A stretch of DNA of 64,000 nucleotides from [Eubacterium] siraeum. Lineage in GTDB: Bacteria > Bacillota > Clostridia > Oscillospirales > Ruminococcaceae. The stretch is from the NCBI GenBank assembly GCA_025150425.1, contig CP102281.1, forward strand, positions 1,240,001 to 1,304,000, read 5' to 3'. Shown here in pieces: positions 1 through 64,000 of the stretch; the first letter of the stretch is position 1, and every line of letters starts with the position of its first letter. Both the position numbers and the translations under genes were made by a program. The notes under the pieces were generated by a model. That model had not been told where the DNA came from. It made no database searches and worked only from the letters and a program-made list of their open reading frames with translations.

Positions 1-2067
1 GTAACTCTTGAAATGACCCGTAATATTGGTATCATGGCTCACATCGACGCAGGTAAGACAACTACGACCGAGCGTATCCTGTTCTACACCGGTATCAACC
101 ACAAGATCGGTGAGACCCACGACGGTTCTGCTACGATGGACTGGATGGAGCAGGAGCAGGAAAGAGGTATCACAATTACTTCTGCTGCTACTACTGCATA
201 CTGGAAGAAGCACAGAATCAATATTATCGATACTCCCGGACACGTTGACTTTACTGTTGAAGTTGAGCGTTCGCTGCGAGTTCTTGACGGATCTGTTACA
301 GTTTTATGTGCTAAGGGTGGTGTTGAGCCCCAGTCAGAAACTGTATGGCGTCAGGCAGACAAGTATCATGTTCCGAGAATGGCATACATCAACAAGATGG
401 ACATCATGGGTGCAGACTTCTATAATGTTGTAAGCATGATGAAGGACAGACTTAAATGTAATGCTGTTCCGATACAGCTCCCTATCGGTGCCGAAGATAC
501 ATTCAGAGGTATCGTTGACCTTATCGAAATGAAAGCTGACATCTACTATGATGATCTCGGTAAGGACATGCGTGTGGAAGAAATTCCGGACGACATGAAG
601 GAGAAGGCTCAGGAATATCACGATGCACTCATCGAGGCTGTTGCTGAGCAGGACGAGGAACTTATGAACAAGTACCTCGAAGGTGAAGAAATCACCGTTG
701 AAGAAATCAAGGCTGTACTCAGAAAGGCTACGATTGACAATGAGATCGTTCCTGTAACCTGTGGTACATCTTATAAGAATAAGGGCGTACAGAAGCTCCT
801 CGATGCGATCGTTGACTATATGCCCTCACCTCTTGATGTTCCTTCTATCAAGGGTGTTAACCCCGAAACAGGCGAAGAAGTTGAAAGACACGCAGGCGAC
901 GATCAGCCGTTCTCTGCACTTGCTTTCAAGATTGCTACAGACCCCTTCGTTGGTAAGCTCTGCTTCTTCAGAGTTTACTCAGGTATCGTAGCAGCCGGTT
1001 CTACTGTTCTTAACGCAACTAAGGACAAGAAGGAGCGTATGGGACGTATTCTTCAGATGCACGCTAACCACAGAGCAGACCTCGAAGTTTGCTACTGCGG
1101 CGATATTGCAGCTGCTGTAGGTGTCAAGAACACTACAACAGGTGATACGCTGTGTGATGAAAACAACCCCGTAATCCTTGAGTCTATGGAATTCCCCGAG
1201 CCTGTTATCTCGCTCGCTATTGAACCCAAGACCAAGGCAGGTCAGGAAAAGATGGCTATTGCTCTTGCAAAGCTCGCAGAGGAAGACCCCACTTTCAGAA
1301 CCTATACAAATGAGGAAACAGGTCAGACAATCATCGCCGGAATGGGCGAACTTCACCTTGAAATCATCGTAGACAGACTTCTCCGTGAATTTAAGGTTGA
1401 GGCTAATGTCGGTGCTCCTCAGGTTGCATATAAAGAGACAATCACCACTAATGCAGACGTTGATACAAAGTATGCACGTCAGTCAGGTGGTAAGGGTCAG
1501 TACGGTCACGTTAAGCTCCACGTTTACCCGAACGAGTCCGGTAAGGGCTATGAGTTCATTAACGCAATTGTCGGCGGTTCAATTCCTAAGGAATATATCC
1601 CCGCAGTTGACGCAGGTATTCAGGGCGCTTTACAGTCTGGTGTTCTTGCAGGCTATCAGACAGTAGACGTTAAGGTTGAGCTTTATGACGGTTCATACCA
1701 CGAGGTCGACTCTTCTGAAATGGCATTCAAGATCGCAGGTTCAATGGCTATCAAGGAAGCATGCCGCAAGGCTAACCCCGTTATCCTTGAACCTATTATG
1801 AAGGTAGTTGTAACAGTTCCCGAAGAATACATGGGCGACGTTATCGGCGATTTAAGCTCACGTCGTGGTGAGATACAGGGTATGGAAGACAGAAACGGCG
1901 TTAAGCAGATCAATGCTTTCGTTCCTCTGTCAGAAATGTTCGGTTACTCAAACGATCTGCGTTCTAAGTCACAGGGTCGTGGTCAGTATGTAATGGAACC
2001 CAGCCACTACATTCAGGTTCCCAAGTCAATTGCCGATGGAATCATCAGCAAGAGAGCTAAGGACTAA
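1..2067 (+). CDS. fusA: Elongation factor G, 5'-truncated by window edge
   Basis: Ribosomal translocase GTPase that moves tRNA and mRNA after peptide bond formation and helps recycle ribosomes. The G1 motif (AHIDAGKTT), G3 (DTPGHVD) and G4 (NKMD) are visible in the first 140 residues, followed by the usual domains II-V and a normal C-terminus. The frame is open to base 1: residues VTLE precede the first in-window ATG at 13, and EF-G proteins normally have about ten residues before the TRNIGI stretch. The true start therefore lies just outside the window and the ATG at 13 is internal. tuf follows after 101 bp with its own promoter, the usual str-operon order. Confidence 0.97.
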
Positions 2068-2096
2068 TAAAATTTTTCTGAAAGAGCAAAAAAGAC

Positions 2097-2125
2097 TTGT
2101 TTTTTGAGAAATAATCTGATAAAAT
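2097..2125 (+). promoter_or_regulatory. Putative sigma-A promoter for tuf
   Basis: TTGTTT (2097-2102), a 17-bp spacer and TAAAAT (2120-2125) lie in the fusA-tuf gap. A small hairpin (GTGTAT/ATACAC, 2131-2145) and a strong AAAGGAGG site at 2152-2159 follow. tuf can thus be transcribed independently of fusA. Confidence 0.6.
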
Positions 2126-2168
2126 ACTAAGTGTATGGAATACACATAATTAAAGGAGGAAAATTCCA

Positions 2169-3371
2169 ATGGCAAAGCAGAAATTTGAACGTACCAAGCC
2201 CCACGTAAACATTGGTACAATCGGTCACGTAGACCACGGTAAGACTACTTTAACAGCAGCTATCACTAAGGTTCTTTCACTCAAGGGCTATGCTCAGTTC
2301 GAAGCATACGATATGATCGACAAGGCTCCCGAGGAGAGAGAGCGTGGTATCACAATCAACACAGCTCACGTTGAGTATGAGACAGACAAGCGTCACTACG
2401 CACACGTTGACTGCCCCGGCCATGCTGACTATATCAAGAACATGATCACAGGTGCTGCTCAGATGGACGGCGCTATCCTCGTTGTTGCCGGTACAGACGG
2501 TCCTATGGCTCAGACTAAGGAGCACATCCTTCTCGCTCACCAGGTAGGCGTTCCCGCAATCGTTGTATTCATCAACAAGTGCGATGACGTTGACGATCCC
2601 GAGCTTCTCGACCTCGTTGAGATGGATATCCGTGAGACACTTTCAGAGCATGACTTCCCCGGCGATGACGTTCCCGTTATCCGTGGTTCAGCTAAGGTTG
2701 CTCTTGATTGCCCCAGCAAGGACATCAACGCTCCCGAATATGCTTGCATCATAGAGCTTATGAATGCAGTTGACGATTACATTCCTACTCCTGATCGTAA
2801 GGCTGATCTCCCCTTCCTTATGCCTGTTGAGGATACTATGACAATTTCCGGTCGTGGTACAGTTGCTACAGGTAGAGTTGAGAGAGGTATCCTCAAGCTC
2901 AACGATACAGTTGAAATCACAGGTCTTACAGACGAGCCTAAGCAGACAGTTGTAACAGGTATCGAAATGTTCCGTAAGCTCCTTGACTTCGCTGAAGCAG
3001 GTGACAACATCGGTACACTTCTCCGTGGTATCCAGAGAAACGAAATCGAGCGTGGTCAGGTTCTCTGCAAGCCCGGTTCAATCCACCCCCACAAGAAGTT
3101 CAAGGGTCAGGTTTACGTATTAAAGAAAGAAGAAGGCGGACGTCATACTCCTTTCTTCTCAAACTACAGACCTCAGTTCTTCTTCAGAACAACTGACGTT
3201 ACAGGTGTTATCACACTTCCCGCTGACAAGGAAATGTGCATGCCCGGCGATAACGTAACAATGGATGTTGAGCTTATCACTCCTATCGCTATTGAAGAAG
3301 GTCTCCGTTTCGCTATCCGTGAAGGCGGCAGAACTGTTGGTTCAGGCGTAGTTACAGCTATCAACGAATAA
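2169..3371 (+). CDS. tuf: Elongation factor Tu
   Basis: GTPase that delivers aminoacyl-tRNA to the ribosomal A site. At 400 residues it has the family length. GHVDHGKTT (G1, around residue 19), DCPGHADY (G3) and NKCD (G4) are present, and the C-terminal beta-barrel domains II and III are complete. The ATG at 2169 is set by an AAAGGAGG site about 9 bp upstream. Codon choice is strongly biased (many GGT, GTT, CGT, AAG), as expected for a very highly expressed gene. A rho-independent terminator follows at once. Confidence 0.98.
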
Positions 3372-3399
3372 TTTGAGATTTTAACATCTTATATAAGAC

Positions 3400-3432
3400 G
3401 ATATCCGCTTTCACAAGCGGATATTGTTTTTA
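3400..3432 (+). terminator. Terminator after tuf
   Basis: Inverted repeat ATATCCGCTT / AAGCGGATAT followed by a T run (TTGTTTTTAT). It ends just before the ribosome binding site of the next gene. Confidence 0.8.
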
Positions 3433-3456
3433 TATAATTCTTTTCGAGAGGTTTTT

Positions 3457-4773
3457 ATGCAGCTTCCTGAATATGTTTATGAGATATTACAAAAACTTAA
3501 TAACAACGGGTATGAAGCGTACTGCGTCGGTGGCTGTGTAAGAGATTATCTGCTCGGTCAATGTCCGGAAGACTATGATGTAACGACATCTGCACTGCCC
3601 GAACAGATAATAGAAGTTTTTGATGGATACCGTTTGCTGACGGTTGGATTAAAGCACGGAACCGTAACGGTAATAATCAATAAGCATCCGGTAGAAATCA
3701 CAACTTACAGAATCGACGGCGAATATATCGATCACCGCCATCCTTCAAAAGTCGGATTTACTCCGAATCTTGCCGATGATCTTGCAAGAAGGGATTTAAC
3801 GATCAATGCAATAGCGTATAATGATAAGGTCGGTATGGTCGATTTGTACGGCGGAGCAGAGGACCTGAAAAACGGCATTATAAGATGCGTCGGAGATCCG
3901 ATGAAACGCTTTGACGAGGACGGTTTAAGGATTCTCCGTGCCTTGCGTTTTGCGTCACGCTATGGTTTTAGCATTGATAAGGCAACATCGGACGCTATTC
4001 ACAGACAGAAATTCCTGCTTTCATTTATTTCTGCGGAGCGGATAAATAGTGAGCTGTGCGGAATACTTACCGGCGATTGCTATGACATTCTCCGCAATTA
4101 CAGCGATGTTATCTGCGAGATTATTCCCGAGATGTATCCGTGCATAGGCTTTGAACAGCATTCGAAGTATCACAATAAGACGGTTTACGGTCATATAGTT
4201 GCTACCGTAGCTGCTGCTGAGCCTACTGTAGAAGCTCGCCTTACAATGCTTTTGCACGATATAGGCAAGCCTGACAGCTTTTTTATGAAGGATGGTGCAG
4301 GCCATTTTTACGGTCATGCCGATGTCAGCTGTAAAATTGCTGAAAAAATACTTGAAAGATTGCGTTTCAGCAATAAAATTAAAGACGAGGTATTGTTTTT
4401 AATCGAAAATCATGGTATAGTTATTAACGATGATATTCGCAGTATAAGAAGAGGCGTTGCACGTTACGGTGCGGAGCGTTTTCTTAAACTGATAAAGGTA
4501 CATTATTATGACACCTGCGGAAAATCACCTGCATATTTCGGCGAAAAAGCGCTTTTTGACAGCATCGAAAAGCATACGAGGGAGTTTCTTCAAAACGAAC
4601 CGCCTATGAGCCTTAAACAGCTTAAAGTCAACGGTTCCGATATTTCACGGCTTGGCTTTACGGGTAAAGAAATCGGGAAGGCTCTCAATTTTCTGCTTGA
4701 ACAGGTTGTAAACGGAAATTGCAAAAATGATAAGGATAGCCTTTTGGCTTTGATAGAAAATAATTATTTGTAA
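3457..4773 (+). CDS. cca: CCA tRNA nucleotidyltransferase (class II, with HD domain)
   Basis: Adds or repairs the 3'-CCA end of tRNAs. The N-terminal class II nucleotidyltransferase head shows GGCVRD, then the catalytic carboxylates in DYDVTT and the RRDLTINAIA motif. The neck/body follows, then an HD phosphohydrolase-type segment (LLHDIGKPD, near residue 270) as in many bacterial CCA enzymes. The ATG at 3457, behind GAGAGG, is chosen over the in-frame ATG at 3424, which lies inside the tuf terminator. This gives 438 residues. The MreB paralogue follows after 18 bp and is probably co-transcribed. A poly(A) polymerase function is possible, since the two activities share this fold, but CCA addition is the default for a Firmicute. 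Confidence 0.88.
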   Translation: MQLPEYVYEILQKLNNNGYEAYCVGGCVRDYLLGQCPEDYDVTTSALPEQIIEVFDGYRLLTVGLKHGTVTVIINKHPVEITTYRIDGEYIDHRHPSKVGFTPNLADDLARRDLTINAIAYNDKVGMVDLYGGAEDLKNGIIRCVGDPMKRFDEDGLRILRALRFASRYGFSIDKATSDAIHRQKFLLSFISAERINSELCGILTGDCYDILRNYSDVICEIIPEMYPCIGFEQHSKYHNKTVYGHIVATVAAAEPTVEARLTMLLHDIGKPDSFFMKDGAGHFYGHADVSCKIAEKILERLRFSNKIKDEVLFLIENHGIVINDDIRSIRRGVARYGAERFLKLIKVHYYDTCGKSPAYFGEKALFDSIEKHTREFLQNEPPMSLKQLKVNGSDISRLGFTGKEIGKALNFLLEQVVNGNCKNDKDSLLALIENNYL

Positions 4774-4791
4774 ACGGAAAGGATTAAGAGT

Positions 4792-5808
4792 ATGTCTGCT
4801 ACCGATATTGGAATTGATTTAGGCACGGCGAATGTTATAATTACGCTTGGAAACAAGGGCATCGTTGTCAATGAGCCGTCTGTTGTTGCTTATGATAAAA
4901 AGAAACACTGTGTTCTTGCCGTAGGAAACGAAGCGTACAAAATGATAGGCAGAACGCCCGAATATATTGTTGCGGTAAAACCGCTCAAAGACGGTGTTAT
5001 CTCTGATAATGAGATGACGGAAGCAATGATAATCGAATTTATCAGAAAGGTTATCGGACGAATTGTTAAGCCGAGAATTATTCTTTGCGTCCCTTCGTCT
5101 GTTACCGATGTCGAAAACAGAGCTGTAGTTGAGGCTGCGCTTTGTGCCGGTGCAAGAAAGGTATTTATTATAGAAGAACCTATTGCCGCACTGCTCGGTG
5201 CAGGTATTGATATTTCAAAGCCTAACGGCACAATGGTTGTCGATGTCGGCGGAGGAACGGCTGATATTGCGGTTGTTTCGTTCAATGGTATTGTAAAAAG
5301 CTGTTCGCTTAAGATGGCAGGTAATAAGTTTGATGCGGCCATCATAAGAGGCGTTACGATGAAATACAAAATACTTATCGGTGAAAAGACGGCAGAGCAG
5401 GCAAAAAAAGAAATCGCCAACGTATTTAATCCGACAGGCGATGTGAAAATAACCGTAAAGGGCAGACATCTTATAAAAGGCCTTCCCGAAAGCGTTGAGA
5501 TCAGCGATAAGGATATGTACGATTTTCTGCATGACAGCGTAATGGAGATAGTCGATAAGATAAAGGAAGTATTTGAGCAGACCCCTCCCGAGCTTGTGGG
5601 CGATATTCTGACAAACGGCATAGTGCTGACAGGCGGCGGAGCAATGCTCAAGGGCTTCACGGATCTTGTAACCGAAGCTGTCGGTGCACCGTGCTATGTT
5701 GCGGACGATCCGATAGAATGTGTTGCAAAGGGAGTTGCGAAGGCATTCGATTATACAGATGATCTTCTTGACGGCTTTGAGAAGATTTCGCTGTACAGAT
5801 ATAAATAA
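4792..5808 (+). CDS. MreB/Mbl-like actin homologue (paralogue)
   Basis: 338-residue bacterial actin: phosphate-1 loop GIDLGTANV at the N-terminus, phosphate-2 region VVDVGGGTADIAVV near residue 145, and the adenosine motif LTGGGAMLKG near residue 285. It is a second MreB-type protein, distinct from the mreB at 17.6 kb that heads mreCD. In Firmicutes such paralogues (Mbl, MreBH) polymerise on the membrane and guide cell-wall synthesis. It sits alone, 18 bp after cca, with no mreC or mreD, and has a terminator directly downstream. Which paralogue it matches (Mbl, MreBH or another) cannot be decided from the sequence alone. Confidence 0.88.
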   Translation: MSATDIGIDLGTANVIITLGNKGIVVNEPSVVAYDKKKHCVLAVGNEAYKMIGRTPEYIVAVKPLKDGVISDNEMTEAMIIEFIRKVIGRIVKPRIILCVPSSVTDVENRAVVEAALCAGARKVFIIEEPIAALLGAGIDISKPNGTMVVDVGGGTADIAVVSFNGIVKSCSLKMAGNKFDAAIIRGVTMKYKILIGEKTAEQAKKEIANVFNPTGDVKITVKGRHLIKGLPESVEISDKDMYDFLHDSVMEIVDKIKEVFEQTPPELVGDILTNGIVLTGGGAMLKGFTDLVTEAVGAPCYVADDPIECVAKGVAKAFDYTDDLLDGFEKISLYRYK

Positions 5809-5819
5809 GATATATGCTT

Positions 5820-5848
5820 AAGCACGGAAATACGTTTCCGTGCTTTTG
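5820..5848 (+). terminator. Terminator after the MreB paralogue
   Basis: Perfect stem AAGCACGGAAA / TTTCCGTGCTT with a 4-nt loop, ending in TTTT. It closes the cca-mreB-like unit. Confidence 0.85.
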
Positions 5849-5938
5849 AAATAACGATTTTGGCGTTCAACCTGACTTTTAGATTGGTTGTAACAGATAA
5901 AATGTGCTATTATATTAATGTCAGACGGAGGTATTTTT

Positions 5939-6715
5939 ATGTCGCAGATTGATATACGTTTCTTTTCACGGTCGCTCAACCGTTATACTTCATTCAAAAT
6001 GTATATTCCCGATGATAAGCGCAATTACGGCGGGGTTTATGATAAGCAGAATATGAAAACACTGTTCATTCTGCATGGTTACACACAGGACGGCTACAAC
6101 TGGATACCGGAATATATTTCGGAAAAATACAATTTTGCCGTAGTGATTCCTCACGGCGAAAACTCATTCTGGCTTGACGGATTATCTACAGGGCATAAGT
6201 ATTGCACTTATGTCGGTGAAGAGCTTATCGACTATATACGAAATACATTCGGTCTTGCACAGACTGCAGAAGATACTGCAATAATGGGATATTCAATGGG
6301 CGGCTTCGGTGCGCTTCATACTGCATTCACTTATCCCGATACATTCGGTAAGGTGTGTGCAATGTCATCCGCACTTATTGTTCATGAAATAGCAGGTATG
6401 AAGGACGGCGGTGACAATGGGGTGGCAAATTACGCATATTACCATGAATGCTTCGGAAACCTTGACGAAGTTGTCGCAAGCGATAACAATCCTGAAATTC
6501 TTGTAAAGCGGCTTTCACAAGAAAATAAGAAAATACCGCAGATATATACGGCTTGCGGCACAGAGGACTTTCTGCTTGAAAACAACAGGCAGTTTCACAG
6601 ATTCCTTGACAGTAATAATATACCTCACGTTTACTTTGAAAGCGGCGGCGGTCACGATATGACATTCTGGAGTGAGTATGTAGTTAAGTTTACTGATATG
6701 ATGTTCGGAAAATAA
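5939..6715 (+). CDS. Esterase family alpha/beta hydrolase
   Basis: 258-residue alpha/beta hydrolase of the esterase D / FrmB-like type. Visible elements are the strand-and-loop ILHGYTQDG (oxyanion hole region), the nucleophile elbow GYSMGGFGA with the catalytic Ser, and a late GGGHDMTFW segment with the probable catalytic His. The family includes acyl esterases, feruloyl or acetyl-xylan esterases and S-formylglutathione hydrolases; the substrate cannot be told here. There is no signal peptide, so it is probably cytoplasmic. The ATG at 5939 is preferred over 5918 because GACGGAGG lies about 8 bp before it and after the earlier ATG. It stands alone between two terminators. Confidence 0.82.
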   Translation: MSQIDIRFFSRSLNRYTSFKMYIPDDKRNYGGVYDKQNMKTLFILHGYTQDGYNWIPEYISEKYNFAVVIPHGENSFWLDGLSTGHKYCTYVGEELIDYIRNTFGLAQTAEDTAIMGYSMGGFGALHTAFTYPDTFGKVCAMSSALIVHEIAGMKDGGDNGVANYAYYHECFGNLDEVVASDNNPEILVKRLSQENKKIPQIYTACGTEDFLLENNRQFHRFLDSNNIPHVYFESGGGHDMTFWSEYVVKFTDMMFGK

Positions 6716-6725
6716 GCAAAAATTA

Positions 6726-6765
6726 TACCCACAAGCGATATTTTCGCCTGTGGGTACATTTTTTC
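6726..6765. terminator. Bidirectional terminator between esterase and spoVT
   Basis: TACCCACAAGCGA pairs with TCGCCTGTGGGTA (one G-U type pair), with T-rich sequence on the plus side and A-rich sequence on the other. It sits between two convergent genes. Confidence 0.75.
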
Positions 6766-7306
6766 AGACATCTTCCATCTGTTTTCCGAAATACATTGCG
6801 GCGGCTTCGACAAGAGCCTTTGTTTTTTCGTCAACAGCCGAATTTTCCTTATCCGACAGCATGATGACCGCTCCGTTGACATCTCCGTCTGCCATTATCG
6901 GCGCACAGGCAACGGCAAAGCGATCTACACCTTCAATGGGGTTCATTTTTACACCGTCTGCTGTACGGTAAAGAGATTTCCTTTGCTCGATAAGGTCTTC
7001 AAGCGAGCTTGATACCCTGCGTTCAAGCACTTCTTTTTTCTGAATGCCGGATGCGGCTATAACGTGGTCACGGTCGCATATAACTGTAGGCATCCCTCCG
7101 ACTTTGTACAATACATCTGCGTACTGATCCGCCGTACCTGAAATTTCTCCGACAGGGGAGTATTTACGGAAAATTACTTCTCCGTCTACACTTGTATATA
7201 TTTCAAGCGGTGTGCCTTCTCTTATTCTCATTGTTCGCCTTATCTCTTTAGGTATGACGACTCTTCCGAGGTCGTCAATACGTCTTACTATTCCCGTAGC
7301 TTTCAT
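6764..7306 (-). CDS. spoVT: Stage V sporulation protein T (AbrB-type regulator)
   Basis: DNA-binding regulator of late forespore gene expression. The N-terminal swapped-hairpin AbrB domain (MKATGIVRRIDDLGRVVIPK, residues 1-50) is followed by a GAF-like domain, as in B. subtilis SpoVT (about 178 residues; here 180). The start at 7306 is used because MKATGI is the conserved family N-terminus and AGAAAGGA precedes it; the reading frame runs further upstream without support. It implies a sporulation-capable lineage, or at least retained sporulation regulators. Confidence 0.92.
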   Translation of the reverse strand: MKATGIVRRIDDLGRVVIPKEIRRTMRIREGTPLEIYTSVDGEVIFRKYSPVGEISGTADQYADVLYKVGGMPTVICDRDHVIAASGIQKKEVLERRVSSSLEDLIEQRKSLYRTADGVKMNPIEGVDRFAVACAPIMADGDVNGAVIMLSDKENSAVDEKTKALVEAAAMYFGKQMEDV

Positions 7307-7456
7307 TATATAGTCATTCCTTTCTGAAGAAACGGTTTTTGATCCTGCAAACATATTATTCCTTGCCGTGTGTCAATTATTCAGAAATTTGTCACATATT
7401 GAAATTTATGCTCGCAAGCAGGTAACCCGGACTTTCAAAGAGAATTACTTTTAATA

Positions 7457-7485
7457 TTGATTTTAAACTCTTTTTGTAGTATAAT
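7457..7485 (+). promoter_or_regulatory. Putative sigma-A promoter for tadA
   Basis: TTGATT (7457-7462), a 17-bp spacer and TATAAT (7480-7485), 34 bp before the GTG start. The rest of the 7307-7456 gap, between divergent genes, shows no other feature I can support. Confidence 0.65.
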
Positions 7486-7519
7486 TAAAATCGTATGATT
7501 ATCTTCCGGAGGTGTTACT

Positions 7520-7972
7520 GTGACTGCTGATGAAGAATATATGACTCTCTGTATCGAACTCGCAAAAAAGGCGGCGGAAAAAGGTGAGTGTCCTGTAGGC
7601 GCCATCGTAGTTGACAAGGACGGGAGAATAATCGGTGAAGGGTATAATATGCGTGAAGCCGAGCAGATGCCGACAGCTCATGCGGAGATAATCGCAATAG
7701 AACAAGCCGCCAAAGCTATGAACTCGTGGCGGCTTACGGAATGTACATTATATGTTACTCTTGAACCTTGTCCTATGTGTGCGGGCGCTATAATCAATTC
7801 CCGTATAAAAAGGCTGGTTTACGGTGCTTTTGATGAAAAGGGCGGGGCTTGCGCCTCGCTCATGGAAATATTCGATTATCCGTTCAACCATCGTCCGATG
7901 GTGAGAAGCAGAGTTTTGCAGGATGAATGCGCAAAGCTGCTTACGGAATTCTTTAAAGACCTCAGGACCTGA
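7520..7972 (+). CDS. tadA: tRNA-specific adenosine deaminase
   Basis: Converts wobble adenosine-34 of tRNA-Arg(ACG) to inosine. The 150-residue deaminase has the zinc/catalytic motif AHAEIIAIEQA and the second zinc motif PCPMCAGA, spaced as in TadA. Start is GTG at 7520 with CCGGAGGTG 7 bp upstream. The C-terminus is complete and overlaps a small convergent ORF by 11 bp. Confidence 0.92.
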   Translation: MTADEEYMTLCIELAKKAAEKGECPVGAIVVDKDGRIIGEGYNMREAEQMPTAHAEIIAIEQAAKAMNSWRLTECTLYVTLEPCPMCAGAIINSRIKRLVYGAFDEKGGACASLMEIFDYPFNHRPMVRSRVLQDECAKLLTEFFKDLRT

Positions 7973-8090
7973 AATTGTCCGTAGCTGCGGACATTCCCGA
8001 CAGGGCTTTTTTGTACAGCTTGTCGATTATAACAGCTAAGGCTGTTACTGTCACAGATAACGCTATGATTACGGAAACGATTTTTTTCAT
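7962..8090 (-). CDS. Small putative membrane or secreted peptide (42 aa)
   Basis: An ORF of 42 codons begins with MKKIVSVIIALSVTVTALAV, a basic start plus about 17 hydrophobic residues, then a short polar tail ending NFRS. AGAAAGGGA lies 7-8 bp before the ATG at 8090. It may be a single-pass membrane peptide. It lies 24 bp downstream of the XRE regulator on the same strand, so the two are probably co-transcribed, and its end overlaps the tadA stop region. No family is recognised. Confidence 0.5.
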   Translation of the reverse strand: MKKIVSVIIALSVTVTALAVIIDKLYKKALSGMSAATDNFRS

Positions 8091-8114
8091 ATAAAGTCCC
8101 TTTCTGCAGTGGTG

Positions 8115-8780
8115 TTAATCTGTATTTATACGGTCTAAACGCTTTTCTGCGTTCTTGATAAGGCTTAAAAGCGCTGTTCCTTGCTTGTCGTATTCGGCTT
8201 CTATTGAATTTGTTGTTATTGACGGTGCATTGTCTGCATCGTTTGCGGCATCTGCGGCAGCACCGACTTCAAGGCAGATTGCAGAATCTATAAGATGAAG
8301 TGCGGAAGTGGGCGATACGCCGAAAAGATTATCGTCGTTCTTTCTGTTTGCGTTATATGTTATCCTGAACGCTTTGTAGACGGAAAGAGTAAGCATTGAC
8401 GAAACGCTCTTGCTGAGCTTTGATGATTTGATTTTCTGTAAAATCGAGAAAATCACTTCAATGCTGTTAGTTATCAGCTTTTTGTTAAGCGCAAGCATAA
8501 TATCGCCCGATTTTGAATCACCGGACGAGTTTCCGTCGGGAATATCGCTTTCGGTAATTATACCGCCGTTGGAAACGGGCGAACGACCGAGCAGATAGTC
8601 AGTAGAAACGTTATAGTAGTCAGCCGCTTTTACAAGGAACTCAAGACCACATTCACGTTTGCCTTTTTCATAATGTGACAGGAGTGCCTGAGCGATGCCA
8701 AGATCGGCGGCAACCTGTTTTTGTGTAAGTCCACGTTCTTTGCGGAGCAGGGAAAGTATTCTTGGAAAATCGGTATTCAT
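8115..8780 (-). CDS. XRE-family transcriptional regulator
   Basis: 221 residues. An N-terminal Cro/C1 helix-turn-helix covers about residues 5-60 (LLRKERGLTQKQVAADLGIA, then LSHYEKGKR and STDYLLGR, the usual end of this domain). The remaining 150 residues have no recognised domain and look helical. The ATG at 8780, with GAGAGG upstream, is chosen over a TTG at 8810 because the HTH begins right after it. Its promoter (8825-8853) faces a divergent gene, and a shared inverted motif suggests it controls one or both. Confidence 0.8.
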   Translation of the reverse strand: MNTDFPRILSLLRKERGLTQKQVAADLGIAQALLSHYEKGKRECGLEFLVKAADYYNVSTDYLLGRSPVSNGGIITESDIPDGNSSGDSKSGDIMLALNKKLITNSIEVIFSILQKIKSSKLSKSVSSMLTLSVYKAFRITYNANRKNDDNLFGVSPTSALHLIDSAICLEVGAAADAANDADNAPSITTNSIEAEYDKQGTALLSLIKNAEKRLDRINTD

Positions 8781-8824
8781 TATACGATATAACCTCTCTG
8801 ATTCTGACAATATTCACACAGTAT

Positions 8825-8853
8825 ATTATAACGGAGTTATTCCCTATTGTAAA
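8825..8853 (-). promoter_or_regulatory. Putative promoter of the XRE regulator, with operator-like motif
   Basis: Minus-strand TTTACA, 17-bp spacer, TATAAT. The spacer holds AATAACTC, and the same octamer recurs in opposite orientation at 8892-8899, next to a plus-strand TATAAT (8900-8905). The two form an inverted pair across the divergent region, as expected for a regulator binding both promoters. Confidence 0.45.
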
Positions 8854-8968
8854 GCGTGATTTTATACAAAAAATCAAGTGCTTTTTTATGTAATAACTCT
8901 ATAATAAAACAAAAAATCGCCGTAATCGGCATAATTATCAGTAAAAATCAACCGAAAGGAAGTAAAAA

Positions 8969-9577
8969 ATGAAGAATTACAGACTTTATCTTATCCGTCA
9001 CGGAATCACAAGCGGAAATCTTGAAGGAAAATATATAGGAACAACGGATCTGCCGCTTTGCGAAGAGGGGGAAGATGCTATATCGTCGCTTGCGGCTCTT
9101 GACGTTTACCCTAAGGTGCAGAAGGTTTATTCCAGTCCTCTCAAGCGTTGCTTGCAGACTGCCGACATTATTTATCCCGAACGTCTGCTTAAGCGTATCG
9201 ATGGTATCGCAGAGCTTGACTTCGGGGAATACGAAGGAAAAACGCAAGCCGAGCTTCAGAGCGATGAAAAGTATCTCGAATGGCTGAAGGGCGGATATGA
9301 TGCCGCACCTCCGAATGGTGAAAGCTACGGACATTTTACATTAAGATGCCTTGAAGGTCTTGAAGAAATATTCAAGGATATGATGGCAAACGAGGTTACA
9401 TCAGCCGCCGCTATCACGCATTCAGGCGTTATTATGAATCTTCTTTCGGGATACGGTCTGCCCAAGATGAAGCCTATCGACTTTGCCTGCAATCAGGGCG
9501 AGGGATTTGAAATACAGCTAAGCACGTTCCTGTGGCAGCACGGACCCGTATTTGAAATCGTAGGAAAATTATTCTGA
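8969..9577 (+). CDS. Histidine phosphatase family protein (phosphoglycerate mutase-like)
   Basis: 202-residue member of the histidine phosphatase branch 1. LIRHGITSGN near the N-terminus carries the phospho-accepting His, SPLKRCLQTA supplies the conserved Arg, a central LDFGEYEG carries the acid, and ITHSGVIMN near residue 155 the second catalytic His. Known members include phosphoglycerate mutases, alpha-ribazole phosphatase (CobC) and other small-molecule phosphatases; no cobalamin genes are nearby, so the substrate is open. AAAGGAAG precedes the ATG. tex follows 17 bp later, so an operon with tex, the YcxB-like gene and queH is likely. Confidence 0.85.
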   Translation: MKNYRLYLIRHGITSGNLEGKYIGTTDLPLCEEGEDAISSLAALDVYPKVQKVYSSPLKRCLQTADIIYPERLLKRIDGIAELDFGEYEGKTQAELQSDEKYLEWLKGGYDAAPPNGESYGHFTLRCLEGLEEIFKDMMANEVTSAAAITHSGVIMNLLSGYGLPKMKPIDFACNQGEGFEIQLSTFLWQHGPVFEIVGKLF

Positions 9578-9594
9578 GAAAACGGAGATAAACA

Positions 9595-11736
9595 ATGGAT
9601 ATTTTAAAGCAGCTGGCGGAAGAATTCAAGATAAGAAATACGCAGGTAGAAAACACGGTAAAGCTGATAGATGACGGCAATACGATCCCGTTTATTTCTC
9701 GCTACAGAAAAGAGATGACGGGAGGACTTGACGATCAGCTTTTGCGAGAACTCAGCGAAAGACTGACATACCTTCGTAATCTTGAAAGCAGGAAAGAAGA
9801 AGTAAAGTCGCTTATCGAAAGCGGAGGAAATCTTACCGACAAGATTACGCAGGATCTTTTAAACGCAAAGACGCTTGCTGAAGTCGAGGACATCTACAGA
9901 CCCTTCAAGCCAAAGCGTAAGACAAGAGCAGGCATAGCAAAAGAAAAAGGACTTCAGCCTCTTGCCGATTTCATACTCGCTCAGACGCTCGCTTCTCCCA
10001 CTGCCGAAGCTGATATATATATAAGCGAAGAAAAGGGCGTTGAAACCGTTGACGATGCAATAAACGGAGCATTGGACATTATTTCCGAAACGGTTTCGGA
10101 TGATGCGGATCTACGCAAAAAGCTGTATGCGGAGTATACGGGTCATGCACTGATAGTATCAAAAGCCACCGATGAAAAAGCTGAAACCGTTTATAAGAAT
10201 TATTATGATTACAGCGAGCTTGCGTGTAAGATACCTCCGCACAGACTTCTCGCACTTGACAGAGGAGAACGTGAGGATGCGCTCAAGGTCAGCATTGAGC
10301 CGGAAGAACAGTATGTTATGAAGCATATCTACAGAGCGTATGTGAAAGCGGAAAACGATTGCGGACGGCTGGTGCGCTCAGCTTGTGACGACAGCTTCAA
10401 GCGTCTTATCCACCCTTCGCTTGAAAGACGTCTCAGAAACGAGCTTACCGAGAAAGCGTGTGACAGCAGTATACACACATTTTCGGACAACCTAAGACAG
10501 CTTCTTATGCAGCCGCCTGTGAAGAACAGCGTTGCTCTCGGCTTCGATCCCGGCTACAGAACAGGCTGTAAGGTAGCCGTTGTTGATGCTACAGGCAAGG
10601 TTCTTGACACATCGGTAGTGTATCCGACACCCCCGAAGAGCGATATTGCAGGAGCGGAAAGAATAATCAAAAACCTTATCGAAAAGCACAAGGTCGATAT
10701 TATCGCTATAGGAAACGGTACGGCAAGCCACGAGAGTGAAGTGTTTATGGCAGATCTGTTAAAGAAGATTGACAGAAAGGTAAGCTATATGGTCGTATCC
10801 GAGGCAGGCGCAAGCGTATACTCGGCAAGCAAGCTGGCGGCTGAGGAATTCCCCGAATATGATGTTTCACTGCGTAGTGCCGTATCTATCGCAAGACGGC
10901 TTCAGGATCCGCTTGCAGAGCTTGTTAAGATAGACCCGAAAGCAATCGGTGTAGGTCAGTATCAGCACGATATGCCGCCCGCAAAACTGTCGGACGCTCT
11001 GGGCGGAGTAGTAGAGGACAGCGTAAACAGCGTCGGCGTGGATCTTAATACCGCCTCGGTTTCACTTCTCGGATATGTTGCAGGCATCAATTCCGCCGTT
11101 GCAAAGAACATAGTTACATACAGAGAAGAAAACGGTGTGTTCACTAACCGTAAGGAGCTTTTGAAGGTGTCGAAGCTTGGCAAGAAGGCTTACGAACAGT
11201 GTGCAGGCTTTATGCGTATACACGGCGGTAAATATCCGCTTGACAACACTTCAGTACACCCCGAAAGCTATAAGGCGGCAGAAGCACTGCTTGAAAAGTG
11301 CGGATTTAAGCTTGCAGATGTTTCCGGCGGTATTCCGTCGATAAAAGAGCAGGTCAGAGCCATCGGTGTAAAGAAGCTGTCTGATGAACTCGGAATAGGT
11401 GAAATGACGCTTGCTGACATCACAAACGAACTTGCAAAGCCCGGCAGAGATCCCAGAGATGAACTGCCGCCGCCCCTGCTGAGAACAGATGTGGCGGATA
11501 TTAACAGCCTTAAGCCCGGTATGATACTTGACGGTACGGTTAGAAATGTTATTGATTTCGGCGTATTCGTTGATATAGGAGTTCATCAGGACGGACTTGT
11601 GCATATCTCGCAGATATGCGACAAATATATAAAGCATCCTCTTGAGGTTGTAAAGGTCGGGGATATTGTAAAGGTAAAGGTGCTTGATATTGACCCTGCC
11701 AAAAAGCGTATTTCTCTTACAATGAAGGGAGTTTGA
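9595..11736 (+). CDS. tex: Tex family RNA-binding transcription accessory protein
   Basis: 713-residue Tex protein, a cytoplasmic nucleic-acid-binding factor. In order: an N-terminal helical region with ISRYRKEMTGGLDD; a YqgF-like RNase H-fold domain starting near LGFDPGYRTGCKVAVVD (about residue 315); a helix-hairpin-helix region around LNTASVSLLGYVAGIN; and a C-terminal S1 domain (about 640-710, MILDGTVRNVIDFGVFVDIG). Full family length. The ATG of the next gene begins 1 bp after the stop, so translation is probably coupled. Confidence 0.95.
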   Translation: MDILKQLAEEFKIRNTQVENTVKLIDDGNTIPFISRYRKEMTGGLDDQLLRELSERLTYLRNLESRKEEVKSLIESGGNLTDKITQDLLNAKTLAEVEDIYRPFKPKRKTRAGIAKEKGLQPLADFILAQTLASPTAEADIYISEEKGVETVDDAINGALDIISETVSDDADLRKKLYAEYTGHALIVSKATDEKAETVYKNYYDYSELACKIPPHRLLALDRGEREDALKVSIEPEEQYVMKHIYRAYVKAENDCGRLVRSACDDSFKRLIHPSLERRLRNELTEKACDSSIHTFSDNLRQLLMQPPVKNSVALGFDPGYRTGCKVAVVDATGKVLDTSVVYPTPPKSDIAGAERIIKNLIEKHKVDIIAIGNGTASHESEVFMADLLKKIDRKVSYMVVSEAGASVYSASKLAAEEFPEYDVSLRSAVSIARRLQDPLAELVKIDPKAIGVGQYQHDMPPAKLSDALGGVVEDSVNSVGVDLNTASVSLLGYVAGINSAVAKNIVTYREENGVFTNRKELLKVSKLGKKAYEQCAGFMRIHGGKYPLDNTSVHPESYKAAEALLEKCGFKLADVSGGIPSIKEQVRAIGVKKLSDELGIGEMTLADITNELAKPGRDPRDELPPPLLRTDVADINSLKPGMILDGTVRNVIDFGVFVDIGVHQDGLVHISQICDKYIKHPLEVVKVGDIVKVKVLDIDPAKKRISLTMKGV

Positions 11737-11737
11737 A

Positions 11738-12253
11738 ATGATAGAATCGGTTCTTAAATATACATCTGAAAATGTCGGTGAATTTGTAAAGTACAATATT
11801 TTCGGCAAGAGCAAAGCGTCAAAAGTATATGTAATATGCTACCTTGTCGCAATGGCGCTCATAGGAGCTGTCGGAATAGTTCTTGCTATAGTCACTCAGA
11901 TGTGGTGGTTTATCTTTGCTACGGTTATCTGTACTTTGCTTATAGTTGCTACAGGACTTGTTCTTTCGGTAACGCTTAAAAAGTACACTAAGGAAATTTT
12001 TGATATCAATTCAAAGAACGGATATGACGCAATTGAGATAACGGCAAGCAGTATTGTGCTTAAAAACAGCGGTGCGGCAAAGGCTGTCGCCGAGTGGACA
12101 GCAGTAGCTTCTGTTGATTTCAATAAGTCAAACGCTTATATTGTAACTCATGACGGATATCTTTTCATTATAAATGAAAGTGATATCAAAGAGGGCTCTC
12201 TTGACGAACTCCGTCAGATAGCGGATGAGAAGCTGGTGAAGGCTGATGATTAA
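11738..12253 (+). CDS. Membrane protein, YcxB-like
   Basis: 171 residues: a polar N-terminal stretch of about 30, two adjacent hydrophobic segments (about 31-53 and 56-77), then a cytoplasmic domain with a pattern resembling the YcxB-like C-terminal domain (a beta-rich stretch ending in a short helix, seen in small two-TM Firmicute proteins). No catalytic motif. It starts 1 bp after tex and overlaps queH by 8 bp, so it belongs to the same operon. Function unknown. Confidence 0.65.
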   Translation: MIESVLKYTSENVGEFVKYNIFGKSKASKVYVICYLVAMALIGAVGIVLAIVTQMWWFIFATVICTLLIVATGLVLSVTLKKYTKEIFDINSKNGYDAIEITASSIVLKNSGAAKAVAEWTAVASVDFNKSNAYIVTHDGYLFIINESDIKEGSLDELRQIADEKLVKADD

Positions 12254-12902
12254 TTATCAGCTTGAAACGGACAGGATAATCGCATCGCTCGACCATGCGC
12301 CTACGCTTCTGCTTCATGCTTGCTGTGCGCCGTGCAGCAGTTATGTACTTGAATATCTTGCGGAGCATTTCAATATCACCGTGTTTTTCTACAATCCGAA
12401 TATCACCGAAAAGGAAGAATACGAAAAGCGTAAAAACGAGCTGAAACGTCTGATAGCCGAAAAACCGTTCAGGTATCCCGTGAAGATGATTGACGGCGAT
12501 TATTCCCCGCAGATATTCTTTGATATGGCAAAGGGTATGGAGAATATCGCTGAAGGCGGGGAAAGATGCTTTTTGTGCTATGAGAAACGCTTGAGAGAAA
12601 CGGCAAGGCTTGCAAAAGAACTGGACTTCGAGTATTTCTGCACCACACTTTCGGTAAGCCCTCATAAAAATGCCGCAAAGCTGAACGAGCTTGGCGGCAG
12701 GCTCAGCGATGAATATAAAATACCGTATCTTTATTCTGATTTTAAAAAACGCAACGGATATAAGCGTTCCATAGAGCTTTCTGCACAGTACGGATTATAC
12801 CGGCAGAATTACTGCGGATGTATCTACAGTCGTATTCAGGCGGAGAAAAAAGAGCAGGAAAAAAATTTTCAAAACGAAACGAAAACTGTTGTCAAACAGT
12901 AA
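12246..12902 (+). CDS. queH: Epoxyqueuosine reductase QueH
   Basis: Catalyses the last step of queuosine tRNA modification (epoxyqueuosine to queuosine) and replaces QueG in many Firmicutes. The 218-residue protein shows the family's Cys pattern: HACCAPCSSYV near the N-terminus, CFLCYEKRL in the middle, and YCGCIYS near the C-terminus, which hold the metal and Fe-S sites. It overlaps the upstream membrane protein gene by 8 bp. The promoter of corA lies inside its last codons. Confidence 0.9.
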   Translation: MINYQLETDRIIASLDHAPTLLLHACCAPCSSYVLEYLAEHFNITVFFYNPNITEKEEYEKRKNELKRLIAEKPFRYPVKMIDGDYSPQIFFDMAKGMENIAEGGERCFLCYEKRLRETARLAKELDFEYFCTTLSVSPHKNAAKLNELGGRLSDEYKIPYLYSDFKKRNGYKRSIELSAQYGLYRQNYCGCIYSRIQAEKKEQEKNFQNETKTVVKQ

Positions 12903-12917
12903 AAAGTGTGGTAAAAT
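12889..12917 (+). promoter_or_regulatory. Putative sigma-A promoter for the corA leader
   Basis: TTGTCA (12889-12894), 17-bp spacer, TAAAAT (12912-12917), overlapping the end of queH. It would give an untranslated leader of about 130 nt before corA. Confidence 0.6.
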
Positions 12918-12960
12918 AGATACGGTTATGCAATAAAACTGTCAAAAGAGGTGAAAGACG

Positions 12961-13002
12961 ATGACTGCGGATCCCAGCGGGAAACGAATAACTGAAAAAT
13001 AA
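12961..13002 (+). CDS. Candidate leader peptide upstream of corA (13 aa)
   Basis: A GAGGTG site sits 5 bp before the ATG of a short ORF, MTADPSGKRITEK then TAA. It lies wholly in the corA leader. GACGATGACTGC at its start can pair with GCAGTCGTC at 13012-13020 just after it, and GCACAG (13007-13012) can pair with CTGTGC (13034-13039) right before the corA ribosome binding site. The two pairings share a base, so they may be alternatives. Enterobacterial Mg2+ transporter genes use Asp/Pro-containing leader peptides; the parallel is inference. Confidence 0.4.
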   Translation: MTADPSGKRITEK

Positions 13003-13055
13003 TACAGCACAGCAGTCGTCGCATAACGGCTTCCTGTGCAGAAAAGAGGTACGTT

Positions 13056-13991
13056 ATGCTTAAATATTACAAGACAGTTGAAAACACAATTGTTGAGCTT
13101 GACACAATGGAGCCGGGATGCTGGGTATCTGCTGTTGCACCCACAGAAACTGAGATTTCCTCGCTTCAGGAGGAACTGAACATCGACCGTGATTTTATCC
13201 GTTCTGCACTCGATGAGGAAGAAACCTCCCGTATTGAAAGCGATGACGGTCAGACGCTCATAGTCCTTGACTATCCCGTTGCGGAAAAGGTTCAGGATAA
13301 GGATGATACGATAAGCTATTACACAATGCCTATGGGTATCATTATAACGGACAGCCACGTTGTAACGGTCTGCCTTAAAGAAAACATCATAATAGACGAA
13401 TTTACAAAAGGCATAGTAAAAGGCATACAGACCCAGTTCAAAACAAGATTTGTATTCCATATGCTGCTAAGGATCGCAGGAAAGTATCTCCTGTATCTTA
13501 AGCAGATAGATAAGCTGTCGAACTATGTTGAACAGCAGCTGCACAAATCAATGAAGAACAAGGAGCTTATACAGCTTCTCGGACTTGAGAAATCACTTGT
13601 ATATTTCTCAACATCGCTTAAATCTACCGAAACAGTGCTTGAAAAGATATTGAGAGGCAGAGTAATAAAGCTGTACGAGGAAGATCAGGAACTTCTTGAA
13701 GACGTACTGATCGAAGTAAAGCAGGCAATCGAGATGAGCAATATCTATTCAAACATACTTTCGGGTACAATGGACGCATTCGCAAGCGTAATATCAAACA
13801 ATCTGAATATTGTAATGAAGGTGCTTACGGTTATTACGATAGTAATGTCCGTACCCACGATGGTATTCAGCTTTTACGGCATGAATGTTCTGGATCTGCC
13901 GCTTCCGTATACCTGGTTCCCGGTTCTGATTTCCGTAATTCTTGCCGTCATTGTTGCAATACTGATAACAAAAAATAAGTTTTATAAATAA
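13056..13991 (+). CDS. corA: CorA-family magnesium transporter
   Basis: 311-residue CorA/MRS2-type divalent cation channel: a long cytoplasmic funnel domain, a stalk helix, then two C-terminal membrane helices separated by the YGMN signature (about residue 273) that forms the pore mouth. Mg2+ is the usual ion; Co2+ or Zn2+ transport occurs in relatives. Behind AAAGAGG, it follows a 150-nt structured leader with a short ORF. The ZapA-like gene starts 14 bp downstream and is probably co-transcribed. Confidence 0.9.
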   Translation: MLKYYKTVENTIVELDTMEPGCWVSAVAPTETEISSLQEELNIDRDFIRSALDEEETSRIESDDGQTLIVLDYPVAEKVQDKDDTISYYTMPMGIIITDSHVVTVCLKENIIIDEFTKGIVKGIQTQFKTRFVFHMLLRIAGKYLLYLKQIDKLSNYVEQQLHKSMKNKELIQLLGLEKSLVYFSTSLKSTETVLEKILRGRVIKLYEEDQELLEDVLIEVKQAIEMSNIYSNILSGTMDAFASVISNNLNIVMKVLTVITIVMSVPTMVFSFYGMNVLDLPLPYTWFPVLISVILAVIVAILITKNKFYK

Positions 13992-14005
13992 ATCCCGGAG
14001 GGTAT

Positions 14006-15001
14006 ATGGAAAAAGTAAAAATATCTATAAGCGGACACGATTTTTACTTGAAAAGCGAAGATCCGAACAGAATGTACGAAACTGCGGAGAATCTTCAGAA
14101 AAGGATAGATAAACTGAGTGCGATGGCGGCGTCAATGTCACTTACCGATATTGTAATGCTTGCGGCGCTCGATATAGCCGATGAAAATTACGATAACAGA
14201 AACGTTGTGATAAAAGCTCAGCAGCTTTCGCAGGAGATACAGGCAAAATCTCTTGCCTGCGAAAAAAGAGCAGAGGAACTTGAAAAACAGCTTTCCGATT
14301 CCGACACCGAGCTTGCATCGCTTAAAATAACTGCGTCTGAGGCACAAAGTGAACTTTCTGCACTCAAAGAACAGCTTGCGGGAGTTGAGGCTCAGAAATC
14401 GGATTTGCTTGCATTAAGGTCCGAGAACGAAAGGCTGAAAGAGCAGGTCACCGCTCTTACTGCAGAAAAGGATTCGCTCACAGAGATCGGTGCCGATGAA
14501 ATCGAACAGCTTAACACACGCATAGATGAACTTACAGCCGAAAACACAGCACTTTCCGAAAATGCGGAAAATGCGGATAACGCATTGAAAAACGAAAATG
14601 CACAGCTGAAAAATCAAGTTGACGAGTTGAAAGCGGAAAACGAAACGCTCAGAGTTTCAAGCGAAAATGCCGATTCTTCATCGGCTGAGAACGAGGCGCT
14701 TAAATCAAGGCTGGCAGAACTTACAGAAAAGAACAGACACACAGAGGAATTGCTTGAAAAGCTGAGAACAGACTATGAAAATCTGGTTTCAAAGAGCGGT
14801 CAGGATGAGCTGTTACTGGCTCAGATCGATAAACTGCAAGGCACTGTGGATACATACGAAAAGACCTTTGACGAATACGCAAATCAGCGTAACGCAGAGG
14901 TCAAGGACCTGAACGATGAGTTATCGGCACTGAGAAAGAAATATGCCGAGCTCAGCGCACAGATGAACGAGATTGTAAACGACGGTCAGATGACATTATG
15001 A
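14006..15001 (+). CDS. ZapA-like cell division protein with long coiled-coil extension
   Basis: Residues 1-65 match the ZapA globular head (MEKVKISISGHDFYLKSEDP, then MYETAENLQKRID and VMLAALDIADE). Typical ZapA is about 85-110 residues; here the protein runs to 331 with a continuous Glu/Lys/Leu-rich heptad coiled coil (about 75-325). ZapA bundles FtsZ filaments at midcell. CCGGAGGG precedes the start, and the last bases overlap the U32 gene by 4 bp. A zapA-U32 pair is common in Firmicutes. The long coil suggests a spacer or scaffold role. Confidence 0.8.
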   Translation: MEKVKISISGHDFYLKSEDPNRMYETAENLQKRIDKLSAMAASMSLTDIVMLAALDIADENYDNRNVVIKAQQLSQEIQAKSLACEKRAEELEKQLSDSDTELASLKITASEAQSELSALKEQLAGVEAQKSDLLALRSENERLKEQVTALTAEKDSLTEIGADEIEQLNTRIDELTAENTALSENAENADNALKNENAQLKNQVDELKAENETLRVSSENADSSSAENEALKSRLAELTEKNRHTEELLEKLRTDYENLVSKSGQDELLLAQIDKLQGTVDTYEKTFDEYANQRNAEVKDLNDELSALRKKYAELSAQMNEIVNDGQMTL

Positions 15002-17043
15002 GTGAAATTTTAGCTCCGTGCGGAGCAATGGAAAGTCTGACAGCGGCAGTAAATGCCGGTGCAGATGCAGTATACCTCGGAGAAGAATACTTCTCCGCAA
15101 GAAAAAATGCAGATAACTTTACCGCAGAGCAGTTGTGCGATGCGGTACGTTTTTGTCATTACAGCGGTGTTAAGGTGTATGTTACGCTGAATACCCTTGT
15201 ATTTGACAGGGAGATACCATTGCTTGCAAAAGCGATAGAAAACTGTGCAAAAGCGGACGTTGACGCATTTATAGTGCAGGATATGGGCGTTGCAAGGCTT
15301 GCCCGACAAATTGTGCCGGAGCTTCCCTTACATGCTTCGACGCAGATGACGGTCAATTCGCCCGAGGGCGCTATAATGGCGAAAGAGCTCGGATTTACCC
15401 GTGTTGTTCTGGGCAGGGAATTATCGCTTGCACAGATAAAGGCAATAACGGAAAGCTGCGACATTGAAACAGAGCTTTTCGTACATGGTGCGCTGTGCGT
15501 CTGCATTAGCGGTCAGTGCTATATGAGCAGTGTACTCGGCGGACGAAGCGGTAACAGAGGATTGTGCGCTCAGCCGTGCCGACTTGATTTTACAAGCGGC
15601 GACAGGCATAATGTTCTGTCGCTTAAGGATTTGTCGTTGACGGAAAAATTGCCTGAGCTTGCGAAAGCAGGTATCACCTCGTTCAAGATTGAGGGAAGAA
15701 TGAAACGTCCGGAATACGTTGCAGGTGCCGTAAATGCCTGCAGGGTGGCTCTTGACGGCGGTACGCCCGACCTTATATCGCTTAAAAACGTATTTTCAAG
15801 AAGCGGATTTACAAGCGGATATTTTGATGATGATTTCAAAAATATGCAGGGTGTCCGCACTAAAGACGATGTTACATCGGCAACGTCCAAGGTGCTTTCC
15901 GCTATGAAACAGTATTATCATAAGCCTTTCAGACGCTTTCCTGCCGATATTACCGTTAACGTAAAAAGCGGACAGCCTGTTAGTTATAAGCTGTCGGCTT
16001 GCGGCGTAAGTTCGTCCGCTGTAGGCGATATTCCCGAAAAGGCGGTAAACAGAGCGGTTACTGCGGAATACCTTGAAAATCAGTGCAGTAAGCTTGGCGG
16101 TACCGTATATTTTCCGGGAAATATCACCGTAAATGTTGATGACGGGTTATCCGTTTCGGCGGCTCAGCTTAACGAGCTTAGAAGAAAAGCAATTGAAAAC
16201 GTAAGCGGAAAGATACTCGAAAAAAATTCTCATCATTACAGAATATCGCCTTATATTCCGCTTGACAGCAAGGAAGGAAAAAAGATACGCCCCGAATTCA
16301 GATGCGAGGTAAATACAGCCTTACAGCTTGAGCAGGTACTGCAGGAGGATGAATATTCTTATATTTACGCTCCTATGGGTCTGCTTGACGAAGCTACACC
16401 GGATAAATTCAGAATAATCGTTGTTCCTCCGGTATTTCTTGCCGATTGTGAAAGCGATGTATTGAAAAAGCTGTCATTGCTGAAAAAACAGGGATACGAG
16501 CATATTGCCGTTCATACGCTTTCGCATATAGGAATAGCAAGAAAGCTCGGTATGAAGGCGCACGGTATGTCAAGACTCAATATCACAAACCGCTATTCGC
16601 TCAGAGAGTACGAAAAAATGGGACTGAGCGATACCGCACTTTCGTTTGAACTGCTTATGAGCGATGCGGTGTCACTTTGTGCAGACAGTGAGATAAAGAC
16701 GGGAATAGTCGGCTACGGCAGACTTCCTCTTATGATAACGAGAAGATGTCCGATAAACAACGGCAAGCCCTGCGGAAAAACCAAAAGAGCGGATTGTCCG
16801 CATTATATAACTGACAGGCAGGGGAATAATATGCCGTGTATGTGCAGTGAGAACACTGTCGAGATATTGAATCCCGACAAGCTGTATCTCAGTGACAGAC
16901 AATCTGAGCTTGCAAAGTTCGATTTCGTATTGCTTAAATTCACAGACGAAACCGATACGGGAGAAGTGCTTGAAATGTATCTTGACGATATAAAGCCGGA
17001 CGGAAACCTCACAAGAGGATTATACTACAGAGGAGTTCAATAA
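14998..17043 (+). CDS. U32 family protein (RlhA/YhbU-like) with C-terminal DUF3656-type region
   Basis: 681 residues. The N-terminal TIM-barrel-like U32 domain starts with ILAPCGAMESLTAAVNAGAD; the family's Cys signature appears as GALCVCISGQCYMSS followed by GNRGLCAQPCR (about residues 165-200). More Cys residues occur near the C-terminus (RRCPIN, CGKTKRADCPH, CMCSENT), fitting an Fe-S cluster. Relatives hydroxylate 23S rRNA (RlhA) or act with tRNA and ubiquinone hydroxylation systems; the older label is collagenase-like peptidase. Overlaps its neighbours by 4 bp (zapA-like) and 1 bp (dut). Confidence 0.85.
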   Translation: MSEILAPCGAMESLTAAVNAGADAVYLGEEYFSARKNADNFTAEQLCDAVRFCHYSGVKVYVTLNTLVFDREIPLLAKAIENCAKADVDAFIVQDMGVARLARQIVPELPLHASTQMTVNSPEGAIMAKELGFTRVVLGRELSLAQIKAITESCDIETELFVHGALCVCISGQCYMSSVLGGRSGNRGLCAQPCRLDFTSGDRHNVLSLKDLSLTEKLPELAKAGITSFKIEGRMKRPEYVAGAVNACRVALDGGTPDLISLKNVFSRSGFTSGYFDDDFKNMQGVRTKDDVTSATSKVLSAMKQYYHKPFRRFPADITVNVKSGQPVSYKLSACGVSSSAVGDIPEKAVNRAVTAEYLENQCSKLGGTVYFPGNITVNVDDGLSVSAAQLNELRRKAIENVSGKILEKNSHHYRISPYIPLDSKEGKKIRPEFRCEVNTALQLEQVLQEDEYSYIYAPMGLLDEATPDKFRIIVVPPVFLADCESDVLKKLSLLKKQGYEHIAVHTLSHIGIARKLGMKAHGMSRLNITNRYSLREYEKMGLSDTALSFELLMSDAVSLCADSEIKTGIVGYGRLPLMITRRCPINNGKPCGKTKRADCPHYITDRQGNNMPCMCSENTVEILNPDKLYLSDRQSELAKFDFVLLKFTDETDTGEVLEMYLDDIKPDGNLTRGLYYRGVQ

Positions 17044-17480
17044 TGTTCATAAATGTGAAAAAGCTGAACAGCAAGGCAAAGTTACCTGAGCGTGCTACTG
17101 CGACAAGCGCAGGTGCGGATCTGTGCGCCTGCATAGATGACGATGTTGTGCTGATGCCGGGCGACAGGAAGCTGATACCGACGGGACTTGCGATTGCTGT
17201 GCCGACAGGATACGGCGGTTTTGTGTTCGCAAGGAGCGGACTTTCCTCAAAATTCGGTGTTTCGCTTGCAAACTGCGTCGGCGTTATCGACAGTGACTAC
17301 AGAGGAGAGGTAAAGATTTCCGTTATAAATCATTCCGATGAGCCGTATACCGTTAAAAACGGAGAGCGTATCGCTCAGCTTGTCATAATGCCTGTGGATC
17401 TATGCGAGTACGGATTGTGCGATGAACTTGATGATACAGAGCGTGGCACGGGCGGATTCGGCTCTACAGGTCGAATGTAA
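17043..17480 (+). CDS. dut: dUTP diphosphatase
   Basis: Hydrolyses dUTP to dUMP, keeping uracil out of DNA. The 145-residue trimeric dUTPase has all five motifs: ATSAGADL, RSGLSSK, GVIDSDYRGE, ERIAQLVI and RGTGGFGSTGR. Its ATG overlaps the last base of the upstream stop (TAATG), so it ends the corA-zapA-U32-dut run. Confidence 0.96.
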   Translation: MFINVKKLNSKAKLPERATATSAGADLCACIDDDVVLMPGDRKLIPTGLAIAVPTGYGGFVFARSGLSSKFGVSLANCVGVIDSDYRGEVKISVINHSDEPYTVKNGERIAQLVIMPVDLCEYGLCDELDDTERGTGGFGSTGRM

Positions 17481-17546
17481 TGCAAATTGCATAAATATCC
17501 GATAAAATCGGACGATTATTTATGAATATTTAATTCGGCATTTTTG

Positions 17547-17575
17547 TTGTATGCTTTTTCAAAAAGTGGTATAAT
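17547..17575 (+). promoter_or_regulatory. Putative promoter of the mreBCD cluster
   Basis: TTGTAT (17547-17552), 17-bp spacer, TATAAT (17570-17575), 42 bp before the mreB start. CCCGGAGG lies 9-10 bp before the ATG. Confidence 0.6.
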
Positions 17576-17617
17576 AAATATTGAATTGTAAATACGAAAC
17601 ACCCGGAGGTTTGACGA

Positions 17618-18643
17618 ATGTTTTCAAAAGATATAGGTATAGACTTAGGTACAGCCAACACGCTTGTTTATATGAGAGGAAAGGGCATTATAATAAGAGA
17701 GCCCAGCGTTGTTGCGGTTGATGTGAAGATGGACAGAGTGCGTTATGTCGGTCAGGAGGCTAAGGACGTTATAGGTCGTACACCCGGCTCTATAGTAGCT
17801 GTAAGACCTCTTAAGGACGGCGTTATCGCTGATTTTGATATGACAACAAGTATGCTTCAGGAGTTTATCAGAAAAGCTCTTAAAGGCAGAGCCTTTGCAG
17901 GCTCAAGAGTAAGAGTTATCATCTGCATTCCTTCGGGCGTTACTGCCGTTGAACGCAGAGCGGTAAAAGAGGCAACACAGAACGCAGGCGCAAAGCGTGT
18001 TTCTATCATTGAAGAACCTATGGCGGCCGCTATAGGCGCAGGACTTCCGGTAGCCGAGCCTACAGGCAGTATGATAGTTGACATCGGCGGCGGCACAAGC
18101 GAAGTAGCGGTTATTTCGCTCGGCGGTATTGTAACATCACGTTCCGTAAGAGTAGCAGGCGATGAGTTCGATTCTTCTATCATAAACTACATCAAGAAGA
18201 AATATAACCTTCTCATCGGTGAAAGAACAGCCGAGAATATAAAGATTGCAATAGGCTCTGCATATCCCTATGCAGACAATGAGCCTTCAATGGATATAAA
18301 GGGCAGAAACCTTCTGAACGGTTTACCCGAAAACATTACTGTAACATCCGAAGAGATAAGAGAAGCACTTTCAGAGCCTCTCAGCCATGTAATTGAGGCA
18401 ATAAAGGTAACTCTTGAAAAGACGCCTCCGGAGCTTGCCGCAGATATAATAGATCAGGGAATAATGCTTGCAGGCGGCGGCGCACTGCTTAAAGGTCTTG
18501 ATCTTCTTATCCACGCCGAAACCGGTATGCCGGTAAAGGTAGCCGAAAGACCCCTTGACTGCGTGGCTGACGGTACAGGTAAGGTTCTTGAGAACATTGA
18601 CAAGCTGATCGACGTTCTCACAGACGACGATACAAGATATTGA
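17618..18643 (+). CDS. mreB: Rod shape-determining protein MreB
   Basis: 341-residue actin homologue that forms membrane filaments directing lateral wall synthesis. [12 protein letters not shown] (phosphate 1), [12 protein letters not shown] (phosphate 2) and [12 protein letters not shown] (adenosine) are present, and the protein heads mreC-mreD-PBP2. A hairpin without a T run separates it from mreC. Confidence 0.95.
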
Positions 18644-18664
18644 TTATCCGAAAATATAGTGCTT

Positions 18665-18694
18665 ATGACTAACTGTTTTTTACAGTTAGTCATA
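18665..18694 (+). promoter_or_regulatory. Intercistronic hairpin mreB-mreC
   Basis: ATGACTAACTG pairs perfectly with CAGTTAGTCAT across a short T-rich loop. There is no U tract after it, so it is more likely an mRNA stability or processing element than a terminator; it could lower mreCD expression relative to mreB. Confidence 0.5.
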
Positions 18695-18737
18695 ATGTGT
18701 TATATAAACGTATTCAGACAGCACTGAAAGGTATTGT

Positions 18738-19586
18738 ATGCGTGACTTTTTTAAAGGCTTTAAATTCAAAATAATAGTTTGCGTTTTTGCGTTGGTGCTT
18801 GGCGTTGTTATTTATGCTGCGGTTTCGGGCGGTTTTTCTACCTTCCCCGAAAATGTGCTGTCAACAATAGCAAAGCCTTTTGTTTCTGTTTCAAATGCCG
18901 TATCGCAGTGGGTCGAAGGCACTTTGGACAAATTCGCAAATGCAGACAGATATAAGTCTGAGAACGAGGAGCTTAAAGACAAGCTCAACGAACAATACCG
19001 TCAGATAATCGAGCTTGAAAATGTCAAGCACGAGAACGATCAGCTTAAAGAAATACTGAAGATAAAAGAAGAAAACTCCGATTTTGAATTTTCCGCACCC
19101 TGTAATATAATCGCACATAATTCTAATGATGCGTATGCAGGCTTCACTATCGACAGAGGCTCTGATGACGGAATTTCACTTTACGACCCTGTAATGACTT
19201 CAAACGGACTTATAGGTATGGTGAGCGAAATAGCGCCAAATTACGCAAAGGTATCTACCATACTCTCAGATGAGATAAACGTTGGTGTAATGACCTTTGA
19301 CAGCAAGGTTACCGGTATACTTGACAACGATATAAAGAATGCCAATGAGGGAAATTGCCTTATGAGTTATATCACTAAGGACAGCGGCATCAAGAAGGGC
19401 GAGATAGTAAAATCCGTTGCCGGTGTTGTTTTCCCGGGAAATCTTCTTATAGGAACTGTCGAAAAGGTATATGATGACGAAAACGGACTTTCCGTTCATG
19501 CGGTTATAAAGCCTGCTGTCGATGTCCGTACAATAACCGATTGTGTTGTAATAACTGATTTCAAAGGGCAGGGTGTTGTTGACTGA
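18738..19586 (+). CDS. mreC: Rod shape-determining protein MreC
   Basis: 282 residues: a short cytoplasmic start, one membrane helix (about 11-30), a coiled coil (about 70-110, rich in E, K, L and N) and the extracytoplasmic beta-domain. It links MreB to the wall-synthesis enzymes. The mreD ATG overlaps its stop (TGATG). Confidence 0.92.
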   Translation: MRDFFKGFKFKIIVCVFALVLGVVIYAAVSGGFSTFPENVLSTIAKPFVSVSNAVSQWVEGTLDKFANADRYKSENEELKDKLNEQYRQIIELENVKHENDQLKEILKIKEENSDFEFSAPCNIIAHNSNDAYAGFTIDRGSDDGISLYDPVMTSNGLIGMVSEIAPNYAKVSTILSDEINVGVMTFDSKVTGILDNDIKNANEGNCLMSYITKDSGIKKGEIVKSVAGVVFPGNLLIGTVEKVYDDENGLSVHAVIKPAVDVRTITDCVVITDFKGQGVVD

Positions 19587-20188
19587 TGAAATTCAGAATT
19601 CTCAGATATTCTGCCATGACACGCAGAGAGATTTATAAAAGTATTGCAAAGTGGGTGCTTTTTTCACTTGTTTTGCTGGTGTCATACACAATTGAAGTGA
19701 CTATGCCGTTTGCGTCATGGCAGCCCTATCTTACGCTTACGACAGCTGTGGCTGTGTCGTTTTTCAGCGAAGAACTGAGCGGTGTTGTCTTTGCGGCTTT
19801 TGCAGGGATGATGCATGATCTTGCGATGGGCTCGCTGTTCGGCTTTACGTCGATTTGGCTGATGCCGTGCTGCCTTTTTGTTACTCTGCTTGTTGTAAAC
19901 CTTATTCACAGAAATATTCTGAACTTTCTCTGGATGAATCTGACCGCAGTTATTCTGGTACAGTCTGCGGAGCTTTTATTCAAATATTTAATATGGAGAA
20001 ACCCCGACATTGATGTAGTGCTGATTAATTATGTGCTTCCCGCTTTAATAGCGACCGTAATTCTGTCCGCACCGCTTTATTTGATAATCAGACAGATAAA
20101 CAAAAAACTGGGAGTCGAAAATAATACCGATGATATTCTGACCGCTTTTGAAGATGTCGAAGACGATGAAGACAAAGTAAGATATTAA
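19586..20188 (+). CDS. mreD: Rod shape-determining protein MreD
   Basis: 200-residue polytopic membrane protein with about five hydrophobic segments and an acidic C-terminal tail (EDVEDDEDK). Its place between mreC and the PBP gene and the internal pattern (FAGMMHDLAMGSLFGFTS) fit MreD. It follows mreC by a 1-bp overlap. Confidence 0.88.
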   Translation: MKFRILRYSAMTRREIYKSIAKWVLFSLVLLVSYTIEVTMPFASWQPYLTLTTAVAVSFFSEELSGVVFAAFAGMMHDLAMGSLFGFTSIWLMPCCLFVTLLVVNLIHRNILNFLWMNLTAVILVQSAELLFKYLIWRNPDIDVVLINYVLPALIATVILSAPLYLIIRQINKKLGVENNTDDILTAFEDVEDDEDKVRY

Positions 20189-20199
20189 CGGAGGGCGGA

Positions 20200-22308
20200 G
20201 TGAGCAAACTTAGCAGACAGATAAGAAATCTGGTTTTTGTACTTGTTGTTGTGATATTATCCTTTGCCTGCACTATTGAGCTTTTGCAGATACAGATAGT
20301 TGACGGTGAGTATTATAAAGACCAGACAGCAAACACATATACGGCAAATCAGACTGTGCAGGCGGCACGAGGTCAGATTTTTACCAAGGATGGCAAGGTA
20401 GTAAATACCAACAGACTGGTATATAAGATAATTGTGCAGAAGGCGTTCTTTAAATCAGGCACAGAAAACGATGTCATTGCAAAAACGCTGAAAATACTTC
20501 AGAATAACGATCAGAAGTGGATAGATACTCTTCCCGTCAGCAAAACTACGCCTTATAAGTTTACGGGCGATGATGACGAAATAGATACGCTGCGTTCAAA
20601 GCTGGAGCTTGGAGTTTATGCGACTGCGGAAAACTGCATGAATGCACTGTACGAAAAATTCGAGATTTCAGATTCTTACGGACAGGAAATGCGCAGGTAC
20701 ATTGCAGGTGTACGCTATGAAATGCTTATCCGTGATTTCTCTTATCAGAACCGTTATACTTTGGCTGAGGATGTTTCCGTTCAGACGGTAATAGAACTCA
20801 AAGAGCAGAGCTTTATGCTTGGCGGCATTGATATAATAGAAGAAGCTATACGTCAGTATGACGGCAAGGATTTCATTCCTCAGGTAGTCGGAAGAATAGG
20901 CGCTATTTCGGCGGATGAATATGCCGAATTGTCTGATAAAGGCTACAGCCTTAACGATACCACGGGTAAATGGGGAATCGAGAGCGCTATGGAAAGCACT
21001 CTCAGAGGTCAGAACGGAATACGCTCCATTACAAGAGATTCATCTGGTATGGTGGTTTCAGACGAAATAACAAAGGCGGCAACGGCAGGCAATTCCGTAA
21101 GGCTGACTATAGAAAGCGATTTCCAGAACGATGTTCAGGCGATTCTTGAAAATCATATAAAATGGCTCCATTACAATAACGATCCTACACGAGGAAACAA
21201 GGTAGACGCAGGCGGCGTAGTTGTACTTGACGCAAAGACCGGTGCCGTTCTTGCAATGGCAAACTATCCCAACTACGATATAAATAATTATATCGATCTT
21301 ATCAATAATCCAAAAGACCCGAATCCGACATACAACAGATGTATATACGGTCTTTATCGTCCCGGCTCAGCCTTCAAGACAATAACGGCGACCGCCGCAC
21401 TTGTTTCGGGTATTGCCAACGAGAACACGGAGGTTTACTGCGGCGGTATCTACACATATTACGACGACTATCAGCCCGGTTGTATCATGGGCTTTGTCGG
21501 CGATGTTACGGTAAGAACCGCACTGAGATATTCGTGTAATATCTATTTCTATGATATGGCTCGTCAGATGGGCATTGATTATCTTGCAAAGGTAGCGGGA
21601 TGGTTCGGTGTCGGTCAGGACCTCAACCTTGAAATAGGCGGGGCGACAGGCAATATGAGTACGCCCGAATACATTGAATCACTCGGCGGAACATGGACGC
21701 CCGGCTCGACTATACAGGCAGGTATAGGACAGCTCGAAACGACCGTAACACCTCTTAATCTCGCCGTGATAGCACTTACACTCGCAAACGACGGCACACG
21801 CTATCAGCCGTATCTCGTTGACAGCGTCACAAGCTATGACGGTACAAAGACAATAAAGAAAACAGAGCCTACTGTAGCGTATAAAATAGATGCCGATAAG
21901 CATATATTTCAGGTAGTGCGTGAAGGTATGATAATGGTTGCGGACGATGTACAGTGGCCTATGGGCTCAGGTATAACACAGCTTGCGGATCTGCCCTACG
22001 GCGTAGCGATAAAAACAGGTACGCCTCAGGTAACCGCAGATACGTTCAACTCAACGATTCTCGGATATTATCCCGCAGAAGACCCTCAGATATGTTTCGG
22101 TATCGTTCTTGAAAAGGGCGAGTTCTCCAGACTTATGGTTAGAAATATCATCGAGTCATATTTCTACAATAACTATAAGCCGGTTACAAACGAAAAGGGC
22201 GATATTATTCTTCCGTGGGGCGGTCAGAGTACCAATACTCCGGGAAGACCTGCAAGGGGAGAGGCTGATAAAAACAATTCAGATACCTCAGGCAGTACAA
22301 CCAACTGA
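20200..22308 (+). CDS. mrdA: Penicillin-binding protein 2 (elongasome transpeptidase)
   Basis: Class B PBP of 702 residues: an N-terminal membrane helix (about 11-30), a pedestal/dimerisation domain, then a transpeptidase domain with GSAFKTIT (SxxK, about residue 390), SCN in YSCNIYF (about 445) and KTGTPQV (about 605). It cross-links peptidoglycan for cell elongation. The GTG start at 20200 has GGAGGG upstream. The C-terminal tail is low-complexity (Ser/Thr/Asn/Gly). The long inserts before the SxxK box may reflect a lineage-specific pedestal. Confidence 0.9.
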   Translation: MSKLSRQIRNLVFVLVVVILSFACTIELLQIQIVDGEYYKDQTANTYTANQTVQAARGQIFTKDGKVVNTNRLVYKIIVQKAFFKSGTENDVIAKTLKILQNNDQKWIDTLPVSKTTPYKFTGDDDEIDTLRSKLELGVYATAENCMNALYEKFEISDSYGQEMRRYIAGVRYEMLIRDFSYQNRYTLAEDVSVQTVIELKEQSFMLGGIDIIEEAIRQYDGKDFIPQVVGRIGAISADEYAELSDKGYSLNDTTGKWGIESAMESTLRGQNGIRSITRDSSGMVVSDEITKAATAGNSVRLTIESDFQNDVQAILENHIKWLHYNNDPTRGNKVDAGGVVVLDAKTGAVLAMANYPNYDINNYIDLINNPKDPNPTYNRCIYGLYRPGSAFKTITATAALVSGIANENTEVYCGGIYTYYDDYQPGCIMGFVGDVTVRTALRYSCNIYFYDMARQMGIDYLAKVAGWFGVGQDLNLEIGGATGNMSTPEYIESLGGTWTPGSTIQAGIGQLETTVTPLNLAVIALTLANDGTRYQPYLVDSVTSYDGTKTIKKTEPTVAYKIDADKHIFQVVREGMIMVADDVQWPMGSGITQLADLPYGVAIKTGTPQVTADTFNSTILGYYPAEDPQICFGIVLEKGEFSRLMVRNIIESYFYNNYKPVTNEKGDIILPWGGQSTNTPGRPARGEADKNNSDTSGSTTN

Positions 22309-22331
22309 CAATTATTATGCAGTATGCACAA

Positions 22332-22408
22332 AAAAGCGAGCGTAAAACATATTGATTTAACAAATTTTGATTTTTTTCACTTAAAAGTCTTTATTTATGC
22401 TCGCTTTT
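22332..22408 (+). promoter_or_regulatory. Long-loop inverted repeat after mrdA
   Basis: AAAAGCGAGCGTAAA (22332-22346) and TTTATGCTCGCTTTT (22394-22408) pair over 15 bp with one G-U, enclosing 47 AT-rich bases. It may be the terminator of the mre operon or a cruciform operator for minD, whose likely -10 (TACAAT) follows directly. Confidence 0.45.
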
Positions 22409-22478
22409 ATGGTACAATAATAACAATTAGAACAATGATAAGCAAATTATGCGTATCAGCGCAAGGAGAGCGAATTTT

Positions 22479-23216
22479 ATGTCACAGATTATAGCAGTAA
22501 CCGCAGGTAAGGGCGGAACAGGTAAATCCACCACTTCGGCAAACGTTGCCCGTGGATTAGCCGCATTAGGCAAAAGAACACTTCTCGTTGAGCTCGACTT
22601 CGGATTAAGATGTCTTGATATAATGCTCGGCATCAAGGATAAGGTAAAGCATGATATAGGTGAGTACCTTGAAGGAAAGATAGACATTCTTACTGCAACA
22701 ACGAAGGTTGAAACAGTAGAGAACTTATATCTTGTCTGTGCTACGAGAAACCCGTTCATGGACATAAATCCCGAAAAGATTATGGGTGTTTGCGAAGAAA
22801 TGCGTCAGCATTTCGATTACATAATCATCGACACGGCAGGTGTAGGAAGCTCGGTGTTCAGCGTTATCAAGGCGGCTGAACTGATACTTATGGTTACTAC
22901 GCCAGATACAGTATGCGTCCGTGACGGTGCTATTCTTTCTGACTTCTTATATGTTAAGAACTGTACAAATCAAAGACTTATCATAAATAAGGTAAGCCAG
23001 AACTTCAAGGACGAAGAAATTCTCTACGACCTTGATGAAGTTATGGACTCTGTAGGTATACAGCTTCTGGGCGTTGTGCCTGAGGACAACAATATCAAGG
23101 TGTGCGGAGCAAAGGGTATGCCTTTACCTCCGACTTGTCCCGGTGCTAAGGCTTACGCCGCTATCGCAAGGAGAATACTTGGGGAAGATGTACCGCTTAC
23201 TATCAATATCAACTGA
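22479..23216 (+). CDS. MinD-like ParA/MinD ATPase
   Basis: 245 residues with the deviant Walker [10 protein letters not shown] at the N-terminus, the MinD-type switch [13 protein letters not shown], and Walker [12 protein letters not shown] (MinD usually reads DSPAGIE). MinD places the septum with MinC. Here no minC or minE is adjacent, and the C-terminus ([15 protein letters not shown]) lacks an obvious basic amphipathic membrane helix. The start at 22479 is chosen because AAGGAGAG sits 8 bp before it; the ATG at 22449 has no such site. It follows the mre cluster, the usual Firmicute position of min genes. Confidence 0.8.
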
Positions 23217-23260
23217 TAACATCAGGGACGGTACGAAAAGTTAAGAAAAAGAGGTATAAT

Positions 23261-23659
23261 ATGAATATTGCACTAATTGCTCATGATTCAAAGAAGGAAT
23301 TGATGGTTCAGTTCTGCATAGCGTATTGCGGCGTGCTGAGCCGACATAATCTATGTGCTACCGGTACTACCGGCAAGCTCGTATCAGAGGCAACTGGGCT
23401 TAATATTCAGCGTTATCTCAGCGGATCTCAAGGGGGAGATCAGCAGATAGCCGCACGAATTTCATGTAATGAGATAGATGTGCTGATTTTCTTCAGAGAT
23501 CCTTTAAATGCTAAAGCGTACGAGCCTCATGAAATGAATCTTTTGCGTCTTTGCGACGTTCATAATATTCCGCTTGCTACGAATATAGCTACAGCTGAAG
23601 CACTTATTCACGCTCTTGAAAGAGGCGATCTTGACTGGCGTGAAATTGTCAGAGGATAA
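23261..23659 (+). CDS. mgsA: Methylglyoxal synthase
   Basis: Converts dihydroxyacetone phosphate to methylglyoxal, a bypass of lower glycolysis. 132 residues; the family start ([12 protein letters not shown]), the phosphate loop [23 protein letters not shown] and the conserved acid in FFRDPL are all visible. It lies 44 bp after the MinD-like gene, an arrangement also seen in other clostridia, and is closed by a strong terminator. Confidence 0.93.
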
Positions 23660-23670
23660 AGTAATTATGC

Positions 23671-23696
23671 AGGCGTACATAAGTACGCCTTTTTTA
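23671..23696 (+). terminator. Terminator after mgsA
   Basis: AGGCGTAC / GTACGCCT, 4-nt loop, then TTTTTT. A clean rho-independent terminator. Confidence 0.9.
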
Positions 23697-23725
23697 TGCA
23701 GAAAAACGAAAGGAACAACAAAAAG

Positions 23726-25006
23726 ATGGAGTTAGTAACCAAAAAACCCAGAGGAACAGAAGATAAACTGCCAAAGGAAATATATAAGTGGCACACTGTT
23801 GAGAAAATTGCAAGAAATGTAGCAGAGGCATACGGCTGTAAGGAGATTCGTACACCTACGTTTGAACACACCGAGCTTTTCCAGCGAGGAGTAGGCGGCA
23901 CTACCGACGTTGTACAGAAGGAAATGTACACCTTCAACGATAAGAAGGGCAGAAGCATAACGCTGAAGCCTGAGGGTACAGCAGGCGCTGTCCGTGCCGT
24001 TATCGAAAACGGACTTCTTAATGATGCGCTTCCGCTTAAAACATATTATTTCACACGTTGCTTCAGATATGAAGCTCCGCAGAGCGGCCGCCTCCGTGAA
24101 TTCAATCAGGTCGGAATCGAATATTTTGGCACTGCTTCGCCTGCGGCAGATGCTGAAGTTATCGCACTTGCAAATGACATTATCAAAAGTCTTGGCGTAA
24201 AGAACATAAGCATTGAGATAAACAGCATAGGCTGTCCTAAGTGCCGTGCGGAATACCACAAGGCGCTGAAGGAATATTATTCTCAGTATAAGGATCAGCT
24301 TTGCGGCACCTGCCTTGAAAGACTTGACCGCAACCCTATGAGATTGCTTGATTGCAAGAGCGAAATATGCAGCAGCTTCAAGAAGGACGCTCCCATGATA
24401 CTTGATTATCTATGCGATGATTGCAGGGAACACTTCGAAAATGTAAAGAAACGTCTTGATGTACTTGGAGTATCATATACCGTAAATCCTCTTATAGTGC
24501 GTGGACTTGACTACTACACAAATACCGTGTTTGAGTTCATCTCGAATGAGATCGGTTCGCAGGGCGCTGTATGTGCAGGCGGCAGATACAACGGACTTGT
24601 AGAAGAGATAGGCGGAAACAGCGTTCCCGGACTCGGATTCGCTATGGGTCTTGAGCGTATCATAATGGTAATGGAAAATCAGAAGCTGGAATTTGAGCCT
24701 GAAAAGAAGTGCGACCTTTATATAGCTTCATTTGACGATGAAACAAGCATATACGCAATGGAACTTGTTCAGAAGCTCCGTGAGGAAGGCTTCTGGGCTG
24801 AGTGTGATATTTCCGGCAGAAGCTTCAAGGCACAGATGAAGTACGCAAATAAAATCGGCGCTACTTACTGTATGGTAATAGGCGGCGATGAGATGAATAC
24901 CAAATCCGCAAAGCTCAAGCGTATGTCTGACGGTACAGAAACGCCCGTAACACTGGACGATAAATTCTGTGAGAAGCTCAACACTATGATACTTGAAATA
25001 GTATAA
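23726..25006 (+). CDS. hisS: Histidyl-tRNA synthetase
   Basis: Class II synthetase charging tRNA-His. 426 residues: the N-terminal KPRGTEDKLP, motif 2 around YFTRCFRYEAPQSGR, the HisRS signature GLDYYTNTVFE, motif 3 GLGFAMGLERI, and a C-terminal anticodon-binding domain. The start at 23726 is preferred to 23696, which lies in the mgsA terminator; AAAGGA is upstream. No T-box leader is visible. Confidence 0.95.
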   Translation: MELVTKKPRGTEDKLPKEIYKWHTVEKIARNVAEAYGCKEIRTPTFEHTELFQRGVGGTTDVVQKEMYTFNDKKGRSITLKPEGTAGAVRAVIENGLLNDALPLKTYYFTRCFRYEAPQSGRLREFNQVGIEYFGTASPAADAEVIALANDIIKSLGVKNISIEINSIGCPKCRAEYHKALKEYYSQYKDQLCGTCLERLDRNPMRLLDCKSEICSSFKKDAPMILDYLCDDCREHFENVKKRLDVLGVSYTVNPLIVRGLDYYTNTVFEFISNEIGSQGAVCAGGRYNGLVEEIGGNSVPGLGFAMGLERIIMVMENQKLEFEPEKKCDLYIASFDDETSIYAMELVQKLREEGFWAECDISGRSFKAQMKYANKIGATYCMVIGGDEMNTKSAKLKRMSDGTETPVTLDDKFCEKLNTMILEIV

Positions 25007-25027
25007 CGTTCACCTTGATTTGAAATT

Positions 25028-25762
25028 ATGAACGATACATGGAATCCGTGGCACGGTTGCAGGAAAATCAGCGACGGATGTAAAAACTGTTACGTCTACA
25101 GACGTGACGCACAATACGATATAGACAGCACGGCAGTAGTGAAAAACAAAACGTTTTACGCTCCTGCCGAGCGTTATAAATACGGTAATTATAAAATGGT
25201 GCCGGACGGCAATATCATTTATACCTGTTTCACCTCCGACTTCTTTCTTGACGAGGCGGATAAATGGCGTGATGAGTGCTGGCAGATGATAAGACAGCGT
25301 CCTGATGTAACATTTCTGATAATAACAAAGCGTATCCACAGATTTTCGAAGTGTACCCCTGTCGATTGGGGCGAGGGATACGACAATGTTCATATCTGCT
25401 GTACCTGTGAAAATCAGAAAATGGCAGATTTTCGCCTGCCGATATTTCTTAAAGCCCCGATAAAACACAAGTCGATCATATGCGAGCCTTTGCTCGAACA
25501 TATTGATTTAAGCCCGTATCTCGATAAGTCGCAGATAACTGAGGTGGTTGTCGGCGGCGAATCCGGAAACGAAGCGAGAGAATGTAATTATGACTGGATT
25601 CTCAGCATCAGAGAGCAGTGCATAGATGCAGGCGTTGACTTTCATTTTCGTCAGACGGGCGCAAGGTTTGTCAAAGACGGCAGGCTTTACAGGATAGAAA
25701 GAAAATTTCAGCACTCACAGGCACGCAAGGCAAATATTGATGTTGTTTTCAAAACTGTTTGA
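25028..25762 (+). CDS. DUF5131 / phage Gp37-Gp68 family protein
   Basis: 244 residues beginning TWNPWHGCRKISDGCKNCYV. The Cys triplet C11-X6-C18-X2-C21 and the WNP start are the hallmark of the Gp37/Gp68 family, found in phages and as a chromosomal single gene; a metal or Fe-S role has been supposed but the function is unknown. It lies 22 bp after hisS with no strong ribosome binding site, and its stop overlaps the -35 box of thrS. There are no phage genes around it. Confidence 0.7.
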   Translation: MNDTWNPWHGCRKISDGCKNCYVYRRDAQYDIDSTAVVKNKTFYAPAERYKYGNYKMVPDGNIIYTCFTSDFFLDEADKWRDECWQMIRQRPDVTFLIITKRIHRFSKCTPVDWGEGYDNVHICCTCENQKMADFRLPIFLKAPIKHKSIICEPLLEHIDLSPYLDKSQITEVVVGGESGNEARECNYDWILSIREQCIDAGVDFHFRQTGARFVKDGRLYRIERKFQHSQARKANIDVVFKTV

Positions 25763-25787
25763 CATTTTGTTATTGCGGTGTTATAAT
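25759..25787 (+). promoter_or_regulatory. Consensus sigma-A promoter for thrS
   Basis: TTGACA (25759-25764), exactly 17 bp, TATAAT (25782-25787). Only about 60 nt separates it from the thrS start, too short for a T-box leader. Confidence 0.8.
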
Positions 25788-25851
25788 TAACTTGTGTTTT
25801 TATACACTACTAAAGACCGCTCTCGTATGGCGGCTTAACGGAGGAAAAACA

Positions 25852-27771
25852 ATGATAAAAGTTACACTGAAAGACGGCAGCGTAAAGGAACTTGAAAGTG
25901 CTTGTTCCGTATTTGACGTTGCAAAGGAAATAAGCCCCCGTCTTGCAAAGGCGGCTTGTGTTGCAAAGATTGACGGCGAGATCAAGGATCTGCGTACTGT
26001 AATTGACAGCGATTGCACACTTGAAATACTTACATTTGACGATGAAGACGGTAAGAAAGCGTTCCGTCACACTGCATCTCACATTCTGGCACAGGCTGTC
26101 AAAAGACTTTACCCTGAGGTAAAGCTGGCGATAGGTCCTGCTATAGATAACGGATTCTATTACGATTTTGATAAAGATACTCCCTTTATGCCTGAAGATC
26201 TCGAGGCTATCGAAGCAGAGATGAAGAAGATAGTAAAGGAAGATTTAAAGCTCGAACAGTTTGAAATGGCTCCTGCAGATGCTATTAAGTATCTCAAGGA
26301 GATTGACGAGCCTTACAAGGTCGAGCTTTGCGAGGAACACGCAGGCAAGAACGAGCCTATATCCTTCTATAAGCAGGGCGAATTCACAGATTTATGTGCA
26401 GGTCCTCACCTTATGTCGACAGGCTATGTAAAGGCATTCAAGCTGACAAGCTGCACAGGCGCTTACTGGAGAGGCAGTGAAAAGAACAAGATGCTCTCCC
26501 GTATCTATGCCACAGCATTCCCCAAGGCATCAGAGCTTGAGGCATACCTCAATATGATTGAAGAAGCGAAGAAGCGTGACCACAGAAAGCTCGGCAAGGA
26601 GCTTGAGCTGTTCACTATTATGGACGAGGGTCCCGGATTCCCGTTCTTCTTACCTAAGGGTATGACACTCAAGAATACTCTTATTGATTACTGGCGTCAG
26701 ATACACACCCGTGACGGCTATGTTGAGATTTCCACTCCTATAATGCTTAACCGTCAGCTTTGGGAAACATCGGGTCACTGGGATCATTACAAAGAGAATA
26801 TGTATACTACTGTAATTGACGATACAGAGTTTGCCATAAAGCCTATGAACTGCCCGGGCGGAATACTTGTATACAAGTCAAAGCCCCGTTCATACAGAGA
26901 TTTACCTATTAGAATGGGCGAACTCGGACTTGTTCACCGTCACGAAAAGTCAGGCGCACTTCACGGCCTTATGCGTGTAAGATGCTTCACACAGGACGAT
27001 GCGCATATCTTTATGACTCCCGATCAGATTACGGACGAGATAAAGGGCGTTGTAAGACTTATTGACGAGGTTTACAAGCTGTTCGGATTCAAGTATCACG
27101 TTGAGCTTTCAACACAGCCCGAAGACAGTATGGGCAGTCAGGAAGACTGGGATATGGCTACAGAGGGTCTGCGTAAGGCTCTTGACAGTCTTGGACTTCC
27201 TTACGTTGTAAACGAGGGCGACGGTGCATTCTACGGTCCTAAGATTGACTTCCATCTTGAAGACTCGCTCGGCAGAACGTGGCAGTGCGGTACTATCCAG
27301 CTTGACTTCCAGCTGCCTATGAGATTTGAACTTGAATACACAGGTGCGGACGGCGAAAAGCACAGACCTATTATGATTCACCGTGTTGTATTCGGCTCTA
27401 TCGAAAGATTTATCGGTATCCTGACCGAACATTTTGCAGGTGCGTTCCCGATATGGCTTGCTCCCGTACAGGTTGAGCTTATGCCTATTGCCGACCGTCA
27501 CAACGAGTTTACATCAAAGGTTGCCGCAGAGCTTAAGAAGCGTGGCATAAGAGTAGAGGTTGACGGCAGAAGCGAGAAGATAGGCTTCAAGATTCGTGAA
27601 GCACAGCTTCAGAAGATTCCTTATATGCTTGTTATAGGCGATAAGGAGGTTGAAACAGAAAACGTTTCTATCCGTTGCCGCAAGCGTGGCGATATCGGTA
27701 CAATGTCGGTATCTGATTTCTGCGATATGGTAGAAAAAGAGATAAGAGAAAAGACTATCATTACCGATTGA
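25852..27771 (+). CDS. thrS: Threonyl-tRNA synthetase
   Basis: Class II synthetase charging tRNA-Thr. 639 residues in the order TGS domain (1-62), editing domain with HTASHILAQAV and its metal-site HxxxH, catalytic core (KPMNCPGGILVYKS; RMGELGLVHRHEKSG), and anticodon-binding domain (WLAPVQVELMPIAD). The start at 25852 is behind GGAGGAAAAAC; the longer upstream frame overlaps the DUF5131 stop and promoter and is rejected. Confidence 0.96.
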   Translation: MIKVTLKDGSVKELESACSVFDVAKEISPRLAKAACVAKIDGEIKDLRTVIDSDCTLEILTFDDEDGKKAFRHTASHILAQAVKRLYPEVKLAIGPAIDNGFYYDFDKDTPFMPEDLEAIEAEMKKIVKEDLKLEQFEMAPADAIKYLKEIDEPYKVELCEEHAGKNEPISFYKQGEFTDLCAGPHLMSTGYVKAFKLTSCTGAYWRGSEKNKMLSRIYATAFPKASELEAYLNMIEEAKKRDHRKLGKELELFTIMDEGPGFPFFLPKGMTLKNTLIDYWRQIHTRDGYVEISTPIMLNRQLWETSGHWDHYKENMYTTVIDDTEFAIKPMNCPGGILVYKSKPRSYRDLPIRMGELGLVHRHEKSGALHGLMRVRCFTQDDAHIFMTPDQITDEIKGVVRLIDEVYKLFGFKYHVELSTQPEDSMGSQEDWDMATEGLRKALDSLGLPYVVNEGDGAFYGPKIDFHLEDSLGRTWQCGTIQLDFQLPMRFELEYTGADGEKHRPIMIHRVVFGSIERFIGILTEHFAGAFPIWLAPVQVELMPIADRHNEFTSKVAAELKKRGIRVEVDGRSEKIGFKIREAQLQKIPYMLVIGDKEVETENVSIRCRKRGDIGTMSVSDFCDMVEKEIREKTIITD

Positions 27772-27792
27772 TAGCTTAAAGGAGGTCTTATT

Positions 27793-27990
27793 ATGGATCT
27801 TACTTCTTACATTGCGAGTATGTCTGTCAGTATGGCACAGGCAAACGTAGCACAGAGCGTTTCCACAGCAATGCTGTCGAAGAGCATCGACAGCATCGAG
27901 CAAAGCGGGGCAGAGGTGGTTGATCTTATCAACAGCGCCGATATTCCGCCTGCCGGAGTAACAGGACACGTTCTGAATATCAAAGCATAA
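27793..27990 (+). CDS. YjfB-like putative motility protein
   Basis: 65-residue small protein with the family's start (MDLTSYIASMSVSMAQANVA) and end (HVLNIKA). YjfB of B. subtilis is in the sigma-D motility regulon; function unknown. A strong AAAGGAGG lies 9 bp before the ATG. It is 21 bp after thrS and followed by a terminator, so it probably rides on the thrS message. No other motility gene is in the window. Confidence 0.7.
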   Translation: MDLTSYIASMSVSMAQANVAQSVSTAMLSKSIDSIEQSGAEVVDLINSADIPPAGVTGHVLNIKA

Positions 27991-27995
27991 TTTTT

Positions 27996-28028
27996 GAAAA
28001 CTGCCGATCTTTCGGCAGTTTTTCTTTT
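27996..28028 (+). terminator. Terminator after the YjfB-like gene
   Basis: AAAACTGCCGA / TTCGGCAGTTTT with a tiny loop, then CTTTTT. It separates thrS-yjfB-like from the merR gene. Confidence 0.9.
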
Positions 28029-28035
28029 TCCCCTC

Positions 28036-28066
28036 TTGACATGGAGTTGACTCCATGTGATAATAT
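28036..28066 (+). promoter_or_regulatory. MerR-type promoter and operator
   Basis: TTGACA (28036-28041) and TAATAT (28061-28066) are 19 bp apart, the long spacer used by MerR regulators. Between and overlapping them lies a perfect palindrome, ACATGGAGT-TG-ACTCCATGT (28039-28058). This is where the MerR protein encoded next should bind and twist its own promoter. Confidence 0.8.
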
Positions 28067-28093
28067 AGAAGCACCGAAAGGACGTGATATATT

Positions 28094-28468
28094 ATGACTA
28101 TTTCAGAAGTCAGCAAAAAGTACGATATTTCAACCGACACGCTCCGCTACTATGAACGTATCGGCTTACTGCCCCCTGTTCCGAGAACAAAGAGCGGTCT
28201 GCGTGATTATGACGAGAATTCCTGCAAATCCGTAGAGTTTATCAAGTGTATGCGTAACGCAGGACTTCCCATTGAGGCACTTATAGAATATATGACGCTT
28301 TTCAAAGAGGGCGACTCTACCGCAGAAGCCCGTATGGCGATACTCATAGAACAGCGTGAGGCACTTATAAGCAGGATTGAAGAAATGCAGAGTACGCTTT
28401 CCCGCCTTGACAAGAAAATCGAAATGTACAAGGGTATGTGTTCGCCCGGTTGTTGCGGTAACAAGTAG
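28094..28468 (+). CDS. MerR-family transcriptional regulator (AdhR/NmlR-like)
   Basis: 124 residues. The N-terminal winged helix (ISEVSKKYDISTDTLRYYER) is followed by the GLRDYDE wing and a long dimerisation helix (about 75-112), ending in MCSPGCCGNK with three Cys. It resembles the AdhR/NmlR branch, which senses electrophiles such as aldehydes. mgsA, a methylglyoxal maker, is 4.4 kb upstream but the link is only suggestive. It is alone in its transcription unit, flanked by terminators, so it is at least autoregulated. The Cys-rich tail may bind metal or react with thiol stress. Confidence 0.85.
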   Translation: MTISEVSKKYDISTDTLRYYERIGLLPPVPRTKSGLRDYDENSCKSVEFIKCMRNAGLPIEALIEYMTLFKEGDSTAEARMAILIEQREALISRIEEMQSTLSRLDKKIEMYKGMCSPGCCGNK

Positions 28469-28475
28469 GATTATA

Positions 28476-28513
28476 AAAACAGCGCCCGTGTAAAGCCACA
28501 CGGACGCTGTTTT
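28476..28513. terminator. Bidirectional terminator, merR / DUF4364
   Basis: AAAACAGCG and CCGTGT pair with ACACGG and CGCTGTTTT around a single mismatch; T-rich on both strands. Sits between convergent genes. Confidence 0.85.
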
Positions 28514-28530
28514 ATATGCAGTTTAATTAT

Positions 28531-29130
28531 TTAAATCTTCGTATCATCAAGCACTTCCTGTATCTCCTTTTCCGATACGGTGAGATACCCTTGAATAAAT
28601 GAATTCAGTACGTTTCTGTACGCACCCACAGGATTGTCGAAAACCCTCTTTTCCATCTGTTCGGCGCTTTCCTTTGTCGGAGCGTAGATTTTAAGCTCCA
28701 TAAGATCCGTTCCGCCCATCTCGTTTATAAACCGTATGCAAAGCTGATAGCCGCCTTGCTCGACCTTTACTATCTCGGTCTTGACGGTTTTTTCGAGCCG
28801 TGAATGTGAAGTGATTTTCTTTGCGTAGTATATCGTGTCCTCCCTTATCGAAAGGGGAATAGTGTAAGCAAGCTCGATAGCGAGATATTCACTCTTCGCC
28901 GTAGGCAGACAGGTTTCGTCATTGCCGGCTTTTTCGCAGATTATAAGACCCTTATCTTCCATATCGAAAAGACAGCAGATAAGATCGAAATACATTACAA
29001 AATCGTGGTCGACCGTGCATCGCATAAGCTCGTCTTTTGTGATACTGCCGACCTTGTACAGAATATATGCCACAAGCACCTCAATGTCCTTGCGGTCATA
29101 GAGCGTGTATTTAGGAACCGGTATACTCAT
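28531..29130 (-). CDS. DUF4364 family protein
   Basis: 199 residues. The N-terminal pattern (DRKDIEVLVAYILYKVGSITKDEL, then a winged-helix-like region to about 75) and the following alpha/beta part resemble the DUF4364 family of clostridial proteins, which look like winged-helix DNA-binding proteins of unknown role. It starts 26 bp after aroC on the same strand, so it is likely the last gene of the aroA-aroC unit. CTGAAAGGAGGAG precedes the ATG. Confidence 0.6.
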   Translation of the reverse strand: MSIPVPKYTLYDRKDIEVLVAYILYKVGSITKDELMRCTVDHDFVMYFDLICCLFDMEDKGLIICEKAGNDETCLPTAKSEYLAIELAYTIPLSIREDTIYYAKKITSHSRLEKTVKTEIVKVEQGGYQLCIRFINEMGGTDLMELKIYAPTKESAEQMEKRVFDNPVGAYRNVLNSFIQGYLTVSEKEIQEVLDDTKI

Positions 29131-29156
29131 ATTGCTCCTCCTTTCAGATATGAACG

Positions 29157-30233
29157 TCAGATAACATAAGATAAAATCGCAAGGTTTGCCGCCGACTCAA
29201 TGCAGGGTACAGCCCTCGGAACGATGCAGGGATCGTGCCTGCCCTTGATACCAAGCGTTTCTTCCGTCATAGTGGTATAATCAACTGTTTTCTGAAGACG
29301 GGCGATTGACGGGGTAGGCTTCATCGCAACATGGAATACTATAGGCATACCGCTTGTGATACCGCCTAAAATGCCTCCGTGGTTATTCGTCCTTGTCCTG
29401 ATTTCGCCATTTTCAATGCAGAACTCGTCATTGTTGTTACTGCCGTACATATTCGCAACATCAAAGCCTGCGCCGAATTCAATGCCCTTGACAGCAGGCA
29501 CGCCGAATACCGCCTGTGAAATCCTGTTTTCGATGCCGTCGAACATAGGCGAGCCTATGCCCGCAGGAAGTCCGACCGCCGCATATTCGATAATTCCGCC
29601 TACCGAATCGAGCTTTGCCGCCGCATCTGCTATAACATCTCTCATCTGCTGTTCAACATCAGTATTGATAAGCGGAAGATAGCGGCTTCTGACCTGCTTT
29701 AATTGCTCAGCATTCACGTTCACAGGGTCAAAGCGTTCATCGCCTGCGTCCATTATTGACAGGATATGCGCCCCCGTGGTTATCCCCTTGCTTTCGAGTA
29801 TCTGCGATGCTATCGCTCCCGCAAAAACCAGCGGTGCGGTAATTCTTCCCGAAAAATGTCCACCGCCACGCAGATCGTTACTGCCGTTATAACGCACATA
29901 TCCCGTATAATCGGCGTGACCGGGTCGTGCAAGGTGGCTCACGCTCTTATAATCAGCCGAATGCTGATCTGTATTCTGTATCACAGCGCAAAGGGGAGTG
30001 CCTGTCAGCACACCGTCCACCATTCCCGATACTACATTCGGGAAATCCTTCTCACTGCGCATTGTGCTTGTGCCGTCTTTCTTCGGCGCACGTCTTGCCA
30101 TAAAGTCAAGCACAGCGTCAAAGTCGATTCCGATTCCACCCGGAAGCCCGTCTATCACAACACCGATAGCCTTTCCGTGCGATTCGCCGAATATTGAAAC
30201 CGAAAGCTCTCCGAATTTAAACGCTGATGACAT
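29157..30233 (-). CDS. aroC: Chorismate synthase
   Basis: Makes chorismate from EPSP, using reduced FMN. 358 residues with the family signatures GESHGKAIGVVIDGLPGG, ARPGHADYTG, RGGGHFSGR and a C-terminal region RHDPCIVPRAVP. The start overlaps the end of aroA by 17 bp, so the two shikimate genes are translationally coupled. Confidence 0.96.
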   Translation of the reverse strand: MSSAFKFGELSVSIFGESHGKAIGVVIDGLPGGIGIDFDAVLDFMARRAPKKDGTSTMRSEKDFPNVVSGMVDGVLTGTPLCAVIQNTDQHSADYKSVSHLARPGHADYTGYVRYNGSNDLRGGGHFSGRITAPLVFAGAIASQILESKGITTGAHILSIMDAGDERFDPVNVNAEQLKQVRSRYLPLINTDVEQQMRDVIADAAAKLDSVGGIIEYAAVGLPAGIGSPMFDGIENRISQAVFGVPAVKGIEFGAGFDVANMYGSNNNDEFCIENGEIRTRTNNHGGILGGITSGMPIVFHVAMKPTPSIARLQKTVDYTTMTEETLGIKGRHDPCIVPRAVPCIESAANLAILSYVI

Positions 30234-31434
30234 CTGCTATACCTCCGAGCGCCCTGAAATCATCAAAAAATCCCGGATAGGATTTGTTTGTACATTCTGC
30301 GCCTTTTATAATTACCTCGCCTGTTGATCTTGTAGCCGCAACAGCGCCTGCCATTGCTATCCTGTGATCGTTATAATTGCGTACCGTACCGCCCTTGAAC
30401 GCTTCAACAGGGAATATTTCTATGCTGTTTTCCGTAGAAATTGCTTTACCGCCTAAATCGTTTATAAGCTCTGTGGTGGCGGCAAGACGGTCGCATTCCT
30501 TGATGCGTAATCTCTCGCAGTTGATTATCCTGCACGGCTTTTCCCGGAAGCTCATCATCACCGCAATCGCAGGAACGAGGTCGGGAATATCCGATGCATC
30601 TATTACCGACAGATCGCCGCCGTTTCTGAATTTTTCGGCAATGTCAACTATAGCCTTATCGCCCTGCACGCTGTTCAGGTTGAGATTTGTAAGTTCTATA
30701 TCCGAGCCTGCACAGTTTGCCGCAAGAAAAAATGCGCTCTGCGACATATCGGCCTCCACCGTGCAATTATGCGGCTGATACTTCTGACCGCCTTTTATAA
30801 AATAACCGTTCTCTGTTTCGCTAACCCCGACCCCGAACTGCTTCATGCAATCTATTGTAATATTGACATAAGGCTTCGACTCAAGACTGGTAGTAAGAAT
30901 TATCTCGCTGTCCTTTGAAAGTACAGAGAGTGCGAACAGTAGCCCTGTTATAAACTGCGATGAAACACTTCCGTCAATATAATACTTTCCGCCGCTTAAC
31001 TTGCCCTTGATCCTGTACGGCATCGAAAGCGTTTCGAACACAGCGCCGTTTTCTGTCATAGGCTCAATCAGCGGCGTTATAGGTCTTTCGGGGAGTTTTC
31101 CTCTGCCCGTAAATTCCGCTTCACAGCCGAAAGCCGAGAATATCGGTATCATAAATCTTAGCGTTGAGCCGCTTTCAAAGCAATCCACTGCGGCTTTTTC
31201 TGAGGGCTGAGTTATTCCCGTAATGTCATAACTGCCGTCTTTGCCGTTTATTTTTACGCCGAGTGCCGTCAATGCGTTTATTGTTGCGTGCAGATCCATA
31301 CACTCAAGCAGGTTATCTATATGCGTCGTACCGTCGCAAAAAGCCGCACATATTAGCATCCTGTGAGAAATGCTCTTTGACGGCGGCACTATCAGCTTTC
31401 CGCTGAGCTTTGACGGTGTTATTTTTATATCCAT
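30217..31434 (-). CDS. aroA: 3-phosphoshikimate 1-carboxyvinyltransferase (EPSP synthase)
   Basis: Joins shikimate-3-phosphate and PEP to EPSP. 405 residues; the substrate-binding PPSKSISHRMLI at the N-terminus, the phosphate-binding GSTLRFMIP near residue 88, and the late NDHRIAMAG motif are visible. It is slightly shorter than the 420-430 typical of the family. Its promoter is TTGACT-17-TATTAT at 31469-31497. Confidence 0.95.
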   Translation of the reverse strand: MDIKITPSKLSGKLIVPPSKSISHRMLICAAFCDGTTHIDNLLECMDLHATINALTALGVKINGKDGSYDITGITQPSEKAAVDCFESGSTLRFMIPIFSAFGCEAEFTGRGKLPERPITPLIEPMTENGAVFETLSMPYRIKGKLSGGKYYIDGSVSSQFITGLLFALSVLSKDSEIILTTSLESKPYVNITIDCMKQFGVGVSETENGYFIKGGQKYQPHNCTVEADMSQSAFFLAANCAGSDIELTNLNLNSVQGDKAIVDIAEKFRNGGDLSVIDASDIPDLVPAIAVMMSFREKPCRIINCERLRIKECDRLAATTELINDLGGKAISTENSIEIFPVEAFKGGTVRNYNDHRIAMAGAVAATRSTGEVIIKGAECTNKSYPGFFDDFRALGGIADVISV

Positions 31435-31468
31435 TGTGTTTCACCCTTGATATACGTTTATTTAATTA

Positions 31469-31497
31469 ATAATACTATAAAACAGCCCAAAAGTCAA
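31469..31497 (-). promoter_or_regulatory. Putative promoter of aroA-aroC
   Basis: Minus-strand TTGACT (31492-31497), 17-bp spacer, TATTAT (31469-31474), 35 bp before the aroA start. Confidence 0.65.
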
Positions 31498-31518
31498 GAA
31501 AATCACACTCCGGTAACA

Positions 31519-31550
31519 CAAAAACCCTCCCCGAAATCTCGGAGAGGGTA
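31519..31550 (-). terminator. Terminator of rplM-rpsI
   Basis: On the minus strand ACCCTCTCCGA pairs with TCGGGGAGGGT, followed by TTTTTG. It lies about 80 bp after the rpsI stop. The gap between (31551-31631) holds repeated ATCCGAT heptamers and a small CTCG/CGAG hairpin. Confidence 0.85.
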
Positions 31551-31631
31551 GTTGTCATTAAATTGTCTCGCATCCGATACGAGTAAATCTTAAAGCCCAC
31601 ATCCGATAAGATCCGATGTATAGGGCAGTGA

Positions 31632-32030
31632 TTATCTCTTTGAGAACTGGGGAGCACGACGTGCAGCCTTTAAGCCGTACTTCTTTCTTTCCTTCATTCT
31701 GGGGTCACGAGTTAAGAAGCCTGCCTTCTTGAGTACGGGACGAAGCTCGTCGCTGTACTGAAGTAAAGCTCTTGAAAGGCCGTGGCGGATAGCGCCTGCC
31801 TGACCTGTAACACCGCCGCCTGCAACTGTGCAGACAATGTCAAACTTCTCTGTTGTTCCTGTAAGAGCGAGAGGCTGACGAACGATGAGCTTTAATGTCT
31901 CAAGACCGAAATAATCGTCGATGCCACGACCGTTTACAGTGATAACACCGCTGCCGGGATAAACACGTACTCTGGCAACTGAGTGCTTTCTTCTACCTGT
32001 TCCGTAGTAATAAGGCTTTGATTCGTACAT
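31632..32030 (-). CDS. rpsI: 30S ribosomal protein S9
   Basis: 132 residues; [19 protein letters not shown] at the N-terminus, [19 protein letters not shown] in the middle and the basic C-terminal tail ending in FSKR that reaches the P-site tRNA. Follows rplM by 12 bp. Confidence 0.98.
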
Positions 32031-32042
32031 TGTTATCCCTCC

Positions 32043-32471
32043 TTAATATTTGAATTCTTCGGGCTTCTGAGCGCCGTTCTTGTGCTCTGCACCTGCATAA
32101 AGACGCATTCTTGTTGCGGCCTTTCTGCCAAGTGTATTGTTGGGGAGCATACCCTCAATTGCGAGCTGCATAGCCTTTTCGGGCTTCTCGCTCATGAGCT
32201 TGCTGTACTGTACTTCCTTAAGACCGCCGATGTAGCCGGTGTGCCATCTGTAGTACTTGTTCTCAAGCTTGTTGCCTGTTAAAACTGCCTTTGCGCAGTT
32301 AATTATGATTACATGATCGCCACAGTCGCAGTGAGGTGCGTATGTGGGCTTGTGCTTACCACGGAGAATGTGAGCGGCCTTTGCAGCAACACGGCCGAGG
32401 GGCTTTCCTGCTGCATCGAGAATATACCACTTACGTTCAACTGTTTCAGCTTTAGGCATAAATGTTGACAT
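32043..32471 (-). CDS. rplM: 50S ribosomal protein L13
   Basis: 142 residues with the L13 start (ERKWYILDAAGKPLGRVA), LRGKHKPTYAPH and GMLPNNTLGRKA. First gene of the rplM-rpsI operon, with a short hairpin leader. Confidence 0.98.
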   Translation of the reverse strand: MSTFMPKAETVERKWYILDAAGKPLGRVAAKAAHILRGKHKPTYAPHCDCGDHVIIINCAKAVLTGNKLENKYYRWHTGYIGGLKEVQYSKLMSEKPEKAMQLAIEGMLPNNTLGRKAATRMRLYAGAEHKNGAQKPEEFKY

Positions 32472-32498
32472 TCTGATTCTTTCCTTTCAATTACTCTT

Positions 32499-32567
32499 GA
32501 GGTTTGACCTCTGTTTGATTATTTTCACAACGTTTAATATTATAGCCATCCGTCAGCCTTTTGTCAA
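32499..32567 (-). promoter_or_regulatory. rplM promoter and short hairpin leader
   Basis: Minus-strand TTGACA (32562-32567), 17-bp spacer, TATAAT (32539-32544). The leader carries the hairpin GAGGTCAAACCTC (32499-32512), in the position of the L13 autoregulatory leader known in Firmicutes. Identity with that leader family is inference. Confidence 0.65.
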
Positions 32568-32837
32568 ACGAATTTTCACGCAAAATCTAAATATATATCT
32601 ATTTCTCTTTAAATCTCTTTAAATATCGCTGTTTCTCTCTATTTCTCTCTTGCGATTTCATTTTATTTCTGCCTGTTGCAAATAAGTACGTTTTTCTTGA
32701 TATTTTGCCGTTATGCTTTTGTTTTTGCAGTAAGACTCTTTTACCGTTTCATTATCGGATGTCAGCCGTAAAAGCAGGATAAAGCGCTGTAAAAACACAT
32801 TTTCGGTAATATGTAATCTCGTTTATCCCGATTCATC
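32568..32837. other. AT-rich intergenic region with pyrimidine-rich repeats
   Basis: No gene is supported here. Bases about 32590-32650 are made of near-repeats of TTTCTCT and TCTCTTTAAA on the plus strand (poly-purine on the other). CTTTTAC / GTAAAAG (about 32739-32774) may form a weak hairpin. A TATAAT at 32873-32878 lies 20 bp before the glycosylase gene, without a convincing -35. Confidence 0.4.
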
Positions 32838-32897
32838 TTGCAATTAATGCTGTTTTGTGCTATTCTGAATGTTATAATAATAAAAGGAGCAACGCTA

Positions 32898-33383
32898 ATG
32901 ACGCAATATCACAATATCCCGCCCGTGTACGACAAAAACAGCCGTATACTTATATTAGGCTCGTTTCCGTCCGTGAAGTCACGGGAGGCACAGTTTTTCT
33001 ACGGACACCCTCAGAACCGTTTCTGGAAGGTGATGTCGGCGGTTCTTGACTGCGACCTGCCTGTAACGGTACAGCAGAAGAAGCTGATGCTGTTAAGTCA
33101 TAATATCGCCGTATGGGATGTTATCGGTTCGTGTGAAATAACAGGCTCGTCTGATGCCACCATAAGCTCGGTAGTCCCGAACGATATAGCCGGACTTGTA
33201 GCCGAAACTTCTGTTACAAGAATTTTCGCAAACGGTGCGACCTCTTATAATATGTATAAGCGATATTGCCGTGACAATGTCGGAATAGAAGCCGTAAAAC
33301 TGCCGTCAACCAGCCCCGCAAACGCAGCTTTCTCGCTTGAACGGCTCATATCCGTATGGAAATCTCAGATTCTGTCACAGTAG
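32898..33383 (+). CDS. Uracil/deoxyinosine DNA glycosylase (UDG superfamily, family 6-like)
   Basis: 161 residues. ILGSFPSVKSREAQFFYGHPQNRFW is the N-terminal active-site region of the hypoxanthine/mismatch type of UDG-superfamily enzymes, followed by NIAVWDVIGSCEITGSSDATI and the C-terminal SPAN motif in PSTSPANAAF. Such enzymes remove deaminated bases (hypoxanthine, uracil) from DNA. The start at 32898 follows AAAAGGAGC; the in-frame ATG at 32838 has no such site. Its end overlaps a convergent small gene by 19 bp. Confidence 0.85.
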   Translation: MTQYHNIPPVYDKNSRILILGSFPSVKSREAQFFYGHPQNRFWKVMSAVLDCDLPVTVQQKKLMLLSHNIAVWDVIGSCEITGSSDATISSVVPNDIAGLVAETSVTRIFANGATSYNMYKRYCRDNVGIEAVKLPSTSPANAAFSLERLISVWKSQILSQ

Positions 33384-33622
33384 CTTATGGTAATATTCCG
33401 CTCCTTTGCGTTCTTTATCAGATGGTCAAGCCTTATAAGTATCGCCTTTTCTTCATAGACGATTGCTTCGATTTTTTCGGGGTCTGTTTCCATATCGAAA
33501 AGCTGACGTGTCTTTTCGAGCCTGCTTTGAAGATACTCCAGCCGTGAACGCATTTCTTCGGCTTCGCTGAAAGTATGCTCCTTGCTTTCCGCTTTAAATA
33601 ATCTGCAAAAATTCAAGCACAT
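33365..33622 (-). CDS. Small helical protein, possibly DUF2508-like
   Basis: 85 residues, almost all predicted helix/coiled coil (SEAEEMRSRLEYLQSRLEKT and a second helix around EAIVYEEKAILIRLDHLI). The pattern is like small YaaL/DUF2508 proteins but I am not sure. GAAAGGACGG precedes the ATG at 33622, and this site lies in the 3' arm of a hairpin. It follows pepV by 56 bp on the same strand. Confidence 0.55.
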   Translation of the reverse strand: MCLNFCRLFKAESKEHTFSEAEEMRSRLEYLQSRLEKTRQLFDMETDPEKIEAIVYEEKAILIRLDHLIKNAKERNITISYCDRI

Positions 33623-33627
33623 AAAAT

Positions 33628-33672
33628 GCCCGTCCTTTCAAAGAGTTTTTACATTCTATGAAAGTGACGGGC
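33628..33672 (-). promoter_or_regulatory. Hairpin between pepV and the small helical gene
   Basis: On the minus strand GCCCGTC-A-CTTTCA pairs with TGAAAG-GACGGGC. The 3' arm contains the ribosome binding site of the next ORF, so the hairpin could block its translation, or act as a weak terminator of pepV (followed by ATTTTAT). Confidence 0.5.
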
Positions 33673-33678
33673 TTAAAA

Positions 33679-35064
33679 TTACCGACAGAGCCTTTCTATT
33701 GCTTTTGCGAAAATTACCGTGTTGTCGAGAAGCTCCCCGACAGGCACGAATTCGTCCGCACCGTGTATCCTGTAATCCGTGTCGGGATGTTCAACGCCGA
33801 AGGCGACACCGCCCTCGATCCCGTGTACATAGGTTCCTCCGCCGATAGCTATACATTCGCCTTTTTTGCCGGTATGCTCTTCGTATACATCAAGAAGCGT
33901 CTTTACAAGAAAGCTGTCGGGAGAGGCATAATGAGCGTTTGTGCCTGTAAACTCCGCTATTGAAATACCCGTGCCGTCTACGGCATTTTCCAGCTTGCTT
34001 TTCAGCTGAGATAATGTCATACTCATCGGAAATCTTATGTCGGTGCTAAAGTCAAGTCTGCCGTTTTCAGCGTTTATAAGGCTTAAAACGCAGGTAAGTG
34101 CACCCGATTTATCCTCGCAGGCTATCCCCAGTGAAGAACCGTCTGTTTCTCCGTATGGATAACGTTTCAGAATATCACCGAACAGTGTTTTTGTTTCATG
34201 CTTAATATCAAGCGTCACAAGCATTTCGAGCATTGCCGTTATTGCATTTTTCGCCTTTTGCGGAGTAGATGCGTGAGCAGATTCGCCCTTGCAGATAACT
34301 TTTATACCGTTTCCCGTCTGTTCTGCGGTAAAGCAACAGCTGTTCTTGTTATTTGCAATATATGAACAAACAGCCTCCTCGTGCTTTGAAGCGAGAACTG
34401 CGTAACACTCGGCAGGAACGGCGTTTATCACCTGTCCGCCGCTGATTTCCAAAATGTCGTCATTGCTCATTTGTGCCGTGTACTGTGTCCTTGCCATACC
34501 TTTTTCGCAGTTTATAAGCGGATAGGATGCATCGGGAGTAAACACCATCGAAGGCATCTCGTCATTTCTGAGATAATATTCAATATCGGCAGAGCCGTTT
34601 TCCTCGTTTGTACCGAATATCAGCCGTACACCCTTTGACAGCTTTACGCCAAGCTCTTTTATGCTGTACAGAGCGTAAAGTGCGGATACCGCAGGTCCTT
34701 TATCGTCGGTTACACCTCTGCCATAGAGAATACCGTCCTTTTCGGTGACCTTGAAGGGATCATACGTCCAGCCTTTACCGGCGGGAACAATGTCAAGGTG
34801 GCACAGCACCGCAAGAGAAGGCTTGCTTTCGCCGTTGGGAAGATAGTCGGCCGTTGCGTAATAATTTTCACGGTTATTTACCGTAAAGCCCATTTCTTCG
34901 GCTTTGTCAAGTATTATTCCGAGTGCCTTTGCAGGCTCTTTTCCGAAGAGAAAATTTTCTTCCGCTTTTCCTTCTATGCTCGGCACTTCTACAAGCGTTG
35001 ACAGCAGAGAAATAATATCTTCCTTGTTTTTCTCCGCAAAATTTCTGTATTTTCTGTTATCCAT
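33679..35064 (-). CDS. pepV: Dipeptidase PepV (M20 family)
   Basis: 461-residue metallopeptidase. First metal site LCHLDIVPAGKGW, the bridging acid in GRGVTDDKGP, EENGS for the catalytic Glu and next ligand, and a C-terminal HG near GGGTYVHGIEGG. The long inserted lid domain is that of PepV-type dipeptidases, which cleave dipeptides with broad specificity. Promoter TTGACC-17-TATAAT lies at 35095-35123. Confidence 0.9.
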   Translation of the reverse strand: MDNRKYRNFAEKNKEDIISLLSTLVEVPSIEGKAEENFLFGKEPAKALGIILDKAEEMGFTVNNRENYYATADYLPNGESKPSLAVLCHLDIVPAGKGWTYDPFKVTEKDGILYGRGVTDDKGPAVSALYALYSIKELGVKLSKGVRLIFGTNEENGSADIEYYLRNDEMPSMVFTPDASYPLINCEKGMARTQYTAQMSNDDILEISGGQVINAVPAECYAVLASKHEEAVCSYIANNKNSCCFTAEQTGNGIKVICKGESAHASTPQKAKNAITAMLEMLVTLDIKHETKTLFGDILKRYPYGETDGSSLGIACEDKSGALTCVLSLINAENGRLDFSTDIRFPMSMTLSQLKSKLENAVDGTGISIAEFTGTNAHYASPDSFLVKTLLDVYEEHTGKKGECIAIGGGTYVHGIEGGVAFGVEHPDTDYRIHGADEFVPVGELLDNTVIFAKAIERLCR

Positions 35065-35094
35065 TCCGACACTTCCTTTTGATTTTGTATCATT

Positions 35095-35123
35095 ATTATA
35101 CTACTCAGAACCGAAAAGGTCAA
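35095..35123 (-). promoter_or_regulatory. Putative promoter of pepV
   Basis: Minus-strand TTGACC (35118-35123), 17-bp spacer, TATAAT (35095-35100). Back-to-back with the promoter at 35133-35161. Confidence 0.7.
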
Positions 35124-35132
35124 TTAATTCAT

Positions 35133-35161
35133 TTGACATTTTTTGTGAAGCATGGTATACT
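35133..35161 (+). promoter_or_regulatory. Putative promoter of the 35.2-40.7 kb operon
   Basis: TTGACA (35133-35138), 17-bp spacer, TATACT (35156-35161), 36 bp before the first gene of the two-gene unit. Confidence 0.75.
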
Positions 35162-35197
35162 AATTAAAATATCTATATGCTTCAGGGAGGATACCCT

Positions 35198-36973
35198 ATG
35201 AGTGCAAAAACCCCTATCAGCAGTAATTTAAAGCTGTTCAGAGCAAAGAAAAAACTTCTTAAGGATTTCATAACCAATGACCCTTATCTTTCGGGAGAAC
35301 TGGGCAATTATAAACACGGCACACTTTTCAGACACGACATTGTATTTATCAGCATAACAGACGGGAGCCATACCGCCGATTTGTTCATCGGAGAAGGTGA
35401 GGACTTTTTGTCGGCATTCGCCTCGGCTATGAACAGTGCCGAAAAGTACGTTTCGGATAATGATATTGTTCCGCTGTGGGTAAAGGTTGACTGTGTAAAC
35501 AGCTGTAAGATCTGTACCCGTGCGGAATTTGAGGAAGAAATACGCTCAAGCCGTGAATTTTTCTTCAAAAAAGGCGTCAGCTTCGATACAGGCTTTGAAA
35601 CCGCACTTCTTGAAGCACAGCTCAATTGCTGCGGACTTATAAACTATAAGAACGGCACTCTTGACGATAATAAAATCAGGGATTTCCTCAGCAGCCGCAC
35701 CACCCTTGAATCAATCCCCGACAATGTGTTATCGTTTACAACAGTCGGATATATCTGTGACGAAAACAAAAAGCTGTACAAGCTATATCCCGATGAGGAA
35801 AACTACGGCAGAAGAATTGTGTCGGAGCTGACAAAAGACGATATTAAGCAGGTCATAGAAACGTCATCGGTATATCTTGCGAATGCCGTCAAAGATAACG
35901 GGCAGTTTGATTACGGCGTAAATCCCGTGAACGATTTTCATTTCGTTACATATAACATACTGCGTCATTCCGGTACTATCTGGAGCCTTATAATGCAGTA
36001 CGACACCACAAAGGACGAAAAACTCGTACCGAAGATCGAAAGCACGATAGACTTCCTTATGCAGAGCATAGAATATTCCGACAGCGACCACGCCTATCTT
36101 GTAGAACGTAAGTCGGATGAAATAAAACTCGGCGGTAACGCTATCGCTATAGTGACCTTGTCCACCTATGCCGCCGTATTTGACAGCGACAGGTATGATA
36201 AGCTGATAGCCGCTCTTGCAAACTCTGTTCTTGATATGCAGGAAGAGGACGGCAGCTATTATCACGTTTTATCATTCCCCGATTTTCAGCGCAAGGAACG
36301 TGACAGAATCGTGTACTATGACGGCGAGGCGACATTTGCACTTGCGAGAGCGTACAGTATCACAAAAGACAACCGTTATCTTGATGCCGCAGAAAAAGCG
36401 CTCGATTATTTCATCAAGAATGATTATACACGTTTTTGCGACCACTGGATAGCGTATGCGGTAAACGAGGTCACTATCCACGACCCGAAGGAACGCTATC
36501 TGAACTTCGGTCTTAAGAACGCAAACGATAATCTGAACAAGATTTTCAATCAGGATACGACCTTCCATACATTCCTTGAGCTTCTTATGGCGGCTTTCAG
36601 CCTTTACGAGAGAATAAAAGAGAAGAATATATATGTGTCATATATGCAGAGATTCAACTTTGAAGCATTTATCAGGACGATTTACCGACGCGCGCATTAT
36701 ATGCTTGGCGGCTATCTCTATCCCGAGATAGCAATGTATATGAAGGTGCCGGAATCGGTAGTATACACTTTCTGCGTGCGTCATGACAGCTACAGAATAA
36801 GAATAGACGATGTTCAGCATTATATCGGCGGTTATTATAATTTCTACAGAAATTTTGACAAGCTGAACGAATATTACAAGCAAATCACAGATAAGCCGAA
36901 AACGCGGCAGAGCGAAACGCCCGTAGACAGCGAGAGAGCCTCGTTTGTCAACTGGATACTCAGCAATATCTGA
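35198..36973 (+). CDS. Uncharacterised protein with alpha/alpha-toroid-like C-terminal half
   Basis: 591 residues. The start at 35198 follows GGGAGG (the ATG at 35177 precedes it). Residues about 1-190 form an alpha/beta region with several Cys and no motif I can name. From about 200 to 480 repeated helix pairs (YNILRHSGTIWSLIMQYDTT; NAIAIVTLSTYAAVF; YDGEATFALARAYSIT; RYLDAAEKALDYFIK) give the look of a six-hairpin/toroid fold seen in glycosidases and related enzymes. No signal peptide or membrane helix. It is 17 bp upstream of the 1226-residue gene and shares its promoter and terminator, so the two products probably work together, perhaps on a polysaccharide. Function unknown. Confidence 0.7.
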   Translation: MSAKTPISSNLKLFRAKKKLLKDFITNDPYLSGELGNYKHGTLFRHDIVFISITDGSHTADLFIGEGEDFLSAFASAMNSAEKYVSDNDIVPLWVKVDCVNSCKICTRAEFEEEIRSSREFFFKKGVSFDTGFETALLEAQLNCCGLINYKNGTLDDNKIRDFLSSRTTLESIPDNVLSFTTVGYICDENKKLYKLYPDEENYGRRIVSELTKDDIKQVIETSSVYLANAVKDNGQFDYGVNPVNDFHFVTYNILRHSGTIWSLIMQYDTTKDEKLVPKIESTIDFLMQSIEYSDSDHAYLVERKSDEIKLGGNAIAIVTLSTYAAVFDSDRYDKLIAALANSVLDMQEEDGSYYHVLSFPDFQRKERDRIVYYDGEATFALARAYSITKDNRYLDAAEKALDYFIKNDYTRFCDHWIAYAVNEVTIHDPKERYLNFGLKNANDNLNKIFNQDTTFHTFLELLMAAFSLYERIKEKNIYVSYMQRFNFEAFIRTIYRRAHYMLGGYLYPEIAMYMKVPESVVYTFCVRHDSYRIRIDDVQHYIGGYYNFYRNFDKLNEYYKQITDKPKTRQSETPVDSERASFVNWILSNI

Positions 36974-36990
36974 TTTTGAGAGGATAGCTT

Positions 36991-39900
36991 ATGAACTTCA
37001 TGCAACTTCGTGAAAGACAGCCGAAATTCCCCGTTACCGTAAAGACGGGAGAGGGAGTAGTAGAGCTTATCTGGAATAAAATTGAATATGCTGACGGCTA
37101 CCGTGTGTTTGCGTCGCCTGTCGGCAAGAATCATTTTGTCGGTGTAATTAACGTCAAAGGCACTACTGCCGTTATGAAAAAACGTGCAAACGGCGTTCCT
37201 ATGCAGTATAAGGTCAAGGCGTTCAGAATTGCGGACGGTCCGGATAATTTTTTCGGAGAGTCCGAAATTGTCATAGCGTGTCCGCTTGAAACTCCACGCA
37301 GACTTACCGCAATAGTCGGAAGCGACGGTATATGCACATTGTCATGGAGATACAACTCGCAGTGTGACGGATTCAAGATCTATGCCGATTCGAATGAAAG
37401 CGGAAAATACTCTTTTGTGTGCTACAGCGGAAAGAATTCCTGCAGGCTTGACAGCTTCACAAAAAGCGGTAAGGTTTCGTTTGTTGTACGCAGTTTTATA
37501 ATGACCGGGCATATGGAAAAGCTGGGCGTTTCTTCTGCTCCCGCCGAAGCCGTTATTCCCAAATCCAAAGGCGCTAAGGCGGTGCAGTTCGACCATTCGA
37601 TGATAAGAAAAACGGCAGGTGATTACAATGCAAGGCGCTTTGCCGGCAAGGACGGAAGGCTTTGCAACGATCACCATAAATGCACCGTGATGATAGGCGG
37701 CGATATTACCGTTTCGGCTGAAATGCAGAAAAATGCGGCAAAGGGAATGCCTGTTTTTGACGAGACTTTTTCATCGCTCGGCGGAATATTCGGTTCGTTT
37801 GATTTTTCCGTTGCGATGCTTGATACGGATATTAACGATAAAAAGGCGTATACATTCGAGGACAGCCGTGTCATCAACTGCCCGTCAACGATCGCCGACG
37901 CTGTATGCAAGAGCGGAATAGACGCACTTGCTGTCAACGCAGGACTTCTGCAGAGAGCGCCGCAGTCGCTCGAAAAGTATCCGCTTACGGTTATAACCGA
38001 GAACGACTGCACACAGGGCGGAGAAAAGTTCAGCATTGTAAATATCAACAATATAAATGTCGGATTCATTTCTGCGACAGTGAACAAGGATATATCGCAG
38101 TATGTGTCACAGCTCAGAAAAGCGGGGGCAGAGTACATATTCTTCTTCTGCTCGTGGAATGAACGTCATACGCCTGCGGTAAAGCCTAAGTGGAGAAATC
38201 AGGCGGTAAAGGCTGCGGAGAGCGGAGCGGATATAATTATCGGCAACGGACTTAACGCCATTGCCGAATATGATGTTATAGAGTGCGCAGACGGAAGACG
38301 TGTTCCTGTGGCTTATTCGCTCGGCTCGCTTATTCCTGCCGATCCTGCGACACGCTTTGAAAAGATAGGAGCGTTACTTTGCGTAAGGCTCAAGCGTGAT
38401 ACCGCAACGGGCAAGGTGAATACCGACCTTTGCGGATACATTCCTTATGCGTTCAAGGATTACGGCACGGAACACAGAGCGGTGCTTTTGTCCGATGATA
38501 ATGCACGTTATTTCGGGCTGTCGGTATACGATACGCTTAAAAAGCAGGTGGCAACGGCACTCGGCAGTAAAATAGAGCTTGCGAGATATGCAGAGAAGCC
38601 CGAACAGCAATCGTTTGCACTTCTCGGCTCGGCACTGATTTCGGAGCTTTTCAAGGACGATAACGATGTAGAAACCGACCGTTCACATCTGTTCATATCA
38701 CAGCTTACTATGAACGGAACACACTGCGATGTTGATGAGAAATACTTCCGTGACGGTGTTGTGCCTCTTTACTACAACCTTTCCAAAGGCTATGACGAAT
38801 ACCTTGCAGAAAACAAGGCTGATGCGCTTATAACGGACCTTTATTACGCTGTTTCCACGCCTGTTTACAGGCTAGGAGATTCGCTTTATTCGGGCGGAAA
38901 AGCGTTTATACAATCACGTTTCTACGAGGAAAACAAAAGTCGGCTGAAACGGCTCGATATAAAGGATGAAGCGGTGTGGAAGCCTCTGCTTGACAAGTTC
39001 ATTGATTCGGTTACCGCTGTGTACGACAGGGAGAAGATTATACTTGTACGCATAACGGATCCCAAGCTGTACTATGTCAACGGACGATATGTACGCTCGA
39101 CAGACCGCTCGTGCAACTTCAGGCTGCTTCTTGATATGGAGAACTACTTTATAAGACGTGTTTCTCCGAAGGTCATCGACATATCACGGTTCTATCCCGG
39201 TGTGATAAACAAAAGGGGAAGAAGCTATGCGGTATGCCGTGACGAGCATTTCCGCAATAACATTTCGTTGATTGCCAAAAGTATATGCTCCGGCAAGAAG
39301 GCAAACTATGTCAACTCGCTTGCTTACGACCCTGAAATATGGCTCACGGAAGTGGCTGAAAACTTTGATATAATAAAGGCAGGCAAGGCGGACAGCTTCT
39401 TCTTCGGCACAAACAATGCCGTAGACTACTTTATAAGCAGGCTGAGCCGTGACTTTATCTGTGCGGAATTCAAGGATATTCTCAGGCTGAAAACCAGTGA
39501 GCTTATCACGTTCAATGAGATAAGGGCTTGCTATGATTTCGGCAGAAACGCAGTGCTGAAGCGGGTTTATAACGGCATCTGCGCTATACGCAAGGGCGAT
39601 ATTACGAATGCGGATATTGATGAGATCATAAGGCTCGGATTATATGCACAAAGCGATCTTGCTAAGACGTTGGAATCATTTTACAACAAAAACGGGATTA
39701 TCAGAAACTGTGTGCTTTCGACTAAGAATCTTAGCTTCTATCTCAAGTGTGCAAGGCTGTGGATGGCAGGCACAGACAAGGATGCGGTGGCACAGCTTGC
39801 CCGTAGATATTACGAAAAACACAGACCTGTGATTCTTGATGTTTTTGGCAGGGCAGACGGCGGTGACATTTCAGAGCTTGCGGACGGTACGGTAAAGGGC

Positions 39901-40671
39901 AGTGTGATAAGCGGTTATTCGGCTCTGACGGTGTGTTCGGAGAAACCTGCGGATATTGATTTGAGCTATATTGACGATAAGTCGGCTGTTTTTACCGAGC
40001 TTACACGCTCATACTTTGCGAATGCGCACGGCGACTGGCTTTTAGTCGATTTTTCGGATATTGTAAAGCCGATTTACAGGCATAGGTCGGCGTATGTCGC
40101 ATCAATTGATGAATTATGCTGTTCTATGGCTTACAGAGCATTTATGACGGACGATGAGGTTTTCGAGCCGTTCAAGGAAAATGCTGACAGCAAATTTATC
40201 GAAAAAGCGATTTCCGATTTTGCAAGAACCGTAAAAGCAAAATATGGGAAAAATATAATATTAAGGAAAACATATCTTCCGCTTAACAGATTGGATATTA
40301 CAGGAAGAATCCGTCCTTTTGACGATACGGAATTTATATCCGAGAAAGAAAATCTGATAAGCAGAGCAGAGGAGATATTTGTAAAATGCACAGACTGCTA
40401 TATAATTGACTATGAAAGCCGGTATCTGCCTGTGTGCGCCGATAAAAACGCCGATATTTCCGAGCGTATGCTTGAAAGCGACTTCTATAAGGAGGCGGCA
40501 GCTGCCGTTGACCGCATAATTTCGGGAACAAGCAAAAAGACGGTAAACAATGTGGATATAGTCGGCTATCTTGAGCGGTGCGAGCGTATCAGAAAGGATA
40601 ACCCCGATATGTCTGCCGAGCTTTCCCGTGAGATATTCGGCGGTGCGTCGGAGATATTCATGACAGAATGA
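36991..40671 (+). CDS. Large multidomain protein: FnIII-like pair, CapA-like domain, SGNH/DUF6270-like regions
   Basis: 1226 residues, no signal peptide. Residues about 10-190 are two beta-sandwich repeats of fibronectin III type (ELIWNKIEYADGYRVF; TLSWRYNSQCDGFKIYA). Residues about 230-460 follow the CapA (poly-gamma-glutamate synthesis, metallophosphatase-fold) layout, but key sites look altered: IGGD (236-238) is kept, while the usual NLE, NNHxLD and HWGxE positions read MLDTD, NAGLL and CSWNERH. After about 520 come two similar alpha/beta regions (one near 560-780, one near 935-1200) resembling the SGNH-like DUF6270 type found in capsule loci. It may be a non-catalytic or altered surface-polymer protein. 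The domain reading is by eye; the full architecture is unfamiliar to me. Confidence 0.6.
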   Translation: MNFMQLRERQPKFPVTVKTGEGVVELIWNKIEYADGYRVFASPVGKNHFVGVINVKGTTAVMKKRANGVPMQYKVKAFRIADGPDNFFGESEIVIACPLETPRRLTAIVGSDGICTLSWRYNSQCDGFKIYADSNESGKYSFVCYSGKNSCRLDSFTKSGKVSFVVRSFIMTGHMEKLGVSSAPAEAVIPKSKGAKAVQFDHSMIRKTAGDYNARRFAGKDGRLCNDHHKCTVMIGGDITVSAEMQKNAAKGMPVFDETFSSLGGIFGSFDFSVAMLDTDINDKKAYTFEDSRVINCPSTIADAVCKSGIDALAVNAGLLQRAPQSLEKYPLTVITENDCTQGGEKFSIVNINNINVGFISATVNKDISQYVSQLRKAGAEYIFFFCSWNERHTPAVKPKWRNQAVKAAESGADIIIGNGLNAIAEYDVIECADGRRVPVAYSLGSLIPADPATRFEKIGALLCVRLKRDTATGKVNTDLCGYIPYAFKDYGTEHRAVLLSDDNARYFGLSVYDTLKKQVATALGSKIELARYAEKPEQQSFALLGSALISELFKDDNDVETDRSHLFISQLTMNGTHCDVDEKYFRDGVVPLYYNLSKGYDEYLAENKADALITDLYYAVSTPVYRLGDSLYSGGKAFIQSRFYEENKSRLKRLDIKDEAVWKPLLDKFIDSVTAVYDREKIILVRITDPKLYYVNGRYVRSTDRSCNFRLLLDMENYFIRRVSPKVIDISRFYPGVINKRGRSYAVCRDEHFRNNISLIAKSICSGKKANYVNSLAYDPEIWLTEVAENFDIIKAGKADSFFFGTNNAVDYFISRLSRDFICAEFKDILRLKTSELITFNEIRACYDFGRNAVLKRVYNGICAIRKGDITNADIDEIIRLGLYAQSDLAKTLESFYNKNGIIRNCVLSTKNLSFYLKCARLWMAGTDKDAVAQLARRYYEKHRPVILDVFGRADGGDISELADGTVKGSVISGYSALTVCSEKPADIDLSYIDDKSAVFTELTRSYFANAHGDWLLVDFSDIVKPIYRHRSAYVASIDELCCSMAYRAFMTDDEVFEPFKENADSKFIEKAISDFARTVKAKYGKNIILRKTYLPLNRLDITGRIRPFDDTEFISEKENLISRAEEIFVKCTDCYIIDYESRYLPVCADKNADISERMLESDFYKEAAAAVDRIISGTSKKTVNNVDIVGYLERCERIRKDNPDMSAELSREIFGGASEIFMTE

Positions 40672-40685
40672 ATTTTCCGTATTTT

Positions 40686-40725
40686 AAAAGCCCTTTGAGG
40701 AAAACTCGGAGGGCTTTTGGTTTTT
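40686..40725 (+). terminator. Terminator of the 35.2-40.7 kb operon
   Basis: AAAAGCCCTTTGAG pairs with CTCGGAGGGCTTTT (two G-U), then GGTTTTTT. Confidence 0.85.
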
Positions 40726-40820
40726 TGCTTAAATGTATTATTACGGGGCGGGAGTTTCCGTTACAACACATATTATTAAAGCGGTCACAGTGAAAAGATA
40801 ACACCACATAAGGGAGTAAT

Positions 40821-40849
40821 TTGACAGAATGGCGTGATATGAGTATATT
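40821..40849 (+). promoter_or_regulatory. Orphan promoter before a strong hairpin
   Basis: TTGACA (40821-40826), 17-bp spacer, TATATT (40844-40849). No ORF follows; a 16-bp hairpin terminator begins 20 bp later, so any transcript would be only about 60 nt. Confidence 0.55.
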
Positions 40850-40868
40850 TCGAGAAGGAGTATATCTC

Positions 40869-40915
40869 AACAGCCCTGTATTTGATTTTGATACCAAATA
40901 CAGGGCTGTTTCTTT
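40869..40915. terminator. Strong hairpin, terminator or end of a small RNA
   Basis: AACAGCCCTGTATTTG pairs perfectly (16 bp) with CAAATACAGGGCTGTT around a 10-nt loop, followed by TCTTTGATTTT. The rest of 40726-41031 has no gene; it has a run of CTTGT-rich short repeats at 40960-41000. Confidence 0.7.
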
Positions 40916-41031
40916 GATTTTATACTATATCTTGCACTTTCTTCATATATCTTGACGCTGTAACTTGTAGCTTGTCGCTTGTTTGTCGCTTAAATCTACA
41001 AGCAGATACTAAAAGATAGTGGACGATATGG

Positions 41032-41940
41032 CTATACAGTTGCCATATTGAATATAGATAACTGTTCGTTCTCTTTAAGCAACGTGTTTTGTTTTCCGGT
41101 AACAGTGTAATTTGTTAGTAGGGCTTCTATTACAGGATTTCTATTTGTTTCCTTTGCTCCTACATGATAAAAATGCTCCCGGGTAATCTTTTGACAGTCG
41201 CTCCATACCGTTGAAATATACTCGTTTTCTCTATAGTCGTTATGGTCCCATGTGGACAACATAAACTTTGCACCACTTTCAACTAACGCTTTGTGCAAGG
41301 CAAATTCTGATTGTTCATCCCAACTATCATAATAATCAACATGACGTCCTATATATGGGGGGTCGCAATAAATGAAATCACTTTTCCCCGCCATATCAAT
41401 AGTAGTTTCAAATGGTTGACAGAGAAAATCCCATGAATGGGTTTTTAATAAGTTTTCAACGTGCGCAACTTGATTTACAATTTTTGTAACATACGCCTTT
41501 GCAAACCTTTGTGGTTTATGTCCATACGGAACATTAAAATCATAGTTCTTATTAAAGCGTATCATGCCATTAAAACACGCACGGTTCAAAAATAAGAAAT
41601 CAAGCGGATTGTGTTCGGTATTAAATCTTGTGCGAACCGTGTAATAGTATTCATCGTCGCCTTGTTCTAACAATTTTCCCTCATGTTCTAAAAATTCACG
41701 CACCACATAAGGGTTGATAGCACCAGACTTTATCTGTTTATAGAATTCTATTATATAGGGGTTGGTATCAGCAAAAATTGCTTGATGTGGTTCAATATTA
41801 AACCCAACAACGCCAGACCCCATAAATGGCTCTATCCAAACAGAATTAGGTTGCATGACAACACTTTTCTTTATCAGGGGTACAAGTTTGGTCTTTATTC
41901 CCTGTATCTTTATTGGTGGTACATATACTTTTTCGTTCAT
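41032..41940 (-). CDS. EcoRV-type DNA adenine methyltransferase (D12 class)
   Basis: 302-residue N6-adenine methyltransferase. It begins KVYVPPIKIQGIKTKLVPLI, has the AdoMet motif EPFMGSG (37-43) and the catalytic DPPY (193-196), and ends with the FYHVGAKETNRNPVIEALLTN region. From memory this closely follows M.EcoRV in order and wording, so the expected target is GATATC, protecting host DNA. Its ATG overlaps the stop of the endonuclease gene by 4 bp. Base composition is more AT-rich than neighbouring core genes, fitting acquisition by transfer. Confidence 0.9.
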   Translation of the reverse strand: MNEKVYVPPIKIQGIKTKLVPLIKKSVVMQPNSVWIEPFMGSGVVGFNIEPHQAIFADTNPYIIEFYKQIKSGAINPYVVREFLEHEGKLLEQGDDEYYYTVRTRFNTEHNPLDFLFLNRACFNGMIRFNKNYDFNVPYGHKPQRFAKAYVTKIVNQVAHVENLLKTHSWDFLCQPFETTIDMAGKSDFIYCDPPYIGRHVDYYDSWDEQSEFALHKALVESGAKFMLSTWDHNDYRENEYISTVWSDCQKITREHFYHVGAKETNRNPVIEALLTNYTVTGKQNTLLKENEQLSIFNMATV

Positions 41941-42776
41941 TTTGCTTTCCTCTTAGGGGCTTTCGGGTTATTTAGTTCCATAGACAAGCCACGGTATTGC
42001 AAGTACTCTTCAAACGATGAAAGTTTTTTGCGCTTTCCGTTGACAAGAATTTCGATTTTTCCAAAGTTCGCCCAATAATCATCAAACAATTCTTCGCCAG
42101 CTTTTGTAAAAACGCCGTTGCCGTTTAATATATCGTCTATCTTCTGTATACTTCCAATATTTGCAGTATTTCCGCTGCCTCCTTTGTCACTTGCAATCTT
42201 CCATTTTTCTTCAGCAAAAAACAGGAAGTTCTTTATAACCGCCGGTATACTCTCAATCTCGTCTATAGAATAGATATGCGTTTCCTCATTCTTGTCAAGA
42301 GCAGCGCGTGAATAGATAATGCCTAAACAAAAATGTCCGCTGTATTCATCATAGGGGTATTGTATGTTCTTTGTGCTTGTGCGCTCTACAAAATATTCAC
42401 CATGTGAACCTAATGTAAAACCGTTGCAGAAACCGGGATATTCTTCATCCCGGTATGTAGTTTTAAGGTCAACCGCAAACTTTACTTGCGGATTGCTTTT
42501 TGAAATAAAAGTTAAATCAGGATACCAGTTTTGATACGTGGCAAGTTCAATATCATACCCTATACTTTCAGCAAATGCCAAAAAATGGGGGAATAAGTGA
42601 AGTTCCAATACCTTTGATACTATTTTTGTATCAGAGGAAATAGTGTAAATGTTCTTGAATATATCAATAAACCCCCGGATAGTCCATTCGTCACCTGTCG
42701 CAATAAACTCCCTTAAAGTTGTAGCAAATTCCTTTAATTGAGTGGAAAACAGTGCTTTTTCGGCTTCGTTTTTCAT
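41937..42776 (-). CDS. EcoRV-like type II restriction endonuclease
   Basis: 279 residues. NWYPDLTF (D87) and AVDLKTT (D103, K105) reproduce the PD-D-x-K catalytic centre of EcoRV with the same spacing (16 between the acids, then two to the Lys). The DNA recognition loop reads GSGNTANIG, close to GSGNTTNIG of EcoRV, and TKNIQYPYDEY resembles TKNIVYPFDQY. It should cut GATATC bluntly, given that homology. The N-terminus is about 13 residues longer than EcoRV and the C-terminal tail is also longer. It lies between the controller (4-bp overlap) and the methyltransferase (4-bp overlap). Confidence 0.88.
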   Translation of the reverse strand: MKNEAEKALFSTQLKEFATTLREFIATGDEWTIRGFIDIFKNIYTISSDTKIVSKVLELHLFPHFLAFAESIGYDIELATYQNWYPDLTFISKSNPQVKFAVDLKTTYRDEEYPGFCNGFTLGSHGEYFVERTSTKNIQYPYDEYSGHFCLGIIYSRAALDKNEETHIYSIDEIESIPAVIKNFLFFAEEKWKIASDKGGSGNTANIGSIQKIDDILNGNGVFTKAGEELFDDYWANFGKIEILVNGKRKKLSSFEEYLQYRGLSMELNNPKAPKRKAK

Positions 42777-43015
42777 TCGGTAATACCTCTTTCCTGTATC
42801 TCTACAATATCGTCAAGCTCGCAATTCAAGGCGGTCGTAATCTTTGTGGGGCTTTCCATTGCAACAGGTTCGTCCTTTCTTATTTTAGCAAGTATGTTCG
42901 TGCTGATACCTGCCTGCAAGCGCATTTGCATCTTTGTCATGCCTTTACCTATCAACAGTGTCCATAGCCTGTTATAGTTGAAATAGCCCTCCTGTGCGTG
43001 ACCACAATCAGCCAT
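42773..43015 (-). CDS. Small XRE-type regulator, probable R-M controller
   Basis: 80 residues: a compact Cro/C1 helix-turn-helix (NRLWTLLIGKGMTKMQMRLQ, then AGISTNILAKIRKDEPVAM, ITTALNCELDDIVEIQ). Homologues of this type usually start right before the equivalent of FNYNRLW, but here that position is TAT, not ATG, despite an AGGAGGG just before it. The nearest in-frame ATG is 43015, which begins 4 bp after the -10 box. Translation from a leaderless message is therefore likely, as reported for other R-M controllers. Its stop overlaps the endonuclease start (ATGA). Confidence 0.7.
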   Translation of the reverse strand: MADCGHAQEGYFNYNRLWTLLIGKGMTKMQMRLQAGISTNILAKIRKDEPVAMESPTKITTALNCELDDIVEIQERGITE

Positions 43016-43019
43016 TAAA

Positions 43020-43048
43020 AGTATAGCACAGAAGGGCAAATTTTTCAA
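43020..43048 (-). promoter_or_regulatory. Promoter of the R-M operon
   Basis: Minus-strand TTGAAA (43043-43048), 17-bp spacer, TATACT (43020-43025). Only TTTA separates the -10 from the controller ATG. No clear C-box palindrome was recognised upstream. Confidence 0.65.
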
Positions 43049-43130
43049 TATTATGTCATGTTTTCGTGTTTTTTTAATCTACAATACAGTATCAATTCCT
43101 AGTTTCATCAAATATATCCCATACCGTAAT

Positions 43131-43226
43131 AAGCAAGGAAACTTTATTGACTATTTCCGAAAATAAGAGTACGGTGTAACTAATTTTACTGAGTTACACC
43201 GTACCCAACATAAAAGCTTCCTTATT
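43131..43226. repeat. Nested inverted repeat between the R-M operon and pfkA
   Basis: An inner perfect 13-bp stem (GTACGGTGTAACT at 43169-43181 with its complement at 43192-43204) sits inside imperfect outer arms (AAGGAAACTTTAT at 43135-43147 and ATAAAAGCTTCCTT at 43210-43223). It could be a MITE-like remnant, an integration scar or a terminator. The rest of the gap to pfkA holds no gene. Confidence 0.5.
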
Positions 43227-43309
43227 TGGCGTTGCCAAACGCTGTGACCACTTTGATTTGGTTAATGCTTTGTGTAACTCCGCCGTTAAACGAACTTTAG
43301 CTGAATAGC

Positions 43310-43349
43310 AACAATTCCAAAGGCGGAATTTGAAGCGGCTCACAGCCGC
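43310..43349 (-). terminator. Hairpins directly after pfkA
   Basis: On the minus strand the stop codon TAA is followed at once by GCGGCTGTGAGCCGC, then GGAATT/AATTCC arms. The stop-plus-hairpin block is nearly the same as that ending the LUD gene at 60.6 kb. The U tract is weak. Confidence 0.5.
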
Positions 43350-44435
43350 TTAGTCGCCGAAGGATACGCCGATACTTTTTCCTGTGATGACAAGCTCGTC
43401 ATTTTCGGGAACGAACTTTGTCTTCATTGTTACATCGGACAGCTTGTTTTCGGAAATCTTACTGCCGATTTTTGCGACCGTGTAGCCGTATTTTTCCTGC
43501 TTTATAAGCATTGCGGCTCTTGCACCGAACTTTGTTGCAAGCACTCTGTCATAAGCGGAGGGCGAACCGCCTCTTAATATATGACCGGGAACAACTGTTC
43601 TTGACTCAAAGCCTGTTGCGGCTTCAATCTGCTTTGCTATGCGGTTTGTAACTGTTGTTTCACCCGCTTCGGCACGTTTTTTCGCACGTTCCTTTTTCTT
43701 CATAGCGGCTTCCGTAATATCCATTGCGCCCTCTGCGACCGCAATTATAGAGAATGTCTTTCCGGACTGCGCACGTTTTTCGCAAGCGTCGATGACTTTA
43801 TCAATATCATAAGGAATCTCAGGGATAAGAATAATATCCGCACCGCCTGCAATACCGGAATAAAGCGTCAGCCAGCCTGCCTTGTTGCCCATTATCTCGA
43901 TTACCATAATACGTCTGTGGGAAGTAGCAGTCGTGTGGATTCTGTCAACGACCTCAGTCGCAATATCTACTGCGGTGTGAAAGCCGAATGTAACATCTGT
44001 TCCCCATATATCGTTATCTATCGTCTTGGGAAGTCCGATTATATTCAGACCCTCTTCGGAAAGAAGATTTGCTGTCTTATGAGTTCCGTTGCCGCCGAGC
44101 GTCAGTATGCAGTCGAGCTTCTGCTGCTTATAGGTGGCTTTCATTTCAGCGACCTTGTCTATGTTGTCGGCTTCGATAACCTGCATCATCTTATATGGTG
44201 TACGCTTTGTGCCGAGTATCGTTCCGCCCTGAGTGAGTATGCCGGAAAAATCCTCCGGCTTCATTATGCGGCAGTTATTATGGATCAGACCGTGGAAACC
44301 GTTGGATATGCCGACTATCTCAACATTGTCCTCGCCGAACATGGAGTAACAGGCTTTTGCCGCACCTCTTATAGTAGCGTTAAGTCCGGGGCAGTCGCCT
44401 CCGCTCGTCAGTATACCTATTCTGCGCTTTGCCAT
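43350..44435 (-). CDS. pfkA: 6-phosphofructokinase
   Basis: 361 residues. ILTSGGDCPGLNATIRG binds nucleotide or PPi; LGGNGTHKTA and LPKTIDNDI form the active site. ATP-type enzymes usually read GGDGS and PGTIDND, PPi-type GGDD and PKTIDND. Here the Gly of the ATP type is kept together with the Lys of the PPi type, and the usual Asp of GGD is Asn. Phosphoryl donor is therefore uncertain. The start at 44435 is set by GAAAGGCTGG and by the conserved MAKRRIGILTSGG; the longer frame crosses the promoter (44484-44511). Confidence 0.88.
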   Translation of the reverse strand: MAKRRIGILTSGGDCPGLNATIRGAAKACYSMFGEDNVEIVGISNGFHGLIHNNCRIMKPEDFSGILTQGGTILGTKRTPYKMMQVIEADNIDKVAEMKATYKQQKLDCILTLGGNGTHKTANLLSEEGLNIIGLPKTIDNDIWGTDVTFGFHTAVDIATEVVDRIHTTATSHRRIMVIEIMGNKAGWLTLYSGIAGGADIILIPEIPYDIDKVIDACEKRAQSGKTFSIIAVAEGAMDITEAAMKKKERAKKRAEAGETTVTNRIAKQIEAATGFESRTVVPGHILRGGSPSAYDRVLATKFGARAAMLIKQEKYGYTVAKIGSKISENKLSDVTMKTKFVPENDELVITGKSIGVSFGD

Positions 44436-44483
44436 TTGTACATCCAGCCTTTCCTGAAAGATTTGTTGTTTTCTGCTAATTAA

Positions 44484-44511
44484 ATTATAGCATACATACT
44501 CCAAAAGTCAA
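44484..44511 (-). promoter_or_regulatory. Putative promoter of pfkA
   Basis: Minus-strand TTGACT (44506-44511), 16-bp spacer, TATAAT (44484-44489). Confidence 0.65.
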
Positions 44512-44557
44512 GAAAATATTATAGCTCGGATTATGCAGATTATACAATTTTTGTGCG

Positions 44558-45808
44558 TTATACGCCTGTATATATGCCTGCGAACAGCGGCAGCATCGTT
44601 TCATTGTCAAGTATCATATACATGAACGGACGATTAAGAATTACCTGCTTTTCGGCAATTACACACCCCTCGTCAACTAATTCCACAAGAGCGGCGGCAC
44701 CTGCCTTAGTACCTTTCTCGTTTACCTCAATTTTAGTCTTGTGAATGACTTTGCCGATGGATATATTGCCTACAGTTGATTTGCCGATGCCCGAAAAATC
44801 TGCATTGTTTTCGTCAAATGCCGTCGGCATACCAAGCTGTGACAAAGCGTTGTTCAGTGTGTCTGAATATTCATAGCTGAATTTCGGGAGCTTTGTTTCT
44901 ACGCTGCAGCTTTCGGTACTGCTTAATATCCTGCAGAGCTTTTCTCCGGATAAGGAGGATATGAATGAGGCTATATCATTATCGGGAAGTAAAGCCGCAA
45001 AGCTGTATTTCCCGCCCTTATACTGCTTGATAAAGCCTTTACAGCCGTCGCTTTCAAGATAAATGCTTTCGGTTGAATGCATCATAGTGACATTCATCAG
45101 CTTGTCTTCGGAATTTGTGAATTTTCCGTCCGAAATGTCATTTTCCTTGTAGACATTTCCCCATTCTGCATCAAAGCTGACGGCGTTTATAAGATACATT
45201 ATCGCTTCGTCCGGAATGCTGTCAAGTATGTTGTTTATCATACCGTCGGTATTGTCGCTTACCCAATTGTTGATCTCTTTGCACGTTGCGTTGTCAAATG
45301 CACGCTTGTATATCGCCGTACCGAAATAATCCGCATTTTTCTGCAAAAAGTCCTTTTCAACGGTAAGTCTGTTTTCTTCATCTCTGAACCATATCGAATT
45401 TGCGTTTTTCAGCTTGAAGTTCTCGCCCGATGTAAGCGAGCCGCTGAATGATGAAAGATATTTGTTCAGTTCGTCAAGGGGCATTCCGCTCCCGAGTACC
45501 TTTTCCATTTCATCTTTGGTCTGACCGTTTGCACCGTTTGCTGTCATTGTGAGTGCGGATGATACCGACAGGGGAGAGATAAGAGTGTTTGATTTGCCGT
45601 CAAAGCATTTCTTAAGCAGTTCAACAGAGAAATTGCCGTATGCGCTTTTAAAAGCATCGTCGGGTTTTACGGTTTCGTGGCTTGCGGCTTTGATGCCTGT
45701 CATAAGATCCGTTGTTTCGAGGGATTTTTCCGACCGACAAGCCGAGAGGGTGAGAGTTGACGCGATGAGTGAACCTGCGATTATTGCTGATAAAATTCTT
45801 CTTTTCAT
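44558..45808 (-). CDS. Lipoprotein serpin, copy 1
   Basis: 416-residue serine protease inhibitor of the serpin fold. A lipoprotein signal ends in LSAC (Cys24), so it is anchored outside the membrane. The serpin core shows NTLISPLSVSSALTMTANGA near residue 75 and ends with NRPFMYMILDNETMLPLFAGIY. The reactive centre loop hinge reads EVNEKGTKAGAAALVELV, with small residues as needed for loop insertion, so it should be inhibitory. Secreted serpins (siropins) of E. siraeum inhibit human neutrophil elastase and proteinase 3; whether this is one of them needs comparison. It lies 41 bp after copy 2 on the same strand. Confidence 0.93.
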   Translation of the reverse strand: MKRRILSAIIAGSLIASTLTLSACRSEKSLETTDLMTGIKAASHETVKPDDAFKSAYGNFSVELLKKCFDGKSNTLISPLSVSSALTMTANGANGQTKDEMEKVLGSGMPLDELNKYLSSFSGSLTSGENFKLKNANSIWFRDEENRLTVEKDFLQKNADYFGTAIYKRAFDNATCKEINNWVSDNTDGMINNILDSIPDEAIMYLINAVSFDAEWGNVYKENDISDGKFTNSEDKLMNVTMMHSTESIYLESDGCKGFIKQYKGGKYSFAALLPDNDIASFISSLSGEKLCRILSSTESCSVETKLPKFSYEYSDTLNNALSQLGMPTAFDENNADFSGIGKSTVGNISIGKVIHKTKIEVNEKGTKAGAAALVELVDEGCVIAEKQVILNRPFMYMILDNETMLPLFAGIYTGV

Positions 45809-45849
45809 ACTATTCTCCTTTCGATAGACGGTTTATGCACCGTCATTTA

Positions 45850-47085
45850 TCATATACCTGTATACACGCCTGCAAACAGCGGCAGCATCGTTTCGTTGTC
45901 GAGTATCATATACATAAACGGGCGGTTCAGGATCACCTGCTTGTCGCCGTCCGGAGCGGCGGACATAACCACGCCTGTTGCGGCGACAGCCCTTGTACCT
46001 TCTTCGGTAACGGATATCTTCGTTTTGTGTAGTACATCACTGATGAGAAGTTTATCACCCGAAATACCCGAAAAATCAGCACTGTCGGAAAAGGCTGTAG
46101 GCATACCGAGAGCTTTCAATGCTTCACTGAGTTCGGCGCTGTATTCGTACTCAAACTTCGGCATTTTAGCGACAACATTAGTGCTTTCGGCATTCTGTAA
46201 CATTTTGAAAAGCTTATCTCCATTGAGCGAACCGACAAAATCCGATATAGAAACATTGCTGTCGGGGAGAATTGCGGCGAAACCGTACTTACCGCCTTTA
46301 TATTTCTTGATAAAGCCTGTGCAGTTATCGCCGTTTATGTATTCGCTTTCTTCGGAAATCAGCATTGTGACTGACTGCTCGTTGCCGTTAGCGTCTGTGA
46401 ACGTTCCGTCTTCAACAAAGTTGTCATAGTAGTAGTTTTCCCATTTGGCATCAAATGCTGTTGCGTTGATAAGTGCAATATTTGAAAGCGCATCGCCGTT
46501 GTCAAGAAGCTTGTCGATCATACCGTCTGTATGTTCACTGACCCAATTATTGATATCGTTCACAATCTCGCTGTTATATGCACGTTTGTATATTTCGGTG
46601 TGGTAAAAGTCGGCATTGGTCTGTAAAAACTCATTGTTCACATTGAAATTGTTGTCTTTGATAAACCATATCGAATTTGCGTTTTTCAGCTTGAAACCCT
46701 CACCGGAAGTCAGCGAGCCGCTGAATGATGAAAGATATTTGTTCAGTTCGTCAAGGGGCATTCCGCTCCCGAGTACCTTTTCCATTTCATCTTTGGTCTG
46801 ACCGTTTGCACCGTTTGCTGTCATTGTGAGTGCGGATGATACCGATAGGGGAGAGATAAGAGTGTTTGATTTGCCGTCAAAGCATTTCTTAAGCAGTTCA
46901 ACAGAGAAATTGTCGTATGCACTCTTAAAAACATCGTCGGGCTTTACGGTTTCATGGCTTGCGGCTTTGATGCCTGTCATAAGATCCGTTGTTTCGAGGG
47001 ATTTTTCCGACCGGCAAGCCGAGAGTGAGAGTGCTGATATGAGTATTGCGCTTGTTAATGTGAAGGATGTAAATTTTCGTTTCAT
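45850..47085 (-). CDS. Lipoprotein serpin, copy 2
   Basis: 411 residues. Signal peptide and LSAC lipobox at Cys24, then the same serpin core as copy 1. The first 130 residues after the signal are almost the same as copy 1 in DNA and protein, while the middle and the reactive loop differ (hinge TEEGTRAVAATGVVMSAAPD), so target proteases probably differ. The start at 47085 follows GAAAGGAAC; an upstream extension lacks support. Promoter at 47185-47212. It is the first gene of the serpin operon. Confidence 0.93.
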   Translation of the reverse strand: MKRKFTSFTLTSAILISALSLSACRSEKSLETTDLMTGIKAASHETVKPDDVFKSAYDNFSVELLKKCFDGKSNTLISPLSVSSALTMTANGANGQTKDEMEKVLGSGMPLDELNKYLSSFSGSLTSGEGFKLKNANSIWFIKDNNFNVNNEFLQTNADFYHTEIYKRAYNSEIVNDINNWVSEHTDGMIDKLLDNGDALSNIALINATAFDAKWENYYYDNFVEDGTFTDANGNEQSVTMLISEESEYINGDNCTGFIKKYKGGKYGFAAILPDSNVSISDFVGSLNGDKLFKMLQNAESTNVVAKMPKFEYEYSAELSEALKALGMPTAFSDSADFSGISGDKLLISDVLHKTKISVTEEGTRAVAATGVVMSAAPDGDKQVILNRPFMYMILDNETMLPLFAGVYTGI

Positions 47086-47184
47086 AAATAGTTCCTTTCG
47101 CAGTAAGCAAATCGTGTACTGTATTCGCATATAATACAATTCAAAGCGTCTGATTGTCCACGGAATAATGTATTTTCTGATTAA

Positions 47185-47212
47185 ATTATATAATATTTTC
47201 CCTCAAAGTCAA
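47185..47212 (-). promoter_or_regulatory. Putative promoter of the serpin operon
   Basis: Minus-strand TTGACT (47207-47212), 16-bp spacer, TATAAT (47185-47190). Confidence 0.65.
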
Positions 47213-47325
47213 TAAAAGTTACAAGATTGTAACCATTTTGTCGGCATCATGCAACCGCTTTTGCCGACCGCTGAGTTCAACGGGCGGCGGTGGCGTTTTT
47301 AATGACGATATTTCGGTTTTCTCTA

Positions 47326-47355
47326 TTGACAAACTGCGTTGTGATGGATTATAAT
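47326..47355 (+). promoter_or_regulatory. Putative promoter of xylB
   Basis: TTGACA (47326-47331), 18-bp spacer, TATAAT (47350-47355), divergent from the serpin promoter. ATAAGGAG precedes the xylB ATG. Confidence 0.65.
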
Positions 47356-47425
47356 TATGTAAGGAGCGTGTAAGATTTTACACGGTAAAATTCTATGAAG
47401 TTTTTTTAAAATAAGGAGAAAAGAT

Positions 47426-48955
47426 ATGGCATACATACTCGGTGTCGATATAGGTACGTCCGGTACAAAAACAGTGCTTTTCAGCGAGGACGGCACACCT
47501 GTTGCATCGGCGCTTTACGATTATCCTCTTTACACTCCCTGCAACGGCTATGCCGAGCAGGATCCTGCGGACTGGTGGAATGCCTGTGTGAACAGCATCC
47601 GTGACGTAGTTGCAAAGAGCGGAGTTCCCGCAGATGAGATAAAGGGCGTAGGTCTTTCGGGACAGATGCACGGACTTGTAATGCTGGACAAGGATAACAA
47701 GGTAATCAGAAACAGCATTATCTGGTGCGATCAGCGTACAGGCAAGGAAGTTGTCGAGATAACCGAAAAGGTAGGTCACGACAGACTTATCGCTATCACC
47801 GCAAACCCTGCTATAACAGGCTTTACAGCCGCAAAGATAATGTGGGTAAAGAATAACGAGCCTGAAAATTATGAAAAGTGCCGCCATATTCTTCTCCCCA
47901 AGGACTATATAAGATTTATGCTCACGGGCGAGTTCGCTACAGAGGTTTCAGACGCATCGGGTATGCAGCTGCTTGATATTCCCGGCAGATGCTGGTCTGA
48001 CGAGGTTCTGACTAAGCTCGGTATCGACAAGTCGCTTCTTGCCAAGGTTTATGAAAGCCCTGAGATAACAGGTACCGTTACAAAGGCTGTAGCGCAGGCT
48101 ACAGGTCTTAAGGAGGGTACGCCCGTAGTCGGCGGTGCAGGCGATAATGCGGCTGCCGCTGTCGGAACAGGCGTAGTAGAGGACGGTAAGGCTTTTACAA
48201 CAATCGGTTCAAGCGGCGTTGTGTTTGCTCATACTTCCGATATATCTATCGACCCCAAGGGCAGAGTACATACATTCTGCTGTGCTGTGCCGGGATGCTG
48301 GCACGTTATGGGCGTTACTCAGTCCGCAGGTCTGTCGCTCAAGTGGTTCAGGGATAATTTTGCGTGGAGCGAGATGGAAACAGCCGCTTCTATGGGCGTT
48401 GACCCGTACTACCTTATGGATAAGGAAGCCGACAGCGTGCCGATAGGCGCAAACAGACTGCTCTATATGCCTTATCTCAACGGTGAGAGAACACCTCACC
48501 TTGACCCCAACGTAAGAGGTGCATTTGTAGGTCTTTCCACAATGCACAAGAAGAAGGATATGCTCAGAGCCGTTATGGAGGGCGTTTCCTATTCACTGCG
48601 TGACTGTGTTGAGGTTATGCGTGAGATGAATATAAGCATTGATGATATGATGGCTTGCGGCGGCGGCGGAACATCACCGCTGTGGCGGCAGATGCTCGCA
48701 GATCTTTATGCCTGCAACGTAAAGACTACAGCAAACAAGGAAGGCCCCGCACTCGGCGTTGCACTTCTTGCGGCAGTAGGCGCAGGTATATACAGCTCTG
48801 TTCCCGAGGCGTGCAAGGCGGTAATCAAGCCCGAAAAGATACAGGAGCCTATTGCTGAAAACAGTGCCAAGTACGAAAAGGTATATGCGCTTTACAAGAA
48901 GCTGTATCCCGCTATGAAGGCAAACTTTGACGAGCTGGCTTCACTTGATGTATAA
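47426..48955 (+). CDS. xylB: Xylulokinase
   Basis: FGGY-family sugar kinase of 509 residues that phosphorylates D-xylulose to xylulose-5-phosphate. The ATP-site [15 protein letters not shown] at the N-terminus, the substrate region [12 protein letters not shown], and the C-terminal [17 protein letters not shown] are visible. The next genes (transaldolase/FSA, later prs) suit entry of pentoses into the pentose phosphate pool. No xylose isomerase is in the window. Confidence 0.92.
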
Positions 48956-48973
48956 TTTGCAATATTGTCAGTA

Positions 48974-49008
48974 ACGGAATACGGCTTTTGTGTGTTGCCG
49001 TAATCCGT
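48974..49008 (+). promoter_or_regulatory. Hairpin between xylB and the transaldolase gene
   Basis: ACGGAATACGGC and GCCGTAATCCGT form an imperfect 12-bp stem with an 11-nt loop. No T run follows, so it is probably a processing or stability element within an operon. Confidence 0.45.
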
Positions 49009-49050
49009 AGGAATATTATGCTAAGTCCGGTTAACCGGAAAGGAGTACCT

Positions 49051-49704
49051 ATGAAACTTTTTATCGACACAGCCAACGTTGATGACATCAGACGTGCCAA
49101 TGATATGGGCATTATCTGCGGTGTTACCACAAACCCCTCTCTTATCGCTAAAGAGGGAAGAGATTTCAAGCAGGTAGTAAAGGAAATCACAGAAATCGTA
49201 GACGGTCCTGTTTCAGCCGAAGTAATTTCGCTTGAAGCAGACAAGATGGTCGAGGAGGCTCTGCCCCTTGCCGCTATACATAAGAATATCGTTATAAAGC
49301 TCCCTATGTGCGAGGAGGGTCTTAAGGCCTGCAAGCAGCTTACCGCAAAGGGTATAAAGACAAACGTTACTCTCGTATTCTCAGCCGCTCAGGCACTTCT
49401 TGCCGCAAGAGCAGGCGCTACATTTGTAAGCCCGTTCCTCGGCAGACTTGACGATATAGGCATGGAAGGCATGAACCTTATCGAAGAGATCGTTGACATA
49501 TTCAATGCACAGGGCATTGAAACAGAGATTATCGCCGCATCTATCCGTAACCCGATGCACGTTACACAGGCGGCAAGACTCGGATGTGATATTGCAACCG
49601 TTCCTATGAACGTACTTCTCCAGATGCTTAAGCACCCCCTTACCGACAACGGTATCGACAGGTTCCTTAAGGACTGGGAAGGATTCACTTCCAAGCAGAA
49701 GTAA
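49051..49704 (+). CDS. Transaldolase / fructose-6-phosphate aldolase family (TalC type)
   Basis: 217-residue small transaldolase: [18 protein letters not shown] and [13 protein letters not shown] at the N-terminus, the Schiff-base Lys in [11 protein letters not shown], and [20 protein letters not shown]. Both transaldolase and fructose-6-phosphate aldolase activities occur in this family. The start at 49051 follows GAAAGGAG. Placed between xylB and glyA. Confidence 0.9.
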
Positions 49705-49753
49705 TTAAAGCCGCTCTGAGAGCGTGCTTAAAATAACCGAAAGGAAAAATGAA

Positions 49754-51010
49754 ATGTACAGTAATTTAGTTGACACGATCGGCTTTCTCAAGGGAATAGA
49801 TCCCGATGTTGCTGACGCAATGGACAAGGAGCTTGCCCGTCAGAAAAGAAATCTTGAGCTTATTGCAAGTGAGAATATCGTTTCTCCTGCTGTTATGGCG
49901 GCTATGGGAAGCGTTCTTACGAACAAGTATGCTGAGGGATACCCCGGCAAGCGTTATTACGGCGGATGCGAGGACGTTGATATAGTTGAGAATATCGCTA
50001 TTGAACGTGCCTGCAAGCTGTTCGGAGCAAAGTATGCGAATGTACAGGCTCACTCCGGCGCACAGGCTAACACGGCGGTTTATTTTGCACTGCTGAATCC
50101 CGGCGACACGGTAATGGGTATGAGCCTTGCTCACGGCGGACACCTTACACACGGTTCTCCCGTTAACATTTCGGGCAAATACTTCAACTTCGTACCTTAC
50201 GGACTTGATGAGGAAACCGGCAGACTGAATTACGACAATATACTTGCACTTGCCAAGGAGAATAAGCCCAAGATGATCGTTGCGGGTGCGAGCGCATATC
50301 CCAGAGCAATTGACTTTGAAAAGCTCTCGGCTATTGCTAAGGAAGTCGGCGCATATCTTATGGTAGATATGGCGCACATTGCAGGTCTTGTTGCAGGCGG
50401 TCAGCATATGTCGCCCGTGCCTTATGCAGATGTTGTGACTACTACAACGCATAAGACGCTGAGAGGACCTCGTGGCGGACTTATCCTTACAAATGACGAG
50501 GAGCTTGCAAAGAAGATCAACAAGGCTATATTCCCCGGCATACAGGGCGGACCTTTAATGCACGTTATCGCCGCTAAGGCTGTATGCTTCGGCGAGGCGC
50601 TGAAGCCCGAATTTACCGAATATGCAAAGCAGATTGTAAAGAACGCATCCGTTCTTGCCGATTCTCTGCTTGAAAAGGGATTCAATCTTGTATCGGGCGG
50701 TACAGACAACCACCTTATGCTTGTTGACCTCCAGCCTTTCAATATCACAGGTAAAGAGCTTGAGAAGAAGCTCGACGAGGTGTATATCACAGTTAACAAG
50801 AATGCTATACCCAACGATCCTCAGAGTCCTTTCGTAACGAGCGGCGTGCGCATCGGTACACCTGCGGTTACCACAAGAGGATTAAAGGAAGACGATATGA
50901 AGCAGATTGCACAGTGCATCTATCTTACTGCGACCGACTTTGACAACAGCGCCGACAAGGTAAGAGAAACAGTAACTGAGATCTGCAGAAAGTACCCTCT
51001 GTACGAATAA
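49754..51010 (+). CDS. glyA: Serine hydroxymethyltransferase
   Basis: PLP enzyme that interconverts serine and glycine and loads tetrahydrofolate with one carbon. 418 residues; [17 protein letters not shown] at the N-terminus, [16 protein letters not shown], and the PLP Lys in [15 protein letters not shown]. The start at 49754 follows AAAGGA; an ATG at 49724 has none. A weak terminator hairpin follows. Confidence 0.96.
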
Positions 51011-51021
51011 TTGCATATAAG

Positions 51022-51052
51022 CGAGAACGAGAGATTGATTCCCTCGTTTTCG
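51022..51052 (+). terminator. Hairpin after glyA
   Basis: CGAGAACGAG pairs with CTCGTTTTCG (one G-U). The following sequence is only mildly T-rich, so termination may be partial. Confidence 0.5.
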
Positions 51053-51101
51053 TGTTGTATAAAATATCGGTTAATTGTTGAATATAGAAAGGAATTTGTA
51101 A

Positions 51102-52250
51102 ATGACAGCATCTGCAAGAGATATTATTTTTAATCACTCGGAGAGAGTAGCTCCGCTCGGACTTATTGCTATACCCGGTTCTGAGGAGCTTGGCAAAAAG
51201 GTCAACGATTACCTTGTAACATGGTCAAGAGAAGCAGGCTACGATTATGATAATTTTCTCATTGAGAACGAATGCCCCAGATTTTCTTCCGGTGACGGTA
51301 AGGCTCTTATCAAGAACACTGTAAGAGGTTATGATGTTTATATTATTGCCGATTTCGGCAACTACAGCCTTGAATATCCGCTGTTCGGCAGAATGAACCG
51401 TATGTCGCCCGACGATCACTTCCAGAACCTCAAGCGTATCATACAGGCTATCGGCGGTAAGGCTCACCGTATCAACGTTATCACACCTATACTTTACGGC
51501 GGAAGACAGCACAGAAGAAACTACAGAGAGTCGCTTGACTGCGCTGTAGCGCTTCAGGAGCTTCAGAATATGGGCGTTTCCAATATCATTGCGTTTGACG
51601 CTCACGACCCCAGAGTATGCAACGCAGTTCCCCTGATGGGCTTTGATAATATAATCCCCACATATCAGGTGCTGAAGGCTCTGTTCAAGTATGTAAATGA
51701 CTTCAAGATGGATACTGATCATTTTATGGTTGTCAGCCCCGATGAAGGTGCGCTCAACAGAAATATGTACTATTCATCTGTCCTTGGTGTAGACCTCGGT
51801 ATGTTCTATAAAAGACGTGACTATTCGCAGGTAGTAAACGGTCGTAACCCTATCGTAGCTCACGAATATCTCGGTAACTCGGTAGAGGGCAAGGACGTGT
51901 TCATTGCGGACGATATTATTTCATCGGGCGAATCTATGCTTGATATTGCTATTGAGCTTAAGAAGCGTAACGCAAAGAGAATTTTTGCATATGCGACATA
52001 TCCTATCTTCACAAACGGTCTTGAAGCGTTTGACAAGGCCTATGCCGACGGTAAGATCGACTATGTGTTCGGTACAAACCTTTCCTACAGAACGCCCGAA
52101 CTGCTCAGCAGGGAATGGTTCTGCGAGGTTGACGTGTCGAAGTATCTGTCATATCTGATTATGGCTCTTAACCACGATATGTCTATCAGCAAGGTAATTG
52201 ATCCTCACCAGAAGATAAGCGCTTTACTTGAAAAGCACAAGAACGACTGA
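51102..52250 (+). CDS. prs: Ribose-phosphate pyrophosphokinase
   Basis: Makes PRPP for nucleotide, histidine and tryptophan synthesis. 382 residues, longer than the usual 310-320, with an N-terminal extension. FDAHDPR and VVSPDEGALNR hold the catalytic and Mg2+ sites, and FIADDIISSGESML is the PRPP-binding loop. The longer form occurs in some clostridial relatives. GAAAGGAATT lies before the ATG. Confidence 0.9.
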   Translation: MTASARDIIFNHSERVAPLGLIAIPGSEELGKKVNDYLVTWSREAGYDYDNFLIENECPRFSSGDGKALIKNTVRGYDVYIIADFGNYSLEYPLFGRMNRMSPDDHFQNLKRIIQAIGGKAHRINVITPILYGGRQHRRNYRESLDCAVALQELQNMGVSNIIAFDAHDPRVCNAVPLMGFDNIIPTYQVLKALFKYVNDFKMDTDHFMVVSPDEGALNRNMYYSSVLGVDLGMFYKRRDYSQVVNGRNPIVAHEYLGNSVEGKDVFIADDIISSGESMLDIAIELKKRNAKRIFAYATYPIFTNGLEAFDKAYADGKIDYVFGTNLSYRTPELLSREWFCEVDVSKYLSYLIMALNHDMSISKVIDPHQKISALLEKHKND

Positions 52251-52270
52251 TAAGGTAATATGATATTTCA

Positions 52271-52305
52271 GCCTCCGCTCTGTGACGGGCGGAGGCTTAT
52301 ATTTT
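52271..52305 (+). terminator. Terminator after prs
   Basis: GCCTCCGC / GCGGAGGC with a 10-nt loop, then TTATATTTT. Confidence 0.8.
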
Positions 52306-52319
52306 ACAGGAGATGAATT

Positions 52320-53570
52320 ATGCCGTTAGCAGACAGAATACGTCCTTCGACGCTTGATGAGGTTGTTGGACAAAGGCACATCTTAGCGCAGGGAAAACCG
52401 CTTTACAATATCATCAGCAGGGGAAAGATACCCAATATGATATTCTACGGTCCGTCGGGTGTGGGCAAAACCACTGTGGCAAATATTATCGCCCAAAAAA
52501 CAAGTATGAGTCTGTACAGGCTGAACGGTACGCAGGCATCGACATCTGACATAAAGGACGTTGTTGCGAATTTAGGGACATTCGGTGCGGCAGGCGGAAT
52601 TCTGCTTTTCCTTGACGAGATACAATATCTCAATAAAAAGCAGCAGCAGACACTGCTCGAATATATCGAGAGCGGAGAAATAACGCTGATTGCATCTACG
52701 ACGGAGAATCCGTATTTCTATGTATACAGTGCCGTTCTTTCACGCTGTACCGTGTTTGAATTCAAGCAGGTGACGGCGGAGGATATACTTCCTGCGGTGG
52801 AACGTGCATTCAGGCTTATGGGCGAGGAGATGCACACGCAGTTCACGCTTGAGGAAGGCGTTGTAAGCCATATTGCTTACGGCTGCGGCGGCGATGTGAG
52901 AAAGGCGGCAAATACTGTAGAGCTTTGCTGTCTTTCGAGCGAGGACGATACGGTGACGATGGAAACCGCAAAGCTGCTTACGCAGAAGAGCAGTATGAAC
53001 TACGACCGTGACGGCGATCATCATTATGATATTCTGTCGGGGCTGCAGAAGTCGATAAGAGGCTCGGATGAAAATGCGGCGCTTCATTATGCGGCACGTT
53101 TGCTTGCGGCAGGGGATATTACCTCGCTTTGCAGGCGGCTTCTTGTTATAGCGAGCGAGGATATAGGGCTTGCGTATCCTATGGCGGTGCCGATAGTAAA
53201 GGCTTGCGTTGACAGTGCATTACAGCTTGGGCTTCCTGAGGCGAGGATACCGCTGGGCGAAGCGGTCGTTCTGCTTGCGACATCGCCGAAGTCCAACAGT
53301 GCGTATCTCGGTATAAATGCCGCTATGCAGGATGTCGAGGACGGCAAAACAGGAGATATACCCAGACAGCTTCAGAACAAGCATTATGACGGAGAGGGCA
53401 ATGCGGTGAAGGGTCAGCATTATCTTTATCCGCACGACTATCCGGATCATTATGTAAAACAGCAGTATCTGCCCGACGCTATAAAGGACAGGGTCTATTA
53501 TACGTTCGGCGATAACAAATTCGAACAGCAGTCAAAGGTGTATTGGGATAAGATAAAAGGGAAGAAGTAA
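52320..53570 (+). CDS. rarA: Replication-associated recombination protein A (AAA+ ATPase)
   Basis: 416-residue RarA/MgsA/WRNIP1 ATPase acting at stalled replication forks. MPLADRIRPSTLDEVVGQRH at the N-terminus, Walker A GPSGVGKTT, Walker B LLFLDEIQ, sensor 1 STTENP, and the C-terminal tetramerisation domain (HYDGEGNAVKGQHYLYPHDYPDHYV in part). The last 23 codons and the terminator are duplicated 550 bp downstream. Confidence 0.95.
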   Translation: MPLADRIRPSTLDEVVGQRHILAQGKPLYNIISRGKIPNMIFYGPSGVGKTTVANIIAQKTSMSLYRLNGTQASTSDIKDVVANLGTFGAAGGILLFLDEIQYLNKKQQQTLLEYIESGEITLIASTTENPYFYVYSAVLSRCTVFEFKQVTAEDILPAVERAFRLMGEEMHTQFTLEEGVVSHIAYGCGGDVRKAANTVELCCLSSEDDTVTMETAKLLTQKSSMNYDRDGDHHYDILSGLQKSIRGSDENAALHYAARLLAAGDITSLCRRLLVIASEDIGLAYPMAVPIVKACVDSALQLGLPEARIPLGEAVVLLATSPKSNSAYLGINAAMQDVEDGKTGDIPRQLQNKHYDGEGNAVKGQHYLYPHDYPDHYVKQQYLPDAIKDRVYYTFGDNKFEQQSKVYWDKIKGKK

Positions 53571-53601
53571 AAGAATCCGACAGCGTTACTTGCTGTCGGA
53601 T
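53495..53601 (+). repeat. Direct repeat copy A (rarA 3' end plus terminator)
   Basis: 107 bp covering the last codons of rarA and its terminator. It recurs at 54045-54151, offset exactly 550 bp, with about two mismatches. Confidence 0.9.
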
Positions 53602-53603
53602 TT
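53576..53603 (+). terminator. Terminator after rarA
   Basis: ATCCGACAGC pairs with GCTGTCGGAT, followed by TT. It is part of the duplicated block. Confidence 0.75.
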
Positions 53604-53700
53604 CAGTTTGTAGAAAAAGTCTTGTATTTGATGTATTTCTGTTATATCATTCAGCTTCGGCTACGATAGTAAACTACTGATAGTTCTGTTTGTCGGACAG
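53602..53700. repeat. 99-bp dispersed repeat, copy 1
   Basis: Runs from TTCAGTTTGTAG to GTCGGACAG. A copy of the same length is at 55692-55790, with roughly 85-90% identity by eye. Both copies start at a transcription terminator. The best conserved part surrounds CTACGATAGTAAACTACTGA. Confidence 0.85.
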
Positions 53701-54044
53701 CCGCATTGTTTTTATTTGCACTGCTATTTATTACATTTGCTATCATTTTCTCTTTTTGTAGGGCGAGGGTCTGTGTGTGCTTTATTTGTTTCGCATCCTT
53801 GCGAAACTTTGGACACACACGCTAAGGCATCCTTGCCTTGCTTGCCCCTCCCGTCGCACTAACTTCTAACCATTCGCCAAGTTTATAATCTGTCAACTAT
53901 CAACCGTAACCCAAAGCTTAATTTCCTTGCAAATTGTTTATGGTAAGCACCACAATATTTCGGGAGGAGCAAGCTCCTCCCCTACGAAAAATACTATGTG
54001 ATAGTGCAAATGCAAAACCATACAAGCACACACAGACCATCACC
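53701..54044. other. Noncoding insert with several hairpins
   Basis: No gene seen. It contains GTTTCGCA / TGCGAAAC (53788-53807) within outer arms GTGTGTG / CACACAC, and the perfect GGGAGGAGC / GCTCCTCCC (53962-53981). The block lies between the two rarA-tail repeats. Confidence 0.5.
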
Positions 54045-54151
54045 CTATTATACGTTCGGTGATAACAAATTCGAACAGCAGTCAAAGGTGTATTGGGATA
54101 AGATAAAAGGGAAGAAGTAAAAGAATCCGACGGCGTTACTTGCTGTCGGAT
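54045..54151 (+). pseudogene. Duplicated rarA 3' fragment (direct repeat copy B)
   Basis: Encodes the same last residues as rarA (YYTFGDNKFEQQSKVYWDK and on) with the stop at 54118-54120 and a copy of the terminator, but no start or upstream gene. It is a non-functional tail fragment next to the left end of the IS200-type element. Confidence 0.85.
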
Positions 54152-54159
54152 CTTTTTGT

Positions 54160-54890
54160 AGCTTTAGCAAAAATAAACCACCGCTTGAAGCGGTGGAATA
54201 AAAGACTTTAGTAAAAAGCCCTCCTATGATATAATAGAAGTGGGTTTGGCAACCACATGAATATCAAAAGGAGGACTGTCAAATGAATGACAATCATAGT
54301 TTATCACATTCGAAGTGGAATTGCAAGTATCACATAGTATTCGCACCGAAATACCGAAGGCAGGTAGTGTACGGGCAGTTGAAAGCAGATATAGGGAAAA
54401 TACTGCGAACATTATGTGAACAGAAAAAAGTGAATATAATCGAAGCAGAAGCATGCCCGGATCACATACATATGTTGGTGGAAATACCACCGAACATAAG
54501 TGTAGCGCAGTTTATGGGGTATCTAAAAGGAAAGAGCTCATTGATGATATTTGATAGGCATGCAAATTTGAAATACAAGTATGGGAATCGGCATTTCTGG
54601 TGCAGAGGATATTACGTAGATACAGTAGGAAAGAACAAAAAGGCAATAGAAGAATACATAAGAAACCAACTTACAGAAGATATAGCAAACGATCAAATAA
54701 CACTGAAAGAGTATATTGACCCGTTTACGGGTAGCAAGAACCAGTAAGCAAAAAGAAACAGCCACTTGAGTGGCTGCTGTAAATGAGATGCGGTTGCCAG
54801 ACTTTTCAGTGTGCCTTCAGGCACAAGCCGATATTATGCCCTTGAAGGGCAAGTGCATACCACGCGTTCAACGCGTGGTTTTGATTTTGC
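54160..54890 (+). mobile_element. IS200/IS605-family element (tnpA only)
   Basis: The single transposase gene is flanked by subterminal hairpins: left CCACCGCTT / AAGCGGTGG (54178-54196), right CCACGCG / CGCGTGG (54860-54878). After the transposase there are further hairpins (54759-54776; GTGCC/GGCAC; GCCCTT/AAGGGC). There are no terminal inverted repeats of DDE type and no obvious target duplication, as expected for HUH transposition. Exact ends are estimates. Confidence 0.75.
54283..54747 (+). CDS. tnpA: IS200-like transposase (Y1 HUH)
   Basis: 154-residue Y1 transposase: YHIVFAPKYRRQVVYG at the N-terminus, the metal-binding HUH in DHIHMLVEIPP, and the nucleophile Tyr region in GYYVDTVGKNK. 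It cuts and joins single-stranded DNA at hairpin-marked ends. Full length and apparently intact. AAAAGGAGG lies before the ATG. Confidence 0.93.
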   Translation: MNDNHSLSHSKWNCKYHIVFAPKYRRQVVYGQLKADIGKILRTLCEQKKVNIIEAEACPDHIHMLVEIPPNISVAQFMGYLKGKSSLMIFDRHANLKYKYGNRHFWCRGYYVDTVGKNKKAIEEYIRNQLTEDIANDQITLKEYIDPFTGSKNQ

Positions 54891-55245
54891 ACGGTTTATT
54901 TGAAAAGCTGACGTATAGCTGATTTATCCCGATATATAAAACGAATATGCCGAACAGCTTTCGCAGAACAGCCACATCCGTAATTCCTGCAACATAGCTT
55001 CCTGCAACGGCACAGGGAAGTCCGAGTATAAGATATTTCCCCACAAGCTTTAAGTCTGTCAGCTTGTTTTTAATGTGTATGACAAGGGAGAGCAGTGCAA
55101 TGGGGAGAAAGAAAAGAAGGTTTATACCTTGCGCAATATCCTGCGGTATTTCAGTGAATACCGAAAGATACACGAGCAGAATAAAACCTCCGCCAAGCCC
55201 CATTGACGCAGTGGCTCCTGTGAGTATTCCCACTAAAATATTCAT
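54868..55245 (-). CDS. TSUP/TauE-like half transporter, 3' end altered by the IS
   Basis: 125 residues, about four membrane segments, with GATASMGLGGGF near the N-terminus, the repeat signature of TSUP (sulfite exporter/DUF81) proteins. It is only half the usual 250 residues; the other half is the upstream gene, overlapping by 4 bp. The last residues (about IKTTR) and the stop codon lie in the right-end hairpin of the IS200-type element, so the original C-terminus has been replaced. Substrate unknown. Confidence 0.75.
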   Translation of the reverse strand: MNILVGILTGATASMGLGGGFILLVYLSVFTEIPQDIAQGINLLFFLPIALLSLVIHIKNKLTDLKLVGKYLILGLPCAVAGSYVAGITDVAVLRKLFGIFVLYIGINQLYVSFSNKPCKIKTTR

Positions 55246-55622
55246 AATATCATCCTCACTCCGCTTGCAATCATAAGAAGACCGAATATTATCCTTATCA
55301 GTCTGTCGGGGATTTTTCCGAGAAGAAAAGAGCCAAGTATCGCACCGATAAGCCCGTAGGGTATATATTCCAACGCTGTGCCGAAATCCAGTTTTCCATT
55401 TATTAAATATATAACGGCGGTGACAAGGCTCAGTACGAATATCAGGGCGACCGAGGAAGCGTGGGCTTTTTTCGGCTCTGTGCCGTTTTTCTCAAAGGCA
55501 GGTACGGCGACAGTTCCGCCGCCGGAGCCGAACAGACCGTTCAGAAAGCCGCAAATCGAGCCGTAAAGCAGATGGGTGTACTTTTCTGTGCGGTCGGATT
55601 TTCGTTTACGTTTACTGTTCAT
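55242..55622 (-). CDS. TSUP/TauE-like half transporter, N-terminal partner
   Basis: 126 residues from the ATG at 55622 (weak ribosome binding site; a TTG at 55658 is also in frame). After a very basic start (NSKRKRKSDRTEK) come about four membrane segments and the motif NGLFGSGGGTVAVP. It pairs with the next gene (ATGA overlap) to make the two repeats of a TSUP carrier, possibly a hetero-oligomer. Confidence 0.7.
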   Translation of the reverse strand: MNSKRKRKSDRTEKYTHLLYGSICGFLNGLFGSGGGTVAVPAFEKNGTEPKKAHASSVALIFVLSLVTAVIYLINGKLDFGTALEYIPYGLIGAILGSFLLGKIPDRLIRIIFGLLMIASGVRMIL

Positions 55623-55662
55623 AGAGATAGCTTTTGCAGAAAAAAGCGGATTATGCAAAATG

Positions 55663-55692
55663 AAAAGCCGTACTGTTTTTAAGCAGTACGGT
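55663..55692. terminator. Repeated hairpin, copy A
   Basis: AAGCCGTACTG / CAGTACGG with a T-rich loop. The same 27 bp recur at 56333-56360. It stands just before the 99-bp repeat copy 2. Confidence 0.55.
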
Positions 55693-55790
55693 TCAGATTG
55701 TAGAAAAAGTCTTTTGCTTGATGTACTTCTGTTATATTGTTCAGTTGTGCCTACGATAGTAAACTACTGATAGTTCTTTTTGTCGGACAG
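55692..55790. repeat. 99-bp dispersed repeat, copy 2
   Basis: Partner of 53602-53700, same orientation and same length, ending in TTTTTGTCGGACAG. Confidence 0.85.
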
Positions 55791-56563
55791 CACTTCTCGG
55801 GTTCGCTATTCGAATCAATGCACTTGTCAATATGAAAGAGGGAGACAACCAAAGGGATCAGGACAAGGGACTTGACAGCCCCTCTCCCTGTCCCTTAGGT
55901 TTTCTCCCTCTTGCTCCCTCTTTCCTTACTCACACCCCCACCCCGTCGGGGTGTTGGATAAACTCGAAAAACCACCCGAACATTGTATATCCTGTTAATG
56001 CAGGGACGCTTAACGCTACACGTCCGCAGGTTAATACATATATCTTAGGTTAGTGGCGTTTTTTTGAAGAGTCAATGTTAGAGCAGTTGCACCGGTATAC
56101 TCACGAAATTATTAATGCCTTGTCGGTACGGAAACTGTTTTAAGCAGTGTTGGCGATATGTTTTACGGTACAGCTTTAATAATCAGTCTGTCGAAAAACC
56201 TATATATTTTTTGAAAATGAGTGTTTAGCGTTGCTTACCAAAAGTTTTGTAGGACGCAAAGCCCACAAAGCGTTCTTATAGGGATAGAGAATTTGCTCTG
56301 TTTTTCATATAAACAGGCTTGTTTTATAAGCAAAGCCGTACTGTTTTTAAGCAGTACGGCTGTAATTTTTAAGACCACCTTGCCGTGGTATGACGATGAA
56401 ACCCGCACATAAAGTACGGTGGGTAACTTTCCCCCGATTGTTTCACGCTCCCTTCTTCCGCAATGGCGGGAGGTCTGCAATCCGCAAACGGAGAGAAATC
56501 CCTATTAAAGAGTGTCGGATCATATGAAATCATACTGAAGCGAACAAGGCAGTGTATTAACTT
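55791..56563. other. Noncoding region with repeats
   Basis: No gene is supported. It has CTCCCTCTT-type short repeats around 55890-55925, an ACCCCGTCGGGGT hairpin near 55940, and the second copy of the AAGCCGTACTG hairpin (56333-56360). It looks like decayed or repeat-derived DNA. Confidence 0.4.
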
Positions 56564-56872
56564 TTATTCTTCCTCTTCGTCAAGCTCCTCAAACACGTTG
56601 AAGAATTCCTTGGCTATACGGTCATATTCTTTATCGTCATCTATTGTTGACAGGTAAACCTCATCGTTCTTGTTTACTTCCTTCAGGATAACGTAAACGT
56701 CGCTGTCGGCGTTCTCGTCTTCTTCTTCGGGAATAACGGCGCAGTATGAGCAACCGTCAACCTCAATGCGTCCGATAAGCTCAAATGTAACGGTATCGCC
56801 GTTTTCGTCCTCGAGGTCTATATATTCGGCAGTGTCTAAGTCGTTGTCTGTGATGTTTTCGATTTCTGACAT
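56564..56872 (-). CDS. DUF1292 family protein
   Basis: 102 residues, very acidic (many D and E, ending LDEEEE). The core YIDLEDENGDTVTFELIGRIEVDG and YVILKEV match DUF1292, a small Firmicute family often near RuvX/alanyl-tRNA synthetase genes and of unknown function. AAGGAAGGAAT lies before the ATG. Confidence 0.8.
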   Translation of the reverse strand: MSEIENITDNDLDTAEYIDLEDENGDTVTFELIGRIEVDGCSYCAVIPEEEDENADSDVYVILKEVNKNDEVYLSTIDDDKEYDRIAKEFFNVFEELDEEEE

Positions 56873-56925
56873 TGTTTATTCCTTCCTTTTCCGAGGACCG
56901 TTTCAAGACCTCTGTTCTGTATATA

Positions 56926-56954
56926 ATTTTACACGAAACCAAAGGTGTTGTCAA
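56926..56954 (-). promoter_or_regulatory. Putative promoter of the DUF1292 gene
   Basis: Minus-strand TTGACA (56949-56954), 17-bp spacer, TAAAAT (56926-56931). Confidence 0.65.
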
Positions 56955-57141
56955 GAGGTATTTTATGATTTTCTCACAATACTATTCCTGCACAGGTCAA
57001 ATTCCCTAAAAATAGCAAATCGACGCATTTTAAAGTTATAAACATAGATTAAATACGCTGATATTGTGTAAACTGTGTAACTATGTGACTAATAAACAAA
57101 ACCACGATGTGCAATTTGTACAGTTTTAATTCAGAAAATTG

Positions 57142-57170
57142 TTGACTTATGCCGTTTGATGTGTTATCAT
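57142..57170 (+). promoter_or_regulatory. Promoter of the large noncoding RNA
   Basis: TTGACT (57142-57147), 17-bp spacer, TATCAT (57165-57170). No ORF of note follows for over 800 bp. Confidence 0.65.
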
Positions 57171-57176
57171 ATAGAC

Positions 57177-58004
57177 AAGGAAAAGGAAAGTTCCCCAGAC
57201 AGAATAAAACATCTTCATGCTGACTATTTAACACGATAAAGAGGGTTTTATTCAACATATATACGATTCGGAAACCGTATATAAATAAAGTCGGATAGGA
57301 GGCGAGTCCAATGGGTCAGGAAAAAAGTGAGTCACAGCAGTCTGTTGAGGCTCGCAACATAAAGTAAGACGTGAATAGTACGATGACAATACTCATACGG
57401 TACTCATCGACACACATAATAAAAGGGTTTTGACCTTTAATTGCGAGTAAAACGGCTACCGGACAAAGAAAACAAGAAACCTTATAGCGATTTGAAAAAT
57501 CGCAGATTTCCGCAAAAGCGTTTATTATATACAGCTTTCAAGGTAAATACAGGTAAGGTGATTGAGATGTACAGTTCAAGACATTCAAAGAGGCAGTTCT
57601 ACTGATAACAGCTTAATATCCTGCATCGGCAGAAGTCGACACAGAGGATAAAAAAAGCAGCTGATAAAGCTGAAAGAAGCTGATTTGAGCTCTTAAGGAT
57701 GTGTTTCAAATGGTAATATACGCTGACTGCATAATAAAGCATCTAAGAAAGGTGCTTAACGAAGAAAAACAGTGAGGTATAGTCCAATGTACTGACAACG
57801 TACAGGTAGTGTGAACTACGAAATAATGTAAAAGTCGGTTAAGTTTAACGGCAGACAGGATGTTGGTAGGATGATACCACGATGATGGCTGCAGAATATG
57901 CGAAGAACGCATAAAGCGAGGCAGTAAGCCGATAACCGATTCGACAATTGAATATAACAATAACGGACGGGCTTTGGAGTATGTGTTGCTTCAAAGCCCG
58001 TTTT
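57177..58004 (+). ncRNA. Candidate large structured noncoding RNA (about 830 nt)
   Basis: A promoter, 790 bp without a credible gene, then a terminator (57967-58001). Many short local stems are readable: GAATAAAAC/GTTTTATTC (57202/57245), ATATACG/CGTATAT (57258/57275), CGATGA/TCATCG (57380 region), GCGATTT/AAATCGC (57487 region), AAGCATCT/AGGTGCTT (57737 region), TGTAC/GTACA (57788 region), GTTAA/TTAAC (57838 region), TGGTA/TACCA (57863 region) and ATGCG/CGCAT (57898 region). Size, hairpin density and host suit the ornate large RNAs (ROOL or GOLLD type), but no class is proven. A short ORF (MGQEKSESQQSVEARNIK, from 57311, behind AGGAGG) lies inside. Confidence 0.6.
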
Positions 58005-58005
58005 C
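57967..58005 (+). terminator. Terminator of the large noncoding RNA
   Basis: ACGGGCTTTG pairs with CAAAGCCCGT around a 15-nt loop, then TTT. Confidence 0.8.
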
Positions 58006-58070
58006 AGTATTGCGCATAAGAACTTTTGCCACTTGAAGACACATACAAAATAATAATCAGGCAAAATGAG

Positions 58071-58116
58071 AAAAGCAAGCCGTTGACGTTGTGATGTGCG
58101 TCAACGGCTTGCTTTT
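58071..58116. terminator. Strong bidirectional hairpin after the XRE gene
   Basis: AAAAGCAAGCCGTTGACG pairs with its complement over 18 bp around a 10-nt loop. It terminates the minus-strand XRE gene and insulates it from the RNA unit. Confidence 0.85.
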
Positions 58117-58120
58117 GTTG

Positions 58121-58372
58121 TCAGTATATTTCCTGTTCAAGATTTCTGAACATATCGTCATCGAAAAAATCCGTAATGCTTATCTGTAGTCCGTCGCAGA
58201 GCTTTTTCAAAGTTACTATACCGATATTTTTGGATTTCATATTGATTATGTCGTTTACGGTCGATTGGGTAACAGCCGAAAGAGTTGCCAGCTTGTTTAC
58301 GGTTATGTTTTTATCCCTGCATAGCTGTAAAATTCGCCTTGAAACTGCTTCGGAAACAGATTTGCATACCAT
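58121..58372 (-). CDS. Small XRE-type regulator
   Basis: 83 residues: a Cro/C1 helix-turn-helix (RILQLCRDKNITVNKLATLS, TQSTVNDIINMKSKNIGIVT, LKKLCDGLQISITDFF). The start at 58372 is about 9 bp after AAAGGA; longer starts are less likely. It is transcribed away from a perfect-consensus promoter flanked by two palindromes (58424-58487), its probable operators. A decayed copy of its 3' part is at 59.5 kb. Confidence 0.8.
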   Translation of the reverse strand: MVCKSVSEAVSRRILQLCRDKNITVNKLATLSAVTQSTVNDIINMKSKNIGIVTLKKLCDGLQISITDFFDDDMFRNLEQEIY

Positions 58373-58420
58373 TATCATCATTCCTTTCAGTAATGATGAT
58401 ACCACAAATTTCCGATAATT

Positions 58421-58487
58421 ATTAACGGTAAACCGTTGACAAACAAGTGATGATGTGATATAATTCAATTAACGGTAAACCGTTAAT
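58421..58487 (+). promoter_or_regulatory. Consensus promoter between two palindromic operators
   Basis: TTGACA (58436-58441), 17 bp, TATAAT (58459-58464). AACGGT-AA-ACCGTT occurs at 58424-58437, overlapping the -35, and again at 58471-58484 after the -10, where it extends to a perfect 20-bp palindrome (58468-58487). The arrangement suits repression by the adjacent XRE protein. Confidence 0.8.
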
Positions 58488-58514
58488 GTACTTATATGAA
58501 AGGAAGTTATAGTT

Positions 58515-58685
58515 ATGGCAAGATGTCCGTATCTGGATTACGAGTCGGGAGGAGCACTTTTTTCTCAGGGAGATTATGTCTGTAAGCTTTGCAATAAAAA
58601 CATTTCCGAGAACGAAGTGAAGAATAAGTGCAAAACTGATTATGGCGAGGAATACGAAAAGTGTCCTGTATATAAGAATCGTTGA
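58515..58685 (+). CDS. Small Cys-rich protein (56 aa)
   Basis: MARCPYLDYESGGALF at the start, then YVCKLCNKN, KNKCKTDYGEEY and KCPVYKNR: five Cys (4, 23, 26, 39, 50) in a pattern like small clostridial zinc or Fe-S-binding proteins that end in CPxY. ATGAAAGGAAG precedes the ATG. It is the first gene behind the operator-flanked promoter. A fragment resembling its VCKLCNK part occurs in the decayed copy at 59.6 kb. Function unknown. Confidence 0.7.
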   Translation: MARCPYLDYESGGALFSQGDYVCKLCNKNISENEVKNKCKTDYGEEYEKCPVYKNR

Positions 58686-58708
58686 AGCTTATGGAGTAGG
58701 AGAAATGT

Positions 58709-59152
58709 ATGTCATATAATACTAATGATATAATGGGCTATGCACAAGATCCGATTGTATTTTCTAACGAGCAGGGAGGTAACGAACTTTATGAAAAAGT
58801 TAAAGAAGTTATGGTGTATGGCATAAACGAAAATGGTTTGCCAGCTACAATGTTTGAAGATACCATCAAAAGCGGAGGAATGTTTGGCACAAAATGCCCT
58901 TTATTGATGATAAGACATTCCGATTCATCGTGCAGATTTTTTATGATTGGAATATTTGTCTACGGTAATCAAGTTATGTTTGCATTGTTCGGTGAATCAG
59001 CAGAAAATACTAAATATAACCGTAAGCAGTATTATCAAGAAAACGGAAACTTCATTAAAGCCGCTTTAATCAAGCCGGATGAATTTAAATTGCAATCAGA
59101 GCTTCAATGGAGAGAAGACATATTAAATGTATTTAATAATGCTACACATTGA
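58709..59152 (+). CDS. Hypothetical protein (147 aa)
   Basis: 147 residues with an alpha/beta look; one hydrophobic strand-like stretch (FFMIGIFVYGNQVMFALFG). AGTAGGAG lies before the ATG. It follows the Cys-rich gene by 23 bp and is probably in the same operon. More AT-rich than the core genes. No family recognised. Confidence 0.65.
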   Translation: MSYNTNDIMGYAQDPIVFSNEQGGNELYEKVKEVMVYGINENGLPATMFEDTIKSGGMFGTKCPLLMIRHSDSSCRFFMIGIFVYGNQVMFALFGESAENTKYNRKQYYQENGNFIKAALIKPDEFKLQSELQWREDILNVFNNATH

Positions 59153-59186
59153 TGTGTCAAATGCAATTGATAATTAGGAGCTTCGA

Positions 59187-59453
59187 ATGTATCTTTTTGT
59201 ATGTGCTTTATGTATGTTTATTGACGGTGTGTTAGCGGCAGGAGCTAAATTGAAATCTATCAGATATAATACTCAATATACTGTATTTGAAAATAAATTA
59301 TTCATAGTTATTTTTTGCATCGGAGCATTTTTCGGAATTGGTGCTTATGGTGTAGATAAAATGGAACTTGTCGCAATAATTATAACTGCAATTGTGGCTT
59401 TTGTCGTTGGGTTTGTGGTTTTATATTATATTGGCAAGCATCGAGCAGAATAA
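59187..59453 (+). CDS. Small membrane protein (88 aa)
   Basis: Three hydrophobic segments (about 2-16, 33-51 and 59-80) with short polar links; TTAGGAG precedes the ATG. Third gene of the operator-controlled unit. AT-rich. Function unknown. Confidence 0.65.
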   Translation: MYLFVCALCMFIDGVLAAGAKLKSIRYNTQYTVFENKLFIVIFCIGAFFGIGAYGVDKMELVAIIITAIVAFVVGFVVLYYIGKHRAE

Positions 59454-59492
59454 TCTGATAGTATGGTTATATTAATATTTATAAAGATGAAT

Positions 59493-59530
59493 AAAACGGT
59501 GAGCCTCACAAGCCCACCGTTTTTGTTTTA
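59493..59530 (+). terminator. Terminator of the Cys-rich operon
   Basis: AAAACGGTG / CACCGTTTT with a 13-nt loop, then TGTTTTA. Confidence 0.75.
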
Positions 59531-59536
59531 CAGCCT

Positions 59537-59665
59537 TCCGGTATATTTCCTGTTCAAGATTCCCGTACATATCGTCATCGAAAAAATCCGTAATGGTTAT
59601 CTGAAGTTGTTTGCAGGGAACGGGATCGTGTGCAAGTTCTGTCGGAAAAGTGCAGTTTTTGAATA
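59537..59665. pseudogene. Decayed second copy of the XRE/Cys-rich module
   Basis: Bases 59537-59605 repeat, with changes, the 3' part of the XRE gene at 58.12-58.19 kb (minus strand: TATATTTCCTGTTCAAGATT and the following ATCGTCATCG block). Just after, on the plus strand, about 59627-59665 reads VCKFCRKSAVFE, like VCKLCNKNISENE of the Cys-rich protein. The promoter, operators and gene starts between them are missing, so this is a deletion remnant. Confidence 0.6.
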
Positions 59666-59922
59666 ATTGCTTGACTATCTCTTTTCAGAATGTTAACCTT
59701 AATTCAGCCTTTAAAACGGCTTATATATTGAATAAGGAGCATAGGAAAAAATTATAGTTTTCGTTCAGGCAAAATTAGTTGTAATATAAAATATAAGCAT
59801 ATAAATAAAGCTTTTTATAAAAATCGGAGATACCGTCTACAACTAAAAGTAACCACAAACGATCTGACGGATTTTGCGGTTGTTGGTAAAGCACCGTAAG
59901 ATTCAACTGCGAGGAGGTAAAT
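59666..59922. other. AT-rich gap
   Basis: About 260 bp with no gene or clear promoter seen. GCGAGGAGG precedes the next start. Confidence 0.4.
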
Positions 59923-60429
59923 ATGTATAAGAAATCAGGTTCTAAACTGAAAACAATCGCACTTCTTATCAGAGTGTTCGGTTTTATAGTAGCATTAGCT
60001 TCCGCTATAGCTTGCTGGAGCATAGCGGGGAATATCAGCAGTTACAATGAAACTTTAAAGAGCGTTATGATAGGTGCAGGATTCGAGATAGGTATTATAA
60101 TAATTGTTCCTGTTCTTATCGGTTCGCTTATACTTGAAGGATTCGGCGATCTGATAGTTCTTACGGATGACAATAACGAATGCCTTAGAAAAATGGCAGG
60201 TCTTCCTGCTAAACAGATGGTTAATGTGCCTAATACTTATTACAATAACAATGCGGTTAATCCCACAAGTACAGTTTACAATAACAATGCGGTTAATCCC
60301 GCAAGTACAGCAGGTACGGCAAATGCCCAGAATTCTTCAGGCACCTGGGTTTGCGCAAAATGCGGTAAGATAAATAATTCAAGAGGAGATTTCTGCGTAG
60401 GCTGCGGAGTAAGAAAGCCTTTCCTTTAA
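59923..60429 (+). CDS. Membrane protein with C-terminal zinc ribbon
   Basis: 168 residues: two membrane segments (about 9-27 and 43-68), a linker with two near-identical 11-residue repeats (YYNNNAVNPTS, VYNNNAVNPAS), and a C-terminal zinc ribbon WVCAKCGKINNSRGDFCVGCG with paired CxxC. Such zinc-ribbon membrane proteins are common and uncharacterised in clostridia. The GAGGAGG site is strong. The linker repeat is also a 36-bp DNA tandem repeat. Confidence 0.75.
   Translation: MYKKSGSKLKTIALLIRVFGFIVALASAIACWSIAGNISSYNETLKSVMIGAGFEIGIIIIVPVLIGSLILEGFGDLIVLTDDNNECLRKMAGLPAKQMVNVPNTYYNNNAVNPTSTVYNNNAVNPASTAGTANAQNSSGTWVCAKCGKINNSRGDFCVGCGVRKPFL
60240..60310 (+). repeat. Tandem 36-bp repeat in the zinc-ribbon gene
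   Basis: Two copies of a unit starting TACAATAACAATGCGGTTAA, differing at a couple of bases. In frame (12 codons), so copy number can vary without breaking the gene. Confidence 0.75.
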
Positions 60430-60517
60430 TCCAATCGGAATTTACGGCGGATGTATTTCTGCTGTGTATCGAATGTGCGTGGCACATATTGATTATGCGT
60501 GTTCCTTATTCAATAAA

Positions 60518-60560
60518 TGCAAAAACGGCGTACTGAAAATGTACGTCGTTTTTGCAATTT
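60518..60560 (+). terminator. Terminator after the zinc-ribbon gene
   Basis: TGCAAAAACGGCGTAC pairs with GTACGTCGTTTTTGCA over 16 bp (one G-U), then ATTTT. Confidence 0.85.
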
Positions 60561-60575
60561 TGCTTATTCGATTTT

Positions 60576-60625
60576 TGAAGCGGCACATTGCCGCAAGGTC
60601 GGAATTTGAAGCGGCACATTGCCGC
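60576..60625. repeat. Two copies of a 19-bp hairpin after the LUD gene
   Basis: TGAAGCGGCACATTGCCGC occurs at 60576-60594 and 60607-60625; each folds on GCGGC/GCCGC. The second abuts the LUD stop codon. A near copy ends pfkA (43331-43349). Probably the terminator region of the LUD gene. Confidence 0.7.
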
Positions 60626-61264
60626 TTAGTAGCCGTATTCGTCGGAGATGAGGATTACTTTTATTCTGTCCTTGTCACGCTGATGAGCCATTATGACATA
60701 ATCGTTGCAAATCCTGTCGGGGCTTAAGCAGTGCGCACATCTGCCTGTCTTTGCACATGGGGTGTTTCTGCCGAGCCTTACGCAGTTTGCGGGAGATGCA
60801 ATCGTTTCAAGACGGTCAACGGCTGAGTGGAGGTCTGTTACAATCTTGTTTAAGCCGGCAACAATGATTACCTGCTTCGGTCCGAATATCATAGCGGCTA
60901 CACGGTTGCCGGTGCCGTCTACGTTGTATAATTCGCCGTATTCGGTTATCGCATTAGTGCTTGCAAAGTAGGTGTCGGCAGAAAAAGCCTTTCTGTAAAG
61001 GTCGTTTACCTCATCGGGAGAGAGCTTTTCACGGTCAATGTAGATACCGCTGTAGTTTTCGTTCAAAAAATCCTGAATGCCGGTTTCTTTGAGCGTCATT
61101 GTTCCGCCGGAAACTATCAGCTTGTCGTCCTTTATAAGCTCCTTTATTATCTGCTTAGCCTCGTCGGGAGTATCGACAAGATAGCCCTTCATATTGTTCT
61201 TTTCGAGGGCGGATATTACCTTTTCCGCTCTTTTTTTGAGTGCGGCTTTTACATTTTCGTTCAT
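60626..61264 (-). CDS. LUD domain protein (LutC/YkgG-like)
   Basis: 212 residues of the LUD (lactate utilisation, DUF162) fold: VSGGTMTLKETGIQDFL, the central ASTNAITEYGELYNVDG, and GPKQVIIVAGLNKIV. A C-terminal Cys set (C at NTPC, TGRC, AHC and RIC) may bind metal. lutA and lutB are absent here, so a role in lactate oxidation is unproven; stand-alone members are common in clostridia. The start at 61264 follows GAAAGGAACTG; the longer frame reaches into the promoter (61315-61342). Confidence 0.82.
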   Translation of the reverse strand: MNENVKAALKKRAEKVISALEKNNMKGYLVDTPDEAKQIIKELIKDDKLIVSGGTMTLKETGIQDFLNENYSGIYIDREKLSPDEVNDLYRKAFSADTYFASTNAITEYGELYNVDGTGNRVAAMIFGPKQVIIVAGLNKIVTDLHSAVDRLETIASPANCVRLGRNTPCAKTGRCAHCLSPDRICNDYVIMAHQRDKDRIKVILISDEYGY

Positions 61265-61314
61265 ATCATCAGTTCCTTTCGTCATTTTGTGCGGTATGAC
61301 CGCTGTATAAGATA

Positions 61315-61342
61315 AATATAACATATTTCGCAAAAAAGTCAA
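61315..61342 (-). promoter_or_regulatory. Putative promoter of the LUD gene
   Basis: Minus-strand TTGACT (61337-61342), 16-bp spacer, TATATT (61315-61320). Confidence 0.55.
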
Positions 61343-61351
61343 GAATAGTGA

Positions 61352-61380
61352 TAGACATTTAAAGCTGAATGTGCTATAAT
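61352..61380 (+). promoter_or_regulatory. Putative promoter of manA
   Basis: TAGACA (61352-61357), 17-bp spacer, TATAAT (61375-61380), divergent from the LUD gene promoter. The leader is about 78 nt. Confidence 0.6.
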
Positions 61381-61464
61381 TGACTATAAGCAGAGTTGTG
61401 AACTGCGGTTTACGAAGATACGATATAAAACGGTAATATTCCGATAAATAGAAAGGAACATAAT

Positions 61465-62415
61465 ATGGAAATATTAAAACTCAATGCGCCCTGCAAGGAT
61501 TATATCTGGGGCGGTAACAGATTAAGAGAGGAATACGGCAAGGTATCAGACGCAGATAAGATAGCTGAGAGCTGGGAGCTGTCCTGCCATAAGGACGGTC
61601 AGAGCGTTATTGCAAACGGCAAGGACAAAGGCAAGACGCTTTCCGAGTATGTAGCGGAAAACAAGAATGCACTCGGTACAGCCTGCGGCAGATTCGAGTA
61701 TTTCCCCATACTTATAAAGCTTATTGACGCAAAGGATAACCTGTCTGTACAGGTACACCCCGACAATGATTATGCCATGCGTGTAGAGGGCGAGTACGGC
61801 AAGACGGAAATGTGGTATATCGTTGACTGCGAGGAAGGCTCACAGCTTATATACGGCTTTGATAAAGAAATTTCAAGAGAAGAGTTTGCGGACAGAATAA
61901 AGAACAACACCTTACTTGAGGTCACTAACAATGTTCCCGTACATAAGGGAGATGTGTTCTTCATCGAGTCGGGTACGCTCCACGCTATCGGCAAGGGCAT
62001 ACTTATTGCCGAGATTCAGCAGAACAGCAATACGACATACAGAGTATATGACTACGGCAGAGTAGGCAAGGACGGAAAGCCCAGAGAGCTTCATATAGAA
62101 AAGGCTATAGACGTTACCGAGCTTTGCCCTCCGAAATATGATACAAAGCCTCAGGGCAAGCCTGTAAAGATAGACGGCGGCGAGGAAACATTGCTCCGCA
62201 GCTGTGAATATTTCGATGTTCATAAAATCAAGGTTTCAGGAACAGTAACGCTTGACGCAGACGAAAAGTCGTTTATGTCGGTGCTGGTGCTTGACGGCAG
62301 CGGTAAGATCGGTGAGCTTGACGCAAAGAAGGGCGACAGCTTCTTTGTTCCTGCAGGCTACGGCAGATTTACTCTTACGGGTAATCTTGAGGTAATTCTT
62401 TCTGATATAGTTTAA
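61465..62415 (+). CDS. manA: Mannose-6-phosphate isomerase (class I)
   Basis: 316-residue cupin-type zinc enzyme interconverting mannose-6-phosphate and fructose-6-phosphate. DYIWGGNRL at the N-terminus, the zinc site VQVHPDNDYA near residue 95, and SGTLHAIGKG near residue 170. GAAAGGAAC lies before the ATG. With the ROK kinase 31 bp downstream it fits hexose phosphorylation and entry to glycolysis. Confidence 0.93.
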   Translation: MEILKLNAPCKDYIWGGNRLREEYGKVSDADKIAESWELSCHKDGQSVIANGKDKGKTLSEYVAENKNALGTACGRFEYFPILIKLIDAKDNLSVQVHPDNDYAMRVEGEYGKTEMWYIVDCEEGSQLIYGFDKEISREEFADRIKNNTLLEVTNNVPVHKGDVFFIESGTLHAIGKGILIAEIQQNSNTTYRVYDYGRVGKDGKPRELHIEKAIDVTELCPPKYDTKPQGKPVKIDGGEETLLRSCEYFDVHKIKVSGTVTLDADEKSFMSVLVLDGSGKIGELDAKKGDSFFVPAGYGRFTLTGNLEVILSDIV

Positions 62416-62446
62416 GACTTGTGTTTTGAAAGGTTAAAGGGGATAT

Positions 62447-63397
62447 ATGAAGTATTATATCGGCGTTGACATAGGCGGTACAAATATCAAGGCAGGAGTG
62501 GTTGACGAGAACGCACAGCTCGTTTCGAAAATATCGCTCAAGACAAATGCGGCAGACGGTTATAAAAGCGTCCTTGCGGTAATCATTGACGCTGTTGAGC
62601 AGGCTGTACAGCTTTCGGGCGAGGATATTGACAGGATAAAGACTATCGGCGTCGGCTGTCCGGGAACTATGGATAACGAAAACGGCACGGTGCTTTATTC
62701 GAACAATCTGCACTGGGAGAATGTTCCGCTTGCAAAGGATCTTGCAGAATATTTCGGCAAGCGTATCATTCTTGAAAATGACGCTAATGTTGCGGCATAC
62801 GGCGAGTATCTTGCAGGTGCGGCAAAGGGTGCGAAAAACGCTGTAGTGCTGACGCTCGGAACTGGTGTTGGCGCAGGTATAATTATTAACGGCGAGATAT
62901 ACAGCGGCTCAAACAACGCAGGCGGCGAGATAGGTCATACTGTTATAGAGGTTGACGGTGCGCCGTGTACCTGCGGAAGAAACGGCTGTTTTGAGGCTTA
63001 TTCTTCGGCTACGGGACTTGTCCGTATGACGAGGGAAATGATTGAGAAATATCCGAGCGGACGGCTTCACGAAATGGTTGACCGTGACGGGAAAATTTCA
63101 GCAAGAACTGCGTTCAATGCCGCTAAGCTGGGCGACCCTGAGGGAAGGGAAGTTGTTGATAAATATATCAAGTATCTTGCCTGTGGCATAACGAATGTGA
63201 TAAACGTATTCCAGCCTGATATTCTCTGTATCGGAGGAGGAGTATGCAACGAGGGCGATAATCTGCTTATACCGCTTAAAGCACTGATTGCAAAGCAGAT
63301 CTACTCAAAAAACAATGCTAAAAATACCGAGATAGTAATCTGCACGCTTGCAAATGAAGCAGGTATGATCGGCAGTGCCATGCTCGGCAGAAAATAA
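62447..63397 (+). CDS. ROK family sugar kinase (glucokinase-like)
   Basis: 316 residues. The ATP site GVDIGGTNIKAGVVD, the catalytic region ENDANVAAYGEY, GTGVGAGIIING, and the ROK zinc motif CTCGRNGCFEAYSS are present. No N-terminal HTH, so it is an enzyme rather than a repressor, most like glucokinase; other hexoses or N-acetylmannosamine are possible substrates. Probably co-transcribed with manA. Confidence 0.88.
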   Translation: MKYYIGVDIGGTNIKAGVVDENAQLVSKISLKTNAADGYKSVLAVIIDAVEQAVQLSGEDIDRIKTIGVGCPGTMDNENGTVLYSNNLHWENVPLAKDLAEYFGKRIILENDANVAAYGEYLAGAAKGAKNAVVLTLGTGVGAGIIINGEIYSGSNNAGGEIGHTVIEVDGAPCTCGRNGCFEAYSSATGLVRMTREMIEKYPSGRLHEMVDRDGKISARTAFNAAKLGDPEGREVVDKYIKYLACGITNVINVFQPDILCIGGGVCNEGDNLLIPLKALIAKQIYSKNNAKNTEIVICTLANEAGMIGSAMLGRK

Positions 63398-63430
63398 AAA
63401 CACTTTTTTACAAAGGAAAGGACAGTAAAA

Positions 63431-64000
63431 ATGAGAAGCGATCTTATCAAGAGCGGCGTAGACAGAACACCGCACAAAGCCTTACTGAAGGCACTGGGTG
63501 TAACAGACAGCGAGATGCACAAGCCGTTTATTGCCGTTGTATGTGCGGCAAGCGACTATGTTCCAGGTCATGCGCATCTGCACGAAATATCAAGACAGGT
63601 AAAGGACGGTATCAGAAACGCAGGCGGCGTTCCTTTTGAATTTTTCACCATCGGCGTGTGCGACGGTCTTGCAATGAACCACAGAGGCATGAGATATTCT
63701 CTTGCATCCCGTGAGCTTATCTGCGACAGCATCGAGGTAATGCTGACGGCACATCCTCTTGACGGTATCGTATTTATCCCGAACTGCGACAAGATAGTTC
63801 CCGGTATGATAATGGCTGCCGCAAGAATGAACCTCCCCTCTATTTTTGTAAGCGGCGGTCCTATGAACCCCGGCAGAGTACAGGGCAAGAGAGTAGGATA
63901 TAACGAGATATACGAAGCTATCGGTCAGTATTCCAACGGCACTATAGGCGATGATGTTCTTCTTGACTACGAGAACAACGCTTGTCCTACCTGCGGCTCA
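63431..64000 (+). CDS. ilvD: Dihydroxy-acid dehydratase, 3' end beyond the window
   Basis: The first 190 residues of IlvD, which makes 2-keto acids for valine, isoleucine and CoA synthesis. RSDLIKSGVDRTPHKALLKA is the family start; the first Fe-S cluster ligand lies in IPNCDKIVPGM, and the sequence stops inside ACPTCGS, the second Cys motif. About 360 residues should lie beyond base 64000. CAAAGGAAAGGAC precedes the ATG. It follows the ROK gene by 33 bp. Confidence 0.93.
   Translation, partial: MRSDLIKSGVDRTPHKALLKALGVTDSEMHKPFIAVVCAASDYVPGHAHLHEISRQVKDGIRNAGGVPFEFFTIGVCDGLAMNHRGMRYSLASRELICDSIEVMLTAHPLDGIVFIPNCDKIVPGMIMAAARMNLPSIFVSGGPMNPGRVQGKRVGYNEIYEAIGQYSNGTIGDDVLLDYENNACPTCGS

What the first reader, a model, noticed from the sequence alone, without database searches (positions are those of the whole stretch)
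57142..58005. ORF-less, promoter-to-terminator unit of about 830 nt: a large ornate RNA candidate
A sigma-A promoter and a rho-independent terminator bracket about 790 bp with no credible gene, yet dense with short stems and GA-rich loops (at least nine listed in the feature). This is the signature of large ornate RNAs such as ROOL or GOLLD, which occur in gut and rumen Firmicutes and whose role is unclear. It sits in an accessory region between a DUF1292 gene and a regulator module. Class assignment is inference.
Basis: partly seen in the sequence, partly recalled or inferred. Interest (0 to 1): 0.85.

Follow-up and report, generated by a model that had tools for sequence, protein, structure and literature searches.

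The report
Structured RNA carrying tiny gene array
This stretch appears to make a large folded bacterial RNA that carries a row of ribosome-landing sites, each followed by a gene of only two to about twenty codons; it belongs to an apparently undescribed RNA family of Clostridia that may work by catching ribosomes.

Summary
The observation mostly holds: a sigma-A promoter and terminator-like stem bracket about 830 nt of strongly folded RNA (z -5.3) with no long gene. The class guess does not: no Rfam family, ROOL, GOLLD and OLE included, matches even at E 10. "ORF-less" is also wrong: four Shine-Dalgarno/AUG sites at conserved positions open ORFs of 18, 12, 21 and 2 codons. A model of the 5' domain finds the RNA in 30 of 71 genomes of the genus (own included, one doubtful), with covariation. 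It lies at a conserved locus: 6S RNA, DUF1292 gene, then this RNA, divergent. Using that locus alone, I read 60 flanks from the family. Modules GG-N3-8-CC-V-AUG number 119 on the RNA strand against 25 on the other. Of these, 41 of 119 open two-codon ORFs, against 70 of 1359 other AUGs (p 8e-20). The first module's ORF is 13-26 codons in 30 of 34. So this is a folded 5' domain, a ~20-codon ORF whose start sits in a stem, then minigenes. Best mechanism (inferred): it captures initiating ribosomes, a translation counterpart of neighbouring 6S RNA. Rivals: micropeptide mRNA, or sponge for an SD-like binding factor. No expression data were available.

The parts
57142..57170 (+). Sigma-A type promoter, TTGACT-17-TATCAT with extended TG; transcription start inferred at about 57176-57180
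   Evidence: present in 12 of 13 rows of the genus alignment
57173..58005 (+). Whole RNA (about 830 nt; ends inferred, no transcript data)
   Evidence: fold z -5.27; homologues
57198..57292 (+). Folded 5' domain: closing helix 57198-57200 / 57290-57292, hairpin 57202-57210 / 57245-57253 with inner stem 57212-57215 / 57239-57242, hairpin 57258-57265 / 57276-57283
   Evidence: compensatory changes; coordinates worked out
57297..57367 (+). Module 1: SD AGGAGG 57297-57302, AUG 57311, 18-codon ORF MGQEKSESQQSVEARNIK-stop
   Evidence: first-module ORF 13-26 codons in 30 of 34 family flanks
57302..57355 (+). Stem that buries the start codon of module 1: GCGAGUCC-AAU (57302-57312) with GUUGAGGCUCGC (57344-57355); most of the SD lies just outside
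57487..57520 (+). Middle hairpin 57487-57503 (sequence changes, stem kept, judged by eye) and conserved CCGC-loop-GCG 57510-57520
   Evidence: alignment A3; RNAalifold recovered only the CCGC hairpin on A3
57551..57605 (+). Module 2: SD AGGTAAGGTGA, AUG 57567, 12-codon ORF MYSSRHSKRQFY-stop; an in-frame GTG three codons upstream overlaps the SD
   Evidence: (12 codons in 12 of the 13 first-found genus sequences, with TAA, TGA and TAG as stops; the 13th has M-stop)
57695..57775 (+). Module 3: SD AAGGATG, AUG 57710, 21-codon ORF; peptide differs from that of the nearest relative
57774..57795 (+). Module 4: SD GAGG, GGUAUAGUCC, AUG 57787, two-codon minigene Met-Tyr-stop
57966..58005 (+). Terminator-like stem (GGGCTTTG.../...CAAAGCCC) and short T run
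   Evidence: not listed by the scan
56564..56872 (-). DUF1292 gene, divergent neighbour (conserved locus marker)
   Evidence: PF06949 match
56368..56558 (-). 6S RNA, next to the DUF1292 gene
   Evidence: Rfam RF00013, 49.3 bits

Best explanation
It is one member of a conserved, apparently undescribed family of large structured RNAs built as an array of translation-initiation modules. A folded 5' domain leads to a largely exposed Shine-Dalgarno sequence whose start codon is buried in a stem and opens an ORF of about 20 codons. After structured spacers come one to several more modules (GG...CC-V-AUG), many of them two-codon minigenes such as Met-Tyr-stop, then a terminator. Shown by comparison: the RNA-level structure, the array, and constraint on SD-AUG spacing and ORF length. 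Inferred: ribosomes bind these sites. With a stop right after most starts, a ribosome would start and end inside its own footprint and hold one site without building a polysome or much protein. The RNA would thereby sequester or buffer initiating ribosomes (or their tRNAs), much as the neighbouring 6S RNA sequesters RNA polymerase. My odds: anatomy about 0.9, ribosome binding about 0.6, ribosome capture as the purpose about 0.35.
For: Covariation: A2 has 36 cells changed on both sides against 11.8 in shuffles; A4 has 173 against 49. SD to AUG spacing: in 40 RNAs with 372 SD-like sites, AUG peaks at +12, +13, +15 and +16 (38, 32, 48, 13) over a background of about 7; up to 40 of those are the first module that brought the RNAs in. 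Long ORFs are avoided at SD-AUGs: 127 of 129 are 25 codons or fewer, against 379 of 449 other AUGs, p 1.4e-6. Locus-based set (60 flanks picked by DUF1292 only): 119 modules on + against 25 on -; GAGTCCVATG in 26 of 60 against 0 of 60; two-codon ORFs 41 of 119 against 70 of 1359, p 8e-20. First-module ORFs 13-26 codons in 30 of 34, against 66 of 244 other AUGs. Met-Tyr minigenes use TAC or TAT and all three stops. 6S adjacency: window, 12 of 12 genus loci. A published two-codon minigene is translated and affects its mRNA (PMC8708949, passages).
Against: No ribosome profiling, RNA-seq or binding data were available. The start codon of module 1 is predicted to be paired, which would lower initiation there. 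Median ORF length does not differ (11 codons at SD-AUGs, 10 at others); only the long tail is missing. On A2 the number of further pair types is lower than in 499 of 500 shuffles (23 against 26.1), unlike the other four measures. Some late motifs in L053 lack an AUG after GUGAGUCC, so the motif may have a role besides starting translation. The minus-strand control does not match the purine bias of the + strand. Relatives are not independent samples. 7 of 41 intergenic-like flanks have no module in the first-module interval, and 4 of 34 have a first ORF of 2-5 codons. R2 missed relatives that the locus search found, so homology across the family rests partly on position and motif.
Confidence: 0.4

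Rival explanations
1. It is a micropeptide messenger. The first ORF (about 20 codons) makes a functional peptide, and the later minigenes park ribosomes that protect the RNA or tune its decay, as reported for a leader minigene.
For: First-module ORF 13-26 codons in 30 of 34 flanks, many of the 30 peptides printed having E at position 5 and Q/S after it, judged by eye. In one subclade ORF2 keeps the tail RIGPSE/KIGPSE-stop with synonymous codon changes. A leader minigene can stabilise its mRNA (PMC8708949).
Against: Codon-position variation in ORF2 is flat (21, 20, 21 distinct letters). Read by eye, ORF3 differs between the window and G031 by replacements, and in G017 the ORF1 hairpin is kept but read in another frame. 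Peptides differ between genera.
Confidence: 0.2
2. It is a sponge for a factor (protein or C-rich small RNA) that recognises SD-like GGNGAGUCC elements, in the way CsrB/RsmZ titrate CsrA.
For: Repeated near-identical elements, up to about nine by reading L136 and L138; some lack a start codon. CsrA is encoded in this genome. AGGA is modestly enriched in the genus (65 against 51.4 +/- 5.8) and more so in the three AGGAAG-type RNAs (18 against 8.4 +/- 2.8).
Against: CsrA is encoded in 11 of 30 genomes searched; without the 5 Coriobacteria of unresolved homology, 11 of 25. GGA as such is not enriched (genus 140 against 146 in shuffles) and GGA in small loops is within about 1 sd (28 against 22.5 +/- 4.8). 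A generic SD binder does not explain the narrow ORF lengths.
Confidence: 0.17
3. It is a large ornate RNA like ROOL, GOLLD or OLE: a self-assembling scaffold or RNP in which the SD-like motifs are incidental.
For: Size, stems, purine-rich strand, Firmicutes host. GOLLD is reported to bind ribosomes in pull-downs (PMC12286853, passage).
Against: No Rfam match at E up to 10; no phage match; the micro-ORF statistics are unexplained.
Confidence: 0.07
4. It is decayed coding or mobile DNA with chance motifs.
For: The transcript varies in length between species (559-1062 nt in 13) and 54 codons are open in one frame.
Against: Conserved promoter, compensatory changes, conserved locus.
Confidence: 0.01

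Closest known systems
ROOL / GOLLD / OLE large ornate RNAs (Rfam; PMC12286853)
   Same: Large, elaborately folded bacterial transcripts without a long ORF
   Different: No covariance-model match at E up to 10; no phage link found; built around SD-AUG modules
6S RNA (RF00013)
   Same: Direct neighbour at the locus; the suggested logic (decoy of a core machine) is analogous
   Different: RF00013 does not match this RNA; 6S mimics a promoter (recalled), this one displays translation starts
Two-codon minigenes (axe-txe mg2, EHEC LEE1 leader as described in PMC8708949; lambda bar genes, recalled)
   Same: SD plus AUG-codon-stop
   Different: The cases described there are minigenes acting in cis on a downstream gene; here several sit on one terminated, structured RNA
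CsrB/RsmZ sponge RNAs
   Same: Repeated SD-like elements on a structured RNA
   Different: GGA not enriched, CsrA often absent, start codons and ORF lengths constrained
Dual-function small RNAs such as RNAIII or SgrS (recalled)
   Same: Regulatory RNA that contains a small ORF
   Different: One peptide there; here a series of micro-ORFs down to two codons

Membership tests
ROOL / GOLLD / OLE | Match to the Rfam covariance model | tested here: not met
   (E up to 10, 4 hits, none of these); on 8 homologous loci (E up to 1)
ROOL / GOLLD | Phage or prophage context near tRNA islands | tested here: not met
   no tRNA in the window; no phage match; conserved chromosomal locus. One homologous locus, L133, does have a tRNA within 1 kb
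ROOL / GOLLD | Assembly into RNA-only nanocages | not testable with these tools
   needs cryo-EM
CsrB/RsmZ-type CsrA sponge | Multiple GGA in hairpin loops above chance | tested here: not met
   genus GGA 140 vs 146; loop GGA 28 vs 22.5 +/- 4.8; AGGA alone is modestly enriched, 65 vs 51.4 +/- 5.8
CsrB/RsmZ-type CsrA sponge | CsrA encoded by the host | tested here: not met
   11 of 30 genomes (11 of 25 without Coriobacteria); present in this genome
Two-codon minigenes | SD followed by AUG, one codon, stop, above chance | tested here: met
   in the window RNA itself one of the four conserved ORFs is a two-codon one
Two-codon minigenes | Translation and effect on ribosomes or tRNA | not testable with these tools
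   needs ribosome profiling or toeprinting
RNase P RNA (considered for motif resemblance) | Match to RF00010; no other copy in the genome | tested here: not met
   no hit; true RNase P elsewhere, 255 bits
6S RNA | Match to RF00013 | tested here: not met
   RF00013 hits the neighbour at 56368-56558 only

The most novel reading that the evidence does not exclude
A new class of bacterial RNA machine: a terminated, structured RNA that displays a series of minigenes to trap ribosomes in initiation-termination cycles, paired in the genome with 6S RNA, which traps RNA polymerase, so that transcription and translation are damped from one locus.
Probability: 0.3. Interest if true: 0.95.

Novelty: categorically new. 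Interest (0 to 1): 0.86.

Why it matters
No RNA that I know of, and none that matched in these Rfam 15 scans, is an array of minigenes on a structured scaffold. If ribosomes do sit on it, it would be a natural ribosome-buffering RNA in common Clostridia and a new form of global translation control. If peptides are the point, it would be a micropeptide locus overlooked across a family. Either way it becomes testable at once: a cloned 830-nt RNA, four AUGs and simple codon changes.

Tried and rejected
ROOL, GOLLD, OLE and the other Rfam families: no match. RNase P derivative, suggested by the look of GGAGGCGAGUCC: rejected. CsrA sponge: disfavoured, with AGGA modestly enriched against that. Phage origin: no phage match; four viral contigs carry the 18-mer, best R1 match among them E 0.37. 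Conserved peptide in ORF2 or ORF3: weak or absent (for ORF2; ORF3 by eye). Base pairing of the GG with the CC inside each module: suggestive by eye, not claimed and not counted. Coriobacteria (Collinsella, Enorma) RNAs of about 300 nt with the same first motif: R1 gives only E 0.02-0.1 and their last motif lacks AUG; left open and dropped from the 40-RNA test. That test used 40 RNAs with edges chosen by eye; other likely homologues (such as L115, L117, L119, L120, L126, L134, L135, L137 and L036) were left out, the first four because L115 and L119-L120 repeat genomes already in and L117 is near-identical to L115, the others for no stronger reason than unclear ends. Class-wide R2 search: the two hits outside the genus, L141 and L142, are coding false positives. 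L124 does not read as a homologue. The same 18-mer with one change leads a different thing in genus g39, short leader peptides upstream of protein genes. My first count of first-module ORFs had an 8-codon floor that hid four shorter ones; recounted without it.

Full report
The observation. Window 57142-58005 has a sigma-A promoter (TTGACT, 17 nt, TATCAT with TG) and, at the end of the folded transcript, a 17-pair stem followed by TTTTC; the simple terminator scan did not list that stem. The longest + strand ORF listed between has 54 codons from a TTG. The transcript strand is purine rich and folds to -213.4 kcal/mol against -177.4 +/- 6.8 for 20 dinucleotide shuffles, z -5.27.

Known families. 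cmscan of the whole window finds one RNA, 6S, at 56368-56558 on the minus strand. The region itself gives four hits at E up to 10, none a large ornate RNA. Eight homologous loci gave only 6S (four loci) and one tRNA at E up to 1. ROOL, GOLLD and OLE are therefore not supported. RNase P, which one motif resembles, lies elsewhere in the genome at 255 bits. There is no blastn match in 50,697 phage records at E 1e-5.

Homologues. blastn found 13 of 149 related genomes, the window's own included, all in one genus. An exact 18-mer in named genomes gave 37 loci, seven of them from contigs named Ruminiclostridium; several of the 37 are chance matches in protein genes. That the window is close to [Eubacterium] siraeum is my recall, not a call. 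A covariance model of the 5' domain from 13 sequences found 30 of 71 genomes of the genus at E up to 0.001, own included; on reading, L124 is not convincing. A second, shorter model found 13 of 148 in the family, own included, and 4 of 291 in the class; of those four, two are the own genus and two are coding false positives.

Structure. On the MAFFT alignment of 13 sequences, 97.3% of cells pair. Twelve pairs change on both sides (6.6 in shuffles), with 36 such cells (11.8 in shuffles). One measure goes the other way: further pair types 23 against 26.1, reached by 499 of 500 shuffles. Sliding partners by 1-3 columns leaves 25-44% paired. On 30 sequences fitted to the model all five measures favour the structure, with 173 cells changed on both sides against 49; that alignment leans to the structure. 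The 5' domain is a closing helix holding two hairpins. It ends just before the Shine-Dalgarno sequence AGGAGG, and the AUG that follows is in a stem with the end of its own ORF. A single-strand fold does not prove the in-cell state.

Micro-ORFs. In the window four AUGs at conserved positions follow strong SD sequences: 57311 (18 codons), 57567 (12), 57710 (21) and 57787 (Met-Tyr-stop). Three more AUGs pass the same threshold at 57871, 57882 and 57981 and were not matched to relatives. Over 29 homologous RNAs (five of them Coriobacteria), AUGs with an SD numbered 119 against 50.8 +/- 6.9 in 100 shuffles, maximum 68; about one per RNA is there by the way they were found. In 40 RNAs (Coriobacteria left out) with 372 SD-like sites, AUG peaks at the spacing used by ribosomes, while AAG, TTG and CAT do not; up to 40 of the 131 AUGs in the peaks are the first module. 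ORFs at such AUGs are 25 codons or fewer in 127 of 129, against 379 of 449 for other AUGs (p 1.4e-6), though the medians are alike (11 and 10). ORF2 has 12 codons in 12 of the 13 first-found genus sequences, ended by TAA, TGA or TAG; G025 has M-stop. An in-frame GTG lies three codons upstream of that AUG in all 13, inside the SD. The frame upstream is open for 6 to 49 codons, 42 in the window, so a longer protein there is not conserved. Peptide sequences are mostly not conserved. One subclade keeps RIGPSE-stop with synonymous changes, so I do not exclude a peptide function.

Conserved locus. 6S lies beside the RNA in the window and in 12 of 12 genus loci scanned, five of them under Rfam's gathering score, and also in L036, L039 and L053 and, below gathering score, L041 and L111. 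The DUF1292 gene was found in 37 of 49 loci tested, four of which were viral contigs. A DnaD-domain gene was found in 11 of 49.

A test that does not use the RNA sequence. I took flanks upstream of DUF1292. In 40 genomes of the order (picked by me, about one or two per family), all 4 of the own family and all 6 of family f24 carry two or more modules on the RNA strand. Of 30 from other families none has GAGTCCVATG except L184, where it lies inside a 696-codon ORF; looser matches occur in some coding flanks, for instance L189 with 5 on + and 3 on -; two flanks were short. In 60 more genomes of the own family, the first 60 in listed order of 133 with DUF1292 after leaving out four already examined, the module GG-N3-8-CC-V-AUG occurs 119 times on the RNA strand and 25 times on the other. 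At least two modules occur in 36 of 60 against 7 of 60. GAGTCCVATG occurs in 26 of 60 against 0 of 60. Of the 60, 41 have intergenic-like flanks (33 with two or more modules) and 19 have coding-like flanks (3 with two or more). Two-codon ORFs follow 41 of 119 modules and 70 of 1359 other AUGs (p 8e-20). Of the 41 intergenic-like flanks, 34 have a module in the interval 240-620; its ORF is 13-26 codons in 30 and 2, 2, 4 and 5 codons in the other four, against 66 of 244 other AUGs in 13-26. In those 30 flanks, 36 of 60 later modules had exactly two codons. At least two of the 60 genomes had been seen before. The module pattern was written after reading the genus sequences. Relatedness inflates all these p-values.

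Met-Tyr. In the earlier set of 50 RNAs with 125 modules, 37 open two-codon ORFs against 43 of 744 other AUGs (p 3e-13). Nineteen of the 37 are Met-Tyr, with TAC or TAT and all three stop codons. In the 60 new flanks 9 of 41 are Met-Tyr and 12 are Met-Lys with AAA, so the second codon is not fixed across the family. In the 64-kb window the module pattern occurs 11 times on both strands; the only two-codon one is in this RNA.

What it does. The array, the SD and the early stops suggest that ribosomes are meant to start here and not to make much protein. A two-codon minigene in a leader was shown to be translated and may stabilise its mRNA; very short ORFs can tie up peptidyl-tRNA (PMC8708949, abstract and passages). 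I infer a ribosome-capturing RNA that works alongside 6S. The step from binding to purpose is not shown. CsrA titration is disfavoured: CsrA in 11 of 30 genomes, 11 of 25 without Coriobacteria; GGA not enriched, AGGA modestly so.

Novelty. Searches listed no paper on such an RNA; for PMC11109978, PMC12286853 and PMC8708949 I saw passages, for PMC8040213 one reference-list passage, no whole paper. Subscription literature and supplements were not searched, so a prior mention in a supplementary table is possible.

Noticed in passing
window 53495-53601 and 54045-54151: A 107-nt direct repeat, 98% identical: the 3' end of the RarA-like AAA gene (52320-53570) is copied 550 bp downstream, just before a small transposase-like gene at 54283-54747 (IS200-like by recall).
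   Followed up: partly
window 58124-58199 and 59541-59616: A 76-nt direct repeat, 88% identical: a fragment of the 3' end of the HTH-type regulator gene on the minus strand is copied about 1.4 kb away, beyond three small genes.
   Followed up: partly
L047, L050, L051, L055, L057, L065, L067 (Collinsella, Enorma and relatives): Compact ~300-nt candidate RNAs with the same AGGAGGCGAGTCCAATGG start, a 19-20 codon ORF and a 3' GGTGAGTCC-like motif before a terminator-like stem; homology to the Clostridia family unresolved.
   Followed up: partly
L073, L074, L089-L092: In genus g39 the motif AGGAGGGGAGTCCRATGG leads a short leader peptide of the MAHTTDQ-stop type upstream of different protein genes, three or four matches per genome (one, L088, is inside a protein gene); looks like a separate leader-peptide system.
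   Followed up: no
L116: Tandem triplication of one module with near-identical eight-codon ORFs (MEGEYLPL, MESEYLPL, MEGEYLLL), suggesting that arrays grow by duplication.
   Followed up: no
L115, L117, L119, L120, L122: ORF2 ends in RIGPSE, KIGPSE or RIGPAE before the stop with third-position changes, and its start codon reads TTG in L115 and GTG in L117.
   Followed up: partly
L053, L136, L138, L140: A second motif class, GTGAGTCC-like without a start codon right after it, is interspersed with the AUG modules; role unknown.
   Followed up: no
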